A DNA stretch of 64,000 bases from Natronorubrum sediminis. GTDB taxonomy: Archaea; Halobacteriota; Halobacteria; Halobacteriales; Natrialbaceae. The first letter of the stretch is position 1. Every line of letters begins with the position of its first letter. Positions 1-64,000 of the stretch are shown here, in pieces. The stretch covers positions 992,001-1,056,000 of the forward strand of contig NZ_FNWL01000001.1 of NCBI RefSeq assembly GCF_900108095.1, read 5' to 3'. The notes under the pieces are model-generated. The model made no database searches. It had not been told where the DNA came from and worked only from the letters and a program-made list of their open reading frames with translations. A program made the position numbers and the translations under genes.

Positions 1-47
1 CGTATACCACACAAGACACATAGGGATCGCTGACCTTTTGTTCGCCA

Positions 48-1004
48 ATGAAGCGCTGGCTCCGGCAACGCGTCGATGCAGTCTACGAGGAGGTGCTCTC
101 GAGAGAGGTTTCCGGCGCGCCGACGCACGTTGCAGTTATTCAAGACGGGAACAGACGGTACGCCCGTCGGAAGGGTGACGACGCGACCGACGGCCACCGC
201 GAAGGCGTCCAGACGACCGAACAGGTCCTCGAGTGGTGTCAGGAAATCGGCGTCGAGGAACTCACGCTGTACACGTTCTCGACGGAGAACTTCGACCGCC
301 CGGAAGAAGAAAACGAGGCGCTGTTCGACCTGCTCTGTGAGAAACTCCGCGAGTTCGCCGACGCCGATAGGGTTCACGACAACGGCGTCCAGATTCGCGC
401 CCTCGGCGAGGTCGAACGCCTCCCCGAACGCGTCCGCGACGCCGTCGAGTACGCCGAACGCCGGACCCGAAGCTACGACCAGTTCGTTCTCAACATCGCC
501 CTCGCCTACGGCGGCCGGTCACAACTGCTCGAGGCGGTTCAGGGCGTCGCGACGGACGTCGAGCGCGAGGGGCTCGAGCCCGGAGAGATCACCGTCGAGA
601 CGATCGAAAACCGACTCTACGACCGCCCGGTTCGCGACGTCGACTTGATCATCCGAACGGGCGGGGACGAACGGACCTCGAACTTCCTGCCGTGGCACGC
701 CAACGGAAACGAAGCGGCGGTCTTCTTCTGTGCACCCTACTGGCCGGAGTTCTCCAAGGCGGACTTCCTCCGCGGAATTCGGACCTACGAGCACCGCGAG
801 GAGTCCTGGCGACGAACCCGCGCACGGCGAGCCATCGCCCTCCTCGGAGCCGTCAGCGATCCCGAACTCGTCGAAGCGAAATCGGTCGTCGAACGATTCC
901 GCGACTCACTGCCCTCCGGCGAGCAACCTGATCCAGAAGAGTTCGAGACGGCCGAGAACGCCCACGCCGACGGACTCGACTCGAGCGGGCAGGCCGCGGA
1001 CTGA
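48..1004 (+). CDS. uppS: cis-prenyltransferase (undecaprenyl diphosphate synthase family)
   Basis: The enzyme condenses isopentenyl diphosphate onto an allylic diphosphate to build the polyprenyl carrier lipid; in archaea this feeds dolichol-type carriers for glycosylation at the membrane. Visible signatures are HVAVIQDGNRRYA with catalytic Asp33, LYTFSTENF, the late RTGGDERTSNFLPW block (about residues 203-216) and PYWPEF, in family order. At 318 aa it is longer than the usual roughly 250 aa because of a polar, acidic tail after about residue 280. The ATG at 48 is the first good start and motif I falls at residue 27, as usual. A degenerate relative lies at 1559-2164 on the other strand. The family is secure; product chain length cannot be read from sequence. 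Confidence 0.93.
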   Translation: MKRWLRQRVDAVYEEVLSREVSGAPTHVAVIQDGNRRYARRKGDDATDGHREGVQTTEQVLEWCQEIGVEELTLYTFSTENFDRPEEENEALFDLLCEKLREFADADRVHDNGVQIRALGEVERLPERVRDAVEYAERRTRSYDQFVLNIALAYGGRSQLLEAVQGVATDVEREGLEPGEITVETIENRLYDRPVRDVDLIIRTGGDERTSNFLPWHANGNEAAVFFCAPYWPEFSKADFLRGIRTYEHREESWRRTRARRAIALLGAVSDPELVEAKSVVERFRDSLPSGEQPDPEEFETAENAHADGLDSSGQAAD

Positions 1005-1142
1005 GGGGCTGTTGTGGTTCTTTATCGGTGGTCGCTGCCTCCGGAGGAGATTATCGGAAACCGTTACAACACCCGTTTGAGGCGCCTCAGACGACAGTTT
1101 CGCAGTAGTCTCATGCTCGACGTGACAGCATTGTTCCACAAG

Positions 1143-1151
1143 AGCTATAGT
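1143..1151 (+). promoter_or_regulatory. TATA-like box for the gene at 1174
   Basis: AGCTATAGT lies 23-31 nt ahead of the ATG at 1174. That spacing puts transcription initiation at or next to the start codon, as in leaderless haloarchaeal mRNAs, and supports the chosen start. Confidence 0.5.
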
Positions 1152-1173
1152 TGTCATTCGTGCATCAGTAACC

Positions 1174-1548
1174 ATGTCACCGTCCCACATTCGTATCGAC
1201 ATCGACAGATTTGCACGGGTGGCCGATCTGTCCGTCGAGACGGCGTACTCCATCCTCGCAACCGGTCGGACACGGATCAGCATCTATCTCCTCTCGAGGG
1301 CCGAGCCGACACTCACACTCGAGTCTCTCGCGTCGGGAATGACGCGTCTCGACGGAGTCTCACTGGAGCGTGCACGCGTGTCACTCGTCCACGAGATACT
1401 GCCAAAACTCGAGGATTATGGCGTTCTCGGCTACGAATTACAGGGCGAGGAGTTGTCCGTCGACGGGCCGATCGTCGGACTCGAGGACCCACTCGGTGTG
1501 GTAGTGGAAACCGTCGAGACGCCGGTGCGCACAGGGGTAGATCGGTAA
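1174..1548 (+). CDS. Small haloarchaeal protein, possible DUF7344-type winged helix
   Basis: This is a 124 aa soluble protein with no membrane segment. The N-terminal half (IDRFARVADLSVETAYSIL, then a helical stretch) and a later MTRL...LVHEILPKLEDYGVLGYE segment resemble the halobacterial DUF7344 fold, a short winged-helix domain common near transcriptional regulators. That assignment rests on overall pattern only. It sits alone between two cis-prenyltransferase genes; there is no evidence that it regulates them. A TATA-like box 27 nt upstream supports the ATG at 1174. Confidence 0.6.
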   Translation: MSPSHIRIDIDRFARVADLSVETAYSILATGRTRISIYLLSRAEPTLTLESLASGMTRLDGVSLERARVSLVHEILPKLEDYGVLGYELQGEELSVDGPIVGLEDPLGVVVETVETPVRTGVDR

Positions 1549-1558
1549 CCGACGTTCC

Positions 1559-2164
1559 TTATCGACCGAACCGTCGAGAGCGATTGCAGTACTCTCGAAC
1601 GGCACGCAAGAAGTCTCGTTTGCGGAGATCGCGCCAGTTGACGTCGGTGAAGTACAGCTCCGAGTACACCGATTGCCAGATCATGAAATCGGAGAGTCGC
1701 TCGGCACCGGTTTTGACGACGAGGTCGGGTTCGGAGGGAAAGATCAGATGTTCTTCGACCTGCTCGTCGTCGATCTCGTCGGGCTCGAGTTCGCCGTCTT
1801 CGACCCGCGTCGCGAGCGTCCTGACGGCGCTGGTGAACTCGTGTTTTCCCCCGAGACCGATCCCGATCCGAATCGGCGCGTCGGCGCGCGTCCGGTCGTC
1901 CGGTCCGCGAACGGCAACCGGTTGCGGTGCCTCGATCGTCTCGAGTTCTCGTCGTAACGCCGGAACGGCAGCCGTGTCGAGAACGCTCACGTACACCGTT
2001 ACCTGCGAGGCGTACTCGAACGCCCAGCCGAAACAGTCGGTCAGCGTCTCGTACGCTCCGCGCTCGAGTAGATCCCGTTCGGTGAGGACGAGGGCGATGT
2101 GGTCCGGCGGCTCACCCTCGTGGCGGCGAATGCGAAGCGACAGATACTGTTCGTACACTCCCAC
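1559..2164 (-). CDS. Degenerate cis-prenyltransferase homologue lacking motif I
   Basis: The 201 aa protein aligns with the UppS family at its C-terminal end (KTGAERLSDFMIWQ, then YSELYF, matching RTGG..R.SNFLPWQ and the aromatic E-[LY]-F block). At the N-terminus the catalytic signature is gone: after DHIALVL come T28-E29-R30 where active enzymes have D-G-N. The protein is therefore probably not catalytic alone. In eukaryotes (NgBR/Nus1) and in Methanosarcina, such degenerate subunits pair with a canonical subunit to form a heteromeric enzyme; the complete enzyme is 0.5 kb away. The start is GTG at 2164, with another GTG two codons later. Role as a partner subunit is inference. Confidence 0.8.
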   Translation of the reverse strand: MGVYEQYLSLRIRRHEGEPPDHIALVLTERDLLERGAYETLTDCFGWAFEYASQVTVYVSVLDTAAVPALRRELETIEAPQPVAVRGPDDRTRADAPIRIGIGLGGKHEFTSAVRTLATRVEDGELEPDEIDDEQVEEHLIFPSEPDLVVKTGAERLSDFMIWQSVYSELYFTDVNWRDLRKRDFLRAVREYCNRSRRFGR

Positions 2165-2368
2165 AGCGAGAGCGTTTCCCGCCCGTTCCTATACCGGTTA
2201 CGGGTTTTCACGCCACGGGAACGCGAAACCGAACGGACCGTTCGGTCGTGCACACTCGAGGACGGTGCCCGGTTCGTAACTCACTGAGGCTGGCGAAAAC
2301 ACGGGTGTGAGCGGGTTCGGAACGGTTCACGAACCTTCAAGTAATCGCCACAGAAAGGACTCGATATC

Positions 2369-3721
2369 GTGACAGCAGCCGTTCGGCGGGCAGGTGCGTT
2401 TGCACTCCTTTGTACGCTCGCCCTCGCCGTCCCGGTCGGCGGCCCGTGGGTTGGCGCTGCGATCGCAGCCACGGTCATTCTGGGTGCGTTTGCCGTCACC
2501 AACGGACCGCTCTTCGACCTCCTCGCGTACCCCGGCGATTACGAGGACGGGCGGCTGTACGGACTCATCACCTTCGTTCTCGCGGCCGTGACGCTCGGAC
2601 TCATCTCGGTTACGACGTCGATGTCGGTCGCCATCTTCGTCGCCACCGTGTTGCTCATCGGCTACGGCAACGTCGCGGAACAGCTTACCCGGCGACGAAT
2701 CGATCACACCATCGTCCCCGTGGCGGTCTTCTGTTTGGTCGCCACCGGTGGAGCCGTCACAGGACAGGCCGTTACGTACGCGTTCACTGCCGAAAGCGGC
2801 GCTCAGGAAACGATCAGTTCGAGCGTTCCGACGATGCTCTTTCTCGGCGCCAGTGGCGCGCTCCTCGCCGCCCTGTTACGCGACATCTTCCTCGCACGCG
2901 ACGACCCGATCGTCATGCTCTCGGTCGGCCTCCTGGGCTGGCTACTCGCCGAACTCGAGCCAGCACTCTCGCTGACGGGCGGCGAAATCGTCCTCGCACT
3001 CGCAATCACTGCAGCCTTCGGCTACGCCTCCTACGCCCTCGAGACGGCCTCCATCGCGGGGATGCTTACCGGCGTGTTGCTCGGATTGCTGACGATCGTC
3101 CTCGGTGGATACGGCTGGTTCGTCGTCTTGATCTCCTTTTTCGCGATCGGCGGCCTCTCCTCGAAGTTCCGGTACGAAGAGAAAGCGGAAATGGGCGTCG
3201 CCGAAGCGAACGACGGCGCACGCGGCAGCGGGAACGTCCTCGGGAACGCAGCGGTCGCGATCATCGCCGTCCTCGGCTACGCCGCCAGTTCGGCCTCGCT
3301 CGTACCCGGCGACCCCGAACCGACGCTGTTTCTGTTCGCCTTCGCCGGCTCCGTGGCGACGGCCATGAGCGACACCCTCTCGAGTGAGATCGGCAGTGTC
3401 TTCGAGACGCCCCGACTGATCACGACCCTCGAGCCCGTCGAACCGGGCACCGACGGCGGCGTCACCTGGCAGGGTGAAGTCGCCGGTATCGCCGGTGCAG
3501 TGGTCGTCGCCGGCATCTCCTACCTCCTCTTTCCCGAGGTCACCGTCGTCGGTGCCGTCATCATCGTCACGGCCGGCATCGTCGGGATGACCGTCGACAG
3601 TCTGCTGGGAGCGACGCTCGAGGGGACGGTGCTTGGCAATCAGGGTGTAAACTTCCTCGCGACGCTCTCTGGAGCGATAATCTGTGCACTCCTCGTCGTC
3701 TCGTTCGCTGTCTTCGGCTGA
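2369..3721 (+). CDS. DUF92/TMEM19 family membrane protein
   Basis: A 450 aa, strongly hydrophobic protein with roughly a dozen membrane segments. The C-terminal half carries the DUF92 signature in order: a GG-x-W block before FFAIGGLSSKFRYEEK, then a conserved G-x-RGSGNVLGN stretch, ADT-like MSDTLSSEIG, PRLITTLEPVEPGTDGG and a GEVAGIAGA block. Plant VTE6, a phytyl-phosphate kinase, belongs to this family, so a prenyl-phosphate kinase role is possible; next to prenyltransferases that is suggestive but unproven. The start is GTG at 2369, preceded by an AGGA element. Confidence 0.85.
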   Translation: MTAAVRRAGAFALLCTLALAVPVGGPWVGAAIAATVILGAFAVTNGPLFDLLAYPGDYEDGRLYGLITFVLAAVTLGLISVTTSMSVAIFVATVLLIGYGNVAEQLTRRRIDHTIVPVAVFCLVATGGAVTGQAVTYAFTAESGAQETISSSVPTMLFLGASGALLAALLRDIFLARDDPIVMLSVGLLGWLLAELEPALSLTGGEIVLALAITAAFGYASYALETASIAGMLTGVLLGLLTIVLGGYGWFVVLISFFAIGGLSSKFRYEEKAEMGVAEANDGARGSGNVLGNAAVAIIAVLGYAASSASLVPGDPEPTLFLFAFAGSVATAMSDTLSSEIGSVFETPRLITTLEPVEPGTDGGVTWQGEVAGIAGAVVVAGISYLLFPEVTVVGAVIIVTAGIVGMTVDSLLGATLEGTVLGNQGVNFLATLSGAIICALLVVSFAVFG

Positions 3722-3743
3722 GGAGAACAACAGAGAAATTCAG

Positions 3744-3881
3744 TCAGTTCGGCTCGTCTGCCGTCGAATCGAACTCCGTACTCGACCACCACTGGGAGTA
3801 CGCAGCCGCGTTCGTCGCGGCGAACACGACGAGTATCCAGAGTCCGAGCAAGGCGAGTGCGGCCGTCGGTGGCGGGGACAT
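3744..3881 (-). CDS. Small single-pass membrane protein (45 aa)
   Basis: A short open frame downstream of dnaG on the same strand, translating to MSPPPTAALALLGLWILVV followed by FAATNAAAYSQWWSS and an acidic tail. It has one clear membrane segment (about residues 7-24), haloarchaeal codon use and an acidic end, so it is probably real although below common length cut-offs. An in-frame GTG nine codons upstream is an alternative start. No function can be assigned. It may be co-transcribed with dnaG, whose stop lies 87 nt upstream. Confidence 0.55.
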   Translation of the reverse strand: MSPPPTAALALLGLWILVVFAATNAAAYSQWWSSTEFDSTADEPN

Positions 3882-3967
3882 CTCGAGCGAATCGTACGCC
3901 GGCACGGGTATCAACACGTCGGTCCGAGCATCTTCAAGAAGTCCGGAAGAAACCGAGAGCTGAAGGG

Positions 3968-5380
3968 TTACTCCGTCTCGGGTGGCTCCGCGGCGATGTC
4001 GTCGATTGCGTGTATCTGTACGCCCGTCGGCCGCTTGGTGAACTGACCGAGCGACTGGGCGACGATCCGTTCGACGCCGCGGTCAGCCGCCAGGTCGAGC
4101 ACTCGCTGGTCGAGGATATCGTCGAGAACGACCGTCGTCGGAGCCGACTCGAGTCCCTCGAGTTCGTCGTAGACCTCCCCGGCGGGCGCTTCGTCGATCG
4201 GCTCACCGTCGGCGTCGAGGAATCGGACGGTGTCGGTCTCCGCTCGGATGACCGCCGTCGCGTGCTCGTAAACGGTCCGAGGTGACTCGGAATCGTCCTC
4301 GAGTGCCTGCGGTGGCGTCGCATCGCGAGATGTGGGGGGCGAATCGACCGCGTCGGCGTCCGTGTCCGTGTCCTCGAGTGCATCCGAACGTGTTGACGAG
4401 CGCGTCGTCGTCGCGTCGTCAGTGGGGGTGGAAATCGCGGGCGCGTCTGAGACGTCTCGAGTCGTCGGCGTCGATCCCGTCGCGTTCGGGGGCGAGTTGC
4501 GCTCAGCCTCCGTCGGTGCCGGTGCGGGGGTCGAACTGCCGTCCGTCGCAGCAACCGCCTCCCGCGGTTCGTTTACCCCCGAGACGACGTCGTAGGGTGC
4601 TTTGTTTCGCAGCGAGGCGAACAATTGGTGGTGATCGAGCTCCTCGACGGAGGTGCCCGACGGCGCGAACGCCACGTAGTCGATGTCGCCGACCTGCGCG
4701 AGTTCTTCGAAGATGAGGTCGCCACCGCGGTCGCCGTCGAGAAACGCCGTCACCGTCCGGTGGTGTGAGAGTTCGGCCACGGCGTCGGGAACGTTGGTCC
4801 CCTCGACTGCGATGGCGTTTTTGACGCCGTACTTGAGCAAGGTGAGCACGTCCGAGCGGCCTTCGACCACGATTATCGCGTCGCTGTCGGTCACTCGCGG
4901 CCCGGCGGGAAGGCCCTCGTACTCGGTGATGTCCTCGACGCGAACGTGTTGGCGGACTTCCGAGAGTATCTCCTCGGAGCTCATCACGGAGTCGTCGAAT
5001 CCCGTCTGCAGGAGTTCCTTCGCTCGATCGACGACCTCCTTGCGTTTGGCCGCGCGAACGTCTTCGATCTCCGTGACCTCGAGGTCGGCGTGACACGGGC
5101 CGACGCGATTGGTCGTCTCGAGTGAGGCTGCGAGCGTCGCGGTTTCGACCTTGTCGAGGCTGGTCGCGATAGTCAGATGGCCGTGTGACTGGCCGGCGGT
5201 GCTCGATATTTTGACGTCGATGCGCCCAACTTTCCCCGATTGCCGGAGGTCGCGGAGGTCGAGATCGTCGCCGAGCAAGCCTTCCGTCTGGCCGAAGATG
5301 GCCCCGACGACGTCGCTTCGCTCGACGACCCCGTCTGCCGTAACGTCAGCGTGGATGAGGTATTTCGAGGTGTCTTCCAT
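3968..5380 (-). CDS. dnaG: Archaeal DnaG-type TOPRIM protein
   Basis: A 470 aa archaeal DnaG homologue, a TOPRIM protein with primase activity reported in some archaea and association with the RNA exosome in others. From MEDTSKYLIHADVTADG, the N-terminal region runs to about residue 160; the TOPRIM domain follows with IIVVEGRSDVLTLLKYG (Glu173) and AFLDGDRGG (Asp215/Asp217). Residues about 268-365 are a Pro/Thr/Ser/Asp-rich low-complexity linker, and a conserved C-terminal domain (about 375-470) follows. An upstream ATG would add 11 residues, but the MEDTSKYL start matches the family. Confidence 0.93.
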   Translation of the reverse strand: MEDTSKYLIHADVTADGVVERSDVVGAIFGQTEGLLGDDLDLRDLRQSGKVGRIDVKISSTAGQSHGHLTIATSLDKVETATLAASLETTNRVGPCHADLEVTEIEDVRAAKRKEVVDRAKELLQTGFDDSVMSSEEILSEVRQHVRVEDITEYEGLPAGPRVTDSDAIIVVEGRSDVLTLLKYGVKNAIAVEGTNVPDAVAELSHHRTVTAFLDGDRGGDLIFEELAQVGDIDYVAFAPSGTSVEELDHHQLFASLRNKAPYDVVSGVNEPREAVAATDGSSTPAPAPTEAERNSPPNATGSTPTTRDVSDAPAISTPTDDATTTRSSTRSDALEDTDTDADAVDSPPTSRDATPPQALEDDSESPRTVYEHATAVIRAETDTVRFLDADGEPIDEAPAGEVYDELEGLESAPTTVVLDDILDQRVLDLAADRGVERIVAQSLGQFTKRPTGVQIHAIDDIAAEPPETE

Positions 5381-5534
5381 GGTATCTCCCCTCGGATGCG
5401 ATACCGCAGACACGGTACCACAAGCGGTTACCTAGATTTTGGGCCGTGACGGGGAAATAGCTGTTGACCTGTACATCATCACTATCGTCACGAGAGCGTG
5501 AGCAAAACGCTACACGAAAGGAGTACGAGGCCAC

Positions 5535-6413
5535 TCAGTACGCTGGCCGAACCCAGTACCAGTACGCCGTCACGGCGAGCAAGACGACCGACCCGCCGAG
5601 GAAAAAGAGTAGACCCGGGGGCACCGTCGTGAACAGTACCTCTGCGACCTCCGCCATTCCGTCCCCTGTTCCCTCGAGTGAACCGTCACCGGTTGTCGAT
5701 TCCCCACCTGCGCCGTCACCGTCTGCACCGTCGCCATCAGTGCTGTCCTCGCCGGACGCTTCGTCGTCGGAGTCCGCATCCTGCGCGCCGAAATCGTCGT
5801 CTGTTTCGTCGTCGGCACTCGAGTCGTCCGTTCCATCGGCGTCGGCTCCGTCGACATCGTCCCCCTCGGTATCGGCTCCATCACCGCCAGTCTCGTCTGT
5901 GTCGTCGGTGCCGTCAGCGTCGTCAGTTCCAGCCGGTGCACCAGCACCGCCAGCAGAACCGTCGGCGGCCGATTCGGCCCAGTTGGTCAGTCCGAGTTGG
6001 ACCAGCAGACTCCCTCCGGCGAGGACGGTGAGACCGCCGACGAACCTCGAGAGGGCTTCGCGCAGCCGATTCGCGGCAGATTCGTCGCTCGTGACGATCA
6101 ACGGCCCGTCCGTCGTCGCGTAGACGCTCATCTCGTTCCCTCGCGAGGAGTACCAGGTGTCGACGACCTCGACCAATCCCGCCTCCTCGAGGTTCTCGAG
6201 GTGATAGCGGACGTTCTGTATCGAGGAATCGATCGCGTCGGCGACGTCACTCGGTGTCCCCGGTTCGTCGTCTAACCGTGCGTAGATCCGCCGCGCCGTC
6301 GTCGACGAGAGCGCGCTAAACACGGCGTCGGCGTCGTCGCCCTCAAGGTCGACGACGCGCGGTTGGCCCTCGGATTCTGTGGGCTCAGAACGGAACGGAA
6401 ACAGCCGGGCCAT
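5535..6413 (-). CDS. Membrane-tethered ArsR-like winged-helix protein with Asp-rich linker
   Basis: A 292 aa protein built as winged helix (about residues 25-105, with VFSALSSTTARRIYARL and SSIQNVRYHLENLEEAGLV), membrane segment (about 124-143), a roughly 100-residue Asp/Gly/Ser-rich linker (about 150-252) and a second membrane segment (about 258-285) ending in WYWVRPAY. The winged helix is typical of the haloarchaeal ArsR-like set. With two membrane segments the HTH and the short C-terminus lie on one side and the acidic linker on the other, probably outside, so it could be a one-component envelope sensor. An upstream ATG would add 13 residues; MARLFPFRSE is favoured. Confidence 0.8.
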   Translation of the reverse strand: MARLFPFRSEPTESEGQPRVVDLEGDDADAVFSALSSTTARRIYARLDDEPGTPSDVADAIDSSIQNVRYHLENLEEAGLVEVVDTWYSSRGNEMSVYATTDGPLIVTSDESAANRLREALSRFVGGLTVLAGGSLLVQLGLTNWAESAADGSAGGAGAPAGTDDADGTDDTDETGGDGADTEGDDVDGADADGTDDSSADDETDDDFGAQDADSDDEASGEDSTDGDGADGDGAGGESTTGDGSLEGTGDGMAEVAEVLFTTVPPGLLFFLGGSVVLLAVTAYWYWVRPAY

Positions 6414-6588
6414 ATCAGTTCGAGTGATATTCGCCTGCCGACCCCTATACACTTTCTCCTCCCTGAAAGAGCGATTTCACCTTGGGGAAAGTGCAGGACA
6501 GCATGCACTCGAGCGCCCGATAGGAAAATTTCTTCAATCGATCGTGTTGAAGGGAAACAATTACCAACGTCGACTCCAACCACGGCAT

Positions 6589-6864
6589 ATGCGTCGACTC
6601 GAAGTCTGGGGGTGGACCGTCGTCGCGGTCGTTCTCTGCGGACTCGCGATTCCGTGGTTCCTCTGGGGTGACGGTACCGTTGTCTGGGGAATACCGCTGT
6701 GGCTCTGGTGGCACGTCGGCTGGATGGGGGTTGCATCGGTCGTTTTCTGGGTGTTTACCCAACGAGCCTGGGGAATCGGCATCGAATCGAACTCGGCGAC
6801 GACGGACTCGAGCGACGAGGGCAACTCGACTCGAGCCTCGGAGATGGGAGGTGACAGCCAGTGA
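6589..6864 (+). CDS. DUF3311 family small membrane protein
   Basis: A 91 aa protein with two hydrophobic segments (VWGWTVVAVVLCGLAIPWF and a later WGIPLWLWWHVGWMGVASVV block) and a Ser/Asp/Glu-rich tail. This Trp-rich two-helix layout is typical of DUF3311 proteins, which are often encoded directly before sodium:solute symporters. The next gene is such a symporter and overlaps by four bases (GTGA), so the pair is almost certainly translationally coupled. Upstream in-frame ATGs exist but would add sequence that lacks family character. Confidence 0.82.
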   Translation: MRRLEVWGWTVVAVVLCGLAIPWFLWGDGTVVWGIPLWLWWHVGWMGVASVVFWVFTQRAWGIGIESNSATTDSSDEGNSTRASEMGGDSQ

Positions 6865-8330
6865 CGCTGACGGTCCAGCTCAGTATCATCGTCGGCTACC
6901 TGATTCTCGCGTTAGTCGTCGGATTGGTCGCCTACCGGCTGACCGACCGAACGGCGGAGGACTTCTACCTGGCGAGTCGAACCTTTGGAACGATCGTCTT
7001 GCTCTTCACGACGTTTGCGACGCTTCTCTCGGCGTTTACGTTCTTCGCCGGGCCGAACGTCGCCTATCAGGAAGGCCCCGAGTGGGTCCTCGTCATGGGC
7101 CTGATGGACGGCATCATCTTCGCCATCCTCTGGTACGTCATCGGCTACAAACAGTGGCTGCTCGGCCAGCGCCACGACTACGTCACCCTCTGTGAGATGC
7201 TCGGCGACCGCTTCGCCTCGAGACGGCTTCGCGGCCTCGTCGCGGGCATCAGCCTGCTCTGGCTCTTTCCGTACGTCATGCTCCAGCAGGTGGGCGCAGG
7301 CACGGCCCTCGAGGCCCTGACCGAGGGAGCCGTCCCCTACGCCGTCGGTGCAGGGCTCATTACGGCGTTCATGATCCTCTACGTCGTCGTCGCCGGCATG
7401 CGCGGCATCGCCTGGACCGACACCTTACAGGGGGCGTTCATGCTCTTCGCGACGTGGATCGCCCTGCTCTGGGTGCTCGCCGTCGTCGGCGGTCCGAGTG
7501 CGGCGACGTCGGCACTCGAGGCCGAAGCGGCTCACCACCTCGCCCTCGGGAGCGACTTCTACACGGTTCAGTGGATGCTCTCGACGGCGATCACGATCGG
7601 CTTCGGCGTCGCGATGTTCCCGCAGGTGAACCAGCGATTCTTCGCCGCGGGTTCGCGAACGGTGCTCAAACGGTCGTTCGCGCTGTGGCCGATCCTCTGT
7701 GTCCTCCTGTTCGTCCCCTCGTTCATGCTCGGTGCGTGGGCTCGCGGACTCGACGTGACGATTCCGGAGGGCGAGAACGTGTTACCGGTCGTGCTCGCGG
7801 AGTACACGCCCGTCTGGTTCGCCGCGCTGGTTATCGCCGGGGCGATGGCTGCGATGATGTCGTCGTCGGACTCGATGTTGCTGTCGGGCTCGTCGTACTT
7901 TACGCGGGATCTCTACCGACCGTTCGTCGAGGCGGACCTCTCCGAACACCGCGAAGATTACCTCGCTCGAGTCGGCGTCGTGATCTTCGCTACGGCAGCG
8001 TTCGTCGCCAGCCTCTGGAACCCCGCGACGCTCTTCGAACTCGGCGACGCGGCATTCAGCGGCTTCGCCCAACTCGCCCTCCCCGTGATGGTCGCCCTCT
8101 ACTGGCGACGGACGACTCGAGCCGGCATCACCGCCGGAATCGTCCTCAGTCAGGCGTTCTACCTCTCGAGTCTCTTCGTCGCCGTCGTTCCGCGCGTTTA
8201 CGCCGGCTGGACGGCCGGCCTCGTCGGGATGGGTCTCGGACTCGTCGCCACCGTCGGCGTCTCACTGCTGACGTCGCCCGCACCCGACGAACAACAGTCG
8301 CTCTACTTCGACGAACTGGGTGCTGACTGA
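6861..8330 (+). CDS. Sodium:solute symporter (SSS) family transporter
   Basis: A 489 aa membrane protein with about 12-13 hydrophobic helices. It shows the SSS pattern: an early DRTAEDFYLASRTFG segment, then GPNVAYQEG, GIAWTDTLQG in the middle and AAMMSSSDSMLLSGSSYFTRDLY for the conserved sodium-site region. It would couple sodium entry to uptake of an organic solute; the substrate (pantothenate-, proline- or carboxylate-like) cannot be told. The GTG start overlaps the stop of the DUF3311 gene, making a two-gene operon. Confidence 0.9.
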   Translation: MTLTVQLSIIVGYLILALVVGLVAYRLTDRTAEDFYLASRTFGTIVLLFTTFATLLSAFTFFAGPNVAYQEGPEWVLVMGLMDGIIFAILWYVIGYKQWLLGQRHDYVTLCEMLGDRFASRRLRGLVAGISLLWLFPYVMLQQVGAGTALEALTEGAVPYAVGAGLITAFMILYVVVAGMRGIAWTDTLQGAFMLFATWIALLWVLAVVGGPSAATSALEAEAAHHLALGSDFYTVQWMLSTAITIGFGVAMFPQVNQRFFAAGSRTVLKRSFALWPILCVLLFVPSFMLGAWARGLDVTIPEGENVLPVVLAEYTPVWFAALVIAGAMAAMMSSSDSMLLSGSSYFTRDLYRPFVEADLSEHREDYLARVGVVIFATAAFVASLWNPATLFELGDAAFSGFAQLALPVMVALYWRRTTRAGITAGIVLSQAFYLSSLFVAVVPRVYAGWTAGLVGMGLGLVATVGVSLLTSPAPDEQQSLYFDELGAD

Positions 8331-8446
8331 AGCGAAGTCGTTTCGTCCCTGCGGACGTCCGTTTCCGATTCGTCCCTCCCACACCACCGTCCGCATCGAT
8401 TTCCGCCGACATCGCTACTTAGTAGCTCCTCGCCGTCTACCCGCAC

Positions 8447-9232
8447 ATGGATCTCGATCTCGACGGTAACAGCGCACTGGTGACGGCCTCCTCGAGCGGT
8501 CTCGGCTTCGCGAGCGCCCAGGCACTGGCCACAGCGGGTGCGAACGTGATGCTCTGTGGCCGCGACGAACAGCGACTCGAGGAGGCTCGCGAGAAAATCG
8601 CCGAAGCAGCAGACGGTGAGATTCGGGCCACACCGACCGACATCACCGATCCGGACGACGTCACCCACCTCGTTGCCGAGACGGTCGACGCCTTCGGCGG
8701 CCTCGATCACCTCGTCACGAGCGCCGGCGGGCCGCCGAGTACGACCTTCCTCGAGACCGACGAACAAGACTGGTATCAGACCTACGACCTGCTCGTGATG
8801 AGCGTCGTCTGGACCATCGAGGAGTCCCGCGAGCACCTCCTCGACTCCGACTACGGCACGATCACCTGCATCACCTCGAGAACGGTTCGAGAGGTGGCTG
8901 ACGGCCTCCTTCTGTCGAACTCGGTTCGCCGGAGCGTGAGCGGACTGGTCAAGACGATTTCCCGGGAGTTCGCCCCGGAGATCCGCGCGAACGCCGTCCT
9001 CCCGGGGACGATCGAGACCGCACGCATCGAGGAACTCGTCGAAGCGAACGTCGAACGCGGCGTCTACGACGACTACGAGGACGGACTCGCCGCCCTCGCA
9101 GACGAGATCCCGATGGATCGACTGGGCGAGCCTCGGGAGTTAGGCGATATCGTCGCCGTCCTCTCGAGTCCGCGCTCGAGTTTCGTCACCGGCGTCGAGG
9201 TGCCGATCGACGGCGGATTGATGCGAAGTTAG
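8447..9232 (+). CDS. SDR-fold protein with altered catalytic residues
   Basis: A 261 aa Rossmann-fold protein of the short-chain dehydrogenase/reductase superfamily. The cofactor loop is TASSSGLG (residues 13-20; usual TGxxxGIG), and the active-site Ser is kept (Ser144), but the YxxxK pair is replaced: Ser157 stands in the Tyr position and Arg161 in the Lys position within LLLSNSVRRSVSGLVK. The fold then continues normally (ANAVLPGTIET, VTGVEVPIDGG). A known group of BKR-like SDRs has this divergence. A TTAG-containing box about 27 nt upstream supports the ATG at 8447. Fold is certain; catalytic activity is doubtful. Confidence 0.88.
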   Translation: MDLDLDGNSALVTASSSGLGFASAQALATAGANVMLCGRDEQRLEEAREKIAEAADGEIRATPTDITDPDDVTHLVAETVDAFGGLDHLVTSAGGPPSTTFLETDEQDWYQTYDLLVMSVVWTIEESREHLLDSDYGTITCITSRTVREVADGLLLSNSVRRSVSGLVKTISREFAPEIRANAVLPGTIETARIEELVEANVERGVYDDYEDGLAALADEIPMDRLGEPRELGDIVAVLSSPRSSFVTGVEVPIDGGLMRS

Positions 9233-9277
9233 GCGCGAATCGTAACGCTCTCTTATCACCCCAATCTGGCAGTACTC

Positions 9278-10240
9278 GTGTACCGATCGGCACAGCTCGC
9301 GGGATACTTCGCGTTGCTCCTGACGGCTGGTGCCTTACTCGTCGGCTCGCTGGTCGACCCCCTCGAGATGCCCGCCGGAACGACCGGCGTGCAGGTCGGA
9401 CTCGTGGTGACGGCCGCTGTCGCCGGACTCGTCGAGCACCGACGCTCGCTCGGCGCGTTCGAGTCGGATCAGCCGGGCTTCGATCGCTCGGACGCAGTCG
9501 ATGGGGTCGCCGTCGTCGTCGGGGCCCTCGCAACCTACGCGCTGAGCGTCTACGCTGGATTCGGGCCGGTGCTCGCCTCCGCGCTGGTCGGGCTACTCGC
9601 CGGCCTCGTCGTCTCCGAGGTCGGCGCGCCGGTCTACTGTGGCTCGTTCGTCGGGATGGCCTCACCCGGCGTCTTTGGCTCCCTCGAGTACGTTGCCCTC
9701 GCCGGCATCGTCTCGGGACTCGCGTTCGCGGCGACTTCGGAATCGTTCGGCGGCGTCGGGGGCAAACTCGGCACGCTCGCGCTGTTCGGCTGTCTCACGG
9801 CGGGCGCGCTCGTCGGTCTCGAGTACGCCGATCCCGGCGCGCCCGAGTGGGAGTTCCTCTCCCTGATCGCACCTGTCGCAGCCGCCAGCGCAGTCGCCAC
9901 CGTCGTCCTGAGCGTCCGCCTCGAGTGGGGTGGGGTCGTCGGCTCCGGCGTCGTCGGCGTGGTCGCCGGAATCGCCTTTCCGCTCGCGTTTCCGGCCCTC
10001 GGTTCGACACTCGCCGCCGTCGCCTTCTGTGCCTCCTTCGTCGGCATGTCGAGCGTCGATCGGCTGGCCGACGAGTGGCAGGTCGCCGTCGCCGGGGCCC
10101 TCTCCGGACTGGTCTTTCTGGCCGTGACGCCCGTCTTCGAGGGGGCTGGCGGCAAACTCGGCACGATCGCGTTCGTCTCCTGTATCGCCATCCTCGGGGC
10201 GCTCGAGGTGCACGAGGCTGCCGTCGAGTACGTGCATTGA
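9278..10240 (+). CDS. Polytopic membrane protein with internal duplication
   Basis: A 320 aa hydrophobic protein of unknown function with about nine or ten membrane segments. Two segments repeat: CGSFVGMASPGVFGSLEY...SGLAFAATSESFGGVGGKLGT (about residues 125-170) and CASFVGMSS...SGLVFLAVTPVFEGAGGKLGT (about 250-295). The shared pattern is C-x-SFVGM-x-S, then SGL-x-F, then G-x-GGKLGT. The GTG start at 9278 is supported by a TTAT-containing box 22-25 nt upstream. It ends 17 nt before the convergent ubaA gene. No transporter family was recognised. Confidence 0.75.
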   Translation: MYRSAQLAGYFALLLTAGALLVGSLVDPLEMPAGTTGVQVGLVVTAAVAGLVEHRRSLGAFESDQPGFDRSDAVDGVAVVVGALATYALSVYAGFGPVLASALVGLLAGLVVSEVGAPVYCGSFVGMASPGVFGSLEYVALAGIVSGLAFAATSESFGGVGGKLGTLALFGCLTAGALVGLEYADPGAPEWEFLSLIAPVAAASAVATVVLSVRLEWGGVVGSGVVGVVAGIAFPLAFPALGSTLAAVAFCASFVGMSSVDRLADEWQVAVAGALSGLVFLAVTPVFEGAGGKLGTIAFVSCIAILGALEVHEAAVEYVH

Positions 10241-10256
10241 GAACGAGGGAGAACAG

Positions 10257-11144
10257 TTAGTCGGCCGAAATCTGGCAGGTTCCGTCGTAGGAGACGTCTT
10301 CGACTGACTCGATTTCCGGTTCGTCGCCACACACTGGACAGGTCGGGTTCGAGCGCACGTCGACCGTCTCGAAGCCCATGTCCATGGCATCGTACATGAG
10401 GAGGCGGCCCTCGAGCACCTCGCCCTTCCCGAGGACGTACTTGACGACCTCGGTGGCCTGAATGCACCCGACGGTACCGGGAAGGACGCCGAGGACGCCC
10501 GTGGTCGCACAGTCGGGGACGGTGCCAGGTTCGGGCGCTTCGGGGAAGATACAGCGGTAACACGGTGGAGAGTCCGGAGACCGATCGGCGTCGGTCCCGT
10601 CGCTCGAGTCGTCCCCGACGCTTGACTCGGCCCCGCGTTCGTTCGTGAACGTCGTCACCTGTCCCTCGAAGCGGTAGATCGCGCCGTGAGAGAGTGGCGT
10701 CTCGGTGAGGACGCAGTGGTCGTTGAGCAGGTACCGCGTCGCGAAGTTGTCGCTGGCGTCGAGGACCACGTCGTACGCTGCGACGAGGTCGGCGACGTTC
10801 TCGGCGGTGATCCGCGTCTCGTGGGTGTCGACATCAATGTCGGGGTTCAACGCGTCGACGTAGTCGGCCGCGCTCTCGACTTTCGGCCGGCCGACGTCGG
10901 CGTCGCCGTGGACGATCTGGCGCTGGAGGTTCGAGCGTTCGACGACGTCGTCGTCGACGATGCCGAGCCGACCGATTCCAGCCGCCGCGAGGTACTGAAT
11001 CGCAGGCGAACCGAGGCCCCCAGCGCCGACGACGAGCACCGAGGCGTCGAGCAGTCGCTGTTGGCCCTCGGGCCCAATCTCGTCCATGATGACGTGTCTC
11101 GAGTAGCGATCGAGTTGGGTCGCATCGAGGCGAAGGTCGCTCAT
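10257..11144 (-). CDS. ubaA: E1-like sulfur carrier/ubiquitin-like activating enzyme
   Basis: A 295 aa ThiF/MoeB/E1-like enzyme. It has the RYSRHVIMDEIGPEGQQRL entry helix, nucleotide loop VVGAGGLGSP (residues 38-47), the RQIVHG adenylation segment, zinc cysteines at 195/198 and 269/272, and PDCATTGVLG with likely catalytic Cys212. In Haloferax the single such enzyme, UbaA, adenylates SAMPs for protein conjugation and serves tRNA thiolation and molybdopterin synthesis. Residues about 171-193 are an acidic insert just before the first CxxC. The longer upstream reading adds 32 unconserved residues; MSDLRLDATQLDRY is preferred. Confidence 0.92.
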   Translation of the reverse strand: MSDLRLDATQLDRYSRHVIMDEIGPEGQQRLLDASVLVVGAGGLGSPAIQYLAAAGIGRLGIVDDDVVERSNLQRQIVHGDADVGRPKVESAADYVDALNPDIDVDTHETRITAENVADLVAAYDVVLDASDNFATRYLLNDHCVLTETPLSHGAIYRFEGQVTTFTNERGAESSVGDDSSDGTDADRSPDSPPCYRCIFPEAPEPGTVPDCATTGVLGVLPGTVGCIQATEVVKYVLGKGEVLEGRLLMYDAMDMGFETVDVRSNPTCPVCGDEPEIESVEDVSYDGTCQISAD

Positions 11145-11310
11145 ACCCGTCAGTTCGGCCGAGAGGGGGAAAAGTCCGCTGGTCGGGTGGTGATTTTGAG
11201 TGTCTCGAGCAACCGAGACTGGGTCAGAACCGATGGTCAACGGTTTGATCCGTTATGAACCGGGGTTTGATGGATACCACTCGAGGCAGAGATGTGGGTG
11301 GACCACACGG

Positions 11311-11317
11311 TTTATTA
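11311..11317 (+). promoter_or_regulatory. TATA box for the zinc protein at 11341
   Basis: TTTATTA lies 24-30 nt ahead of the ATG at 11341, the ideal leaderless spacing. It supports the short start over the upstream in-frame ATG near 11200. Confidence 0.65.
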
Positions 11318-11340
11318 GTGTGGGAGTTATTGACACACCT

Positions 11341-11526
11341 ATGGCAACCTCACCCAGTGGAGCCGGTGACGACGTCATCGATCAATACCTTGCCGACCGC
11401 GGTCACGCGGTAGAACAAGTCGGGTGGGAACAGGACTATAACAAGAAGCAGTGCCCTGATTGTGGCGGACTCCACGATACGTCCGCACGAAGTTGTACCG
11501 TCTGTGGGTGGGAGCCGACGGTGTAA
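11341..11526 (+). CDS. HVO_0416-type small zinc finger protein
   Basis: A 61 aa protein. Its N-terminal half (DDVIDQYLADRGHAVEQVGW) is acidic and helical; the C-terminal half has two CPxCG-like knuckles, CPDCGG and CTVCGW, 14 residues apart, forming one zinc site. This matches the widespread haloarchaeal HVO_0416 family of zinc microproteins. The promoter sits 24-30 nt upstream and a T-run follows about 110 nt after the stop. Many such CPxCG proteins in Haloferax have regulatory knock-out effects, but no specific role can be given here. Confidence 0.85.
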   Translation: MATSPSGAGDDVIDQYLADRGHAVEQVGWEQDYNKKQCPDCGGLHDTSARSCTVCGWEPTV

Positions 11527-11852
11527 TCCCCGCTCCCGTCTTCCCACCCGGAACCGAACTGATCGCCTGCCGTTTCGTTTCGAACCGTCGACATTCACAG
11601 AGAGCAACTGCATCGTCGGGGGCGGACGGATCCACATTTTTTGATCAACCGTCCCTCGTTGCAGTCGTCCAGAGTCGACTCACAGATCCGCTCGTACGTC
11701 GTGGGACGGACGGACAGCCGCTCGAACCACGGAAACAGTGTCGGCAAGCGGTTGACACCCGTGATTATCCGACGGGAGTAACCGATAATATTTCTAATGT
11801 TGTTCGATACAATTATATTCTCTCCATCACCAACATTTCGCTGAGAACGACT
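11527..11852. other. Intergenic stretch between two zinc microprotein genes
   Basis: These 326 bases hold no credible gene; the open frames on both strands are basic and repetitive, unlike the acidic haloarchaeal proteins. A T6 run (11637-11642) may end the upstream transcript. The last 80 bases are AT-rich, and ATTATATTC near 11812-11820 lies 33-41 nt ahead of the next ATG and is the likely promoter of the gene at 11853. Confidence 0.5.
11637..11642 (+). terminator. T-run terminator candidate
   Basis: Six T residues follow a GC-rich stretch about 110 nt after the stop of the zinc protein gene. Archaeal termination often needs only a T-run, so this is plausible but not certain. Confidence 0.35.
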
Positions 11853-12011
11853 ATGCCGGAGTGCCAGAACTGTGGGACGTTCGTCACGGATGCATACGCT
11901 CGCGTGTTCACACCGCGTGGCGTCGACAACCCTCGAGTCTGTCCCGACTGCCAGGACAAGATCCGAGACGGTGCCGAAATTCGGAACGCACGTTCGACGC
12001 GAAATCAGTAG
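11853..12011 (+). CDS. Small two-CxxC zinc protein (DUF7563-like)
   Basis: A 52 aa protein starting MPECQNCGTFVTDAYARVF, with CQNC at residues 4-7 and CPDC about 23 residues later, followed by a basic RNARSTRNQ tail. The F-x-P-x-G-V-D-N-P stretch between the knuckles is typical of the haloarchaeal DUF7563 group. It lies 104 nt ahead of a superfamily I helicase gene in the same direction. No function is known. Confidence 0.78.
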   Translation: MPECQNCGTFVTDAYARVFTPRGVDNPRVCPDCQDKIRDGAEIRNARSTRNQ

Positions 12012-12082
12012 AGCCCGCGAAACAGTGTCCCGCCGCGGTCCCCGGAATCGAATCGACATTTTTCTCGAGGAAAACCCACGTG

Positions 12083-12089
12083 ACTTATG
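12083..12089 (+). promoter_or_regulatory. TATA-like box for the helicase gene
   Basis: ACTTATG lies 26-32 nt ahead of the ATG at 12115, which fits a leaderless mRNA and suggests the helicase is transcribed separately from the zinc protein just upstream. Confidence 0.4.
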
Positions 12090-12114
12090 GGTGTCGCGCC
12101 CCTGAACAGCTACA

Positions 12115-13989
12115 ATGGCTACCACGGAGACGAAGGTGACCCGGTTGTTCGGTGGTCCGGGCAGCGGGAAGACGACTGCCCTGCTTGACCACGTCGAAGA
12201 GATCCTCGAACAGGATGACGTGACGTTCCGGGATATCCTCGTCGTCTCGTACACTCGTGCGGCTGCACAAGAGGTTCGTGAGCGACTGGCTGAGCGACTC
12301 GACGAGAGTCCGCGTGCCCTGCAAGGAAACGTCTGTACAATGCACGCGAAGGCCTACGAACTGCTCGATCTCTCTCGAAACGACGTCATCGGTGAGTCCG
12401 ACAAAGAAGAGTTCTGTGAGGAGTACGGCATCGAGTACGAAGACGAGTACAGTGGTGCCGGTCGCCGAACCGCTCGCTCGACGACGATCGGAAACAAGAT
12501 CATCGCGACGAGTCAGTGGCTCCAGCGGACCAGCCGCGACGTCGCCGACTGGTACGATGTCCCCTTCCAATGGGACGAAGAGGAGGTTCGACTCCCGCCC
12601 GAGATCGACTCGAACGCCCAGGAGGGCAACAAGTACACGCCAACGTGGCCCTCCGACGACGACCGAATCGACGTTCCCGAAGCGATTCGCGGCTGGCGCT
12701 CCTACAAAGGCGAACACGGCAAGATCGGCTTCGCGGACATGCTCGAGCGCGTCGAACAACGCTCGCTCCTCCCGAGCGTCGACTACCTCGTGATCGACGA
12801 GTTTCAGGACATCACGACGATGCAGTACGACGTCTACGAGGAGTGGAAACCACACATGGATCAGGTCCTCATCGCCGGCGACGACGATCAGGTCGTCTAC
12901 TCCTGGCAGGGAGCCGATCCGGCACTCTTACTCGACGAGGAAGTCGACGACGACGTTATTCTGCCAAACTCTTACCGGCTTCCATCGAACGTCCTCAACG
13001 CTGTCAACAAGGAGATTCGTCACATCGACAAGCGCCAAGACAAGGACCTCAAGCCGCGCAAAGAGGGCGGTGCCGTCGAAGCCCGGCGTAACGCCTCCAT
13101 GCTCGACGTCGTCCGAATGGTCCGCCGAACGCTCGTCGAAGACGATAGCACCATCATGATCCTGTTCCGGGCGCGCTATCAGATGTTCCAGTTCATCGAC
13201 GAGTTCATCACCGAAGGCGTCCCCTTCACCTCGCTGACCGACCAGCGAATGTGGACCGACCGACTCACCCAGTACGTCCGCGCCGTCGAAGCGCTCGAGG
13301 AAGGTGAAGACGTTACCGGCCTGCAGGCACGACGCCTCGCCGACATGCTCCAGGAATCCGCGTTCGGAACGAACGAACGCGACGGACTCTTCGACGAAAT
13401 CGACGAGCGCCAAGAAGAGACCGGCATCGAAGACCTCGAGGAACTCATGATTCCGGCCGACGTAATTGAGGAGTACGCCCCGTTCATGCCCGGCCCGGCC
13501 TCGGCGTCTGACATGGTCCGGAAAGTGACGAACTTCCAGAAGAAAAGCATCAAATCCTACTTCGGAATCGGCGAGTACACCGGTATGGCGACCGACCGCG
13601 TCCGCGTCGGCACCATTCACTCCGCGAAGGGTCGTGAGGCCGACCACGTCATCGTCGGCACCGACCTCACCGAGAAGGTCGTCGAGCAGATGGTCGCGAC
13701 CGTCGACGACCCCGAAGCTATTCCCGGTTGTGAGGAGTTCACCAAAACGACCTCGCCCGTTCCCGTCCTCACCGACAACGAACGCCGCGTCTTCTACGTC
13801 GGTATGTCCCGGGCTCGAGAACGTCTCGTCATGCTCGAGAACCTCGTCGACGGCGCTCCAACGCTACCGATCGACGTCTTGCTCCACAACGAACTCCGAG
13901 AGGAGCCACTCGAGGAGATCATCGAAGCGGCCCAAGAGCCCCAGGAAGCAGACGCCAATAGCGAGGAACTCGAAGCCGAAGCACCGTGA
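12115..13989 (+). CDS. UvrD/Rep-type superfamily I DNA helicase
   Basis: A 624 aa ATP-dependent helicase. The motifs appear in order: Walker A GGPGSGKTTALL (about residues 13-24), motif Ia VVSYTRAAAQEVRERL, Walker B VIDEFQDITTMQY (about 227), motif III AGDDDQVVYSWQGADP, motif IV-like LPNSYRLPSNVL, motif V TIHSAKGREADHVIVGTDL and motif VI RRVFYVGMSRARERL (about 558-572). It is shorter than bacterial UvrD and lacks a visible nuclease domain. The stop overlaps the next gene by four bases (GTGA), so helicase and the M24-like protein are translationally coupled. The exact repair or replication role is unknown. Confidence 0.93.
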   Translation: MATTETKVTRLFGGPGSGKTTALLDHVEEILEQDDVTFRDILVVSYTRAAAQEVRERLAERLDESPRALQGNVCTMHAKAYELLDLSRNDVIGESDKEEFCEEYGIEYEDEYSGAGRRTARSTTIGNKIIATSQWLQRTSRDVADWYDVPFQWDEEEVRLPPEIDSNAQEGNKYTPTWPSDDDRIDVPEAIRGWRSYKGEHGKIGFADMLERVEQRSLLPSVDYLVIDEFQDITTMQYDVYEEWKPHMDQVLIAGDDDQVVYSWQGADPALLLDEEVDDDVILPNSYRLPSNVLNAVNKEIRHIDKRQDKDLKPRKEGGAVEARRNASMLDVVRMVRRTLVEDDSTIMILFRARYQMFQFIDEFITEGVPFTSLTDQRMWTDRLTQYVRAVEALEEGEDVTGLQARRLADMLQESAFGTNERDGLFDEIDERQEETGIEDLEELMIPADVIEEYAPFMPGPASASDMVRKVTNFQKKSIKSYFGIGEYTGMATDRVRVGTIHSAKGREADHVIVGTDLTEKVVEQMVATVDDPEAIPGCEEFTKTTSPVPVLTDNERRVFYVGMSRARERLVMLENLVDGAPTLPIDVLLHNELREEPLEEIIEAAQEPQEADANSEELEAEAP

Positions 13990-15203
13990 CGTCAGCGCCG
14001 TCACCCACCACTGGTGAAACCGCTGTGGACTCGCTCGAGGCGGCACTCAACGAGGAACTCGAGGTGCACGAGGCGGTCGCGTTCGTGATCGCAGGCACCC
14101 GTTTGGATCCGACGATTCAATACTGTGAGTTAGCACTCGAAGAATCGGCGACGGTCGACGAGGCAGACGACCCCACTCGAATCACTGGAGGAGACCACGG
14201 GCCCCAGCCCGTCGGACGAAGCCGCGAGCGTTTCGCACTCGCCTTCGACGGCGACGCGTGGTACGCGGAACGCTCGGCGAGTGCCTCGAGTCACCCAGCC
14301 AATGCGCTCGCAATGAAACTCGCCGACTCGAGTGGCCCGGGGACGGTGCTCGCCCCCCGACACATCCCACACGACAGCGCGCTCTACCTCGAGGAGGCCG
14401 GCTTCGAATTAGCCTCGTCGGCTGTCGTGAGTCGGATTCGAGCGACGAAGACGGAGCGAGAAGTGGACCGAATCGCGAGTGCGCAGGCGGCCGCGACCGC
14501 TGGCGTCCGTCGTGGCGGGACAGCCCTCTCGAGTGCGGCGATCGACGACGAAACGCTCGTTCTCGAAGGAGAGCCGCTGACGCCGGCGCGACTCCGGAGG
14601 CTAGTCGACGAGGGAATCGTCTCGGCGGGTGGCTTTCCCGAGGCAAACACGGTCGTCAATCCGGACCCCGAGCACAACCCGTCGACGCTCGAGGAGCAAG
14701 CAGGACCCTCCTCGGCGGCCGATCCGCTTCGGGCCGGCGAACCGATCGTCGTCCAAACAGCCCCACGCGGGCCCGGAGACTATCACGGCGGGCTGACTCG
14801 AACGTTCGTCGTCGACGGCGACGGCGGGCGAGAACGCCGGGCTCACGTCGGCGTCACCCAGTCCTTTCGCTCCGCAGCGGCTATGTTGACCGCCGATTCG
14901 GAGTCGGTGACCGCCGTCGAAGCCGACCTCGAGGCCGAGGTGCGCGCGTTCGGTTTCGAAGAGTCCGATGCCGTTCAGACTCGCGTCTCCGGCGTGGGTC
15001 TCGAGCCAGTCGAGCCACCGCTCGAGGGTGGCGACCAGATCGAACCCCGAAGCGTCGTGCGACTCGAGTCGGCCGTCCGCATCGACGACGGGTCGTGGCT
15101 CCGAATCGCCGACGTGCTCGTCAAACCGGACGGCGAGCAACGGGCGGCGTATCTCGAGGGACCGTCCCGGTCGCTCGAGCCTGCAGCGATGGGAGACCGT
15201 TAG
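13986..15203 (+). CDS. M24 (pita-bread) family protein lacking metal ligands
   Basis: A 405 aa protein with creatinase-like N-terminal and pita-bread C-terminal domains, as in Xaa-Pro aminopeptidases. Landmarks are IRATKTEREVDRI, then YHGGLTRTFVV and RVSGVGLEPVEPP. Four of the five metal ligands are replaced: Gln257 and Gly269 stand for the two Asp, Ser335 for the His, Ala375 for the last Glu; only Glu361 remains. A metal-dependent peptidase activity is therefore unlikely. The start overlaps the helicase stop by four bases, and the end overlaps a convergent gene by four bases. It may be a non-catalytic binding protein; the partner is unknown. Confidence 0.85.
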   Translation: MTSAPSPTTGETAVDSLEAALNEELEVHEAVAFVIAGTRLDPTIQYCELALEESATVDEADDPTRITGGDHGPQPVGRSRERFALAFDGDAWYAERSASASSHPANALAMKLADSSGPGTVLAPRHIPHDSALYLEEAGFELASSAVVSRIRATKTEREVDRIASAQAAATAGVRRGGTALSSAAIDDETLVLEGEPLTPARLRRLVDEGIVSAGGFPEANTVVNPDPEHNPSTLEEQAGPSSAADPLRAGEPIVVQTAPRGPGDYHGGLTRTFVVDGDGGRERRAHVGVTQSFRSAAAMLTADSESVTAVEADLEAEVRAFGFEESDAVQTRVSGVGLEPVEPPLEGGDQIEPRSVVRLESAVRIDDGSWLRIADVLVKPDGEQRAAYLEGPSRSLEPAAMGDR

Positions 15204-15487
15204 GAACGCTTGTCGCTCGATTCTGCCGTCGTTTCGCTCGAGTCGTTCTGTTCGTCGTCAGCGTCTTTTGGGATCGCACCGGCGGCTCGTTTGGCGAGGA
15301 GGCCGGGAACGTCGGAGGGCAACGTCACTCGCTGCTGGACGATGACGAGCGTGACGGCGAGGACGATCAACGTCGCACCGACGAGATGATTTCCGCGGAC
15401 GAGAAGGAACTCGAGTCCGGCGAGTGCGGCGGGGAGCGCGAGAACGAGCGTCCCTGCCAACTTGATCGTATCGATGATACCGGCCAT
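15200..15487 (-). CDS. Small two-helix membrane protein
   Basis: A 95 aa protein with two hydrophobic segments (about residues 9-30 and 35-52: TLVLALPAALAGLEFLLV and VGATLIVLAVTLVIV), a VTLPSDVPGLLAKRA stretch and an acidic/Ser-rich tail. This layout is common among conserved haloarchaeal membrane proteins (it resembles DUF7533), but the family name is a tentative match. It is convergent with and overlaps the M24-like gene by four bases. Confidence 0.72.
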   Translation of the reverse strand: MAGIIDTIKLAGTLVLALPAALAGLEFLLVRGNHLVGATLIVLAVTLVIVQQRVTLPSDVPGLLAKRAAGAIPKDADDEQNDSSETTAESSDKRS

Positions 15488-15621
15488 GAAGCGGGGATAC
15501 CGCAGGTGTGGACAAAAGGACGGCGACTGTCGCTCGCGAGTTGCGGACGACTGACGACGTTCGGGGGACGACGCGGCGAATTCCGATGACGAACGTGGAA
15601 CGCATCACGGTGTCGGAACGG

Positions 15622-15629
15622 ATTTATTC
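15622..15629 (+). promoter_or_regulatory. TATA box for riboflavin synthase
   Basis: ATTTATTC lies 21-28 nt ahead of the ATG at 15650, fitting a leaderless transcript. Confidence 0.6.
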
Positions 15630-15649
15630 GTCCGAGGGCACGTTCGAGT

Positions 15650-16258
15650 ATGTTCACGGGAATCGTCGAGGAAACCGGCGAGATCGTCACGCGTGTCCAA
15701 AGTGAGGATGGGCTTCGATTGCGGATCGAAGCCGACGAGGTCGCGACGGGACTCGAACACGGCCAGAGTATCAGCGTCAGCGGCGTCTGTCTCACGGTCG
15801 AACGCTTCGAGGACAGGGCGTGGTTCGAAGTCTTCCTCGCCACCGAAACCGTCGAGCGAACGTATCTCGGGGAGCTTTCTGAAGGCGACGTCGTCAACCT
15901 CGAGCGAGCGATGCCGGCCGACGGCCGCTTCGACGGGCATGTCGTCCAGGGTCACGTCGACGCCGTTGCGACGGTCTCGAACGTCGAATCCGTGGACGAA
16001 GACTGGTTCTTCGAATTCGACCTCCCCGCGGGTTACGGCCGCTACGTCGTCGAAAAAGGGTCAATCACGCTCGACGGCATCAGCCTCACCGTCGCCGATC
16101 TGGATACGGAAAACGGCCGCGTCACGGTCGCAATTATTCCAACCACCTACGCCCTCACGACGCTCTCCGAGAAATCCCCCGGTGATCCGATCCACCTCGA
16201 GGTAGACGTACTCTCGAAGTACGTCGAACGGCTGCTCGAGGCGCGGTTCGAGGACTGA
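15650..16258 (+). CDS. ribE: Riboflavin synthase, bacterial (lumazine-binding repeat) type
   Basis: A 202 aa enzyme that dismutates two 6,7-dimethyl-8-ribityllumazine molecules to riboflavin. It has the two tandem lumazine-binding barrels of the bacterial alpha subunit: MFTGIVEETGEI...SVSGVCLTV in the first and MPADGRFDGHVVQGHVDAVA...GSITLDGISLTV in the second, then IPTTYALTTLSEKSPGD. Many archaea use an unrelated riboflavin synthase derived from lumazine synthase; haloarchaea carry the bacterial kind, probably by ancient transfer. It is alone here, without other rib genes. Confidence 0.94.
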   Translation: MFTGIVEETGEIVTRVQSEDGLRLRIEADEVATGLEHGQSISVSGVCLTVERFEDRAWFEVFLATETVERTYLGELSEGDVVNLERAMPADGRFDGHVVQGHVDAVATVSNVESVDEDWFFEFDLPAGYGRYVVEKGSITLDGISLTVADLDTENGRVTVAIIPTTYALTTLSEKSPGDPIHLEVDVLSKYVERLLEARFED

Positions 16259-16333
16259 TATGGTTCAGCGTATTCAGGGGAGGAACTGTGAATTCGTGTC
16301 TCTTCACTACGGTGGAATGGTCGTGTGTCGCGT

Positions 16334-16759
16334 TTATTGACTGGGAGCTATCGAACAGATAATTTCGACGTAGCCGTCGGGATCGGTCGGTTTTTCTTTC
16401 ACCAAATCCGCCTTCGTCGAGGGACAATGGTCGGCCTCCACCTTCGCTTTCGAGCCGGTTAGTATCACTACCGGAATATGAGAATAATCAGTCTTGATAG
16501 CGGTCAACACTTCTCTCCCAGTCGTTCGTCGGAGGTTCCAATCGAGAAACACGAGGTCGGGTTCGGGTGTATCCGAGTACTCTCCTCGCTGGTAAATAAA
16601 ATCTACACTTGCCGCGCTCGTCGAGACACTATGGACAGTCACGTCGAGCGAGGAACCGTCGACCGTCTCCTCGACGAAGCGAATGTCAGCCGGGTTGTCT
16701 TCCACTAACAGGATGTCGTTTACTTCGCTCGATGAGTTGGGGTGGGTCGATGTATCCAC
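16334..16759 (-). CDS. Stand-alone response regulator receiver domain
   Basis: A 141 aa single receiver domain. It has ILLVEDNPADIRFVEETV (acidic pocket Glu-Asp), DLVFLDWNLRRTTG (phospho-accepting Asp), VVILTGSKA (Thr switch) and a Lys in LVKEKP. The pattern matches the Rcp1-like receivers common in haloarchaea, with no output domain. The start is GTG. No histidine kinase is encoded in the window. The next gene upstream on the same strand is a Bat-type regulator, but there is no proof that they interact. Confidence 0.9.
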   Translation of the reverse strand: MDTSTHPNSSSEVNDILLVEDNPADIRFVEETVDGSSLDVTVHSVSTSAASVDFIYQRGEYSDTPEPDLVFLDWNLRRTTGREVLTAIKTDYSHIPVVILTGSKAKVEADHCPSTKADLVKEKPTDPDGYVEIICSIAPSQ

Positions 16760-16852
16760 GGTTTGCTCCCTCAGAACACGTCTGAGTGAGTTCCGTTAGG
16801 ACGGGAAACACCGTCAGTGCTATTTTTGGCTATACAACACTCGTTATACGGT

Positions 16853-17512
16853 TTACTGATTTGAGTCCGCCGTGGCAGGAAGGTTGCTTCCGAGTATGTG
16901 TTTCATCCCCCGGCGGAGCCGAGACCCGACGGCTTGCTGTGAGATGCCGAGTTCGTCGCCGAGTTCTTCCATCGTCACCTCACGCGGAGATTCGAAGTAC
17001 CCACGATCGTATGCGAGTATCAGTGCGTCTTGTTGCGTCTCAGTGAGTGCTGCCTCTGTTTCGGTCTCAACCGGCGTCAGTGCGTGCAGTTCCGTCAGCG
17101 TAACCGGGATCTCCACCTCCCGACAGCGCGTGTGAAAGGTCCCAACATCGCTTCGAGTGTCCCCGCGAATGTCGAACGTCCACTGTTGATTCGTGCCGGT
17201 CGCCTCGATGAGTGGGATGTCCGTCTCGATAAGCACGCTCAGCACGTCGTCGTACTCGAGCGACCACTCGACGCGCAGGAGATACTCGTCGTCGACGGAA
17301 TCGACGAGTTTGATTTGCTTCACACCCGGGTGGTCAGAAAACGCTCCCTCGATGTCTTCAATTTCCGTTCCTCGAACCCAGAAGTAGGGAATAACCACGT
17401 CACGCGACGGGATCAGACGCTCGAGTTCGACCGTCACGTCCGGTAGTTGTGCGAACACGGTTCCGAGGGGAAACTGGTCGGATGGAACGGTGAAGGTCGC
17501 CTCAGTAGCCAT
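16853..17512 (-). CDS. Bacterio-opsin activator (Bat)-type HTH regulator
   Basis: A 219 aa regulator with the halobacterial Bat layout: a regulatory N-terminal domain (about residues 1-150, with DVVIPYFWVRGTEIEDIE) and the HTH_10 domain at the end (LTETQQDALILAYDRGYFE, then VTMEELGDELGISQQAVGSRLRRGMK). Bat-type proteins switch gene sets in response to light, oxygen or other signals; this one has no PAS or GAF domain, so its input is unclear. TTTTTA about 25 nt upstream may be its TATA box. Confidence 0.88.
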   Translation of the reverse strand: MATEATFTVPSDQFPLGTVFAQLPDVTVELERLIPSRDVVIPYFWVRGTEIEDIEGAFSDHPGVKQIKLVDSVDDEYLLRVEWSLEYDDVLSVLIETDIPLIEATGTNQQWTFDIRGDTRSDVGTFHTRCREVEIPVTLTELHALTPVETETEAALTETQQDALILAYDRGYFESPREVTMEELGDELGISQQAVGSRLRRGMKHILGSNLPATADSNQ

Positions 17513-17670
17513 TACTCGAACGATGTCACGCTGGGGTAAAAACCTCTCATTGAACGGGAAAGCGGGCCGAACGACTCCATCAATCCACTCTCGATAGCTC
17601 TCGACTCGCTGACTACGTCGCTCCAGTTGTCGATCCGCTCGGTTCAGTCTCGAGTGGAAACTAACGACCT

Positions 17671-17698
17671 CGTCCTGCTGGTTCGTAGTCGCAGGACG
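17671..17698. repeat. Perfect 8-bp inverted repeat
   Basis: CGTCCTGC at 17671-17678 is matched by GCAGGACG at 17691-17698, leaving a 12-base loop. It lies in the gene-free stretch 17513-17749, where no other feature was found. It could be a transcript-end hairpin or an operator; no T-run follows. Confidence 0.4.
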
Positions 17699-17749
17699 GT
17701 CCTGGATACTCTGGGGGTGACGTCCGACGATCAGTACTCCCGACTCGAG

Positions 17750-17875
17750 TTACGTGTTCACATCCTCCCAACTCTCCTCGCCGAAGAAGTTCCTGAGCGC
17801 GGCGATGACGGCCGCGTACGTCACGAACGCGAGAGCGATGAATCCGAAGACGATCAGTAAGAGGATCGTTCCCAT
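17750..17875 (-). CDS. Small single-pass membrane protein (41 aa)
   Basis: The product is MGTILLLIVFGFIALAFVT followed by YAAVIAALRNFFGEESWEDVNT: one long membrane segment and a short acidic tail. A strong AT-rich TATA box lies 20-29 nt upstream of the ATG at 17875, which argues for a real leaderless gene despite its size and excludes the longer upstream reading. Function unknown. Confidence 0.65.
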   Translation of the reverse strand: MGTILLLIVFGFIALAFVTYAAVIAALRNFFGEESWEDVNT

Positions 17876-17894
17876 ACTCCGAACACGTCGAGAA

Positions 17895-17904
17895 AATAAT
17901 ATAA
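17895..17904 (-). promoter_or_regulatory. AT-rich TATA box for the 41-aa membrane protein
   Basis: Read on the minus strand the segment is TTATATTATT, flanked by further A/T, 20-29 nt ahead of the ATG at 17875. It is one of the most AT-rich promoter elements in the window. Confidence 0.6.
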
Positions 17905-17940
17905 TTTTTTGGTTCGACTGACTCGAGAAACTGCCGCTCC

Positions 17941-18174
17941 CTACCGCTTTTTCAGGACCTCCGGTGGCAATCGACAGCCACAGGGAGCGACCTGTGCGGC
18001 GGACGGTTCGAGGAGTGCGACAACCATCACCGACTCGTGGCACTTCGGGCAGTGCGTCCAGCGTTTCATGCCGTTCGCGTCGCGATAGCTGTAGGCATCG
18101 TACTTGTGTCGCGAGCCGTCCGTGCTGTCAGCCTCGTCGTTCCCGCTGGAGTTGTCGTCGCTCACGTCGACCAC
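17941..18174 (-). CDS. Small zinc-ribbon-like protein (77 aa)
   Basis: The N-terminal third is Asp/Ser-rich and probably disordered; a conserved-looking core follows: YSYRDANGMKRWTHCPKC, then a hydrophobic strand and PCGCRLPPEVL. CPKC plus CGC gives four cysteines for a metal site. The GTG at 18174 is the first start; another GTG lies three codons later. Upstream on the same strand is a TATA-like box (18262-18271) and, further up, the candidate structured RNA at 18294-18394, so this gene might have a long regulated leader. Function unknown. Confidence 0.65.
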   Translation of the reverse strand: MVDVSDDNSSGNDEADSTDGSRHKYDAYSYRDANGMKRWTHCPKCHESVMVVALLEPSAAQVAPCGCRLPPEVLKKR

Positions 18175-18261
18175 TCCAACACTCGAGGGCGGGTTGGTTG
18201 GGGCTCCATCAGTTGCGACAGGACCGCTTCTCGAGGAGTGTGATTCGGTTGCTGTTCGGGA

Positions 18262-18271
18262 CGTTTATATC
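18262..18271. promoter_or_regulatory. Bidirectional TATA-like box next to the structured RNA
   Basis: CGTTTATATC reads as a TATA box on both strands. On the plus strand it would start transcription near 18294, the first base of the structured element. On the minus strand it would start near 18240, giving a leader of about 65 nt for the zinc-protein gene at 18174. Confidence 0.5.
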
Positions 18272-18293
18272 GTCGTGGGAGTAATGTAATCAT

Positions 18294-18394
18294 GGCTTTT
18301 CGAAGCCTTGCGGCTTGGAAGCCACGTCTCGGGTGTCCTATCACCCGGGGCAGTTTAGACGTACGCCCCCGCAGCTTGCTGGAGCGCGGCTTCC
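18294..18394. ncRNA. Candidate structured RNA (nested helices plus pseudoknot)
   Basis: Helices seen by eye: GGCTT (18294-18298)/AAGCC (18303-18307) closed by a TTCG tetraloop; GGAAGCC (18317-18323)/GGCTTCC (18388-18394); ACGTCT (18324-18329)/AGACGT (18357-18362); CGGGTG (18330-18335)/CACCCG (18342-18347) with a TCCTAT loop; and GGGGC (18347-18351)/GCCCC (18365-18369), which crosses the ACGTCT helix and would form a pseudoknot. AAGCC can also pair with GGCTT at 18312-18316, an alternative fold. A TATA-like box lies about 25 nt before it on the plus strand, and another (18418-18427) lies about 25 nt before it on the minus strand, so direction is undecided. It matches no RNA family I recognise. 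Confidence 0.5.
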
Positions 18395-18417
18395 GTTCTA
18401 AATGTTGTCGTATTGTG

Positions 18418-18427
18418 ACTTATATCT
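18418..18427. promoter_or_regulatory. Second TATA-like box flanking the structured RNA
   Basis: ACTTATATCT reads AGATATAAGT on the minus strand. Minus-strand initiation 25 nt further on would be at about 18393, exactly at the closing helix of the structured element, and the transcript would run towards the zinc-protein gene. Confidence 0.4.
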
Positions 18428-18460
18428 ACTGTTGTATCTGTGAAATCGACTCGGGAGGCG

Positions 18461-18545
18461 GACGAACGGCCGAGCGAACGGAACGAACGGAACGAACGCG
18501 ACTGAGCGAACACGGTCGAAAAAGACAGCGAACAGAGCGAACGGG
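18461..18545. repeat. Imperfect GAACGAACG-type simple repeat
   Basis: The motif GCGAACGGAACGAACGGAACG and variants (GAGCGAACG, AGCGAACA) recur about ten times. On the minus strand this is a GTTCGYTC array immediately downstream of the stop of the membrane gene at 18554, with a T5 run (18519-18523) inside it. It may contribute to transcript ending or 3' processing. Confidence 0.55.
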
Positions 18546-18553
18546 CCGCGTGA

Positions 18554-18904
18554 TTAGACGCCCGGCACGCCGAACGCGTCGATCTGAATCCCGGGGGCCG
18601 CGTTCACGAGGAAGAGGATCAACAGCGCGGACAGCCACGCGGTGAGGCCGATAAGCGCGGCGTTCATCCAGCCGCCGGGGTAGCGCCAGTTGATGACCCA
18701 GATCCAGGCCACGAGCGCGATAAGCGGCCCGATCAGCGGAATCCAGGCCACGAGCGCCCACGCGATCGCGCCCACGAGCGCCGTCACGACCGCGTGTGAG
18801 TAATCGTCGACACCGGCGATCACCGATGCGCCGAAGTAGATCGCGAGTCCGCCGACGAGCAATGCGACGACGAACGCGACGAGTGATCCGATGAGTGCAA
18901 CCAT
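18554..18904 (-). CDS. Four-helix small membrane protein
   Basis: The product, MVALIGSLVAFVVALLVGG onwards, is 116 aa and almost wholly hydrophobic, with about four membrane segments separated by short loops (VIAGVDDYSH, WRYPGGW). A GTG seven codons upstream (18925) is possible, but the TATA box at 18931-18940 is then too close; with the ATG at 18904 the spacing is the expected leaderless one, so that start is chosen. Conserved in haloarchaea by pattern; function unknown. Confidence 0.7.
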   Translation of the reverse strand: MVALIGSLVAFVVALLVGGLAIYFGASVIAGVDDYSHAVVTALVGAIAWALVAWIPLIGPLIALVAWIWVINWRYPGGWMNAALIGLTAWLSALLILFLVNAAPGIQIDAFGVPGV

Positions 18905-18930
18905 CACAACATCGTAGACGTCCACTCGGG

Positions 18931-18940
18931 AAATAAACTT
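18931..18940 (-). promoter_or_regulatory. TATA box that decides the start at 18904
   Basis: Minus-strand AAGTTTATTT lies 27-36 nt ahead of the ATG at 18904 but only 6-15 nt ahead of the alternative GTG at 18925. Confidence 0.55.
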
Positions 18941-18990
18941 CGTTGCAGTCGGTAATCGAAACGGTTCCTCGAGCGCGGGAGTCTTCCTTC

Positions 18991-19998
18991 TCAGCGCTGT
19001 GGCGGATCGAACTCCGTCAGTTCTGGCTCGGGAATGTCACCGGTATCGTCTCTGACAGTTCGGGAGGTCCGGCGATAACGAACGATCTTCCGGTAGAGGT
19101 AGTAGCCGACCGCGAGGTCGAAGACGATCACGTAGCCGACGAATGCAAGGCCGTAGGGCACTGCGTAGAGCGTCGCGACCAGTTCGGGGACGATGCCGAC
19201 CGTGACGTTGTACGTCCCGTGGACGAACGCGGCGATGAGCAGTCCCTTCACGACGAGCGGGCCCGCGTTGTCGGGGTTGAACTTCGCCAGTCCGAGGTAG
19301 TAGCCCGCGATCGCGGAGTAGATGACGTGGCCGGGGCCGACGAGCGCGCGAACCGTCGCGATACCACTCGCCGCGGTGATCGTCCCGACGTCGGCCGCGG
19401 CGACCTCACCGGAGATGTAGATTGCGTTCTCGATGGCGGCGAAGCCGAGACCAGCGACCGCGCCGTAGACGGCTCCGTCGATCACCGCGTCGAACGTGTC
19501 GCTGCGATACGCGAAAAAGCGCACTGCGAGGAGTTTGACGGTCTCTTCGACCGGACCGACGATGAGGTAGAAAAAGAGCACCGTGCCGATCAGGGGAATT
19601 GACTGCAACACGGGTCCGACCGCCGAGTTCACGACGGCCGCGAACGTCGCGAACAGGACGGCGAGGACGAACGTGGCGACGAGGAGGCTCAGGGGCTCGT
19701 TCGACGTGATGTCCGTGTACCAGATGAACGCCGCGAGGAGGCCTGCGGGAACGACCGAGAGTCCGAAGAAGACGGCGAGCGACGGGTCCTCGAGCACCAA
19801 AACGGCTGGCTGAACGAGTAAGAGGAGCGTGATCGCGAGTGCGACGACGAGGAGAACCGTCTGGTAGCCGTAATTGAGGATATCGAAGACGGTACACGAA
19901 AATCGATCGAGTCGCGAACGAGGTTCCCATGTCGAGACGTCGTAGAGGTCCCTCGAGTGCTCGTCGGCTCGCTCGATCGGGTCCTGCTGTCGATCCAT
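18991..19998 (-). CDS. PrsW family intramembrane metalloprotease
   Basis: A 335 aa polytopic protein with about eight membrane segments. It carries all PrsW signatures: EETVKLLAVRF (EExxK), GLGFAAIENAIY (FxxxExxxY), GPGHVIYSAIAGYYLG (first His) and FVHGTYN (HGxYN). Bacterial PrsW cleaves anti-sigma factors in the membrane; archaea lack sigma factors, so the substrate here is unknown. Start at ATG 19998 (MDRQQDPIERAD). No obvious substrate gene is adjacent, although the membrane-tethered regulator at 5535-6413 is the kind of protein such enzymes release. Confidence 0.93.
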   Translation of the reverse strand: MDRQQDPIERADEHSRDLYDVSTWEPRSRLDRFSCTVFDILNYGYQTVLLVVALAITLLLLVQPAVLVLEDPSLAVFFGLSVVPAGLLAAFIWYTDITSNEPLSLLVATFVLAVLFATFAAVVNSAVGPVLQSIPLIGTVLFFYLIVGPVEETVKLLAVRFFAYRSDTFDAVIDGAVYGAVAGLGFAAIENAIYISGEVAAADVGTITAASGIATVRALVGPGHVIYSAIAGYYLGLAKFNPDNAGPLVVKGLLIAAFVHGTYNVTVGIVPELVATLYAVPYGLAFVGYVIVFDLAVGYYLYRKIVRYRRTSRTVRDDTGDIPEPELTEFDPPQR

Positions 19999-20181
19999 AT
20001 GACTGTCTACGAGAAGCCTGCTGGTAAGCGTTCGGCGGTCAGCTTCCAGATACTATCGAGTTTCTGATTGCTGTTCGGTGCACTCGAACGGCGTCGACCG
20101 ACGAGCACTCAGCGACAGTGGACCTGAGTAGCCACCTCATATTTGTATGCTGACGTGAGTTGAGATACTGAAGACTATCAA

Positions 20182-20571
20182 ATGGACGTCAATCGCGACG
20201 GAATGCGTGAAAGACGACTTCACAGCAGTACTCATCAGATCCAGTACTGTATCATGGACATCGAACAGTACGCGGATCAATCACACTGGAGGGTCGAACA
20301 AGGACATATCTGAATCAGGACTCGACCGAAACGAGAAACACGTGACGACACCGAACTCGAGGCGATGGTCGGCGACTCGCGAGTCACCGTCGAGGACGGC
20401 GTTAGCGAGTTTGGCGAGCATGTGAGTGAGTCCCCTGCTGACAGACCCGATCGTACCTCCTAACGACATCGAAAAAGCGGTTCGTGAGTACGATGTATCG
20501 GACCGCTCGATGATCGTCCAGTTGATGACTTTCACGATTGCTTGTGCGGTTTATATCCCAGTCTATTGACG
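20182..20571 (+). pseudogene. Broken gene with in-frame stop and frameshift
   Basis: Reading from the ATG at 20182 gives MDVNRDG...IMDIEQYADQSHWRVEQGHI and a TGA; the same frame then continues coding-like as DDTELEAMVGDSRVTVED and on to EFGEHVSE before another stop at 20463. A second frame then gives PLLTDPIVPPNDIEKAVREY, DVSDRSMIVQLMTFTI and a stop at 20571. The pieces have haloarchaeal composition and look like one decayed gene with a nonsense mutation and a frameshift. The original function is not recognisable. The rest of the 634-base stretch 19999-20632 holds only AT-rich spacer and a T-run on the minus strand. Confidence 0.5.
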
Positions 20572-20604
20572 TACTTTGAGCCGCCAGTGTTTCCTAATTG
20601 CTTC

Positions 20605-20613
20605 AAAAAAAAA
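20605..20613 (-). terminator. T9 terminator of the FxLYD lipoprotein gene
   Basis: Nine A residues on the plus strand are T9 on the minus strand, 20 nt after the stop of the lipoprotein gene, a typical archaeal oligo-T terminator. Confidence 0.65.
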
Positions 20614-20632
20614 TTTCCGGAGATGATTACAC

Positions 20633-21130
20633 TCAGTGCTGGGAGCCGCTGACGGCGATGTCGAAGTCGTCGACATCTTCGGCATCTTCCATGATAGTGA
20701 CTTCAAAGGCCCACGTTTGGTCAGGATCGAGATCCTGCGTGTTGGTCATATATCGGTCAAGTTGATGCCCATCTGCATCGTACACGCGGACACTGACCTC
20801 AACGTAATCGAACATGTCATCGTCGCCATTTTCGACAACTCCCTCGACGTACACCTCGTCAAGGAACTCGTCTTCTTCAACAACTAAGTCGTGCTCGGTA
20901 ATCGAGAGATCTCCAAACTCGAGATAGTCCTCACCTTCATCACGGTCTTCGACTTCTTCCTCGTCTGGGAGGTCGTCCTCGTTCTCGTTGCCGTTGTCGT
21001 CGTCATCGTCGCCGCCACCCTGATACTCTCCGTCATCATCGTCTGCACTCCCAGTACAACCTGCAAGTGCTGCACCGATCCCAACGCCACCCATTGCGAT
21101 TACCTTCCGCCGCGTCTGTTTCAATTCCAT
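20633..21130 (-). CDS. Tat lipoprotein with FxLYD domain
   Basis: A 165 aa secreted lipoprotein. The start has a Tat-type signal, TRRKVIAMGGVGIGAALAGC, with the lipobox Cys at residue 25. An Asp/Glu-rich stalk follows (about 28-70). The C-terminal part, VYVEGVVENGDDDMFDYVEVSVRV...YMTNTQDLDPDQTWAFEV, is the immunoglobulin-like FxLYD fold common in haloarchaeal cell-surface lipoproteins. It would be anchored outside the membrane; its ligand is unknown. It lies in AT-rich surroundings next to a pseudogene. Confidence 0.85.
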   Translation of the reverse strand: MELKQTRRKVIAMGGVGIGAALAGCTGSADDDDGEYQGGGDDDDDNGNENEDDLPDEEEVEDRDEGEDYLEFGDLSITEHDLVVEEDEFLDEVYVEGVVENGDDDMFDYVEVSVRVYDADGHQLDRYMTNTQDLDPDQTWAFEVTIMEDAEDVDDFDIAVSGSQH

Positions 21131-21462
21131 CTACAATCTACACAGACACTCAAGGACATATGTAGTAATCGAATTTTGAACGGAATTGGTAATATTTCGT
21201 GAAATTCTAAAAAACGAGTTTGTTGGAGAATACATAATCAGCACTCGCTTCGAATTCCACATTCCGTTTGCGAGGGGAGGTTGAAGTCCAAGAAAACAGG
21301 TGTATCCAGGCATTGGTAGTACACTCGAACATAACGAGGACTATTAATTCATCTGAAGAGATGTTCACGTATCCTAGAAATCGTTCACACATTCGAGTCG
21401 GTGCTCGCAGCACATAGCGCGCACTCGGAATGCACAAAGGCCTCCCTCACCAACCGGCGAGC
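21131..21462. other. AT-rich gene-free stretch
   Basis: These 332 bases are clearly richer in A and T than the flanks and carry no credible gene. They separate the minus-strand lipoprotein from the plus-strand gene at 21463. CATATG/TATTAAT-like segments (about 21155-21165, 21345-21352) could be promoter elements. Confidence 0.5.
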
Positions 21463-21840
21463 ATGCACTTCGATCAACGAACGCAACAGGCGCTGCGGGA
21501 GGTCGGCCTCGAGACCGACGACCTGAGAGCCGCGTCGACAGCCGTCGTCGAGGCCGTCGAAGCGGACGCGAGGGCGCTCGAGGAGTTCTTCGACGAGTCC
21601 AACACCGTCTACTCGGATATGGAGATGGCTCACTCGAGCGCCGAGTTCCCCGAACACGCGGTCGAATACCTCGATCTGACGACTCACGCCGACGAGATGC
21701 GCGGCTGGCTCCGATTCGATACGTGGGGCGCGTACGTCGAAAACGGACGACTCTTACCCGACGACTCCGTCGAACTGACGCTCGGGCCGACGATCAACGA
21801 CCGCGTTCGGTTCGCCCCCGACCGCGAGACGTTGCGGTGA
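21463..21840 (+). CDS. Conserved haloarchaeal protein (DUF7532-like)
   Basis: A 125 aa acidic soluble protein: MHFDQRTQQALREVGLETD, a helical region (ASTAVVEAVEADARALEEFF) and a C-terminal half with VYSDMEMAHSSAEFPEHAVEYLDL and DTWGAYVENGR. The pattern resembles halobacterial DUF7532 proteins usually found next to the FAU-1/RNase E-G-like gene, as here (67 nt spacing, same direction). The upstream ATG at 21430 would add 11 residues; the later one is favoured by family length. Function unknown. Confidence 0.75.
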   Translation: MHFDQRTQQALREVGLETDDLRAASTAVVEAVEADARALEEFFDESNTVYSDMEMAHSSAEFPEHAVEYLDLTTHADEMRGWLRFDTWGAYVENGRLLPDDSVELTLGPTINDRVRFAPDRETLR

Positions 21841-21907
21841 TCGACGTGCGTGGAACGCTCAAACGAGACACAGGACGCGACCGACTGCGGACGACGGAGG
21901 GATTCTA

Positions 21908-23344
21908 ATGACGACCGCGCGAGTCCGTGGCATCTACACCACGGCCATCACCCGGCTTATCGAGGAGAACGGCCTCGACGTGGTACAGGCATCAGACCCG
22001 ATCCAAGCGCGTTTCGACACGGACTTTGGGACCGAACCGGCCGACGTGACCCTCGAGACAACGCGAGACAGACAGGGCGTCGAAGTTTCCGGCGTCCTCG
22101 ATGACGTCGACGAAATCGTGGCCGAACTCGAGGCTCTCGCGCTCGATTCCTTCCGCTGGGAGGACGACGTCGCTCGCGGCGCCGTGTTCGACTGCGAGGT
22201 GCTCGAGGCCGGCGGCGGCAGCGGCGCGACGGTCGACCTCGGCGAGGGGCGACGTGGCTACCTGACGTACGACGACGTTGACGGCTACGTCGACGCCGGA
22301 AACCGCTATCGCGTGCAGGTCCGGGAACCGACGCCGCCCTGGAGCGACGACGACCCGCGAGTCGTCCCGACGCTCGAGGTGCAGGGCGGACTCTGCCACC
22401 TCTCACGGGACCGAAACGGCGTGTCTGCGGCCCTCCGTGGTGAGCGAGCCGAGGAACTCGTAGGCATGACCGAGTTGCTCTCGGTCGACGTGCCGGCGGA
22501 CTGGGGCCTGCGCTGGCAACGGACAGCCATCGACGCCGACCTCGAGGGAATGACGGACGCCCTCGAGCGGGTCGCAACTCGCGCGGAGACGCTCGAGGAC
22601 AACCTTGCGGACGCGCCCGAGGACCCTGGCGAACCACAACTGCTCGCGTCGCCGCGTCGGACAGCGTGGTGCTGGTTCGGCCGCGAAACCCGGTTCGAAC
22701 TCGACGCGCTGCGACGCGACGTCGAGACGACGATGCCCGGCCACCACCGAACGAAGGCCGCCGACCGGGCCGCGAGCGCCGCCGTCGACTTCGCGGAGGC
22801 TGTCTCCGAACCCGATAGCGACGCTGCATCTGGGGACGACGACTTCCCGTTCGACGCCGTCTCCGAGCAGTTCGGCCCGACGACGGGCGACCGCCTCGAG
22901 ATTCGCCACGGCAAACCCGACGGCCAGTGCTTCTCGCTCGGCCGCGGAGAGGTGACCGACTGGGATCGCGACGGATCGATTACGCTCGAGCGCTCGATGC
23001 GCGGGGGCGGCAGCTACGACGCACTCGGCGTGGCGAAAGAAGACGGCGACGTAGCCGTCACGAAGCTTCGCGAAGGTCGCTGGTGGTATCCGACGACGTA
23101 CAGAAGCGACGACGGCTCCGCGAAGGGTACCTACGTGAACGTCTGTACCCCCGTCGAACTGTTTCCGGACGCGGCGCGCTACATCGACCTCTACGTCGAC
23201 GTGATTCGCCTGCCAGACGGGACGGTCGACATCGTCGATGCGGACGAACTCGAGGCCGCAGTCGACGAGGGTCACGTCTCCGAGGAGTTGTCTGCGAAAG
23301 CGCTCGGTGTCGCCGAAGCCGTCGAGCGTGCACTGTCGAAGTAA
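21908..23344 (+). CDS. FAU-1 family RNA-binding protein (RNase E/G-like N-terminus, DUF402 C-terminus)
   Basis: A 478 aa protein of the archaeal FAU-1 family, named after an AU-rich RNA-binding protein of Pyrococcus. An N-terminal region (RVRGIYTTAITRLIEENGLDVVQAS) and an S1-like stretch (VDLGEGRRGYLTYDDVDGYVDAGNRYRVQVREP) lead to a central RNase E/G-like part (LLSVDVPADWGLRWQRTAI). The C-terminal DUF402 part has WWYPTTYRSDDGSAKGTYVN and YIDLYVDVIRLPDGTVDIVD. Haloarchaeal and Thermococcal members have been linked to RNA binding and processing. It is probably co-transcribed with the DUF7532-like gene. Confidence 0.88.
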   Translation: MTTARVRGIYTTAITRLIEENGLDVVQASDPIQARFDTDFGTEPADVTLETTRDRQGVEVSGVLDDVDEIVAELEALALDSFRWEDDVARGAVFDCEVLEAGGGSGATVDLGEGRRGYLTYDDVDGYVDAGNRYRVQVREPTPPWSDDDPRVVPTLEVQGGLCHLSRDRNGVSAALRGERAEELVGMTELLSVDVPADWGLRWQRTAIDADLEGMTDALERVATRAETLEDNLADAPEDPGEPQLLASPRRTAWCWFGRETRFELDALRRDVETTMPGHHRTKAADRAASAAVDFAEAVSEPDSDAASGDDDFPFDAVSEQFGPTTGDRLEIRHGKPDGQCFSLGRGEVTDWDRDGSITLERSMRGGGSYDALGVAKEDGDVAVTKLREGRWWYPTTYRSDDGSAKGTYVNVCTPVELFPDAARYIDLYVDVIRLPDGTVDIVDADELEAAVDEGHVSEELSAKALGVAEAVERALSK

Positions 23345-23355
23345 GCGAAAGAACG

Positions 23356-23814
23356 TTAATCGGACGCGGAGGCGACGTCGCCGCGGGGACCGCCCGCCGG
23401 CAGCAGGTGCACGTAGTCGTTGAGGTCGAGGGCGAACGACTGCGTGGTCGTCGGCTGTACCCAGCGAAATTCGAACTCGGCACCGTCTTCTTCGCCGCCG
23501 TCGGTTACCGTGTGGGTCCAGCGATCGCGGGACTCCTGTACCGTCGAGTGAAAGAAATGACGGACGTAGCGCTTGGGCGGCGACTCGCGACGCGTCCAGA
23601 CGTCGGTCGTCAGGTGCGCCGTGCCGGTCAGCGTCGCGAGGCCACTCTCCTCGCGAACCTCTCTGAACAGCGCCGCGCGTGGTGATTCACCGTTCTCGAG
23701 CGTGCCTTTCGGGATCTGGAGGCCGTCGTGACCCGGCCCGTCGAAGACGAGGAGTTCGCCCGTCTGGCGAGTGATGTATGCACACGCTTTCTGTACATAC
23801 GTAACGGTATTCAT
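23356..23814 (-). CDS. Nudix hydrolase
   Basis: A 152 aa Nudix-fold enzyme. The Nudix box is complete: GTLENGESPRAALFREVREESGL fits Gx5Ex7REUxEExGU, giving the metal-binding Glu cluster. It would hydrolyse a nucleoside diphosphate linked to another moiety; the substrate is not readable. The start MNTVTYVQKACAYITR is preferred over an upstream in-frame ATG (23859), which adds unconserved residues. It is convergent with the FAU-1 gene, 12 nt apart. Confidence 0.9.
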   Translation of the reverse strand: MNTVTYVQKACAYITRQTGELLVFDGPGHDGLQIPKGTLENGESPRAALFREVREESGLATLTGTAHLTTDVWTRRESPPKRYVRHFFHSTVQESRDRWTHTVTDGGEEDGAEFEFRWVQPTTTQSFALDLNDYVHLLPAGGPRGDVASASD

Positions 23815-23917
23815 AGTATACCAACCCACACCACCCCCATTGAAAAAGTGTGGCCCCAATATTGTTAGCGTTTGATGAAGAAAGTAATACGAATACTGAA
23901 AAGTCAGGTGATTCGGA

Positions 23918-24904
23918 TTAGTCAGCTGTGGTGGTCGAGTCGGACCTCGAGACCGTCTCGTCGTCGAGATGCGTAAAGAGGGTCGCGAGTGCGGGACCCG
24001 AGATGTTGTGCCAGACGCTGAACAGGGCCGGGATCAACGCGGCGATCGGGTCGAAGAAGGCGACCGCCAGCGCGACGGCGAGGCCGCTGTTCTGGAGGCC
24101 GACTTCGAACGCGCAGGCCCGTGCTCGTCGTTCGGGCATCCCGGTCGCACGGGTGATACCGTAGCCAGCACCCAATCCGATGCCGTTGTGGACGACGACG
24201 GCGAGGAAGACGAGCGCACTCGCAGCCAGAATTTCCTCGACGTTGAGCGCGACGATGCCGGAGACGATGGCGACGATCGCGAGCACGCTGATCGCGGGGA
24301 AAATCGACAGCCCGGCCTCCGCGGCAGCTGGTGCGTACTCGTCGAGGACGTACCGAAGGATCAGCCCAGCGACGACGGGAAGGAGCACGATCAAGACGAT
24401 CTCCTGGGCCATCTCGCCGAACGTGACCGTCACCGACTCGCCGGCGAGGAGGACCACCCAGGCGGGCATGACGATCGGTGCGGCGATGGTCGTCACCGAC
24501 GTGATCGTCACCGAGAGCGCGACGTCGCCCCGTCCGAGGTACGTCATCACGTTCGAGGCCGTTCCGCCGGGTGCCGCGCCCAGCAGGATGAGTCCGACGC
24601 CGATCTCCCACGGCAATCCGAGTCCGATCACGAGCACGTAGGCGAGAACCGGCATGATGACCCACTGGGCCATCGCGCCGACGAAGACGTCCTGTGGTCG
24701 CTCGAGGATGCGCAAAAAGTCCGCCGGCGTGAGCGTCAGCCCCATGCCGAGCATGATGATGCCCAGAAAGAGCGAGATGTAGTCGCTGATCGGGACGAAG
24801 GGCTCCGGCGAGTAGAGGGCGAACCCCGACGCGATCACCACCCAGACGACGAAGTACTTGCTCGTGAACTGTCCGATTCGCTCGAGTCGAGAGTGTTTTC
24901 CCAT
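23918..24904 (-). CDS. Bile acid:sodium symporter (BASS) family transporter
   Basis: A 328 aa protein with about ten membrane segments and BASS/SBF signatures: GIIMLGMGLTLTPADFLRIL, LLGAAPGGTASNVMTYLGRGD in the first crossover and FEVGLQNSGLAVALAVAFF in the second. These proteins use a sodium gradient to move organic anions; microbial substrates include pantoate, pyruvate-like acids and others. The substrate here is unknown. Short acidic C-terminus. It stands alone. Confidence 0.9.
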   Translation of the reverse strand: MGKHSRLERIGQFTSKYFVVWVVIASGFALYSPEPFVPISDYISLFLGIIMLGMGLTLTPADFLRILERPQDVFVGAMAQWVIMPVLAYVLVIGLGLPWEIGVGLILLGAAPGGTASNVMTYLGRGDVALSVTITSVTTIAAPIVMPAWVVLLAGESVTVTFGEMAQEIVLIVLLPVVAGLILRYVLDEYAPAAAEAGLSIFPAISVLAIVAIVSGIVALNVEEILAASALVFLAVVVHNGIGLGAGYGITRATGMPERRARACAFEVGLQNSGLAVALAVAFFDPIAALIPALFSVWHNISGPALATLFTHLDDETVSRSDSTTTAD

Positions 24905-25105
24905 TCGATAGTCACCAATCCGTGAGAGTCACAGACACACCTCTCTCGGGTCGGTATAAGAAAGCGTAGGATTTGCCTCACTCGTCTCGTGAGTCGCTGT
25001 GGTGTACCGTCTGAGCGAAAATCGAACGGGTCGAAATACCGCGTTCAGTCGACCGCGAGAACAGTCAAGTCGGCGGCGAGAACGATCAATCGACGGTGAG
25101 GGTGA

Positions 25106-26161
25106 TCAGTCGGCGGCGAGTTTGTCGAGGCCCGCCGACGAGATGTCTTCGCCGTCGACCGAGGAGCGAAGCGAGTCCATTCCGTCGTCGCGGTCGATGT
25201 CGAAGTCGTTCGCGTACAGTTCTTCGACGCGGGCCATCTCCTCGTCGGAGAGTTTTGGCACCTCGCTCGCGGCCGCCCACTCGTCGATGTCGGCTTTCGT
25301 CCGGAACGTCGGCGTAACGCTCGCGACCGGGTCGTGGCTCAGGAGCCACGCGATGGAGGCCTGTCCCATCGTTCGCTCGCCACCCTGTTCCAAAAAGCGC
25401 AGGTTCTCGAGTTTCTCCCAGCCCGTCTCGTACCACTCGTCGGGGCGGAAGCCGCGGTGGTCGCCCTCGCCGAGTTCTGTGTCGGGTCTAACCTGTTCGT
25501 TCAGGATGCCCGAGGAGTGAGGGACGCGGGGAATCAGGCTCGTCGAGGAGCCCGTTCGGTCGATCGTCTCGAGGAAGTGATTCCCGACTTCCTGTTCGAG
25601 AACGTTCCAGACGAGTTGCAGAGAGTCGAACTCCTCCTCGATGGCGAGGTCGCCCTCGGCGAGCCAACCGATCGACGGGCCGAGTGCGAGGCCGCGGGCG
25701 CGGATCTTGCCTTCTTCCTTGAGTTCGTCTAAGAGTTCGAGCACGTCGGGTGTGATCTCGTCGACGTTGGCGTTGTGGAGTTGGAGCACGTCGATCGTGT
25801 CGATCTCGAGGCGCTCGAGGCTCTGCTCGACGGCGTCCCGAAGGTACTCGGCGTCCATCTCCTTCGGAAGTTCGCCGTGGCCGGCCTGGGGGTTGTTGTA
25901 GAAGTCGTAGCCGACCTTGGTTGCAATCGTCACGTCCTCGCGAACGTCGGGGAGAATCCGACCGAGCAGTTCCTCGCTGCGGCCGTGGCCGTAGACGTCG
26001 CCGGTGTCGACGTACGTGACGCCCTGATCGATGGCGTACTCGACCATCTCGAGTGCATCTTCTTCGGAGCGATCGCCCCACCAGTCGGTGCCGACGACCC
26101 ACGCGCCAAAGCCGACTTCGCTGACCTCGACGCCGGAGTCGCCGAGTTCCTGAGAGTGCAT
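25106..26161 (-). CDS. Aldo/keto reductase
   Basis: A 351 aa TIM-barrel NADPH-dependent oxidoreductase. The catalytic tetrad is visible: Asp and Tyr in YVDTGDVYGHGRSE, Lys in ATKVGYDFY and His in DVLQLHN. The opening LGDSGVEVSEVGFGAWVVG and TMGQASIAWLLSHDPVASV, the cofactor loop, are standard. The length is slightly above the family mean because of a C-terminal tail. A minus-strand TATA-like box 24-29 nt upstream supports the start. The physiological substrate is unknown. Confidence 0.93.
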   Translation of the reverse strand: MHSQELGDSGVEVSEVGFGAWVVGTDWWGDRSEEDALEMVEYAIDQGVTYVDTGDVYGHGRSEELLGRILPDVREDVTIATKVGYDFYNNPQAGHGELPKEMDAEYLRDAVEQSLERLEIDTIDVLQLHNANVDEITPDVLELLDELKEEGKIRARGLALGPSIGWLAEGDLAIEEEFDSLQLVWNVLEQEVGNHFLETIDRTGSSTSLIPRVPHSSGILNEQVRPDTELGEGDHRGFRPDEWYETGWEKLENLRFLEQGGERTMGQASIAWLLSHDPVASVTPTFRTKADIDEWAAASEVPKLSDEEMARVEELYANDFDIDRDDGMDSLRSSVDGEDISSAGLDKLAAD

Positions 26162-26184
26162 ACGGTTGCCTTAGAATCGAGGGG

Positions 26185-26190
26185 ACTTAT
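26185..26190 (-). promoter_or_regulatory. TATA-like box for the aldo/keto reductase
   Basis: Minus-strand ATAAGT lies 24-29 nt ahead of the ATG at 26161. Confidence 0.45.
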
Positions 26191-26335
26191 CCTGACCGGA
26201 ACGTCCCGCGGCGCGGGAAAATCCACAAGCGAAAGCGACGGACGAGGCCACGCTCGAGGGCCGATTCGTCCGGAGCGAAGCCACGACCACGGCGTCGTTC
26301 GAACGCTTCAATAACGCTGGCCTCGTGGGTCGAAT

Positions 26336-26581
26336 ATGGCCACCGAGCGTCCGGGACGACTCGAGGAATTCCTCCCCGTACTCGTGATCGTCGTCGCCGT
26401 GCTCGTACTCGCCGTCGGCGTCCAGTACGTCGCCGTCTCGCAGTTCGATCCGCGATCGTTCACCGGTTGGGCGATCGGTGCGGGCGTATTCCTCGCCACT
26501 GTCGCCGTCGTCGTTCCCGCGATCCTCTTTTACCAGTGGGAGCGCGAAGAGCACGCGACTGCACAGAGCCGCCGACAGTAA
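26336..26581 (+). CDS. Small two-helix membrane protein (81 aa)
   Basis: The product starts MATERPGRLEEFLPVLVIV and has two membrane segments (about residues 13-32 and 44-65), separated by SQFDPRSFTGWA and followed by a charged QWEREEHATAQSRRQ tail. Codon use and charge layout are haloarchaeal. It resembles small haloarchaeal membrane proteins of unknown function; no family is claimed. Confidence 0.7.
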   Translation: MATERPGRLEEFLPVLVIVVAVLVLAVGVQYVAVSQFDPRSFTGWAIGAGVFLATVAVVVPAILFYQWEREEHATAQSRRQ

Positions 26582-26629
26582 TGCACAGAGCCGTCGACAG
26601 TGAGAGTCACCCGAGCGCGAATTCGGTGC

Positions 26630-27385
26630 TTACGAATCGTCGTTGTCACTCGAGTCGGTCGATTCCGCCTCGTCCTCGTCGGGTTCGACTTTCAGATGCG
26701 AGGCGTCTTCCTCGGGCGTCTCCTCGGGTTCGTCGGCGTCTGTCTGGGTCGGCTGAGCCTGCTCTGGATCGGGACCGGTCGCTTCGCTGACCTCTTCGGC
26801 CATCGCGGTATCGGAGACGTCGACCTCGGTCTCTTCGTCGGTATTTCGTCGCGGATCTGCCGAATCGGCCCCGCTTTCGGGTTTCGATCGAGGCTCGTCA
26901 CCCGCCTCGTCGGTGAACTCGATTTCGGCGTCCGACTCGTCGTTTCGCTCGTCACCGAGTTGGGCCGAGTCGTCGATCTCGCCCTCCGCATTGATCTGAG
27001 ATTCTCGACCCGAGTCGTCACGCTCGGCGGCGGCGTGGGCCTGATCGGACGTCTCTTTCCCGTCGGTCTCGCCGTCTACCTCCTCGAGCGACGGTTCGAA
27101 CGTCTCAGCGACATCGTCACTCGAGTGGTCGCGACCCTGTCGAACGCCGTAACCGAGCAAGCCGGCACCGAGTACGCCTTTGGGCACCGCGCGAAACTGC
27201 CCGCGGCTGAGCGAGCGCAGCGCCGAGAGGAACAACACGCTCCCGGCGAGGAGCGCCACCAGCGCGCGTTTTGGCGTGCGAACGACGAGCGACGTGGCCG
27301 TCTCGAGTTGGTCGTCGACGTCGTACTCGTCGAGTCGATCCGTCGGCAACTCCGTCTCGTGGGCTGAATCGTGATCCTCAGACAT
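26630..27385 (-). CDS. Membrane protein with long acidic disordered tail
   Basis: A 251 aa protein. After a short acidic start, VVRTPKRALVALLAGSVLF and LSALRSLSRGQFRAVPKGVL plus GAGLLGYGVRQGRDH form one or two membrane segments (about residues 36-85). Residues about 86-251 are a low-complexity Glu/Asp/Ser/Thr tail. It looks like a membrane-anchored acidic tether; no domain with known function is visible. It follows the FolCP gene on the same strand, 131 nt downstream. Confidence 0.68.
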   Translation of the reverse strand: MSEDHDSAHETELPTDRLDEYDVDDQLETATSLVVRTPKRALVALLAGSVLFLSALRSLSRGQFRAVPKGVLGAGLLGYGVRQGRDHSSDDVAETFEPSLEEVDGETDGKETSDQAHAAAERDDSGRESQINAEGEIDDSAQLGDERNDESDAEIEFTDEAGDEPRSKPESGADSADPRRNTDEETEVDVSDTAMAEEVSEATGPDPEQAQPTQTDADEPEETPEEDASHLKVEPDEDEAESTDSSDNDDS

Positions 27386-27516
27386 AGGTTGATCCGATGC
27401 GCACGTTGCGCTCGCCTCGACCTTACCGGGCCAGACAGTTGAATGTTTGACCGGCAGTTGAGACTATCGAGATCGAGACCGTTCACTCGAGGAACAAGAC
27501 GAGCGAGCGCTCACTC

Positions 27517-30042
27517 TCACCACTCGAAGTGCTCCGGATCGCGAGCGGCGAGTGCCGTCCGAACGGCGGCGACGTTTTCGGGTACGTCGTGGACGCGGAC
27601 GATGTCAGCACCTCGGTCGGCGGCAAGCGCGCTCGCGGCGACCGTCGCAGCCCCGCGTTCGCCGGACTCGCAACCGACGTGACCGAACATCGACTTGTGG
27701 GAGTGACCGAACAACACGGGACAGCCCAGCGCGTGGAACTCCGCGAGTCGGTCGAGAATCTCGAAGCTCTCGGCGGCTGATTTGCCGAATCCGATACCGG
27801 GGTCGACGACGATCTTGTCGCGGTCGACGCCAGCCTTCTCGGCGAGGAGGATTCGCTCCGAAAGCTGGTCGATCACGTCCTCGACGACGTCGTCGTACTC
27901 GACCTCCCGCTCCGGAACGACCGGCGCGTCGATGCTGTGCATGACCACGAGTGCGGCATCGTGTTCGGCAACGACGAAGCGCATCTCCGGGTCCTCGAGC
28001 CCCGAGACGTCGTTGATGATGTCCGCGCCGGCCTCGAGTGCGGCGTCCGCGACAGCGGCCTTTCGCGTGTCGATCGAGAGCCGGACGTCGAGATCCGCCA
28101 ATCGTTCGACGACGGGCACGACGCGCTCGATTTCCTCCTCGATGGGGACGGGGTCGGCACCGGGGCGAGTCGACTCGCCACCGATATCGATCACGTCGAC
28201 ACCGGCGTCGATCATCGCTTCGGCCTGCTCGAGGGCGTCCTCGAGTGCGTCGTACTCGCCGCCGTCGTGGAAGCTGTCCGGCGTGACGTTCAAAATTCCC
28301 ATCACGGCGGTGCGTTCGTGCCATGGATAGGACGTATCCACCCGACCTTCGGACGAGCCAGTCGCCTCGCTCGCGTCGGCGTTCTCGAGTGTCGCGCGAA
28401 CGTCTTGGGCGACGTCAGTCAGAGCGGATTCCCGTTCGGACTCGAGCGTATCGACGAGACGCTCGAACTGCGACAGCGTCCCCATCAGGACAGCGTCGAC
28501 GGTTTCGTCGTCGCGCTGGAGACCGGAGAGGGCGCACTCGCCGCCCTGGCGTAACAGCGCGGATTGTAGTGTCGTCGCGTGCTGGCGCTCGAGCGTGAGC
28601 GTGAGTACCCGGTGGACGGCCTCGCCTCGAGAGCTGTGACTGGCGAAGCCGGGAACGTTCGCACTCGAGAGCACGGTGTTGGCGTCCGCGAGGGTTCGAA
28701 CGCGTTTCGGGACACCGGTCGCCGTCCAGCGAGAACGCGCTTCGGCGACGGCGAATAAGGAACCGGTGACGAGCACGCAGTCGTCGGGACCCGCGTCGGT
28801 GAGTGCGCTCTCGAGGGCGTCTCGAACCGTCTCGTTCGTCCGAACGTCCGCGGCGCCGGCGTCGTCGAACACCGTCGCGAGCACGTCTCGGTCCTCGGCG
28901 CGTGCGAGTGAGGGTTCCGTCGTCACCACCGAGTCGGGCGTCGGTAACGCGGCGACCATCTCGCGGTGGTCCTTGTCGTGCATCGCGCCGAAGACGACCC
29001 GAAGGTCGTCGTAGGCGTACGTCGAGAGTGTCGCCGCGAGTTGCTCGCAGGCACCGGGGTTGTGCGCGCCGTCGAGGATCACCAGCGGCTCCGTGTCGAT
29101 CACTTCGAATCGACCCGGCCAGTGTGCGTTTCGCAGTCCTCGAGCGAGGTCGTCGTCTGTGATAGCCGCGACCTGTTTCGCGAGGACGGCCGCGATACCG
29201 GCGTTTTCCGCCTGATGTGCGCCCGGTAAGGGAAGTCTCGTCTCGAGTCGCCAGTCGTCTCGCGTGATGGTGACGGCGCTTTCGGTGTGGTTCACTCGAC
29301 CCTCGTACTCGACGAGCACGTCGGCGGGTTCGTCGTCGTCACTCGGATCGTCTGCGAGTTCGTCCACGGTCTCTTCGCCGTCTTTAGTCGTCGAACGAAC
29401 CGTCACGACGTCGTCGGCGACCTCCCGGACACCCGCGAGCGCGTCACCCGAGACTCCCGTCACCAGCGGTTGGTCTGCGGGGACGACGTGGGCCTTGTCT
29501 CGAGCGATTTCGGCTTCGGTCTCGCCGAGAATACCCGTGTGCTCGAGCGTCACGCTCGTCACGGCGCTCGCGACAGGGTCGACGACGCTCGTCGCGTCGT
29601 ACTTCCCACCGATACCGACCTCGAGGACGGCGACGTCGACGTCCTCGCGCCCGAAGTGCCAGATGGCCATCGCCGTCATCGTCTCGAAGAACGTCGGCGA
29701 GTTGCCGTCGGCACCACGTTCAGTGAGGTACTCGCGAGTCGCCTCGACGTAGTCACGAACGGCCCCGCGGGGAATCTTCCGCCCGTCGACGCGGATTCGC
29801 TCACGAAGGTCCTCGAGGTGTGGCGAGGTGTACAGTCCCACGGAGTACCCGGCCGCTCGAAGGCTCTGTTCGACCATTCGCGCTGTGCTCCCCTTCCCGT
29901 TGGAGCCAGCAATCTGTACGAACTTCACCCCCTCGTGGGGCGACTCGAGGTGCTCGAGGAGCCCCGCCGTGGATTCCGTCCCCGGCTTCGGGCGGAACCG
30001 CCGCAGATCGAAAAGAAAGTCCGCTGCCTCGTAATACTCCAT
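27517..30042 (-). CDS. folCP: FolC-FolP fusion: dihydrofolate synthase plus dihydropteroate synthase
   Basis: An 841 aa two-enzyme protein. The N-terminal Mur-ligase half (about residues 1-430) has VQIAGSNGKGSTARMVEQ (ATP loop), DVAVLEVGIGGKYDAT and LDGAHNPGA, typical of dihydrofolate/folylpolyglutamate synthase. A roughly 130-residue linker domain follows. The C-terminal half (about 570-841) has GILNVTPDSFHDGG, VIDIGGESTRPGADPV, IINDVSGL, KIVVDPGIGFGKSAAE and GHSHKSMFGH, diagnostic of dihydropteroate synthase. A folCP fusion is known from Haloferax. The two steps are consecutive in folate synthesis, so fusion may channel dihydropteroate. ATG at 30042 is preferred over TTG two codons upstream. 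Confidence 0.95.
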   Translation of the reverse strand: MEYYEAADFLFDLRRFRPKPGTESTAGLLEHLESPHEGVKFVQIAGSNGKGSTARMVEQSLRAAGYSVGLYTSPHLEDLRERIRVDGRKIPRGAVRDYVEATREYLTERGADGNSPTFFETMTAMAIWHFGREDVDVAVLEVGIGGKYDATSVVDPVASAVTSVTLEHTGILGETEAEIARDKAHVVPADQPLVTGVSGDALAGVREVADDVVTVRSTTKDGEETVDELADDPSDDDEPADVLVEYEGRVNHTESAVTITRDDWRLETRLPLPGAHQAENAGIAAVLAKQVAAITDDDLARGLRNAHWPGRFEVIDTEPLVILDGAHNPGACEQLAATLSTYAYDDLRVVFGAMHDKDHREMVAALPTPDSVVTTEPSLARAEDRDVLATVFDDAGAADVRTNETVRDALESALTDAGPDDCVLVTGSLFAVAEARSRWTATGVPKRVRTLADANTVLSSANVPGFASHSSRGEAVHRVLTLTLERQHATTLQSALLRQGGECALSGLQRDDETVDAVLMGTLSQFERLVDTLESERESALTDVAQDVRATLENADASEATGSSEGRVDTSYPWHERTAVMGILNVTPDSFHDGGEYDALEDALEQAEAMIDAGVDVIDIGGESTRPGADPVPIEEEIERVVPVVERLADLDVRLSIDTRKAAVADAALEAGADIINDVSGLEDPEMRFVVAEHDAALVVMHSIDAPVVPEREVEYDDVVEDVIDQLSERILLAEKAGVDRDKIVVDPGIGFGKSAAESFEILDRLAEFHALGCPVLFGHSHKSMFGHVGCESGERGAATVAASALAADRGADIVRVHDVPENVAAVRTALAARDPEHFEW

Positions 30043-30192
30043 ACCCAAATCACAGAGTCCGCGCGCTTTAGGGTGTCGGAGTCGCGTTCGTGACGCTCGT
30101 GTGAGAGGAGTCTATCAGTCGCTGTGATACTCTCTTAGCGTGTCTAATGAGATACCAGAATGTTCTTTTTGCCCGTTGGAATACGGCGGGGT

Positions 30193-30855
30193 ATGCTGTT
30201 CCCCGAGACAATCGAGACCGAGCGACTGACGCTCGAGCCCCTCTGTCACGAGACCGTCGACGTCTTCGACTTCTATCAGTGTTGTTCAGCGCACGAGCAG
30301 GGGATCGACGAGGTGACGCGATACTTGCCGTGGAATCCACACGAATCGGTTGCGGAATCGAAGGCACACATCGACGAACTCGAGCGCCAGTGGGAGCAGG
30401 GAACGCGGGCGCAGTACGTAATTCGACCCAAAGCCGGGGAGGACGGTGCCGGAACGATCGCGGGTGCAGGTGGACTTCGACTGGACTGGGAGACCCAGAC
30501 CGCAAAGCCCTGCGTCTGGTTGCGCAAACCGTTCTGGGGACGTGGCTACTCGAGTGAGCGTGCCGCCGCAGTCATCGAACTGGCGTTCGACCAACTGGAT
30601 CTCGAACTCGTCGCCGTCACTATCCAGGACGGTAACGAACGCTCGCGAAACGCTGCCGAGTCCTACGTCGACACCTACGACGGCCAGTACGACGGCATCA
30701 TCCGCAACTCGGACGTCAGGCCGGACGGTGAAATCATCGACCACCACCGCTACACGATCACGCGAGGGCAGTACCGACAGTCGGACGGTGGCGATCGAGA
30801 CGAAACGGCGGAGACGTTCTCCTACGAGCAAGCCGCGGGTCAATCGAACGACTGA
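30193..30855 (+). CDS. GNAT family N-acetyltransferase (RimJ/RimL-like)
   Basis: A 220 aa acetyltransferase. It begins ETIETERLTLEPLCHETVD, the standard RimJ/RimL opening, continues with LPWNPHESVAESKAHIDELER, and has the acetyl-CoA loop as FWGRGYSSERAAAVIELAFD with AVTIQDGNERSRNAAESYV. Acceptors in this family include protein N-termini and small amines; this one cannot be specified. The ATG at 30193 gives the family start; an earlier ATG adds 11 residues. The polar C-terminal tail (about 190-220) is probably disordered. Confidence 0.9.
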   Translation: MLFPETIETERLTLEPLCHETVDVFDFYQCCSAHEQGIDEVTRYLPWNPHESVAESKAHIDELERQWEQGTRAQYVIRPKAGEDGAGTIAGAGGLRLDWETQTAKPCVWLRKPFWGRGYSSERAAAVIELAFDQLDLELVAVTIQDGNERSRNAAESYVDTYDGQYDGIIRNSDVRPDGEIIDHHRYTITRGQYRQSDGGDRDETAETFSYEQAAGQSND

Positions 30856-30912
30856 CCAGCGATCGAAGAACGACGTATCGACGAGAGAAACGAAACCGAT
30901 CACCCGGGCGCC

Positions 30913-30971
30913 GAAGTCCCGAAGTCCCGAAGTCCCGAAGTCCCGAAGTCCCGAAGTCCCGAAGTCCCGAA
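30913..30971. repeat. Seven tandem copies of an 8-bp unit
   Basis: GAAGTCCC is repeated seven times without change (30913-30968), followed by GAA. It lies between the stop of the acetyltransferase gene and the convergent ABC gene end. Perfect identity points to recent slippage. Confidence 0.9.
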
Positions 30972-30994
30972 CACCGGAGGAACCTCCCACTCGA

Positions 30995-31777
30995 CTACTT
31001 TGCAGAAGGTTCCGTTTCGGGTGCCTGCTCGCCGTGGTCCTGCGTGACCTCGAGAAATGCTTCCTCGAGACTGCGGACTTCGCCGGTTTCGGCGCGAGAT
31101 TTCAGCGTCTCGGGGTCACCCTGTGCGACGAGTTCGCCGCCGTGGAGGACGCCGATTTCGTCGGCCAGCGCGTCGACGACAGGGAGGATGTGCGTCGAGA
31201 GGAAGATGGTCATCTTCTGATCCGCAAGGTCGGCGATCGTCTCGCGCATGGTTCGGGCGGCACGGGGATCGAGTCCGCTCGTCGGTTCGTCGAGGAAGGC
31301 GACGGCTGGTTCGTGAAGCACGGCCTGGATGACGCCGACTTTCTGACGCATCCCCTTCGAGTAGCCCTCGATGCGCCTATCGGCGTCCTCGAGGAGGTCG
31401 AATCGCTCGAGGTGTGCGGCGATGCGCTCGGAGGCGACGTCTGCTGGCAGGTCTCGCAACCCGGCAGCGTACTCGAGTTGTTCGCGACCGGTGAGTTCGT
31501 CGTAGATCGGCGGCTCTTCGGGAAGATAGCCGATATGCGGGGTGACCGACTCGCGGTCCGTGATCGGGTGGCCGGCGACGCGGGCCGCTCCCGACGTGGG
31601 TTTCGTGAGTGTCGTCAACATCCGCATTGTCGTCGTCTTCCCCGCGCCGTTGGGTCCGAGAAAGCCGTACACCGTTCCCTGCTCGACGGACATCGTCAAC
31701 TCGGAAACGGCAGTCGTGTCGCCGTACCGTTTCGTGAGCCCGTCGGTTTCGATGGCGGGGGCGTCGGCGGGGGTCAT
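30995..31777 (-). CDS. ABC transporter ATP-binding protein
   Basis: A 260 aa NBD of the ABC-2/drug-export (CcmA-like) class. It has GFLGPNGAGKTTTMRML (Walker A), IEGYSKGMRQKVGVIQAVL (signature), VAFLDEPTSGLDPRA (Walker B, D-loop) and FLSTHILPVVDAL (H-loop). The first 11 residues are variable. The TATA-like box at 31802-31810 fits the ATG at 31777, not the upstream in-frame ATGs. The partner permease gene lies divergently, 203 nt away. The 8-bp repeat array lies just beyond its stop. Probable export of a lipid, peptide or drug; the substrate is unknown. Confidence 0.92.
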   Translation of the reverse strand: MTPADAPAIETDGLTKRYGDTTAVSELTMSVEQGTVYGFLGPNGAGKTTTMRMLTTLTKPTSGAARVAGHPITDRESVTPHIGYLPEEPPIYDELTGREQLEYAAGLRDLPADVASERIAAHLERFDLLEDADRRIEGYSKGMRQKVGVIQAVLHEPAVAFLDEPTSGLDPRAARTMRETIADLADQKMTIFLSTHILPVVDALADEIGVLHGGELVAQGDPETLKSRAETGEVRSLEEAFLEVTQDHGEQAPETEPSAK

Positions 31778-31801
31778 AGTGGCTCTTTCGCGCCAGTCGA
31801 C

Positions 31802-31810
31802 GTAAATGTA
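31802..31810 (-). promoter_or_regulatory. TATA-like box for the ABC ATPase gene
   Basis: Minus-strand TACATTTAC lies 25-33 nt ahead of the ATG at 31777 and inside the longer alternative reading, arguing for the short protein. Confidence 0.45.
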
Positions 31811-31979
31811 TGACATGTTCGTCCGGCCCGCTGGAGAGAACATCCACATAGTCGAACCCGATGCATGACAAAATCCAAACGATTTACTGGTTGCACAACG
31901 CCGAATTGTGTATGGTTCCCGTCGCTACGCGCCGAGTAACAGCGATTCTCGCCCCTCGAGTACGCTGTGGTGATCGCTC

Positions 31980-33647
31980 GTGATTCGAACCTCCCTCGTC
32001 GTCACCAAAACGGAGTTTCGCCGCACGATACGGGCCGTCTCGTCCGAACGGTCGAAACTGCTCATGCTGGCGCTACTCGCCGTTTTCATGTTCGGTTCGA
32101 TCATCGTCGCCGGCGGCTACTTGCTCCCGAGGCTCGGTGAACAGGTCGCAGACGGTGTCACCTCGAGCGAGGCTGCGATGGCGATCGAACTCGCGACTGG
32201 AGGCACCGCCGTCGCCTGGCTCTTTCTGACGTTCATGGCCGCGATTCGTGCGTTTACGGCCGCCGGTTCGGTCGACGAACCCGCCTTCTTGTTGACCTCC
32301 TCGTCGCTTCGATCCGTCGTCGTCGGCGTGGTCGGGGCCGAAATCCTGCTCTTCGCCGTCTGGGTGTTCCCGCCGGCGCTCGTTCTCTCGGCTGCGTTCG
32401 CGTTCGGGGCCGGGACGATCCTGCCCGTTGCGCTCGCTGTCATCGTTGTACTGTTGGCGCTGCTCACGGCCATCCCCGTCGGATTCGTCCTCGGCATCTG
32501 GGTTCGCCACCTGGTCACCGTCTACGAACCCATCGCGCAGTACCGCCTGCTGGTATTCGTCGGGTTCTGGGTGCTCTACTTCGGAGCGATCGCAACGGGG
32601 CGATTCAACCTCGTCCTCGATCAGCTCTTCGTCGCCCTCCAGGACAGTCCACTCGGCTGGGCCGGCCACCTGCTCTTGCTCGCCGTGCCAAACGTCGACG
32701 CCTCGAGCACCAGCGCCCTCGCCGCAGTCGTCGGCGCGGTGGCTCTCAGCGGCGTCGCCCTCGCCGTGGGCGTCGCCTCCGCGCGTCGCCACTGGTTCGC
32801 AGATCCGGCCCGATTCGAGGACACGCCGGAACAGAGACAGAAGGAGAGTCAGTCCTCGAGTCGACTCGAGGCCGTTCTCGCTCGCGCGATTTCGCTGCCG
32901 ACCCGAACAGTGACGGTCACCGCCGTTCGACGGACGAAGCGAGCGCCGATCCGACTGGCGTACGTCGGCTATCCGCTGTTCGGCGCGCTCGTCTTCGCTC
33001 AGGAGATTTTCCAGACCGGAACCGTCCCCGCTCACGTCGCCGTCTTCCTCTCACTGTACGTCGTCTGGGCGGCCGGCGCACTGTTCACGCTCAACCCGCT
33101 AGGTGATCTCGGTCGGGGGCTCCCAGCCGTCGTCGCCTCGCCGCTCACCGGGAAACAGGCGATTACGGGACTCGTCGTCGCCGGTTCGCTCGTCGCCGCC
33201 CCGCTCGCCCTCCTCGTCTCGCTTTCGCTGGGTCTGATCAGCCCGCTCTCGCTCGAGCAGACGGCGGCGCTGGTCGCGGCGACGACACTCGGTGCTGTCG
33301 TCACGCCCGCCCTCGCGACGGGGATCGGCACTGGATTCCCGCGATTTGGGAGCGTGAAGGTGACGAACAGCCGCGAAGCCGTGATGCCGAGCAAGCTGGC
33401 GTTCATCGTCTACTCGATCGCGGTCATCCTCCCGACGGTCGCCGCGCTCGTCCTCTACGTCGACGCGCCCGAATTGCTGGCCGAGATACTCGTAGTCGTC
33501 TCCGCGTGGACGCCCGGTCCGGAACTCGCGGTCTCCGCTCGAGGGGTCGAAATCGCCGCGTGGACCGTTCTCGTGATCGGACTGATCGCGCCGGTCGTCT
33601 CCGCGCTGTTCGCGAGAGAACAGTTCGACTGGTACACGCTCGAGTAA
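31980..33647 (+). CDS. ABC-2 type membrane permease
   Basis: A 555 aa hydrophobic protein with about 12 membrane segments in two halves, separated by a polar stretch near residues 275-315 (RFEDTPEQRQKESQSSSRLEA). Pattern and divergent linkage to an ATP-binding gene identify it as the permease of an ABC-2-type exporter. The start is GTG at 31980. The unusually large size compared with 250-aa ABC-2 permeases suggests that two permease units are fused. Confidence 0.8.
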   Translation: MIRTSLVVTKTEFRRTIRAVSSERSKLLMLALLAVFMFGSIIVAGGYLLPRLGEQVADGVTSSEAAMAIELATGGTAVAWLFLTFMAAIRAFTAAGSVDEPAFLLTSSSLRSVVVGVVGAEILLFAVWVFPPALVLSAAFAFGAGTILPVALAVIVVLLALLTAIPVGFVLGIWVRHLVTVYEPIAQYRLLVFVGFWVLYFGAIATGRFNLVLDQLFVALQDSPLGWAGHLLLLAVPNVDASSTSALAAVVGAVALSGVALAVGVASARRHWFADPARFEDTPEQRQKESQSSSRLEAVLARAISLPTRTVTVTAVRRTKRAPIRLAYVGYPLFGALVFAQEIFQTGTVPAHVAVFLSLYVVWAAGALFTLNPLGDLGRGLPAVVASPLTGKQAITGLVVAGSLVAAPLALLVSLSLGLISPLSLEQTAALVAATTLGAVVTPALATGIGTGFPRFGSVKVTNSREAVMPSKLAFIVYSIAVILPTVAALVLYVDAPELLAEILVVVSAWTPGPELAVSARGVEIAAWTVLVIGLIAPVVSALFAREQFDWYTLE

Positions 33648-33729
33648 CAGAGCAGACTGATTTTATCTGGGAGACGGCTCACTTCGCACTCTCTGCTCAC
33701 GGTGGGCTGTACTCCCGTTCACACGACTC

Positions 33730-33750
33730 GAGGGACGCAAAGTGTCCCTC
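33730..33750. terminator. Hairpin between convergent genes
   Basis: GAGGGAC (33730-33736) and GTCCCTC (33744-33750) form a perfect 7-bp stem with a 7-base loop. It lies in the 190-base space between the ABC-2 permease and carB stops and could end both transcripts, although no T-run is attached. Nothing else was found in that space. Confidence 0.45.
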
Positions 33751-33837
33751 GCAGGCGCAAAAACGTTCAACTGGACTCGATAGCACCGAAAATCGGCCGC
33801 TGAGTAAAAGACGTCGAACGAGTAGAGTGTGGACCGA

Positions 33838-36800
33838 TCAGTCCGAACGTCCCCACTCGCTCGAGCGCTTCGGACGGTCGGTGATCGGCTGGACATCGAT
33901 CGGTTCGTCCGTGGACTCGAGTGCCTCGAGTGCGGCCTGTGCGCTCGCTGGCGTCGAGAAGTAGGTGATTTCCTCCTCGACGGCGACCTCGAGTAAGTTG
34001 CGATCCCGCGAGACGATCAGGTCGACCTCACCCTTCTTGACGGCGTCCACGAGGTCGACTTCCTCGCAGAGATCGAAGTGGTCGGTGTACCCCTCGACGA
34101 GCGCCTCGCCGGCGTCGGTGTCCGGATCGGGGAACTTGTCCGCGGAGAGGTCGACGATCGCCGTTCCCGATTCGGGGATCGGCTTGCCCGTCGCGTCCTG
34201 GGCCTTGTCGTAGGCTTTGCCGAAGGAGTCGGCGCTGCCCATCACTTCACCCGTCGATTTCATCTCCGGACCGAGGCGCGGATCCGAACCCGGCAGGCGG
34301 TCGAACGGCAGGACGACCTCCTTGATCGACGTTTGCTCGGGAATCTGCTCGTCGACGTCGAGGTCGGCGATCGATTCGCCGGCCATCACTCTGGCCGCGA
34401 GTTTGGCAATCGGGACGCCCGTCGCCTTCGAGATGAACGGCACAGTACGCGAGGAGCGCGGGTTGGCCTCGAGGACGTACACTTCACCGTCTCTGACGGC
34501 GAGTTGCACGTTCAACAGGCCGACCGTCTCGAGGGCCTCGGCGATGTCCTCGGTGACTTCGCGGACGCGAGCCAGCGTCTCGTCGTCGAGCGAGCGCGGC
34601 GGGATCATACACGCCGAGTCGCCGGAGTGGACGCCAGCGGTCTCGACGTGTTCCATCACGCCACCGATCAGCACGTCCTCGCCGTCCGCGACGGCGTCGA
34701 CGTCGAGTTCGATGGCGTCAGCGAGGAAGTCGTCCACGAGAATCGGCTTGTCCGGACTCACGCGGACCGCCTCCTCGATGTAGGTCTCGAGTTCCTCGTC
34801 GTCGTAGACGACCTCCATCGCGCGCCCGCCGAGCACGTAGGAGGGACGCACGAGAACGGGGTAGCCGATGTCGTGAGCGAGTTCCATCGCTTCCGTCTCG
34901 CTGTAGGCGGCCCCGCCTTCGGGCTGGGCGATGCCCAACTCGTCCATGAGCGCGTTGAAGCGGTCGCGGTCCTCCGCTAAGTCCATCGCCTCGACGCTCG
35001 TGCCCATGACCTCACAATCGAGTCCGCGGCGGTCGATCTCGTCCTGAAGCGGATCGCCGATGTTGACCGAGGTCTGGCCGCCGAACTGGACCATCACGCC
35101 GTCGGCGTCGGCCGCCTCGGCAACGTCGGCGACCTCTTCGGCCGTGATCGGCTCGAAGAACAGCCCGTCGGAGGTGTCGTAGTCCGTCGAGACCGTCTCG
35201 GGGTTGTTGTTCACGACGTGGGCGTCGATCCCCTGCTCGCGCAGCGCCTGGACGGCGTGGACCGAACAGTAATCGAACTCGACGCCTTGCCCGATACGGA
35301 TCGGGCCGCCGCCGACGACGATCACGCTCTCGACGTCGCGCTCGACCTCGAGTTCTCCCGAGGCGGCGTCGCCGACGAGCGGGCCCGACTCGAACTCGGG
35401 CTTGCGCGCGGAGTAGTAGTACGGCGTTTCGGCCTCGAACTCGCCGGCGCAGGTGTCGACCTGTTTGTACGTGCGTCCGGGAACCGCCTGTTCGACGGTG
35501 TCGACGTCGACGTCGCCGCCTGCAGTCGCGGCGATCGTCGCGTTCGTGTGCCCGGCGATTGCGGCTTCGGTGAAGTCGCCTTCCTGTGCGGCGAGTGTCG
35601 AGTCGGCGATGCGCTTGAAGCGCTCGGCGTACCACTCGAAGATGCCCGAGAGGGAAACGACCTCGTCGACGTCGTAACCGCGCTCGAACGCTTCGAACAG
35701 CGCGTACGGACGATCCGGCGACGGACGCTCGAGGTAGTGGGACTCGAGTTCGTCGTCGCTCACGTCGGCCCAGTCGACGTCGGGTTCGTACTCGGAGGAG
35801 CGAAGAGCCTTGAGCAAACTCTCCTCGAAGGTTCGGCCGATGGCCATCGCCTCGCCGGTCGATTTCATCGCGGTCGTCAGTTCGAAATCGACGTCGTCGA
35901 ATTTGTCTTTGGGCCAGCGCGGAACCTTCGTGACGACGTAATCGATCGCTGGCTCGAACGCGGCGGTCGTCTCGCCCGTGATCTCGTTGGTGATCTCGTG
36001 GAGGCGCTTGCCGAGTGCGACCTTCGCGGTCACGCGAGCGATTGGGTATCCCGTCGCCTTCGAGGCGAGCGCGGAGGAACGAGAGACGCGCGGGTTGACC
36101 TCGACGACGCGGTACTCGCCGCCGGGCGTGCCGTCGTCGCGCCAGGCGAACTGGATGTTACAGCCGCCCTGAATCCCGAGTTCACGGATGACGTCGAGCG
36201 CGGCCGTGCGCATCTCCTGGTGGCCCTCGTCGGGGACCAGTTGGGAGGGTGTGACGACCGTCGACTCCCCGGTGTGGATGCCCATCGGATCGATGTTCTC
36301 CATGTTACAGATGATGATACAGGAGTCGTCGGCGTCGCGCATGACCTCGTACTCGTACTCGACCCAGCCCGCGATGGACTCGGTGATGAGGACCTCGCTG
36401 TTGCGCGAAAGACGCAGTCCCTTGCGGACGCGAGCGAGCAGTTCGTCGAACTCGTGGACGACGCCCGATCCGGAGCCACCCAGCGTGTACGTCGTGCGGG
36501 CGATCACCGGCAGGCCGCCGACCTCGTCGACGGCGTCCTGGACGCGCTCTTTCAGATCGTCCTCAGTCAGTTCGACGACCGCTTCACCCTCGTCGAGCGA
36601 GATGGTCGTCGAAGCCGGCACCGGCTGGCCGATCTTCTCCATGCGCTGGCGGAAGAGGTCTCGGTCCTCCGTCGCGTAGATGGTGTCGAGGGGGGTGCCC
36701 ATGATCTCGACATCGTACTCCTCGAGGACGCCTTCCTCGGCCAACTCGGCGGTGACGTTGAGGCCGGTCTGGCCGCCGAGGCCGGCGATAACGCCGTCGG

Positions 36801-37068
36801 GACGCTCCTTCCGGATGATCTCCGAGATGGCGTCGGTGGTAATCGGCTCGATGTAGACCTCGTCTGCCATCTCCGGATCGGTCATGATCGTCGCGGGATT
36901 GGAGTTAACGAGGACGACTCGAGCACCTTCCTCCTGCAGTGCTCGGCAGGCCTGTGCGCCAGAGTAGTCGAACTCTGCGGCCTGCCCGATCTGAATCGGG
37001 CCGCTCCCGATCAGCAAGATCGTGCGTCCATCCCCGGTGTCGCCCTCGCCCTGCTGGTCCGTGCTCAT
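33838..37068 (-). CDS. carB: Carbamoyl-phosphate synthase large subunit
   Basis: A 1076 aa enzyme making carbamoyl phosphate for arginine and pyrimidine synthesis. Both halves are intact: the N-terminal synthetase starts ILLIGSGPIQIGQAAEFDYSG with NSNPATIMTDPEMADEVYIE; the second repeats the pattern at VIVVGGGPIRIGQGVEFDY and NNNPETVSTDYDTSDGLFFE. The C-terminal allosteric part carries DLIVSRDRNLLEVAVEEEITYFSTPASAQAA. The small subunit gene carA is not adjacent. ATG at 37068 is chosen (MSTDQQGEGDTGDGRT); the upstream reading to 37215 crosses the promoter. Confidence 0.96.
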   Translation of the reverse strand: MSTDQQGEGDTGDGRTILLIGSGPIQIGQAAEFDYSGAQACRALQEEGARVVLVNSNPATIMTDPEMADEVYIEPITTDAISEIIRKERPDGVIAGLGGQTGLNVTAELAEEGVLEEYDVEIMGTPLDTIYATEDRDLFRQRMEKIGQPVPASTTISLDEGEAVVELTEDDLKERVQDAVDEVGGLPVIARTTYTLGGSGSGVVHEFDELLARVRKGLRLSRNSEVLITESIAGWVEYEYEVMRDADDSCIIICNMENIDPMGIHTGESTVVTPSQLVPDEGHQEMRTAALDVIRELGIQGGCNIQFAWRDDGTPGGEYRVVEVNPRVSRSSALASKATGYPIARVTAKVALGKRLHEITNEITGETTAAFEPAIDYVVTKVPRWPKDKFDDVDFELTTAMKSTGEAMAIGRTFEESLLKALRSSEYEPDVDWADVSDDELESHYLERPSPDRPYALFEAFERGYDVDEVVSLSGIFEWYAERFKRIADSTLAAQEGDFTEAAIAGHTNATIAATAGGDVDVDTVEQAVPGRTYKQVDTCAGEFEAETPYYYSARKPEFESGPLVGDAASGELEVERDVESVIVVGGGPIRIGQGVEFDYCSVHAVQALREQGIDAHVVNNNPETVSTDYDTSDGLFFEPITAEEVADVAEAADADGVMVQFGGQTSVNIGDPLQDEIDRRGLDCEVMGTSVEAMDLAEDRDRFNALMDELGIAQPEGGAAYSETEAMELAHDIGYPVLVRPSYVLGGRAMEVVYDDEELETYIEEAVRVSPDKPILVDDFLADAIELDVDAVADGEDVLIGGVMEHVETAGVHSGDSACMIPPRSLDDETLARVREVTEDIAEALETVGLLNVQLAVRDGEVYVLEANPRSSRTVPFISKATGVPIAKLAARVMAGESIADLDVDEQIPEQTSIKEVVLPFDRLPGSDPRLGPEMKSTGEVMGSADSFGKAYDKAQDATGKPIPESGTAIVDLSADKFPDPDTDAGEALVEGYTDHFDLCEEVDLVDAVKKGEVDLIVSRDRNLLEVAVEEEITYFSTPASAQAALEALESTDEPIDVQPITDRPKRSSEWGRSD

Positions 37069-37097
37069 TTTGCTTGTTGGATCGCAGTTCGTACATC

Positions 37098-37105
37098 GTA
37101 ATAAG
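37098..37105 (-). promoter_or_regulatory. TATA box for carB
   Basis: Minus-strand CTTATTAC lies 30-37 nt ahead of the ATG at 37068. It supports the short start of CarB. Confidence 0.5.
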
Positions 37106-37384
37106 CCCCACGATACAGTACGAATCTCGAAATGGCTTTTCGAATTTCGAACTCGTGTAGTGAGAATCGGACTCGAGTGGCGAGCGAGCGCCAGAGGGCC
37201 GACGTGGACGATCACAGCGGGTTAACGAGGTCGGGGAGTGTCGTGGTACCGTCCAGCAACCAATTTGAGACCCACTCGGTGGACACCTGCTTCGGGACCG
37301 ACTCACAGCGAGAAGGTCAACTTGCAAGGAGGAGACGTCGGTAAGCGTGTCGTCAGCCGTCTAACGCGTGCAAAACGCGCGCAG

Positions 37385-37390
37385 AAAAAA
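37385..37390 (-). terminator. T6 terminator after the DUF5815 gene
   Basis: Minus-strand T6 lies 9-14 nt after the stop codon at 37399, followed by a CGCG-rich palindromic stretch. Confidence 0.5.
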
Positions 37391-37398
37391 TAGTCAAT

Positions 37399-37935
37399 TT
37401 AGAGTGCGCGGTCGTGTTCGCTCTCGAAATCTCGCTGGCGACGGTACTGCTCGACGAACTCGCTTACGTCGAACTCGAGCATCTGCGATTCGAAATCCGT
37501 AACGGCGTCGTCGTCTTCGGCGTGACTGACCGCGTGATCCATGAGTTCGACGACGAGTTCGACGATGATCTCGTGGAGTCGCCGCGAGTCGAAGTCGCTC
37601 ACCCAGAGCATCGCGTAGCCGACGCCGCCGTCGTCGCTGGCGTCGTAGGTGACGATCTGCTCGGGAAACTCCTCCATGACGACCCCCAGTAGGTGTGGCG
37701 TGCCAAACTCCTCGAACTCGTCTGCGGGTTCGATCGTCTCCTGTAAGATGGTGACGAGCGATTCGGGGAAAAAGCGCGAGGGCGGATGCACGTCGGTGAC
37801 GACCGCGTGCGTCTCGCCACAGCGACACGTGTACTCGCGCATGCCCAGATCGATCTCGTGTGGATCGAGGGTCTCCCCACAGGGTAACTCGAGCGTTCGA
37901 TCGCCGCCGGAACCCGGGACGCGGGGCGCTGCCAT
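37399..37935 (-). CDS. DUF5815 family protein
   Basis: A 178 aa haloarchaeal protein. LELPCGETLDPHEIDLGMREYTCRCGETH carries a C...C-x-C knuckle likely to bind zinc. It continues with VVTDVHPPSRFFPESLVTIL and an acidic helical C-terminal half (LHEIIVELVVELMDHAVSH). This fits DUF5815, a conserved haloarchaeal family without known function. It is divergent from the TRIC-like channel gene, 119 nt away. Confidence 0.82.
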   Translation of the reverse strand: MAAPRVPGSGGDRTLELPCGETLDPHEIDLGMREYTCRCGETHAVVTDVHPPSRFFPESLVTILQETIEPADEFEEFGTPHLLGVVMEEFPEQIVTYDASDDGGVGYAMLWVSDFDSRRLHEIIVELVVELMDHAVSHAEDDDAVTDFESQMLEFDVSEFVEQYRRQRDFESEHDRAL

Positions 37936-38054
37936 TACCGGTAAGTTGGGCCAGCGAAGCCATAAGCGCGGCGACTCCGCGCGTGAGTTCCGGCCTCGAG
38001 ACGGCAGACGTTCGAGACGGTGCCCTCAAGACCGTCCCGACGTGAGGTAGTGCA

Positions 38055-38705
38055 ATGACTCAGGCGTTGCTGGCAGGGGTATTGGATCCGTTCGCCGTCA
38101 TGAACGCGATCGGATTGATCGCGTTCGCGCTCGTCGGGTCGACCAAGGCGATACGCCGGGAGTTCGACCTGTTCGGCGTCGCAGTCGTCGGCCTCGCCAC
38201 GGCGTTCGCGGGGGGCGTAACCCGAGACATCCTCGTCGGACGAATACCACTGGCGCTCCAGTCGCCGGGTGAAATCGCCCTCGGAACGATCGGCGTGCTC
38301 CTGGCAATCGGGTTGCACCTCGTGCTCGAGTCGGCCGACGATCATCCCGTCGCGCTGGTGGCCGACGGTGTCGGACTCGGCGCATTCACGACCGCCGGTG
38401 CGATCGTCGCGGTAGACGTCGGCGTCTCGGGCTTCGGTGTCGTCGCCATCGCGACGATCAACGCAGTTGGCGGCGGAGCAGTCGCGGACATTCTGCTCAA
38501 TCGATCGCCGTTCATCCTGTTCGAGGATTTCTACGCGAGCTGTTCGGTACTCGGCGCTATCGTCTATCTCGGTGCAACAATAGTGGGTCTCACCGCCGGG
38601 ACCGCGGCGGCCGCCTGCGCTGGGACGACCGTTCTGGTACGGCTAATCGCAGTCGCCTACGGCTGGACGCTTCCGACGGCACAGTCGATTCAACGAGTGA
38701 ACTGA
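38055..38705 (+). CDS. TRIC/YadS (UPF0126) family cation channel-like protein
   Basis: A 216 aa protein with about seven membrane segments in two pseudo-repeats. Each repeat has a glycine-rich break followed by Asp: AFAGGVTRDILVGRIPLAL and AVGGGAVADILLNRSPFIL, the hallmark of UPF0126 proteins related to trimeric intracellular cation channels. It would form a monovalent cation pore; the physiological role in prokaryotes is little known. Confidence 0.9.
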   Translation: MTQALLAGVLDPFAVMNAIGLIAFALVGSTKAIRREFDLFGVAVVGLATAFAGGVTRDILVGRIPLALQSPGEIALGTIGVLLAIGLHLVLESADDHPVALVADGVGLGAFTTAGAIVAVDVGVSGFGVVAIATINAVGGGAVADILLNRSPFILFEDFYASCSVLGAIVYLGATIVGLTAGTAAAACAGTTVLVRLIAVAYGWTLPTAQSIQRVN

Positions 38706-38733
38706 GTCGGCAGAAACCGAGCCAACTCGAGTC

Positions 38734-39144
38734 TCAGGGCCAATCGTCGCGGACTTGTTCGGCGTCGTCGTCGCCGGAGTCGGCATCCGAGGCAACGATC
38801 CAGTCTGCAGCCTCCGCTGCGTCCTCGACGGCGAGGTACTCCCAGCCGACGTCCTCCGCGAGTTGCTCGTCTTCCTCGCTCGAGGCGATCAAGACGTATC
38901 GATCGGTGTCGAACTGGTCTTTGACACCCTCGAGGCTCTCGGCTTTCCCACGCGGGCCCGAGAAGAAGTCCTGTCGGATGCGGTTCTTTCGCGTGAAGTT
39001 CGTGACCACGTAGGTCGGCTTCTCGGAGACGACGCCGATGTACTCGGTCCAGCCTCTGGCGTCCTCGAAGACGCTCTCGGGCGACGCGAGTTCTTTCAGC
39101 GCCTCGAGTTCGAACGCGAGCGTCATGTCGCTACCGCCGTTCAT
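38734..39144 (-). CDS. DUF7124 family protein
   Basis: A 136 aa soluble protein: MNGGSDMTLAFELEALKEL, then FEDARGWTEYIGVVSEKPTYVVTNFTRKNRIRQDFFSG and LIASSEEDEQLAEDVGWEYLAVEDAAEAADW. It is a conserved haloarchaeal protein; the DUF7124 name is by pattern. The ATG at 39144 is used; the internal ATG at residue 7 is an alternative. Function unknown. Confidence 0.8.
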   Translation of the reverse strand: MNGGSDMTLAFELEALKELASPESVFEDARGWTEYIGVVSEKPTYVVTNFTRKNRIRQDFFSGPRGKAESLEGVKDQFDTDRYVLIASSEEDEQLAEDVGWEYLAVEDAAEAADWIVASDADSGDDDAEQVRDDWP

Positions 39145-39228
39145 ACCTGCACGGAGACGCGCACGGGGGAAAACGGCTTCGATACGTGCGACTCGTCCCC
39201 TCCCGATTTCGACCGGTTCGTGATCGCC

Positions 39229-39465
39229 TCAGGGTCGGACGACGCGTCGGTACTCGGTGAACACGATGATTTCACCGACCTCGAGGTCGACGTCCGTCGC
39301 CGGGATCGATCCGTTCCCTTCCAGTGCTGCATAAATCGTCTCCAGTGTCTCCGTCTCGAGTTGATCGACGTGACGAACGGTCGCGTCGCTGGTCACCGAC
39401 TCGACTCGCTCGAGGTGAAGCGATTGGTGGAATTGGTCGCTGTGATGGAGTTCACTGGACGCCAT
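39229..39465 (-). CDS. Small conserved-looking protein (78 aa)
   Basis: The product starts MASSELHHSDQFHQSLHLE, continues with RVESVTSDATVRHVDQLETETLETI and ends in EVGEIIVFTEYRRVVRP. It is soluble, with acidic and histidine-rich segments. It does not match a family I can name. The longer frame to 39495 adds ten residues across the probable promoter (TTAAGTG), so the shorter start is chosen. Confidence 0.6.
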   Translation of the reverse strand: MASSELHHSDQFHQSLHLERVESVTSDATVRHVDQLETETLETIYAALEGNGSIPATDVDLEVGEIIVFTEYRRVVRP

Positions 39466-39665
39466 GTACACTGTTACCACAGAGCACGGTAGCACTTAAC
39501 AGTTTCGCCAAATCAACTGTCGCTCACGGTGTCAAGAGAGACGCAAAACCGAGTGCGGTGACAAGAGACGCGTGAGTGAAATCGACTCGAAAGAACCGTT
39601 CGGGCAGAATACGAGGTAACTCGAGACGAGCGCCCGTCTCGATCGACGACGGCGACCCCCGTTCG

Positions 39666-40904
39666 TCAGGATTGCTGTTCGGGGGCGAGATTGTCGAGGT
39701 CGACTTGCTTCTCGAGGAGAACGTCTGCCTGATCGGCGACCTCGCGCTGTTCGCGCATGAGTTGTTTGAACGTGCTCTGTGGGGAGAGGTCGCCGATGAG
39801 GACGCCGCCGACGATCTTGCCGTCTTTGAACGCGACTCGTCGCCACTCGGTATCGCTGTACTTTGCCTCGGCGTGCTCGTCGCCGAGCGTCGGGTGGCCA
39901 AAGGAGAGGAACGGGAAGTCGAAGTGAGTAATCGAGTACGACGAGACCCACTCGAAGGCCTCCGCTTCGTCGGCTGCGGCCATGTTCACGGCAGCGACGC
40001 GACCCTGCTCCTTGGCCGACCCCCACGAGCCGTTCTGGGCGTGTTCGCCCAGCAAGACGTCGTGGAATCGGGTGATGTCACCTGCCGCGTAGATGTCGTC
40101 GACGTTCGTCCGCATGTACTCGTCGACGACGATCCCGTTGTTCTGCTCGAGACCTGCACCGCGAAGGAACTCGGTGTTGAACGTCAGACCGATCGCGACG
40201 CCGGCGAAGTCACACTCGTAGTGCTCCCCGTTCGGGTCAACGGCCCCGACGACCTGCCCGTCGTCGTCCGTTTCGAATCGATCGACACCGCTATCGAAGA
40301 CGGGTTCGACGCCGACGTCTCGCATGCCCTCGTGCATGATTTCGGCACCCTCCGCGGAGAGCGCGTAGCGCCACCATCGATCGCCGCGCATCAGGTAGTC
40401 GGCGTCGATTCCCTGCGCACCGCAGACCGCCGCGAAGTCGATTCCGAGTAGCCCCGCGCCAACGATGACGCCGCGGTCGGATCGTTCGGCGTGTTCTTTG
40501 ATCCCGCGGGCGTCCTGGAACGTCCAGAAGTGATGAATTCCGTCGGCGTCACTGTTGTCGACGGGCAACTGCGTCGGCGTCCCACCGGTCGCCACCAGCA
40601 ACTTGTCGTAGCTGATATCGCCGGAATCGTGTGTATGAATAACGTTCGCGTCGGTATCGACGCTCGTTACGTGGGTATCGAGCGAGAGCTCGATATCGCG
40701 TTCTTCGTACCATTCTTCCTCGTGAATCGATATCGGCGCTTCTGGGAGCTTGCCTTTCGCGTGCTCTTTGATGAGAATCCGATTGTACAGGGGCTCCCCC
40801 TCATCGGTGATGACGGTAATCTTCGCATCCGGGTCTTCTTCCCGGAGGGTCTCGGCAGCCGAACTGCCCGAGATCCCGTCACCGATGATCACGTACTGGG
40901 TCAT
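39666..40904 (-). CDS. NAD(P)/FAD-dependent oxidoreductase (rubredoxin-reductase-like)
   Basis: A 412 aa flavoprotein of the pyridine nucleotide-disulfide reductase class II. FAD loop YVIIGDGISGSSAAETLRE at residue 4, KLLVATGGTPTQLP, the NAD(P) loop GVIVGAGLLGIDFA (about 144) and DIYAAGDITRFHD for the second FAD contact are all present. No redox-active CxxC is seen, so it probably passes electrons to a separate carrier, like nitrite-reductase or rubredoxin reductases. No ferredoxin or rubredoxin gene is adjacent. Confidence 0.92.
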   Translation of the reverse strand: MTQYVIIGDGISGSSAAETLREEDPDAKITVITDEGEPLYNRILIKEHAKGKLPEAPISIHEEEWYEERDIELSLDTHVTSVDTDANVIHTHDSGDISYDKLLVATGGTPTQLPVDNSDADGIHHFWTFQDARGIKEHAERSDRGVIVGAGLLGIDFAAVCGAQGIDADYLMRGDRWWRYALSAEGAEIMHEGMRDVGVEPVFDSGVDRFETDDDGQVVGAVDPNGEHYECDFAGVAIGLTFNTEFLRGAGLEQNNGIVVDEYMRTNVDDIYAAGDITRFHDVLLGEHAQNGSWGSAKEQGRVAAVNMAAADEAEAFEWVSSYSITHFDFPFLSFGHPTLGDEHAEAKYSDTEWRRVAFKDGKIVGGVLIGDLSPQSTFKQLMREQREVADQADVLLEKQVDLDNLAPEQQS

Positions 40905-41230
40905 ATCACGACGGTTCGTAATGCGGGTTAAAGTGGATTGCTATCTCGTCCATTTTGCCTTACACGGGATAGAAATGGAACAGATGTACACTGTAAGCCG
41001 TGTTGAGAAGTACATCGGAAGACAAACACTCAAATTCCATTCCAGCGATAGAGATTGCAACGTTTGTTGTTCCCTAAGACAACCCACAATCGGGCGACGC
41101 TATCGACTCCCAGCGCCAATCGAGCAGCAGTATCGTTCGCACTCGTATCGACGTTCGAAGCTAGCATCGCCGTCCGAACCGACCGTCGACGTCCGAACCG
41201 TTCTTTAGTCGCCCCTGCCTACGACCGCAC
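40905..41230. other. Intergenic stretch with promoters at both ends
   Basis: Divergent genes leave 326 bases without a credible gene. The right end has TTCTTTAGTC (41201-41210), 21-30 nt ahead of the ATG at 41231, a probable leaderless promoter. The left part is AT-rich and probably holds the flavoprotein promoter. No repeats or RNA structure stood out. Confidence 0.5.
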
Positions 41231-41824
41231 ATGAAACTCCGGCAGAACGCACGCCACTTCGCTTCCCGGAAAGCCCTCGAGACCCCAGTCGTTCGGTCGG
41301 TCGCGAAATCGGGACTCGTCCGTTTACACACCAAGATTTTCCTCGGCAAAGCGGATCCAGATCACGCCGACGAACGGAAAGACCGACTCGACGACCTCTT
41401 CGACGCGACGGTCGACACCTACCGCCGTGCGCTACAAGACGGCTACTCGGAAGCCGAGGCCCGTGAAATCACCCACATTCAGGCCAATTTCGATTTCTAC
41501 AACCACGGCTGGACCGAGATGATGGAATTCCCCGCTGACGAACTCGAGGCACACTACGACCGCTACGGCGAGTTCTTCGAACGGTGGGATATCACCATCG
41601 ACGACCCCCTCGGGCAGTTCGCCCCCGCCGATGGATTGGCCGACGCTCCGTCGACGCCCGAGCGACTCGAGGACCCAGAGCACCCCCATGCTGAAGGCGG
41701 ATTCGCCGACGATGTCTACGTCGAGACCGAAGACGGCGACCTCGTCGTCGGCGGCCAATCTGAACCGGACGACGCCGACATGTCGAAGGCTGTCGGTGTC
41801 GGCGACGACGACCTCGAGTCGTAA
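41231..41824 (+). CDS. DUF6149 family protein
   Basis: A 197 aa soluble protein. A basic helical start (MKLRQNARHFASRKALETP) leads to DATVDTYRRALQDGYSEAEAREITHIQANFDFYNHGWTEMMEFP, a strongly conserved-looking segment rich in aromatic residues, and an acidic Asp/Glu-rich C-terminal tail. It is a DUF6149 haloarchaeal protein by pattern; its function is unknown. Confidence 0.8.
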   Translation: MKLRQNARHFASRKALETPVVRSVAKSGLVRLHTKIFLGKADPDHADERKDRLDDLFDATVDTYRRALQDGYSEAEAREITHIQANFDFYNHGWTEMMEFPADELEAHYDRYGEFFERWDITIDDPLGQFAPADGLADAPSTPERLEDPEHPHAEGGFADDVYVETEDGDLVVGGQSEPDDADMSKAVGVGDDDLES

Positions 41825-41994
41825 TCGACCGCGTCTCACGCTCGAGCCGTCGAGGAACCCTCGTTTTGCACTCGTTCGAACAGCGGCAATCGGACGCGCA
41901 CGGAACGGTAGCGGGAAGCTAGACCCTTCTCGTCGTGAGGAGTGAGACAGTAACGTACTCGTAACAATATCGTTCGTTGATCGTTCACTGATCG

Positions 41995-43233
41995 ATGAAT
42001 CGACGCGCGTACTTGACAGCAGTGACGGCAGGGACGATCGGCCTCGCGGGCTGTACAGATGCAAGCTTTCTCGAGAGCGGCGGGGAAGGCGACGATGGCG
42101 AGTCGACGAACGGAGACGGCGACGACGGCGACGATCGTAACCTTCCCGATGCCGCCGGCACCGACGACGACTTCGAGGATCTCGATCGATGGGAAGTAAG
42201 CGGCGGCACGCTCACGGCCGACGAGGATCGGGCACTCGTCGGTTCACAGAGTGCGCGCCTCGAGATGACCGAAGGAACGGCACGGCTGACGAAGACCTTC
42301 TCGGAGGCGCGCGACCTCTCGGCGGTCGTTCCTGGCGTTGCTGGCGCTGCAGGTGAACTCGTCGTCCCGTGGCTTCGGTTGATCGACACCGATCGCAACG
42401 CCATCGAGTACCGACGAGGCGTGAGTGCCGACCTCCCGCTCATGCGCTACAACTACGGGATAACCGACATCGAGGACGGGTTCGACGACGAGTCCGTCGA
42501 GGAAGTCCACATCCAACTCGGGGCCGGTGAGGGCCAGGAACGAACGGTCTGGTTCGACGACTTCCACTTCACGCCCCGCCCGGAGACGGGGAAGGTGATG
42601 ATCCAGTTCGACGACGGCCACGAGACCGATTACACGAAAGCCCTCCCGATTCTCGAGGAGTATGGCTACCCTGCGGTGACGTTCGTCAACAAGGACTACA
42701 TCGACGGTGGCGACGTGGGCGGCGATCCACGGCTGACGACCGACGAACTTCACGAACTTCACGACGCTGGCTGGTGTATCGCGAACCACACCGTGAGCCA
42801 CCCGAATCTTTCGGAACTCAACGCCGAGGAACAGAAGGCCGAGATCCGCGACTCCAAGGAGTGGCTCGTCGAGGAGGGGTTCGAGGAGGGGGCGCGGTAC
42901 TTCGCCTACCCGTTCGGCGATTACGACGAGACGACCATCGAACTCGTCGACGAGCACCACGAAATCGGCTTCGCCGGAGGCCAGCCGGTTCAAGGGTTCA
43001 CGACGAACACGAAACTGGCCTCGCGCATCGGCGAACCCGACGCCGAACGCGTCGAGACGGAACTCGAGCGAACCGCCGAGAGGGGCGGCATCACGTGCAT
43101 TTTCTATCACCGCCTCGAGGGATCGGATCTCGAGTCCTTCGAAACGCTGGTCGAGACGCTCCACGAGTACGAATCGGCGGGAGAACTCGACGTGATCTTG
43201 CCACAGGATCTCGAAGAACAGTTCCTGTTCTAA
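41995..43233 (+). CDS. Polysaccharide deacetylase (NodB-like) lipoprotein
   Basis: A 412 aa secreted lipoprotein. The signal MNRRAYLTAVTAGTIGLAGC gives lipobox Cys20, then a Gly/Asp-rich stalk (about 30-60). Residues about 65-205 form a beta-rich, carbohydrate-binding-like domain. The NodB domain begins at VMIQFDDGHETDYT (motif 1 FDDG) and continues with CIANHTVSHPNLSEL (metal-binding HTVSH) and YFAYPFGDYDE. It would de-N-acetylate or cleave a surface glycan outside the cell; the target is unknown. Confidence 0.9.
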   Translation: MNRRAYLTAVTAGTIGLAGCTDASFLESGGEGDDGESTNGDGDDGDDRNLPDAAGTDDDFEDLDRWEVSGGTLTADEDRALVGSQSARLEMTEGTARLTKTFSEARDLSAVVPGVAGAAGELVVPWLRLIDTDRNAIEYRRGVSADLPLMRYNYGITDIEDGFDDESVEEVHIQLGAGEGQERTVWFDDFHFTPRPETGKVMIQFDDGHETDYTKALPILEEYGYPAVTFVNKDYIDGGDVGGDPRLTTDELHELHDAGWCIANHTVSHPNLSELNAEEQKAEIRDSKEWLVEEGFEEGARYFAYPFGDYDETTIELVDEHHEIGFAGGQPVQGFTTNTKLASRIGEPDAERVETELERTAERGGITCIFYHRLEGSDLESFETLVETLHEYESAGELDVILPQDLEEQFLF

Positions 43234-43255
43234 TCGTCGCCCGTCGAGGGGCCGC

Positions 43256-44590
43256 TCACTCGAGCCACGCCGGCGCGACGTAGTCGGCGGTCGCCTGCGC
43301 TTCGGGCCAGATAACCTCCTGAACACCCTCGCCGTCGTCGTTTTCTTGCCACTGGAAGTAGAGGTTCTCGTCTTGTTGGTAGACGAGGTCGTGTGCGTAC
43401 TCGTGGTCCGGTTCGTGGAACTCGACGAGTCCCGCGCTGCCGGTGAATGCTGCGTCCTCGAGCGTTGAGACCAGTTCGTCGGAGTCGAGGGTGTCGGCTT
43501 GCTCGACGGCGTCGGCGAAGAGCATCACCGCATCGTAGGTGTGATAGCCCGTGTAGACCGGATTCGATCCGTCGTAGGCGTCTTGATACTCGCCGACGAA
43601 GTGCTGTGTGAGGTCGGTGATCTCACTCGTCGCCGTCGCGCTGGTCTGTCCGACGCCGTACCGACAGGCTTGATCGACCAGGTCGTAGTACGCTGGCAGT
43701 TGCATCGGGACGTGGATCCCCCCGAACGCGAACTCTCGCTGGGGAACGGCCCAGTCTAACAACGCATCGTCCCCCGTGTGAGCAGTCGTGATGAACACGG
43801 CATCGGCGTCCTGCTCCTCGGCTTCCGTATAAAGTTCGGTGAAATCGTCGGTCGCCGGCGGATACCGCTCTTCCGTCGCGATTTCGACGCCCGTCCCTGC
43901 GATCTGCTCCTGATAGACCTCCCACGGGGCCTCTGTCCACTCGTAATCCTCCGCGAAGAGCGCGATCGACTCCCAACCGATCTCCTCGCTCATATCGTCG
44001 AGGAAGTCGACCTGCATCCGTCCGAGGTCGGCGTCGTTCGTCGGTCCGACCCGGAAGTGATACTTGTATCGGTCGTACTCCTCGTTGACTAACTGACTCG
44101 CGACCGTCGTCGCCGCACCCGAGGTGAGATGGATGATCTCGTGTTCTGCGATATCGTCGAGGATAGCGAGCAACGCCTCGCTGGCGAACATCCCGACCGT
44201 TACGTCGACGTCTTCCTCGAGCACCAGACGCTGATACTCGCGACGGGCCTCGAGCGGACTCGACTTCGTGTCGGCGATAGCGATGTCGACGTCGTGCCCG
44301 TTGATCCCACCGTTGTTTGCGAGTTCCTCGACGGCGAGTTCGGCAGAGTGGACGATCGATTGGCCGATGTAGTCGTCGGCCGGATCGGGTGCCAACGCCC
44401 CGATCGTGATCGTCTCGTCGTCAGTCGTCGATCCAGAAACGGTCTCGAACGAATCCACGCAACCACCGAGTGAAACACCGCCCGCAACGCCAGCCGTTGC
44501 CACAACGAACTGTCGTCGATTCGGGCGACGGGTCCGATCATCGCGCGTCGCTGTCTCCGCCTGCCGGCCCCACCGATCGGTATCGACCAT
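43256..44590 (-). CDS. Solute-binding lipoprotein, branched-chain amino acid/amide type (copy 1)
   Basis: A 444 aa Leu/Ile/Val-binding-protein-like (Peripla_BP_6) lipoprotein. After RRPNRRQFVVATAGVAGGVSLGGC, a Tat signal with lipobox, the bilobed domain begins ITIGALAPDPADDYIGQSIVHSA and has DVTVGMFASEALLAIL and IHLTSGAATTVASQLV. It would capture amino acids or amides outside the membrane. No permease or ATPase gene is near; the closest membrane partner is the chemotaxis transducer at 46622. An ATG four codons upstream (44602) is too close to the TATA box at 44609, so ATG 44590 is chosen. Confidence 0.9.
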   Translation of the reverse strand: MVDTDRWGRQAETATRDDRTRRPNRRQFVVATAGVAGGVSLGGCVDSFETVSGSTTDDETITIGALAPDPADDYIGQSIVHSAELAVEELANNGGINGHDVDIAIADTKSSPLEARREYQRLVLEEDVDVTVGMFASEALLAILDDIAEHEIIHLTSGAATTVASQLVNEEYDRYKYHFRVGPTNDADLGRMQVDFLDDMSEEIGWESIALFAEDYEWTEAPWEVYQEQIAGTGVEIATEERYPPATDDFTELYTEAEEQDADAVFITTAHTGDDALLDWAVPQREFAFGGIHVPMQLPAYYDLVDQACRYGVGQTSATATSEITDLTQHFVGEYQDAYDGSNPVYTGYHTYDAVMLFADAVEQADTLDSDELVSTLEDAAFTGSAGLVEFHEPDHEYAHDLVYQQDENLYFQWQENDDGEGVQEVIWPEAQATADYVAPAWLE

Positions 44591-44608
44591 ACTGACGGTC
44601 ATTTCTAT

Positions 44609-44617
44609 TGATATAAC
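44609..44617 (-). promoter_or_regulatory. TATA box that decides the start at 44590
   Basis: Minus-strand GTTATATCA lies 19-27 nt ahead of the ATG at 44590, but only 7-15 nt ahead of the alternative ATG at 44602. Confidence 0.5.
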
Positions 44618-44791
44618 TTAGTATTTGTGAATGGGTACCAACCATCAGAAAATTGCCATACACAGGCATAACCGTTAGACGGCGTACTGATTGTTCGTGT
44701 TTACTATTGATAAGATCGAAAACACGCTCACGACGGTCAAAATCGCGTTCGCAGACGGCCGATGCGACGGACCCGATCAGACGACCAGCAC

Positions 44792-46141
44792 TTACGCGAG
44801 CCACGGCGGCGTGACGTACTCGCCCGCCGCATCGTCGGTCGCGTGTTCTTCGGGCCAGATGACCTCTCTCACCGGTTCGCCGTCGTCGGTCGTCTGCCAC
44901 TGGAAGTACACTGCAGTCGGCGTCTCCGGATTGAAGACGAGGTCGTGGGCGAACTCGTCGTCCGAATCGTGGAACTCGATGTACCCACTTGCCCCCTCGT
45001 GTTCGATATCCTCGAGTTCCGAGACGAGTTCCTCGGAGTCGACCGTCCCTGCAGCCTCGACCGCTTCGGCGAAGATTCGGACGGCGTCGTACGTGTTGTA
45101 CCCCATGTCCTGTGGGTAGGAACCGAATTCGTCGGCGTACTCCTGGACGAACGGTTGTGTCGCGTCCGTAATCTCGCTCGTTTCCGTCGCCGTCGAGTAG
45201 CCGATGCCGTACTCGCAAGCACCCCCGATGTCATCGTAGTACGTCGGCAGTTGCATCGGAACGTGGATCCCTCCGAATGCGAACTGTCGCTGGGCGGTCG
45301 ACCAGTCGAGAACAGCCTCGTTACCGGTATGTGCGGTCGTGACGAAGGCCGCATCAGCACCGGCTTCCTCGATGTCGTCGTAGAGGTCCGTAAAGTCGTT
45401 CGTCGCCGGCGGATACCGTTCCTCGTAAACGACGTCGACTTGCGTGTCCGCGAGTTCGTCCTGATAGATGTCCCACGGCTCGTCCGCCCACGGATAGTCC
45501 TCGGCCAGCACGGCGATCGACTCCCAGCCGATTTCGTGGGCGTACTCGTCCATGAAGCTGATCTGTGCGTTCCCGAGGTCGCGGTCGTTCGTTGGTCCAA
45601 CCCGGAAGTGGTACTTGTATCGGTCGTACTCCTCGTTGACTAACTGACTTGCCGCAGTCGTCGCCGCACCTGACGTGAGATGGACCAGTTCCTGATCAGC
45701 GATCTCGTCCATGATGTTTTCGAGTGCGTGGCTGTCGAACATCCCGACCGTCACGTCGACGTCTTCCTCGAGGACGAGTTGCTGATACACCCGACTCGCC
45801 TCGGTCGGAGAGTCTTTCGTATTGCCGACGACCAGTTCGACGTCTCGCCCGGCGATTCCACCGTCCTCGTTGAGTTCCGTTACTGCAACCTCGGCCGATT
45901 GCGCCATCGAGCGGCCGATGAAGTCACTCTCCGGTTCCGGTGCCAGGACTCCAATACGGATCGTCTCGTCGGTATCCTGACTCGAGCCAATAAGTTCATA
46001 CGACCCGACGCACCCCGCAAGAGAGACGCTCGCTGCAGCACCGCCCGTCGCTTTGAGTACTGTCCGCCGATTCAGCGAATCACGTCCCACTCGAGAATTC
46101 GATCCGTCGTTCGCCCCTCTCTCCCATAGATGATCATGCAT
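44792..46141 (-). CDS. Solute-binding lipoprotein, branched-chain amino acid/amide type (copy 2)
   Basis: A 449 aa paralogue of the downstream gene, colinear over its whole length. The Tat signal is LNRRTVLKATGGAAASVSLAGC. The mature part shares long identical runs with copy 1, for instance TSGAATT-x-ASQLVNEEYDRYKYHFRVGPTND, GWESIA and FAFGGIHVPMQLP. The ligand-contact regions differ more, so ligand preference may differ. The two genes are 190 nt apart, and copy 1 has its own TATA box. Again no permease is encoded nearby. Confidence 0.9.
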   Translation of the reverse strand: MHDHLWERGANDGSNSRVGRDSLNRRTVLKATGGAAASVSLAGCVGSYELIGSSQDTDETIRIGVLAPEPESDFIGRSMAQSAEVAVTELNEDGGIAGRDVELVVGNTKDSPTEASRVYQQLVLEEDVDVTVGMFDSHALENIMDEIADQELVHLTSGAATTAASQLVNEEYDRYKYHFRVGPTNDRDLGNAQISFMDEYAHEIGWESIAVLAEDYPWADEPWDIYQDELADTQVDVVYEERYPPATNDFTDLYDDIEEAGADAAFVTTAHTGNEAVLDWSTAQRQFAFGGIHVPMQLPTYYDDIGGACEYGIGYSTATETSEITDATQPFVQEYADEFGSYPQDMGYNTYDAVRIFAEAVEAAGTVDSEELVSELEDIEHEGASGYIEFHDSDDEFAHDLVFNPETPTAVYFQWQTTDDGEPVREVIWPEEHATDDAAGEYVTPPWLA

Positions 46142-46621
46142 ATGGATCTGGAATTATCCACTAGGTTGCTTAACAGTTATGAAAATTTGATATTCAGTTC
46201 AACAGATATTCAGTGGCGGTAACATCCCACGTGAGGTCTCTTCACAATCTTCGGTTCGAATCTGTCTCACTATCGCTACGCAATTGTTCGCCGACAAAGC
46301 GACAGTGGAGACTAATATTTGGCCGACAGAACGAACACCGTCGTACAGCACGATCTCGAGTTTCCAGGCGAGGATGACCGTCTCGAGCGTCCATCCGGTT
46401 CGAGGGTACCTCGAGAGAAAGCGCATTCGGCGAACGATGTAATTTCAGTACCTATTCCATTTCTGAATTATACTGGTACTTCTCGTAGTTCAGCGCTCGA
46501 TGGTGTGTACTCATTCACAACCTCCCGACGTTTTTGCAAAATAGACAACGTAAACCAATTATCATTCCCGATAACTGTGGCTGACAATTTATGTAGGGAC
46601 ACTCGTACCCGTACAATATCT
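46142..46621. promoter_or_regulatory. AT-rich divergent promoter region of the binding-protein and transducer genes
   Basis: These 480 bases carry no gene. The transducer promoter is probably TTTATG (46588-46593), 29-34 nt before its ATG. On the other side GATATTCAGT occurs twice in direct orientation (46189-46198 and 46205-46214), 48-73 nt from the binding-protein start, a possible operator. A long upstream in-frame extension of the transducer (from 46319) is not a gene: it lacks haloarchaeal composition and includes the promoter. Confidence 0.5.
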
Positions 46622-49600
46622 ATGGACGTCTTTCGACGATTGGTGCCATCCGCGATCCGCCGTCGATACGCGGTCAAGTTCGGGATCGTGTTGTTGGTAC
46701 TCGGTCTGGGTGTTGGATTGGTTGGATTCGTCGCGACTGCAGGAATCACCGACCAGGTAGAAGATCGGGTCCAGGACGATCACACGTCGTTCGCCGACCA
46801 GGAAGCACAGAACCTCCAGATGTGGAACGAGCAAAACGAGCACACCATCGGGGTGATCGCCTGGTCTGACGTCGTCGCGAGCGACGAATCAGATGCGATC
46901 GAAGAACGATTCCTCGACTGGGAAGAGCATCTTGATGCGGACACGCACGCGATAAGTTACGTCGATACCGACGACGACGATGTTCTCGCGAGCACCGACC
47001 TCGATGCCGAAACGGCAGCAGCCGAGGATATCGAAGGCGTCCCGGAGGAAGCGTACGACATCGCACACGGTGAGGCAGACGAGAGCCACCCGGAAGAAGT
47101 GCCGTGGGTGTCGGATCCATACACCGTCGATCGTGACCTCGGAGACGAGGAAGTCGCTGTCATGACGTACGTCCAGTCCGTGCCGAACGAAGACGACCGC
47201 GCGATCGTCTACACGGCAGAAGTCGAGGCGCACGCGAACACCCTCGACGACGACAGCGGCGTCACCACGACGGTTCTCGACGGAAACGACGAGCTGATGA
47301 TGGACAACGCAGACTACGGCGGCGACCACGAGACGCTCGGTGACGAATACGGCGGTGACATTAGCGCAATCGTCGATCCGGCCCGAACCGAGGGCGCCGG
47401 CACGCACGAAGTCGATGGCTCCGAACTGAACTTCGATAACAACGCCTACGAGATCGAAGACGACGACTACGTCGTGAGTTCGGCACGCGTGATGGGAACT
47501 GACTGGGTCGTCGTCACCCACGAACCCGAAAGCGAGGCCTACGGATTCGTCAACACGGTCAACGACTGGGGATACATCGCTACGCTCGCCGGCGTGCTCA
47601 TGATCGGACTCATCGGTGCCGTCCTCGGGCGCAACACCGCCGTCTCGATCGACCGACTTACCGGCAAAGCAGGCAAGATGGAAGACGGAAATCTCGACGT
47701 CGACCTCGAGACCAAACGCGTCGACAACATCGGCCGACTCTACAACGGCTTCGACTCGATGCGCGTCGCACTTCGAGAGCAGATCGAAGAGGCCGAATCG
47801 GCTCGCGAAGAGGCAGAACAAGAACGCAAGCGCGTCGAGCGAATCAACGACCAACTCGAGCGGAAAGCCGACGAGTACAGCGACGTCATGGAAGCCGCCG
47901 CTGACGGCGACCTGACCGCCCGCATGGACGCCGAAAGCGACAACGAGGCGATGGAAGAGATCGGCTCCGAGTTCAACCAGATGCTCGAGGAAATCGAGGA
48001 AACGGTCGCTGGACTCAACCGGTTCGCGACCGACGTCGCGACCGCTTCCGAGCAAGTGACGGCCTCGAGCGAAGAGGTGCGTTCGGCCTCCCAGCAGGTC
48101 ACCGAGTCGATTCAGGAGATTTCCGACGGTGCCGAGCGACAGAATCAGTCGCTACAGTCGGTCAACCAGGAGATGAGCGCGCTCTCGACCACGACCGAAG
48201 AGATCGCCGCCTCCTCGAACGAGGTCGCAGACATCGCCGAACGGACGGTCAACACCGGACAGGGCGGACAGGAAGCCGCACAGGAGGCGATCGCGGCGAT
48301 GAACGAAATCGAAACCGAAGCGGGAGACGCCGTCGACGAAATCCGTCGCCTCGAGCAGGAGGTCCAGCAGATCGACGAACTGATCGCGACGATTTCCGAA
48401 ATCGCGCGCCAGACGAACATGCTGGCGCTCAACGCCAATATCGAGGCATCTCGCTCCGCGAGTGGCAGCGACGACGAAGGGTTCTCCGTGGTCGCGAAGG
48501 AAGTCAAGGCACTCTCCGAAGACGTTGCAGAAGCCGCAGACGAAGCGGAGGATCGCCTCGAAGCGATTCGCGAGCGAACCGAACAGTCCGCAGACGAAGT
48601 CGAAGGGACGAGCACCAACATCGAAAGCGCCGGCGAACAGGTCGAAGAAGCCGTCGAGGCGCTCGAGCAGATTACCAGCCTCGCCCAGGAGACCAACGTC
48701 GGCGTGCAGGAAATCTCCGCGGCGACCGAAGAGCAAGCCGCCTCGACGCAGGAAGTCGTCGCGATGGTCGACGACGCGGCAACCGTCTCCGAGGAGACGA
48801 CCTCCGAAGCGGAGAACGTCGCTGCTGCCGCCGAAGAGCAGACGACGGCGCTGACTGAAGTGACGGAATCCGCGTCGAGCCTCTCTGGACAGGCCGCCGA
48901 ACTCTCCGAGGCGCTCGATCGATTCGAGACCGACGCAGCGCGGGCCGACCTCGAGGACACGTTCGACGACTCGGACGACGACGATTCCGAACCGCCGGCG
49001 TTCGACGCCGAGGATGACGACGACGGTCAGCCACCGTCGGACGATCACCGTGATGGGCAGAGCATCACGTTCGATTCGTCAGAAACCGTCGCGGATGAGA
49101 CAGACGAGACGGTGCCGGCCGAGGACCCACAATCCGCTACTGCGGCAGTGTCCGAGCCGGAACAGACGACAGACTCGATGGATCACGCGCCGGCGGAAGT
49201 GAGTGAGCCACCGGTCGAACCGGCAGATCCGGAACCGGAGCCTGCGAGCAACGCGCCGACTCGAGACTCCAATACGAGCGGTGACCCGCCGGCTCGAGAC
49301 GCTGACACGGGCGAGGCGGTCACTGGTGGTGAGACGAACACGAACGCGACGCCAGTCGAACCCGCCTCGAGTCCCGACACGCTCGAGGCTGAGGCCGTCG
49401 AACCTGACACGCAGGACGAACGGGTACCGACGAGCGAGACGCAGGATGGATCAGTCGCCGATGCACAAGCGCCGACCGGTGACGGCTCGGAACTCGCTGC
49501 CGAGGATATTCTCGGACTCGACGATCACGCGGAATCGGGTTCCACAGGCGACACTGCTGTGGACGAAGCGGTGACGAGCACTGACCCATCGGCTGTGACG

Positions 49601-49852
49601 CCGCTCGAGGCGGAGGCTGACGACGAAGACGACGACACGCCAGAAGCGGTGCCGTTCGCAGCGGGCGAACCGGAAGAAGACGATGACGAGCAGCTGTCGG
49701 GCACAGCGGCGACCGACGCCGACGCGATCGACTTCGGCGGAGGCGACGAAGCCGCTGCCGACGACGGTGAGGCAGCCGCCGAAAACGCGGACGAGGACGG
49801 CGAAGACGCCGAAGACGACGTATTCACGTTCGGCGAGACTGACGACACGTAA
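46622..49852 (+). CDS. Halobacterial transducer (methyl-accepting chemotaxis protein) with long acidic tail
   Basis: A 1076 aa membrane receptor. Order: membrane segment (about 18-40), extracellular Cache-like sensor (about 41-315), second membrane segment (about 316-336), HAMP (about 337-390), a second HAMP-like unit (about 421-465), then the coiled-coil signalling domain (about 470-765) with the hairpin tip EIARQTNMLALNANIEASR near residue 595. Residues about 770-1076 are a 300-residue acidic, Ser/Thr/Pro-rich tail not found in standard MCPs. It would pass ligand signals to CheA/CheW, not encoded here. Two orphan binding proteins lie divergently upstream. The ATG at 46622 (MDVFRRLVPS) fits the TATA box. 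Confidence 0.93.
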   Translation: MDVFRRLVPSAIRRRYAVKFGIVLLVLGLGVGLVGFVATAGITDQVEDRVQDDHTSFADQEAQNLQMWNEQNEHTIGVIAWSDVVASDESDAIEERFLDWEEHLDADTHAISYVDTDDDDVLASTDLDAETAAAEDIEGVPEEAYDIAHGEADESHPEEVPWVSDPYTVDRDLGDEEVAVMTYVQSVPNEDDRAIVYTAEVEAHANTLDDDSGVTTTVLDGNDELMMDNADYGGDHETLGDEYGGDISAIVDPARTEGAGTHEVDGSELNFDNNAYEIEDDDYVVSSARVMGTDWVVVTHEPESEAYGFVNTVNDWGYIATLAGVLMIGLIGAVLGRNTAVSIDRLTGKAGKMEDGNLDVDLETKRVDNIGRLYNGFDSMRVALREQIEEAESAREEAEQERKRVERINDQLERKADEYSDVMEAAADGDLTARMDAESDNEAMEEIGSEFNQMLEEIEETVAGLNRFATDVATASEQVTASSEEVRSASQQVTESIQEISDGAERQNQSLQSVNQEMSALSTTTEEIAASSNEVADIAERTVNTGQGGQEAAQEAIAAMNEIETEAGDAVDEIRRLEQEVQQIDELIATISEIARQTNMLALNANIEASRSASGSDDEGFSVVAKEVKALSEDVAEAADEAEDRLEAIRERTEQSADEVEGTSTNIESAGEQVEEAVEALEQITSLAQETNVGVQEISAATEEQAASTQEVVAMVDDAATVSEETTSEAENVAAAAEEQTTALTEVTESASSLSGQAAELSEALDRFETDAARADLEDTFDDSDDDDSEPPAFDAEDDDDGQPPSDDHRDGQSITFDSSETVADETDETVPAEDPQSATAAVSEPEQTTDSMDHAPAEVSEPPVEPADPEPEPASNAPTRDSNTSGDPPARDADTGEAVTGGETNTNATPVEPASSPDTLEAEAVEPDTQDERVPTSETQDGSVADAQAPTGDGSELAAEDILGLDDHAESGSTGDTAVDEAVTSTDPSAVTPLEAEADDEDDDTPEAVPFAAGEPEEDDDEQLSGTAATDADAIDFGGGDEAAADDGEAAAENADEDGEDAEDDVFTFGETDDT

Positions 49853-49932
49853 CGTCGGCGCTCGAACCGAGGTGGTTCGAAAGGTCGTCTCGGTCCGCTA
49901 CCTTTTTGCCTGCACTCTCGGAAGCACTCGGC

Positions 49933-50814
49933 ATGCTCACCGTGCGGGCACCTGCGACGAGTGCGAATCTCGGGAGTGGGTTCGACGTGTTTGGTGTTGC
50001 CCTCGAGACGCCCGCCGACGTCGTCCGGGTCGAACGCGCGTCGGAGACGCGAATCACCGTCACTGGTGCTGGCAGCCAGTACATCCCGGAAGATCCGAAC
50101 AAGAACACCGTCGGAGCGGTCGCTGAGGCCCTCGACGCACCGGCACACATCGAGATCGATAAGGGGATTCGCCCGTCCTCGGGTCTCGGTTCGTCTGCAG
50201 CGAGCGCTGCCGGGGCGGCGCTGGCGCTCAACGCACTCTACGACCGTGGGCTCTCACGGACGGAACTCGTGCCGATCGCTGCGGAGGGTGAAGCGCTCGT
50301 TTCCGGCGAAGCCCACTCGGACAACGTCGCCCCCTCCTTGCTGGGCGGGTTCACCATCGTCTCTGGCGACCACGTCACGCAAGTCGATACCTCGATTCCC
50401 GTCGTCGTCTGCCTGCCTGATCAATCAGTGTCTACACGCGACGCGCGCGGTGTCGTTCCCGACTCGGCTGCACTCGAGGACGTCGTCGAGACCGTTGGAA
50501 ACGCGGCGACGCTCACCGTCGGGATGACTCAAAACGATCCCGAACTAGTCGGCTGCGGAATGAACGACGCGATCGTGACGCCAAAGCGCAGCGCCTTAAT
50601 CGACGGCTACGACCGCGTCCACGAAGCGGCCCTCGAGGCCGGTGCGACTGGCGTCACCGTCAGCGGAGCGGGTCCGGGAATCCTCGCCGTCTGTGAGGAA
50701 CGTGACCAGCGCGAAGTTGCCGGCGCGATGGTCGACGCGTTCGACGCGCTCGGCGTGACCAGTCGAGCCTACCAGACGCGGATCGGCGACGGCGCGCGGC
50801 TGTACCAAGACTAG
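49933..50814 (+). CDS. thrB: Homoserine kinase
   Basis: A 293 aa GHMP kinase phosphorylating homoserine in threonine synthesis. It starts MLTVRAPATSANLGSGFDV (ThrB motif 1), has the ATP loop RPSSGLGSSAASAAGAALAL (about residues 80-100), SGEAHSDNVAPSLLGGF and GVTVSGAGPGILAVC. The upstream ATG at 49906 adds nine unconserved residues. CTTTTTG about 30 nt upstream may be the TATA element. No other threonine genes are adjacent. Confidence 0.94.
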   Translation: MLTVRAPATSANLGSGFDVFGVALETPADVVRVERASETRITVTGAGSQYIPEDPNKNTVGAVAEALDAPAHIEIDKGIRPSSGLGSSAASAAGAALALNALYDRGLSRTELVPIAAEGEALVSGEAHSDNVAPSLLGGFTIVSGDHVTQVDTSIPVVVCLPDQSVSTRDARGVVPDSAALEDVVETVGNAATLTVGMTQNDPELVGCGMNDAIVTPKRSALIDGYDRVHEAALEAGATGVTVSGAGPGILAVCEERDQREVAGAMVDAFDALGVTSRAYQTRIGDGARLYQD

Positions 50815-50910
50815 ACATCTGCGACCAAGTACGCATACGGGACGATCAACATATTGGAATTACGAGCGTCTATCAGTGCCACGACCGTCTATAGGTATCA
50901 CGAACATCCG

Positions 50911-51240
50911 ATGGGGACCCTGACAGACGCCATTCTCGCGCTTTTCGTTCTCGCCGTCGCCAGTTTCGCGTTCGTACTCGTCGACGCGTCGCTGTCAGTG
51001 TTCCCCGTGTTCGTCGGGGGACTCGGAACGATCGGCTTCGAACTCCTCGCGTATCGCGACCCACAAACGGTTCGCGAATACTGGGAACGACCGGTCGTTC
51101 AGGTCGGTAGCGTCGTCCTCGCACTCGGCGGTGTCGCCGTTGGCGCGGTCGTCGCTCCCTCGAGTGTGTTGTCGTTCGTCCTCGGGTCGATAGTGACGTA
51201 TCTGGGCTTTTGGTGTACGATGGTGCTGTGGCGTCGCTGA
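50911..51240 (+). CDS. Small membrane protein (109 aa)
   Basis: A 109 aa protein with about four membrane segments: MGTLTDAILALFVLAVASFA, VFPVFVGGLGTIGFELLA, VVQVGSVVLALGGVAVGAVV and SFVLGSIVTYLGFWCTMVL, separated by YRDPQTVREYWERP. ATG 50911 is chosen over 50854 because CTATAGG (50889-50895) sits about 20 nt ahead of it. Unknown conserved haloarchaeal membrane protein. Confidence 0.75.
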   Translation: MGTLTDAILALFVLAVASFAFVLVDASLSVFPVFVGGLGTIGFELLAYRDPQTVREYWERPVVQVGSVVLALGGVAVGAVVAPSSVLSFVLGSIVTYLGFWCTMVLWRR

Positions 51241-51317
51241 GGGTCGATGCGCTCGAGCGTAAGAATCGGCGAGATCGACGAGACAGTACGACTCGGGCAG
51301 TTAGCGGCGAAGCGAGG

Positions 51318-52229
51318 TTAGACGCCTCGGCCTTGCAATTTCTCTTCTTCGGGGAGGTCGACGTTGGCGTCGCCTTTCATGCCCTTGCCGAGGTTCTTCG
51401 AAATGTCTGCGAGGGCGTCGGCGTCGTCCCAGTTGTTCACGGCTTCGACGATGGCCTCGCCCATCACGGGCGGGTTCTCGGCGCCGAAGATCCCGCTGCC
51501 AACGAAGATGCCGTCGCACTCGTGGTGCATCATGAGCGCGGCGTCGGCGGGCGTCGCGATGCCGCCTGCGGCGAAGTTGACGACGGGGAGACGCCCCATC
51601 TCCGCGGTCTCGTGGACTAACTCGGCTGGGGCTTCGATCTCTCGAGCGTAGGCTTCGCGCTCTTCGTGGGTCATGCCCTCGAGTTCGCGGATGGCTCCCT
51701 TGATCGTGCGCTGGTGGTGGACAGCCTGATTGACGTCGCCGGTGCCGGCTTCGCCCTTGGTTCGGATCATCGCCGCGCCCTCGTTGATCCGGCGCAGGGC
51801 TTCGCCGAGATTGCGTGCGCCACAGACGAACGGTGCCGTAAAGTCGCGTTTGTCGATGTGGTAGGCGTCGTCGGCGGGCGTCAGCACCTCACTCTCGTCG
51901 ATCATGTCGACGCCGACGGACTCGAGAATCTGGGCTTCTTTCGTGTGGCCGATCCGGGCCTTCCCCATCACTGGAATGGAGACTTCCTCGACGATTTCGG
52001 CGACGTCTGCAGGGTCGGCCATCCGGGCAACCCCGCCGCGTTTGCGGATATCTGCGGGGACGGCCTCGAGCGCCATCACGGCTACTGCACCGGCGTCTTC
52101 GGCGATTCGAGCCTGTTCGGGGTTGACGACGTCCATGATGACGCCGCCTTTTTGCATCTGTGCGAAGCCGCGCTTGATCAGATCGGTTCCACGTCGCAGT
52201 TCCTCGAGGTCGGTTTCGGTCGCAGTCAT
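51318..52229 (-). CDS. pdxS: Pyridoxal 5'-phosphate synthase lyase subunit
   Basis: A 303 aa PdxS/SNZ protein, which makes pyridoxal 5'-phosphate from ribose 5-phosphate, glyceraldehyde 3-phosphate and ammonia. Signatures are [62 protein letters not shown] (Lys for substrate binding) and [31 protein letters not shown]. Length is normal. The glutaminase partner gene pdxT is not adjacent. The ATG at 52229 fits a minus-strand GTAAGT element about 25-30 nt upstream. Confidence 0.96.
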
Positions 52230-52379
52230 ATACGGCCGTTTGAATCCACTGCACTTACGCATGTCCGTTCGACTCGAGATCAGTTCTCGTGATAACAAGT
52301 GACAGTGAGGATACTCGGTCGTAACGAGTTGGATAACCGCTACTGTTTTGCGAGTGACGACCATCACGTCAATTGAACG

Positions 52380-53108
52380 ATGTCCGCGACGAACCAACTG
52401 CCACCGCGCGATCCGCTGCCGAGGTATCTCGCCCCCGTGCCGAAACTACTCGAGGATCTCGGCCTCCGGTTCGCGTGGCTCGTCGTCGCGATCAACCTCG
52501 TCGGGACGGTCTTTGGCTTCTGGTACTACTCCGGACAGTTCGCGGAGACGGCGACGGTAATGTGGCCCTGGGTTCCCGACAGCCCGATGGCGACGCTGTT
52601 GATCGCCCTCGCCATCGCCGCCTGGAAACTCGGCCACGAACTGCCGTGGCTGACCGCGCTCGCGTTCTTCGGAAACGTTATCCTCGGACTCTGGACGCCA
52701 TACACCTTGCTCGTCTTTTACGACTCGTACGCCTACCTCCATCCCCTGATGTTTCAGTTTCTCTTCTGGAGTCATCTCGCGATGGTCGTTCAGGCGTTCG
52801 TCCTCCACCGAATCACCGACTTTCCCGTCTGGGCCGTCGCCGTCGCACTCGCTTGGTACGCGAGCAACCTGATCGTCGACTACTTCATCCCCGTCGTCGG
52901 CGAGCCCCACCACACGACGATTCCCGTCGAGCGAGAGGCGGCCATGTTCCTCGAGGCGGACGCCCTCGGCGTCATCGCCGCCGGCGAGGTGACGTTCACC
53001 CTGCTCGCACTCTTTCTCGCGCTCGCGACTCGAGTGAAGAAGTGCGAGCGAGCCGAAGTCGGTCGGACCGGCGGTGAAACTCCCGGAACTGACCCCGGAG
53101 GCGGGTGA
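52380..53108 (+). CDS. DUF1405 family membrane protein
   Basis: A 242 aa protein with about six membrane segments. [69 protein letters not shown] and HRITDFP match DUF1405, an archaeal/firmicute family of unknown function. A polar, Gly-rich tail ends the protein. Confidence 0.88.
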
Positions 53109-53232
53109 ATTCGTCCTCGTCCTCCCGTATAGCCCAGTAACGAACGAGCGACTGTTTCAAGCGACACGCTATCGTAATCGAATCCGCGAAACAGCCACCT
53201 CGAGGCGAATGTCTGCTCGAAGGGGGACGCGA

Positions 53233-53238
53233 TTTATA
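53233..53238 (+). promoter_or_regulatory. TATA box for the three-gene ABC operon
   Basis: TTTATA lies about 75 nt ahead of the first start, implying a leader of about 50 nt. The leader contains an 8-codon frame (53282-53308) ending three bases before the ABC start. Otherwise the 203-base space holds nothing. Confidence 0.4.
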
Positions 53239-53311
53239 CCGACTCGAGGTGTCAGTTCCTGTGGTCTGGGCGTCACGTTCGATGGGACGACGCCAGGAGC
53301 AGTGGTGATCT

Positions 53312-54268
53312 ATGCGCACGGAGACAGACACCGACACCGACACCGACACTGTCGACGCTGACTCGGCCCCCAGAAATCCAGTGATTAGCCTCGAGGGCCT
53401 TACCAAACGCTACGGCGACGTCACGGCGAACGATCAGGTCACGTTCGAGGTTGGGGCCGGGGAGATATTCGGCTATCTGGGCCCGAACGGAGCGGGGAAG
53501 ACGACGACCATTCGACTACTGCTCGGACTCCTCTCCCCGACGGCGGGAACGGCGACGGTCCTCGATGCGGATATTCGGGATCGACGGGCACTCACCGACG
53601 TGAAGAGGAATATAGGATATCTGCCAGATACGCTCGGCTTCGAGGAGCGACTGACGGGGCGAGAAGTTCTCGACTACTTCGCCCGGATGCGCGGGGACGA
53701 CCGGCGTGAGGAACTCCTCGAGTTGTTTCGGCCGCCACTCCAGAAGCCGGTCGAAACCTACTCGCACGGAAATCGACGCATGCTCGGCATCGTGCAGGCG
53801 TTCATGCACGATCCGGATCTGGTTATCATGGACGAGCCAACATCCGGCTTAGATCCGCTCAAACAGGACCGAATGCACCTGTTTCTCGAGGACGAACGCG
53901 ACGCCGGGACGACCATCTTCTTCTCCTCACACGTCCTGAGCGAGGTCCAGCGCGTCTGTGACCGCGTCGGTATCATCCGCGATGGCGGGTTAGTGGCACT
54001 CGAGGAGATCGACGACTTGCTCCGAAGGGGCGGAAAAGACGTCCGAGTCCAGTTTGTGGAACCGGTGGAGGCGGAGCGCTTTACCACCCCGGAGATGATC
54101 GACGTAGAAGCCGTCGACAGGACGGTTCGGTTCACTTACACCGGCGAATCCGGCGCGTTGCTCGAGCATCTCGTCCAATTCGACATCGAAGACGTCGATA
54201 TCGGCGATCCGCAACTGGACGATATCTTCAAGCACTACTACGGCGCAGGATCCGAGGAAACGGGATGA
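53312..54268 (+). CDS. ABC transporter ATP-binding protein
   Basis: A 318 aa NBD of the ABC-2 exporter class: FGYLGPNGAGKTTTIRLLLG (Walker A), a degenerate signature YSHGNRRMLGIVQAFM in place of LSGGQ, LVIMDEPTSGLDPLK (Walker B) and FFSSHVLSEVQRVCD (H-loop). A roughly 90-residue C-terminal domain follows. The N-terminus holds a (TD)n repeat encoded by tandem GACACC units, so the real start could instead be the internal GTG before ISLEGLTKRYG. The stop overlaps the first permease by four bases (ATGA). Confidence 0.93.
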   Translation: MRTETDTDTDTDTVDADSAPRNPVISLEGLTKRYGDVTANDQVTFEVGAGEIFGYLGPNGAGKTTTIRLLLGLLSPTAGTATVLDADIRDRRALTDVKRNIGYLPDTLGFEERLTGREVLDYFARMRGDDRREELLELFRPPLQKPVETYSHGNRRMLGIVQAFMHDPDLVIMDEPTSGLDPLKQDRMHLFLEDERDAGTTIFFSSHVLSEVQRVCDRVGIIRDGGLVALEEIDDLLRRGGKDVRVQFVEPVEAERFTTPEMIDVEAVDRTVRFTYTGESGALLEHLVQFDIEDVDIGDPQLDDIFKHYYGAGSEETG

Positions 54269-55047
54269 CGGCCATCCTTCGCAACGAGTCGGGACGGCTC
54301 GTCCGCGGAACGCTCACCCTGACCGGCTTGCTCGTCGTACTCTCGGCGTTCTTCCTTGTCGTCTTCCCGAGTATCCAGGAGGAGGCCGAACTGTTCGAGG
54401 AGATCTATCCGGAGTACGTACTCGAGTTACTGGGTATCGAGGAGTTGCACACGATCGAGGGCTTTCTGGGCGGCTACATCTTTCCGTTCGTCTGGGTCCT
54501 CCTCGCCGGCATCTACTTCGCGTACGTTGCCGCGGGAATGATCTCGCGGGACATCCGCACGCGTCGGATGGATCTCACGCTCTCGACGCCGGTCTCTCGT
54601 GAGTCGGTCGTCCTCCAGAAAGTCGCCGCACTGTGGGTCCCCCTGGTCGCGTTAAACGGCGGGCTACTGGCCGCTCTCCTTGTCGGAGTGAGGGTGCTCG
54701 AGGAATCGCTCGATCCCGTGGCGCTCGTGATGGCGCTCGCGCTCGGTGTTCCGTACCTGTTAGTCTGTGCTGGGATCGGTATCGTGCTCTCCGTGATCTT
54801 CGACCGAGTCGAGAGTGCACAAGCCACCGCATTCGGGGTGGTGTTCGTCCTCTGGCTGGTCGACGGCCTGTCCCACATGAACCCGGATTTCGAGTGGGTT
54901 GGCGAATTGACTCCGAGTCGATACTACGACCCGACGGCGATTCTCGTCCACGAGGAGTACGCGTTTCTCGACGCCGGGATCTTACTGGCGGCGTTTCTCG
55001 TCTTACTCGGCGGTGCTATCGCCATCTTCGTCCGGAGGGATATCTGA
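54265..55047 (+). CDS. ABC-2 permease, copy 1
   Basis: A 260 aa six-helix ABC-2 permease. Landmarks: LGIEELHTIEGFLGGYIF, DIRTRRMDLTLSTPVSRESVVLQK, the cytoplasmic elbow typical of the family, and PSRYYDPTAILVHEEYAFLDAGILLAAFL near the end. It overlaps the ATPase gene by four bases and is followed by a paralogue after 45 nt. With copy 2 it probably forms the heterodimeric membrane part of an exporter. Confidence 0.9.
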   Translation: MTAILRNESGRLVRGTLTLTGLLVVLSAFFLVVFPSIQEEAELFEEIYPEYVLELLGIEELHTIEGFLGGYIFPFVWVLLAGIYFAYVAAGMISRDIRTRRMDLTLSTPVSRESVVLQKVAALWVPLVALNGGLLAALLVGVRVLEESLDPVALVMALALGVPYLLVCAGIGIVLSVIFDRVESAQATAFGVVFVLWLVDGLSHMNPDFEWVGELTPSRYYDPTAILVHEEYAFLDAGILLAAFLVLLGGAIAIFVRRDI

Positions 55048-55092
55048 GATGCAACTCGACAATCACGCGCTCGGCCCACAGGAGGTCTCCCC

Positions 55093-55875
55093 ATGACTGC
55101 CATCCTCCGCGTCGAGTCCAGAAAGCGGGTTCGGAGTTCGCTCGTCCTCGTCGCCGTCTTCGCCGTGCTGTCGGCGTTTTACTTCTCGATGTTTCCCGGC
55201 ATTCAAGCGGAGATGGACGTGCTCGAGGAGGCGTTCCCGGGGTTCATGTTCGACATGTTCGGAATCGAAGAACTCCACACGATCGAGGGGTTCATCGCCG
55301 CCGAGATTTACTCCTTTTTCTGGTCGCTCCTCGTCGCCATCTACTTCGCGTACGTCGGCGCTGGCTTGATCGTGAGTGACGTTCGAGCCCGGAAGATGGA
55401 CCTCACGCTCTCGAATCCGATCTCCCGAGAGTCGGTCGTCCTCCAGAAGGTTGCCGCCTTATGGGTGCCCTTGGTCGCGTTGAACGTCGGAGTCCCGGCC
55501 ATCGTCTTCCTCGGCGCGCTGCTCATCGGCGAGACGTTCGACCCTGTCGCGCTCGCGATGGTACACCTGCTCTCGGTGCCGTACCTGCTGGTCTGTGCCG
55601 GGATCGGACTCGTGTTGTCGGTGCTCCTCGACCACGTGCGGACCGCCAGAGCGGCGTCGCTGGGCCTGGTCTTCGTCCTGTGGCTCGTCGACGGTATCTC
55701 GAGGGTGGATCCAGACTATGAGTGGATCGGCGACGTCACACCCAGTCGGTACTACGACGAGACGGCGATACTCGTCCACGAGGAGTACGCGTTTCTCGAC
55801 GCCGGGATCTTACTGGCGGCGTTTCTCGCCCTGCTCGCCGTCGCCATCGTCGTCTTTACGCGCCGAGACATCTGA
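55093..55875 (+). CDS. ABC-2 permease, copy 2
   Basis: A 260 aa paralogue of the preceding gene; the two align end to end without gaps, with identity around 55-60% by eye. Shared runs include FGIEELHTIEGF, SRESVVLQKVAALWVPLVALN and PSRYYD-x-TAILVHEEYAFLDAGILLAAFL. The last run is identical for 58 bases at the DNA level. The first gene, ATPase and this copy form one operon. Different loops in the first 70 residues suggest division of labour. Confidence 0.9.
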   Translation: MTAILRVESRKRVRSSLVLVAVFAVLSAFYFSMFPGIQAEMDVLEEAFPGFMFDMFGIEELHTIEGFIAAEIYSFFWSLLVAIYFAYVGAGLIVSDVRARKMDLTLSNPISRESVVLQKVAALWVPLVALNVGVPAIVFLGALLIGETFDPVALAMVHLLSVPYLLVCAGIGLVLSVLLDHVRTARAASLGLVFVLWLVDGISRVDPDYEWIGDVTPSRYYDETAILVHEEYAFLDAGILLAAFLALLAVAIVVFTRRDI

Positions 55876-55926
55876 TCTGACCGCCGTTTCGCCGTCGGTC
55901 CGACACTCAACTGGTGACGAACGCAG

Positions 55927-55961
55927 GGACAGGCTATATTGACGTAAACAGAGTACTGTCC
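55927..55961 (+). promoter_or_regulatory. TATA box flanked by an inverted repeat
   Basis: GGACAG (55927-55932) and CTGTCC (55956-55961) enclose TATATT (55935-55940), which lies 26-31 nt ahead of the ATG at 55966. A symmetric pair spanning the TATA box and start point looks like a repressor operator. Confidence 0.4.
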
Positions 55962-55965
55962 ACAC

Positions 55966-56967
55966 ATGACACCGAACCGACGGGACGTGCTCGAGTTCGC
56001 GGCGGCGACGGCAACGGCGACAGTCGCAACCGCCGGAACCACAGGGTCCCTCACGGTCGCCACACAGGAGGGTAGCGAGGAGCCACCCGCGTACACCGAG
56101 TGGCTCACGCTCGAGGACGGCGCACTCGAGTTCGCATACCTGGATTGGGCGACGATCGACGACTACGTCGGTGACGAACTCGCGGAGGCAGAGCCGGACG
56201 ACGAGGTCCCAGCGGAGTACGAAGCCGACCCGATGATCGCACCCGTCTCGGAGGGAGCGCTCTCGACGTACTTTTTCGTCGGACTCGATCTCGGCCAGTA
56301 CCGACTCGGCGGGATTCTCGACGACGACGACGCGTTCGACTCGAGCGTTTCGGACCTGGTGCAAACCCCCGAGACGTTCGTCGTGATCGGCTCGATCGAA
56401 CCCGCGGAAATCGACGAGCGTCTCACCGCCGACCCGGAGGCCGAATTCATCAGACAACTCGAGCGGACGGACGAGATCGGTGGCTACGACGTGTACACAC
56501 CGGTCGAGGGGAGTGAGGAGGCTGCGATCGCGGTCGGTAGCGACGCGTTCGTAGTCACCGACGCTGGTGACCCGCTGGCCGCACTCGAGACGACCATCGA
56601 CGCGTCGGAGGGAGACGTCGAGCGAGCGACGGACGAATCCGAGACATTCGAGTGGACCGCCGCGAGCGCCGGTGGCGGTGACGCCGTCGTCGGTCAGGTC
56701 GGAGGGGGTGTCCAGGCGGACGAAAACGGCGCATTCGTCGACTTTTCGTTCGAGGGACTCGAGGACGCCGAGAGCATCGTTTCGTCGCTCACCGTCGAGG
56801 ACGAAGGGACGTCCACCGGTACCTTTGCAGCGGTTATCGACGACCCGGACGAAGCGACGCTCGAGGAAACACTCGGCACTACCGGAGCGAACCGATCCGT
56901 CGATATCGACGGCGATCGAGTAACGGCGACGGCGACGTGGGAAGAAGAAGGCGTAGCGGTCGATTGA
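55966..56967 (+). CDS. Exported protein with Tat-like signal, unknown function
   Basis: A 333 aa acidic protein. The start MTPNRRDVLEFAAATATAT resembles a Tat signal (NRRDVLEF), without a lipobox Cys. The mature part is a beta-rich globular protein with DLGQYRLGGILDDDDAF, TPETFVVIGSIEPAEIDERL and SDAFVVTDAGDPLAALETTI; no family was recognised. It follows the ABC operon but has its own promoter. Confidence 0.75.
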   Translation: MTPNRRDVLEFAAATATATVATAGTTGSLTVATQEGSEEPPAYTEWLTLEDGALEFAYLDWATIDDYVGDELAEAEPDDEVPAEYEADPMIAPVSEGALSTYFFVGLDLGQYRLGGILDDDDAFDSSVSDLVQTPETFVVIGSIEPAEIDERLTADPEAEFIRQLERTDEIGGYDVYTPVEGSEEAAIAVGSDAFVVTDAGDPLAALETTIDASEGDVERATDESETFEWTAASAGGGDAVVGQVGGGVQADENGAFVDFSFEGLEDAESIVSSLTVEDEGTSTGTFAAVIDDPDEATLEETLGTTGANRSVDIDGDRVTATATWEEEGVAVD

Positions 56968-56987
56968 GTTCGGTCTCGCCCCGTCTC

Positions 56988-57041
56988 TAACTAACGTGGT
57001 CCCAATCGACACTGTAACTAATGTGGTCCCAATCGACGCTG
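56988..57041. repeat. Two tandem copies of a 27-bp unit
   Basis: A 27-base unit (TAACTAACGTGGTCCCAATC...) at 56988-57014 is repeated at 57015-57041 with two changes. It fills the space between two convergent genes (stops at 56967 and 57049). Confidence 0.85.
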
Positions 57042-57048
57042 TAACCAG

Positions 57049-58053
57049 TCACTCCTCGAGTTCCCGCGTCGAAATCCGATAGTACTCTCCCTGAAACTCG
57101 TAGAGGCCGTCCGATTGCGCGCCGAATATCGGGTGCGTCGCGTCGTACTCCTCGAGTCGAACCTCGTCGGCGTCGTTCTCGATCGAGAGCGCGATCACAT
57201 CCCGAAGCCGAGGCTGTCGGAACAGTTGTTCGGTGATCACCGACTCCGGTCCCTCGTCGCCTCCGTCGCCCGTCCCCACCTCGGATTCGGAGACGCGCTC
57301 GAGGTCAAACGCTCCCAGTCGGTGGTTGTCGTCGTCCGGGTCGCCCCGCGTCGAGTGAGCGACGAGGGCGTCGTCCTCCCACTTGGTGTCCGAAATCGCG
57401 TCCGAGGGCGTCAACTCGAGGCGATCACCCGCGAGGTCGAACGTCGTCGCGAACGCGAGCGACTCCTCGTGTGAGTCGCCGTCGAACCAGCCGCGAGCGC
57501 GGAACGCGTACGTTCCGGCTCCGACGGCCGGAAGAGTCAGCGCTTCAGTCCCGCCACTTCCGACTGGCAATTCTCCGTCGTCGTCCCCCGATTGATCGAC
57601 GGTCACGGTCCAGGTGTGGCTCTCGCCCGGTTCGATCGACATTAGGGGATCGTTGTGCCCCATCGGGGCGACGCGGTACCACTCGTCGTCGACGTACTTG
57701 TCTATCCGCCAATTGTAGAAGTTGGTCTGTAGACGCTCGTCGGAGCCGTTCTCGAGCGTAAACGCGATCGAGTCACCGTCGTCGACGCACCGATCGTCGG
57801 GCTCGAGAACGGTTTCGGCATCGTCGACGTCGTCGTAGCAGACGACTCGGTCAACGTTGTCGCCGTAGGTCGGACAGGAGTCGGGTTTGGTGTCCCCAGG
57901 CGGACTCGAGGTCGTCGGTGCGCCGTCCGATCCGGGGTCGTCTGATTCGGGGTCGTCGGACGATCCGCCACTCGGTTCCATTCCCTCGATACAGCCCGCG
58001 AGGGCACCGATGCTGGCCGCGGCGAGTAGTCTCCGGCGAGTCGGAGCAGACAT
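57049..58053 (-). CDS. Tat lipoprotein, unknown function
   Basis: A 334 aa secreted lipoprotein. TRRRLLAAASIGALAGC is a Tat signal with lipobox Cys21, followed by a Ser/Asp/Gly/Pro-rich stalk. An immunoglobulin-like section follows: SIAFTLENGSDERLQTNFYNWRIDK and EPGESHTWTVTVDQSG...AGTYAFRARGW. The C-terminal part (TKWEDDALVAHSTRGD, TEQLFRQPRLRDVIAL, then LYEFQGEYYRIS) looks like a separate small domain. Convergent with the exported protein before it. No family was assigned. Confidence 0.78.
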   Translation of the reverse strand: MSAPTRRRLLAAASIGALAGCIEGMEPSGGSSDDPESDDPGSDGAPTTSSPPGDTKPDSCPTYGDNVDRVVCYDDVDDAETVLEPDDRCVDDGDSIAFTLENGSDERLQTNFYNWRIDKYVDDEWYRVAPMGHNDPLMSIEPGESHTWTVTVDQSGDDDGELPVGSGGTEALTLPAVGAGTYAFRARGWFDGDSHEESLAFATTFDLAGDRLELTPSDAISDTKWEDDALVAHSTRGDPDDDNHRLGAFDLERVSESEVGTGDGGDEGPESVITEQLFRQPRLRDVIALSIENDADEVRLEEYDATHPIFGAQSDGLYEFQGEYYRISTRELEE

Positions 58054-58112
58054 ACGCGAACATTATTTCGGACCAATAAATAGGCTCGCCAAGGTAAAAC
58101 AGCGATCGGAAC

Positions 58113-60791
58113 TTACTCGACGACGACGACCGCCGACTCGGTTTCGATCATCTCGCCCTCGCCCGAGTAGGTTCGCTCGAGGGAGACCTCGAACAGTTCG
58201 CTCTCGAGTTGCTCGCCAGCAACGCGTAGAACGTCCTGGCTCTCGTCGATCTCGTACTCGCCGCTCTCGATTCCGGCGTCGATATCGCCGACTTTCGAGC
58301 CGAATTTCGGTCCGAGCGTCGAGTAATCTAGATCGATCGAGGCGACCTCGGTCGTCACCTCGGGTTCGTCCTCGAGCAGCGTCAACTCCTGGACGTGCAT
58401 CACGTTCTGGATGGCGTCCTCGAAGCCCTCGACGGGGCCGTAGACCGACACCGCCTCGAGGTCGGCGTTGAGCGGCAACTGCTTCTCGCTCTTGTACCGA
58501 CGAAGCGCGGAGATGACTTCCGTCGCCGTCTCGCCGGCCTCGAGGTCCGCCTCGTAGCCCTGTGGACGCGGCCACTCGCGGGTGTGGATGCTGTTTGCCT
58601 CCAGGTCGTCGGGACCGTCGCTGTAGACACCCTGCCAGATCTCCTCGGTGACGTGGGGCAAGAACGGCGCCCACAACTCGAGGAAGGTTCGGTGTGCGGT
58701 TCGCAGCGCGTACTGCGTCGAGGGATTGTCTTCGCGACCTTTTGCGATCTCTAAGTAATCGTCACAGAACGTGTTCCAGAAGAAGGTTCTGAGTCGGTCG
58801 CGAGCCTTCGCGAACTCGTACTCCTCGAGTTGCGCAGTGAGTTCTTCGGTCGCGTCGTCCAGTTCGGCGAGGAGCCAGCGGTCGATCGCCTCGAGTTCCT
58901 CGGGTTCTTCGGGGTCGGCGGGCGCGAGCGTGTCGACGAGTTTCGAGGCGTTCCAGAGCTTGCGCAGGAGCTTCTCGCCCGCACGGAGGTCCTTCTCCTG
59001 ATAGGGAAAGTCGTCGCCGACGGCCGCGCTGGCCGCCCAGAAGCGGACGGCGTCGACGGGGTACTCCGAGAGCACGTCGTTCGGGTCCACGACGTTGCCA
59101 CGAGATTTGGACATCTTCTCGCGGTTCTCGTCGAGCACGTGGCCGTTGATCAGCGTCGCGTCGAAGGGCACCTCGCCCGTGTGCTCGTAGCACTTGACGA
59201 TGGTGTGGAACAGCCAGAAGGAGATGATGTCGTGGCCCTGTGGCCGGAGATCGAAGGGGTAGAGCTCGGGGTTTGCCATCGTGAATTCGCCGTCACCGCC
59301 GTCGCCGTCGGGGTCCCAGTCCCAGCCCGCGTTGATCAGCGGCGTCAGCGAGGATGTCGCCCACGTGTCGAAGACGTCCTCTTCGGGCTCGAATTCGTCG
59401 TGACCACACTCGGGACAGGCGTCGACTGGCGCGTCGTCGGAGAGGGGATCGACGGGCAGCTCCTCCTTTTCCGCCATGACCTCGTGGTCACACTCCGCAC
59501 AGTACCAGACCGGGAACGGGATTCCCGAGTCGCGCTGGCGAGAGATGAGCCAGTCCCACTCGAGGCCCTCGATCCAGTGTTTGTACCGGGTGAACATCTT
59601 TTCGGGGTACCACTCCATCTCCCGGCCGGCCTCGAGGTACTCCTCCTTGTGATCCAGGATCTCGACGTACCACTGTTTGGAGACGCGGTACTCGACGGGC
59701 GTCTCACAGCGCTCGTGGACGCCGACGGCGTGGGTGATCTCCCAGCGGTCGCGCAGGGAGCCGTCCTCGTCTAAGTCCTCGACGATGGCCTCGCGAGCCT
59801 CCTCGGTGGACATACCCTCGTAGTCGCCGGCGAGATCGGTCATCGTCGCGGACTCGTCAATGGCAACGCGAAGCGGCAGGTCGTGGGCCTGGTACCACTC
59901 GATGTCGTTTTGGTCGCCGAAGGTACAACACATCACGACGCCGCTGCCTTTCTCCATGTCGACGCGCTCGTCGGCGATGATCGGCACCTCGTGGCCGAAG
60001 ATCGGGATTCGTGCCGTTTCGCCGACGAGGTCCTGATTCGCCTCGTCGTCGGGGTGGACGAAGACGGAGACGCAGGCCGGGATCAGTTCGGGTCGCGTCG
60101 TCGAGATGACGAACTCCTCGCGGTCCGCGCCGTCGGAGGCCAATTCGAACGCGATATCGTTGAAGTGCGAGTGGCGCTCGTCGTCTTCGGTCTCGACCTG
60201 CGAGATCGCGGTCTCGCACTCGGGACACCAGATCGCGGGGGCTTTCTTGCGGTACTCGCGGCCCTTCTCGTGGAGATCGAGGAACGAAAGCTGAGAGATG
60301 CGCTGGACGCGGGGCTCGATCGTCTTGTACGTGTGCGACCAGTCGATCGAGGTCCCGAGGCTCTGCATCTGCTCCGTGAACTCGGCTTCGTACTCCGCAC
60401 AGACTTCGCGACAGAGTTCCTGAAACTCGCGGCGTTCGTAGTCCTGGTGGCGGATCTCGAGTTCGGTCTCGGTCAGACGCTCGCTCGCGATACCGTTGTC
60501 GTCGTACCCGAACGGAAAGAGTACGCTTCCGTCGTGCATCCGTTGGAACCGGGCGGCGAAGTCCTGCAGCGTCGAGCCGTAGAGGTGGCCCATGTGCAGG
60601 CTGCCCGAAACCGTCGGCGGAGGCGTGTCGATCGCGTACGTCGTGTTCGGATCCTGTCCCGGATCGCCGTCGTAGGCGTAGACCGCTTCGTCGAGCCAGC
60701 GGTTCTGCCAGCGGTTCTCGACCGCTTCGGGGTCGTAGCCGCCCTCGAGGGGAGACTCGTCGTCGGCTTGCTCGGGCGCGTCTGTGCTCAT
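58113..60791 (-). CDS. valS: Valyl-tRNA synthetase
   Basis: An 892 aa class I synthetase charging tRNA-Val. PPPTVSGSLHMGHLYGSTLQ carries the HIGH-type motif (HMGH), REKMSKSRGNVVDPNDVLSEYPV the KMSKS loop. The editing domain is present between them (CETPVEYRVSKQWYVEI). Zinc-type knuckles CPEC, CAEC and CPEC are visible. The anticodon domain and acidic C-terminus complete the protein. ATG at 60791 is chosen; the upstream reading to 60899 adds unconserved sequence. Confidence 0.96.
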   Translation of the reverse strand: MSTDAPEQADDESPLEGGYDPEAVENRWQNRWLDEAVYAYDGDPGQDPNTTYAIDTPPPTVSGSLHMGHLYGSTLQDFAARFQRMHDGSVLFPFGYDDNGIASERLTETELEIRHQDYERREFQELCREVCAEYEAEFTEQMQSLGTSIDWSHTYKTIEPRVQRISQLSFLDLHEKGREYRKKAPAIWCPECETAISQVETEDDERHSHFNDIAFELASDGADREEFVISTTRPELIPACVSVFVHPDDEANQDLVGETARIPIFGHEVPIIADERVDMEKGSGVVMCCTFGDQNDIEWYQAHDLPLRVAIDESATMTDLAGDYEGMSTEEAREAIVEDLDEDGSLRDRWEITHAVGVHERCETPVEYRVSKQWYVEILDHKEEYLEAGREMEWYPEKMFTRYKHWIEGLEWDWLISRQRDSGIPFPVWYCAECDHEVMAEKEELPVDPLSDDAPVDACPECGHDEFEPEEDVFDTWATSSLTPLINAGWDWDPDGDGGDGEFTMANPELYPFDLRPQGHDIISFWLFHTIVKCYEHTGEVPFDATLINGHVLDENREKMSKSRGNVVDPNDVLSEYPVDAVRFWAASAAVGDDFPYQEKDLRAGEKLLRKLWNASKLVDTLAPADPEEPEELEAIDRWLLAELDDATEELTAQLEEYEFAKARDRLRTFFWNTFCDDYLEIAKGREDNPSTQYALRTAHRTFLELWAPFLPHVTEEIWQGVYSDGPDDLEANSIHTREWPRPQGYEADLEAGETATEVISALRRYKSEKQLPLNADLEAVSVYGPVEGFEDAIQNVMHVQELTLLEDEPEVTTEVASIDLDYSTLGPKFGSKVGDIDAGIESGEYEIDESQDVLRVAGEQLESELFEVSLERTYSGEGEMIETESAVVVVE

Positions 60792-61057
60792 GCTCTCACC
60801 GCCCGCGAAGGGCGTCGGCAATGCGTCGTCTCGATGTTGCAGGCGTGTTCGTTCATCGGAAATACCGGTCGTTGTTCGGTGAATGCTGGTCGGCGACAAT
60901 ACATCCGTCGAAACGGGGGAGGGAAGATGGGGCCTACGACGGCCCTACGAACACGTCGTCGGGGCGGCCCTCGACGACGGCGACCGCGACGTATTCGGCC
61001 ATACCTACCCCTTGCCCCGGGAGCCGTGTTAGGTGTTTCGTCGTTTGTATCCCGAAT

Positions 61058-61729
61058 TCAATCCGTCTGCGGACCGTCAGTCGTCTCCTCGCCTGGCTCG
61101 AGGACGATGACCGCTCGCGAGTCGGTCACGCGTCGCAAGTCGCCCTCGAGGTACGACGCTAATCGCTCGAGAAACCCGTCCGTTCGGTCCTCGTCGGTCG
61201 CCGTAGTGAGGACGATTCGGTCGTAGACCGTGGGGTCGTGTTCCGCCTGCATGACGAGTGTAAAGAGTTCGCGTGGCGTAACCGGATCGCCGTCATCGAG
61301 GCGCGAGACGACGCCCAAGAGCGAAGACTCGACGGTCGTCTCGACGTCGAACGTCACGTCCACCGAAACGGTTTCGTCGCCTCGGGTCGCGGCGAGGTAC
61401 TCCTCTGCACTCCTGACTGCGGGCTCGAGGACGGCGTCGAAGTCTCTGCCGGACTCCTCGAGTCCCAGATAGGCGAAGGCGACCATCGCGCGAACGGCCT
61501 CGAACACTGCCTCGTCGGACGCCGGTTTCTCGAATATCTGTCGGCGATCCTTCTCGGACAGTGTGTGCAAGAACAGATCGAAATCGAGTATCCCCGCACG
61601 AATCCGGCGTCTGATCCGTGCCTCGGCGTTTCGCTTCGACTGGTCGTGACTCATTTCCCGTTCGCCGAGCAGGTAGGCGCGATCCGCGGGGCTGAGGACG
61701 CCGCGTTCGCGGTCGATGTCCGTGTTCAT
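61058..61729 (-). CDS. Haloarchaeal protein with LSPADRAYL domain
   Basis: A 223 aa acidic protein. The N-terminal ERGVLSPADRAYLLGEREM and the following RNAEARIRRRIRAGILDFDLFLHTL form a short helical domain found at the start of many haloarchaeal proteins of unknown function. The rest (AMVAFAYLGLEESGRDFDAVL, then SLLGVVSRLDDGDPVTPREL) is helical without a known signature. The ATG at 61729 gives the conserved start; an upstream ATG adds 13 residues. The 160-base space between this gene and valS holds nothing convincing. Confidence 0.75.
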   Translation of the reverse strand: MNTDIDRERGVLSPADRAYLLGEREMSHDQSKRNAEARIRRRIRAGILDFDLFLHTLSEKDRRQIFEKPASDEAVFEAVRAMVAFAYLGLEESGRDFDAVLEPAVRSAEEYLAATRGDETVSVDVTFDVETTVESSLLGVVSRLDDGDPVTPRELFTLVMQAEHDPTVYDRIVLTTATDEDRTDGFLERLASYLEGDLRRVTDSRAVIVLEPGEETTDGPQTD

Positions 61730-61883
61730 AATCGGTTTCCGATTATACGACACCGGGTTCGATCCCAACGGCTATCACTTGCCCGGTTCGAGAACTACCA
61801 ATGCATTCTCGAGGGAATTTCTGGAGAGGCGAGACGCTGGTGACGGAGCGAGCGGAGACGCTGGCGAAAGCGGGAGGCGAACC

Positions 61884-64000
61884 GTGAGAGGTGACCTCGC
61901 AACTCGATACGCGAACGCGATCGTCTCGCACAGCCGACTCGTCGTCGTCCTCGTCTTACTCCTGACGGCCGTCGTTGCCACTGGTGCAGCGATCGGCGAG
62001 AGCGAGGACGGTGAGATCGGCGATTTCGAGACGGACTCTGAAGAGACCGAGGCACTCGAGGAAATCGAGGCGACCTACGAGACGGACGACGCCGTGGTCA
62101 CCCAGATCGTCGTTCGCGACGAGGGTGGTGACGTTCTCACGCGCGACTCACTCCTTGACGGACTCGAGTTACAACAGGACGTGCGAGACGACGACGAACT
62201 GAACGAGACACTCGACGAACAGGGCTTCGTCAGCCTCGAGAACATCGTCGCGACGGGTGCCGTCTTCGAGGACCGCGCCGAAGACGCAAACGGCGCGCCC
62301 GATACTAGCGAGCCGACGCTCGAGGAACAGATCGACGCGCTCGAGTCTCGTTCCGACGCGGACGTCGAGGACTTGCTCGCCGACGTGCTCGACCCCAACG
62401 AGGCTGAAGACGACGAGGGAGACGCACAGGGGCCCGAACAGGGCGACGAAGGCGGCGATCCCTACGAGTTCCTGCCAACCAGCTACGAACCGGGCGAGAC
62501 CGAGGCCGAGTCGCGACTCGTCCTCCTCTTTCAGGACGACGGGGCGGGGTCGGACGACGAATCCGATGCCGTCGCCGACGCACAGGTCGAAATCGACGGC
62601 CTCGTCGACGAGCGCTTCGACGACGCGTTCGTCTTCGGCGACGGCGTCACCGACGAAGCGTCCTCGAGCGCCGTCGGCGACAGTTTCGCGATCATCACGC
62701 CCGTCGCGCTCGTGCTCGTCCTCGGCGTGCTGGCAGTCACCTACCGCGACGTCGTCGACGTGCTCATCGGACTGTTCGGAATCAGCGTCGTCATGGCCTG
62801 GCTCGCCGGGATCATGGGCTGGCTCGAGATCCCCTCGAGTCAACTGCTGATCGCCGTCCCCTTCCTGCTCATCGGGTTGAGCATCGACTACGCGTTACAC
62901 GTCGTCATGCGCTATCGTGAAGCGAGGGCAGGCATGCTCGAGGATAGTGGTGACGACTCGAGAACTGGGATGCGCGTGGGTCTCGCAGGAGTCGTCCTCG
63001 CGCTGGCCGCGGCAACGGTGTCGACCAGTGTCGGCTTCCTCTCGAACGTCGTGAGTCCGTTGCCGGCCATTCAAGACTTCGCAATTTTGAGTGCGGGTGG
63101 TATCCTCGCCACGTTCGTCGCCTTCGCAATTCTCGTCCCGGCGCTGAAAGTCGAAGTCGACGCGTTCCTCGAGAATCGATTCGACCGGAATCGCGCGAAA
63201 CGCCCGTTCGGTGCGAGTTCGGGTGCCGGGAACCGAATTCTCTCCTGGGTCGCCGCGGTGCCGCGACGGGTTCCGCTCGGAGTCGTGTTCGTCGCGTTCC
63301 TCCTCGCGACGGGTGGGGCCTACGGGGCGACGACGATCGACACGGAGTTCAACGAGGCGGATTTCCTCCCCGAGGATGCCCCGGAGTGGGCGAAGGCCAT
63401 GCCGGGACCGCTCGCACCCGATACGTACACGATTAGCGACGACGCGGCGTATCTCGGCGACAACTTCGCCGACCGCGGCGAGGGCGGGCAGACACAGATA
63501 CTGGTGACCGAGAACATCACCGATCCGGCAGCACTGACGGCGATGGCCGATTCCACCACCACCGACGATGGTGTGTTGAGCGACGACAGTACCGAAGCCG
63601 ACGACGGAACCATCGTTCTCCGACCCGACGGCGAGGCCGCAATCGACGGTCCGCACTCGGTGATCGACGAAATCGCGAGTGACAACGAAACCGTCGCGAG
63701 CGAACTCGAGGCTCGCGATACGACCGGCGACGGGCTCCCGAACGAGGACGTCACCGGCTTCTACGACGTGTTGTTCGATGCCGACGCCGACCGAGCGTCG
63801 GACGTGCTCCACCGCGTCGATGGGGAAGGCGAGAGCGACATCGACGACGAGGACGGTGGAACCGACGGCGACGAGGGAGGCGGCAACACCGAGTACGAAT
63901 CCGCTCGTCTCCTCGTGAACGTCCAGGGTGACGCTTCCGCACAGGACGTCGCCGACGACACGCGCGATGTGGCCGACGAAATCGAGGATACCGCACCCGT
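61884..64000 (+). CDS. RND/MMPL family transporter, truncated by the window edge
   Basis: An open frame of 705 codons from GTG 61884, still open at the last base. Membrane segment 1 (about 18-40) is followed by a large acidic extracellular loop, then a cluster of membrane segments (about 270-430) with FLLIGLSIDYALHVVMRYREA, the charged GxxxDY helix typical of MMPL/RND transporters. A second set begins with VPRRVPLGVVFVAFLLATGG (about 455) and the second acidic loop, cut at the end. It would export lipids or hydrophobic solutes using the ion gradient. A 28-codon frame (61801-61887) overlaps the start by four bases. Confidence 0.9.
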   Translation, partial: MRGDLATRYANAIVSHSRLVVVLVLLLTAVVATGAAIGESEDGEIGDFETDSEETEALEEIEATYETDDAVVTQIVVRDEGGDVLTRDSLLDGLELQQDVRDDDELNETLDEQGFVSLENIVATGAVFEDRAEDANGAPDTSEPTLEEQIDALESRSDADVEDLLADVLDPNEAEDDEGDAQGPEQGDEGGDPYEFLPTSYEPGETEAESRLVLLFQDDGAGSDDESDAVADAQVEIDGLVDERFDDAFVFGDGVTDEASSSAVGDSFAIITPVALVLVLGVLAVTYRDVVDVLIGLFGISVVMAWLAGIMGWLEIPSSQLLIAVPFLLIGLSIDYALHVVMRYREARAGMLEDSGDDSRTGMRVGLAGVVLALAAATVSTSVGFLSNVVSPLPAIQDFAILSAGGILATFVAFAILVPALKVEVDAFLENRFDRNRAKRPFGASSGAGNRILSWVAAVPRRVPLGVVFVAFLLATGGAYGATTIDTEFNEADFLPEDAPEWAKAMPGPLAPDTYTISDDAAYLGDNFADRGEGGQTQILVTENITDPAALTAMADSTTTDDGVLSDDSTEADDGTIVLRPDGEAAIDGPHSVIDEIASDNETVASELEARDTTGDGLPNEDVTGFYDVLFDADADRASDVLHRVDGEGESDIDDEDGGTDGDEGGGNTEYESARLLVNVQGDASAQDVADDTRDVADEIEDTAP

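Follow-up and report, generated by a model that had tools for sequence, protein, structure and literature searches.

The structured RNA found in the window, the whole 64,000-nucleotide stretch of Natronorubrum sediminis DNA analysed here, is identified by comparative sequence analysis as the probable ~103-nt 5' leader (18396-18294, minus strand) of a two-gene operon. The best explanation, to which we assign a probability of roughly 0.6, is that this leader controls translation by alternative pairing, its closing helix P1 competing with a second helix, P1', located just before the AUG of the first gene, ORF1. Comparison among relatives supports the strand, the P1-P2-P3 fold, the mutually exclusive P1/P1' pairing, the position of the AUG and the linkage to zinc-protein genes. 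The leader looks like an RNA switch that has no earlier description, and it likely behaves as a translational switch leader, for which the status of a riboswitch would require a ligand. Rfam gave no match at the gathering score for the window and 14 relatives, and none at E<=1 for 18150-18450. A search of the open-licence literature found no earlier paper on the leader.

The leader (18294-18396) was delineated by two covariance models (R1 and R2), by covariation and by its fold (z = -3.8), and its architecture is a three-way junction in which P1 is closed around two stacked hairpins, P2 and P3. The 5' strand of P1, GGAAGCCGC (18386-18394, minus), pairs with the 3' strand GTGGCTTCC (18317-18325, minus), within which TGGCTT (18324-18319) can alternatively pair with AAGCCA (18298-18293). 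P2 (18347-18369, minus) is formed by GGGGC (18369-18365) and GCCCC (18351-18347), the last C of which might instead open P3; it is a short version of a helix that varies in a compensatory manner in relatives (GGGCAU/AUGCCC, GGGACG/CGUCCC). P3 (18330-18347, minus), formed by CGGGTG (18347-18342) and CACCCG (18335-18330) and stacked beside P2, is 99.6% paired in a broad alignment, with two-sided changes at four pairs. A further hairpin with a GNRA tetraloop, P4 (AAGCC-GCAA-GGCTT, 18303-18316, minus), is frequent in the host family, Natrialbaceae, and missing from many other lineages.

Two-sided changes were found at 13 of 21 pairs in a MAFFT alignment of 30 sequences (A9; 0/500 shuffles), and at 19 of 21 pairs, with 152 such cells, in an alignment of 49 sequences that was made to the covariance model and is biased towards it (A10; 0/500 shuffles). 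Slid controls abolished the signal in both alignments. When eight representatives were folded singly, the lowest-energy structure was the identical three-way junction, with z from -3.6 to -5.3. A conserved folded domain with covariation support, as demanded of a riboswitch, is thus present. An earlier note, made from the window alone, had proposed a structured RNA of no known family with switch-like, mutually exclusive pairings, and both proposals are borne out: the element folds better than shuffled sequences and has no Rfam match, and the exclusive pairings are conserved among relatives. The alternating GGCTT/AAGCC pentamers on which it had relied are present where it placed them. Its 7-bp closing helix GGAAGCC/GGCTTCC exists, extends to 9-10 bp on the minus strand and shows the compensatory changes across relatives that it had suggested looking for. 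Other parts of its layout did not survive comparison: the ACGTCT/AGACGT helix occurs only in the immediate lineage of the window, close copies reading ATCCCT, GCGCCG and others; the TTCG-capped hairpin belongs to a plus-strand reading, the minus-strand hairpin having GNRA loops; and the pseudoknot is not supported as a conserved part.

The strand was decided by asymmetries in the RNA itself. In a minus-strand reading, P1 stays paired through 85 G-U cells and has just 3 A-C cells. Among the tetraloop hairpins that follow P1, 31 of 58 have a GNRA loop when read on the minus strand, compared with 1 of 64 for the plus strand; the transcript is therefore assigned to the minus strand. The minus-strand fold (z = -3.8) was equalled by none of 200 shuffles, and the plus strand gave z = -2.5. 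A BRE/TATA-like box, CAGTAGATATAAG (18419-18431, minus), is the candidate operon promoter and is centred ~29 nt upstream of where P1 begins; transcription is predicted to start at ~18394-18396. In 58 nonredundant copies, positions -37..-24, counted from P1, are high in information, and 30 copies from other families have an AT peak at -31..-28 despite differing sequence. The promoter keeps a constant distance from P1, and the AUG lies at the leader end, in otherwise unrelated sequences. A short run of GAACGGAACGAACG-type repeats is found upstream of the promoter, at 18469-18500.

A free small RNA on the plus strand, which the earlier note had allowed by leaving the strand open, is rejected on the wobble asymmetry and the GNRA loops; a plus-strand ORF from 18292 was likewise rejected, since spacing between copies is not in multiples of three. 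The note had rightly seen promoter-like boxes on both sides, and both TATA-like boxes are kept among close copies. Its minus-strand alternative, a 5' leader of the zinc gene, holds as far as a leader of the operon is concerned and had missed the 43-aa ORF1 that intervenes; also missed was the spread of the element over Halobacteriales and viruses.

The 5-8 nt directly preceding the AUG can base-pair with the 3' strand of P1. In the window this P1' strand is AAGCC (18293-18298, minus), followed immediately by the start codon (AAGCC-AUG); elsewhere it reads GAAGACC-AUG, GAACCC-AUG, GAAACC-AUG, GAAAGCC-AUG or GAUGCC-A-AUG. In most of 37 diverse copies it abuts the AUG (CC|AUG end) and overlaps the P1 partner. 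Among 30 diverse leaders, the own pre-AUG strand paired better than swapped partners (0/5000 permutations). P1 GGTTT is matched by pre-AUG AAACC in 9 of 9 host-family copies, a triple-strand change that was probably a single event in one genus. P1' is weakened in ~10 of 111 host-family copies.

In computed folding, the pairing of the six pre-AUG nucleotides rose from 0.38 to 0.87 once the P1 5' strand was blocked, against 0.47 for a shuffled pre-AUG sequence with the same block. In several host-family copies, the window among them (0.45 to 0.70), the shift is smaller. Several host-family copies have a pre-AUG segment that is 69-81% paired even when P1 is allowed. Pairing of the AUG per se is nearly flat on average (0.41 to 0.50 with the block). 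Sequence and computed folding hence give an exclusive pairing able to mask the start region, and since P1 and the alternative helix are mutually exclusive beside the start codon, translational switching is the likely function of the leader. P1 (9-15 bp) is usually far stronger than P1' (5-8 bp) and is also made first; therefore P1' would need some factor that displaces P1.

According to the mechanism we propose, the leader would fold into the three-way junction closed by P1, and the P1 3' strand could swap to the copy of the P1 5' strand sited immediately before the ORF1 AUG. With P1 formed, the pre-AUG nucleotides would be mostly free and translation could start; with P1 blocked or opened, P1' would form against the AUG and ORF1 translation would fall, the on/off direction being our inference. 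Translation of the zinc gene would fall too, through its presumed coupling to ORF1. For the trigger, our leading guesses are binding of the leader by a product of the operon, or zinc/metal status, because the genes found with the leader encode zinc proteins of several unrelated types instead of members of a metabolic pathway.

A rather unlikely alternative is that the leader serves as a platform to which a protein binds, probably an operon product (autogenous control), so that the pre-AUG copy of P1 would be a second binding site or a decoy in place of a switch helix. The linkage almost only to small zinc-protein operons, the basic ORF1 of the host family and the action of many CPxCG zinc proteins on nucleic acids (PMC2253796) are all in keeping with such a platform. 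On the other hand, the pre-AUG strand and the P1 3' strand remain complementary although their sequences change, which would be needless for a mere decoy, and the downstream proteins are of unrelated types (SWIM-like, CPxCG ribbons). A bolder extension of the switch reading, which we regard as doubtful, is a haloarchaea-specific riboswitch-like class directly sensing zinc availability or the level of zinc-finger protein; it would govern how much is made of hundreds of small zinc proteins, viral ones included, as one RNA strand changes places between two almost identical partners beside the AUG.

The gene that begins at the leader AUG is predicted to be ORF1, of 43 aa (MITLLPRRYKRPEQQPNHTPREAVLSQLMEPQPTRPRVLEWST; 18162-18293, minus, stop included), whose frame is conserved and ungapped at the start. 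Its codons 2-7 vary chiefly at third positions, as coding sequence does, and codons 8-13 are constrained at all positions (e.g., AAA in 55 of 58 copies), which points to a superimposed nucleotide signal. A palindrome in ORF1, GACGATATAAACGTC (18260-18274), matches the plus-strand TATA box of the earlier note; in most relatives it reads CGGGAY-AUAAAC-GUCCCG, is kept even at synonymous sites and has covarying arms (GC 68 / AT 44). It may act as a further hairpin, as another promoter for the zinc gene or as an antisense promoter.

ORF1 is followed by the zinc-ribbon micro-protein gene MSDDNSSGNDEADSTDGSRHKYDAYSYRDANGMKRWTHCPKCHESVMVVALLEPSAAQVAPCGCRLPPEVLKKR (17941-18165, minus; motif CPxC..PCGC, alignment A7), whose GTG start overlaps the ORF1 TGA by 4 nt and whose family has no Pfam or NCBIfam model above cut-off. 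Zinc binding of this and the other downstream proteins is predicted from Cys spacing. A zinc ORF lies behind 103 of 121 host-family copies having the leader AUG, with no recognisable one in the other 18; the overlap between the ORF1 stop and the zinc ORF start is exactly 4 nt in 77 copies, 8 nt in 14 and 11 nt in 11, and the two ORFs are fused in two copies. ORF1 is basic in the host family. Of 30 diverse leaders that R2 found, most of them from other families, 27 precede a Cys-pair protein encoded either by ORF1 or by an overlapping ORF2, the type differing by lineage (SWIM-like in Haladaptatus, CPxCG elsewhere). In one of them (L421) the CPVCG protein is encoded by the second ORF, which overlaps the first by 4 nt. 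The leader AUG is itself the start of the zinc-type ORF in other families, and the RefSeq start of the SWIM zinc finger gene of Haladaptatus caseinilyticus is exactly the AUG behind GAAGACC. One viral copy (L342) has no clear zinc motif downstream. Small zinc proteins of unrelated types as the common theme are a lead towards a shared signal or a shared control mode, not a demonstration of either.

These gene arrangements also bear on the idea that the leader is a functional small RNA made from the first promoter, the zinc gene being driven by a second one (GATATAAAC inside ORF1). Although the nucleotides of GATATAAAC are themselves constrained and a conserved block follows ~25 nt farther downstream, and both boxes are kept in the host family, we consider this idea quite improbable in view of the ORF1 frame with its 4-nt zinc ORF overlap and of the zinc-type ORFs of other families that begin, and are annotated as beginning, at the leader AUG.

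The genome of the window has three further copies of the element. Within the host family, 72 of 125 genomes were positive by plain DNA search and 79 of 125 by covariance model, with copy numbers per genome of 4 up to 25 or more, all of them lower bounds; carriers include Natrinema, Natrialba, Halovivax, Halopiger, Natronorubrum, Halostagnicola and others. The leader-only model R2 detected the leader in 155 of 392 genomes of Halobacteriales, representing 57 of 95 genera, at a threshold of E<=0.01 per genome, where E-values are rough and a few single weak matches may be due to chance. As a specificity control, a phylum sample of 295 genomes gave 16 matches, all within Halobacteriales. The first model, R1, had suggested a cassette restricted to the family, which R2 overturned. 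The leader is also present in a Haloparvum genome, in one genome of another family and on three viral contigs. Searches of phage collections gave no leader match, and the pattern GTGGCTTCC..GAAGCCATG occurred on 20 viral contigs, near the estimated chance number, with significant model matches in only two. One viral contig carries, beside a typical leader, a second and highly diverged one (L359:10091-10188, minus; GGGUU / AAACCC-AUG).

Outside the host family there are mostly 1-2 copies per genus, and one genus of another family has 15-36 per genome. In this genus (L401-L404, L406) the leader precedes a 45-48 aa CxxCG protein, in most of the inspected cases together with an overlapping second Cys-rich ORF. 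Halovivax-type genomes (L197, L209, L210, L212-L214) carry 24 or more copies of the leader; several of these copies keep the ORF1 start but have no recognisable zinc ORF. One Natrinema genome has about ten near-identical cassettes (L111, L112, L119, L124, L125, L131, L132, L137, L146, L156) within larger shared plasmid-type stretches.

High copy numbers, both in the host family and in the 15-36-copy genus, random orientation and neighbours, and occurrence on plasmids and viral contigs might suggest a mobile or selfish cassette, whose leader and small genes would spread together, with the RNA acting in its own propagation. This is very improbable, since copies diverge with compensatory changes, most outside genera have only 1-2 copies, and the near-identical copies of genome G082 are embedded in larger shared plasmid stretches of differing limits.

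Like translational riboswitches and bacterial start-masking leaders, the element is a probable 5' leader with a covarying conserved junction and an alternative helix at the coding start. It differs from translational riboswitches in that its masking strand ends at the AUG without involvement of a Shine-Dalgarno sequence, and that it precedes genes of zinc micro-proteins, not of metabolism or transport, lacks an Rfam match and has a ligand only as a candidate. Leaders for autogenous control of ribosomal proteins are likewise dedicated to the gene downstream, with feedback possible; the present family, in contrast, precedes several unrelated proteins, and product binding is only a candidate.

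The closest biological counterparts are brz-brb and bp4-OE2447F-boa4 of Halobacterium salinarum, in which a small zinc-finger protein and a small, partly basic protein share an operon and bp4 overlaps OE2447F by 7 bp (PMC2253796, PMC3184054). The zinc-plus-small-protein layout is common to both: the host-family operon co-encodes a small zinc-finger protein with a small basic one, and in other families the partner is not always present or basic. The region upstream of OE2447F is, however, accounted for by the bp4 ORF with no structured leader described (PMC2253796, PMC3184054), whereas one is predicted for the window operon. The brz-brb type is tied to Bat-type regulators, while the leader family has BAT/HTH_10 in only 3 of 111 downstream neighbours. 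The neighbour scan, done with a home-made ORF caller, gave no consistent partner, the neighbour genes being otherwise unrelated and randomly oriented, and a Bat/PAS-linked module was rejected. The window does have a BAT + HTH_10 transcription regulator gene (PF15915, PF04967; 16853-17512) close downstream of the zinc gene, which recalls Halobacterium bat/boa neighbourhoods. The C(P)XCG zinc-finger micro-proteins of Haloferax volcanii resemble the zinc-ribbon protein in having fewer than ~90 aa and two Cys pairs, and no leader RNA was found in the abstracts and listings on them (PMC11241148, PMC6562870).

With a leader that occurs across many genera and shows compensatory change in both competing helices, control of translation at the archaeal start codon can be tested directly in cultivated species. 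Natural riboswitch-like leaders have, to our knowledge, hardly been described in haloarchaea. Of the protein transcripts of Haloferax, 72% are leaderless (PMC4983044). The leader is also a shared regulatory mark for poorly understood zinc micro-proteins and helps to find more of them; many records leave these proteins unannotated.
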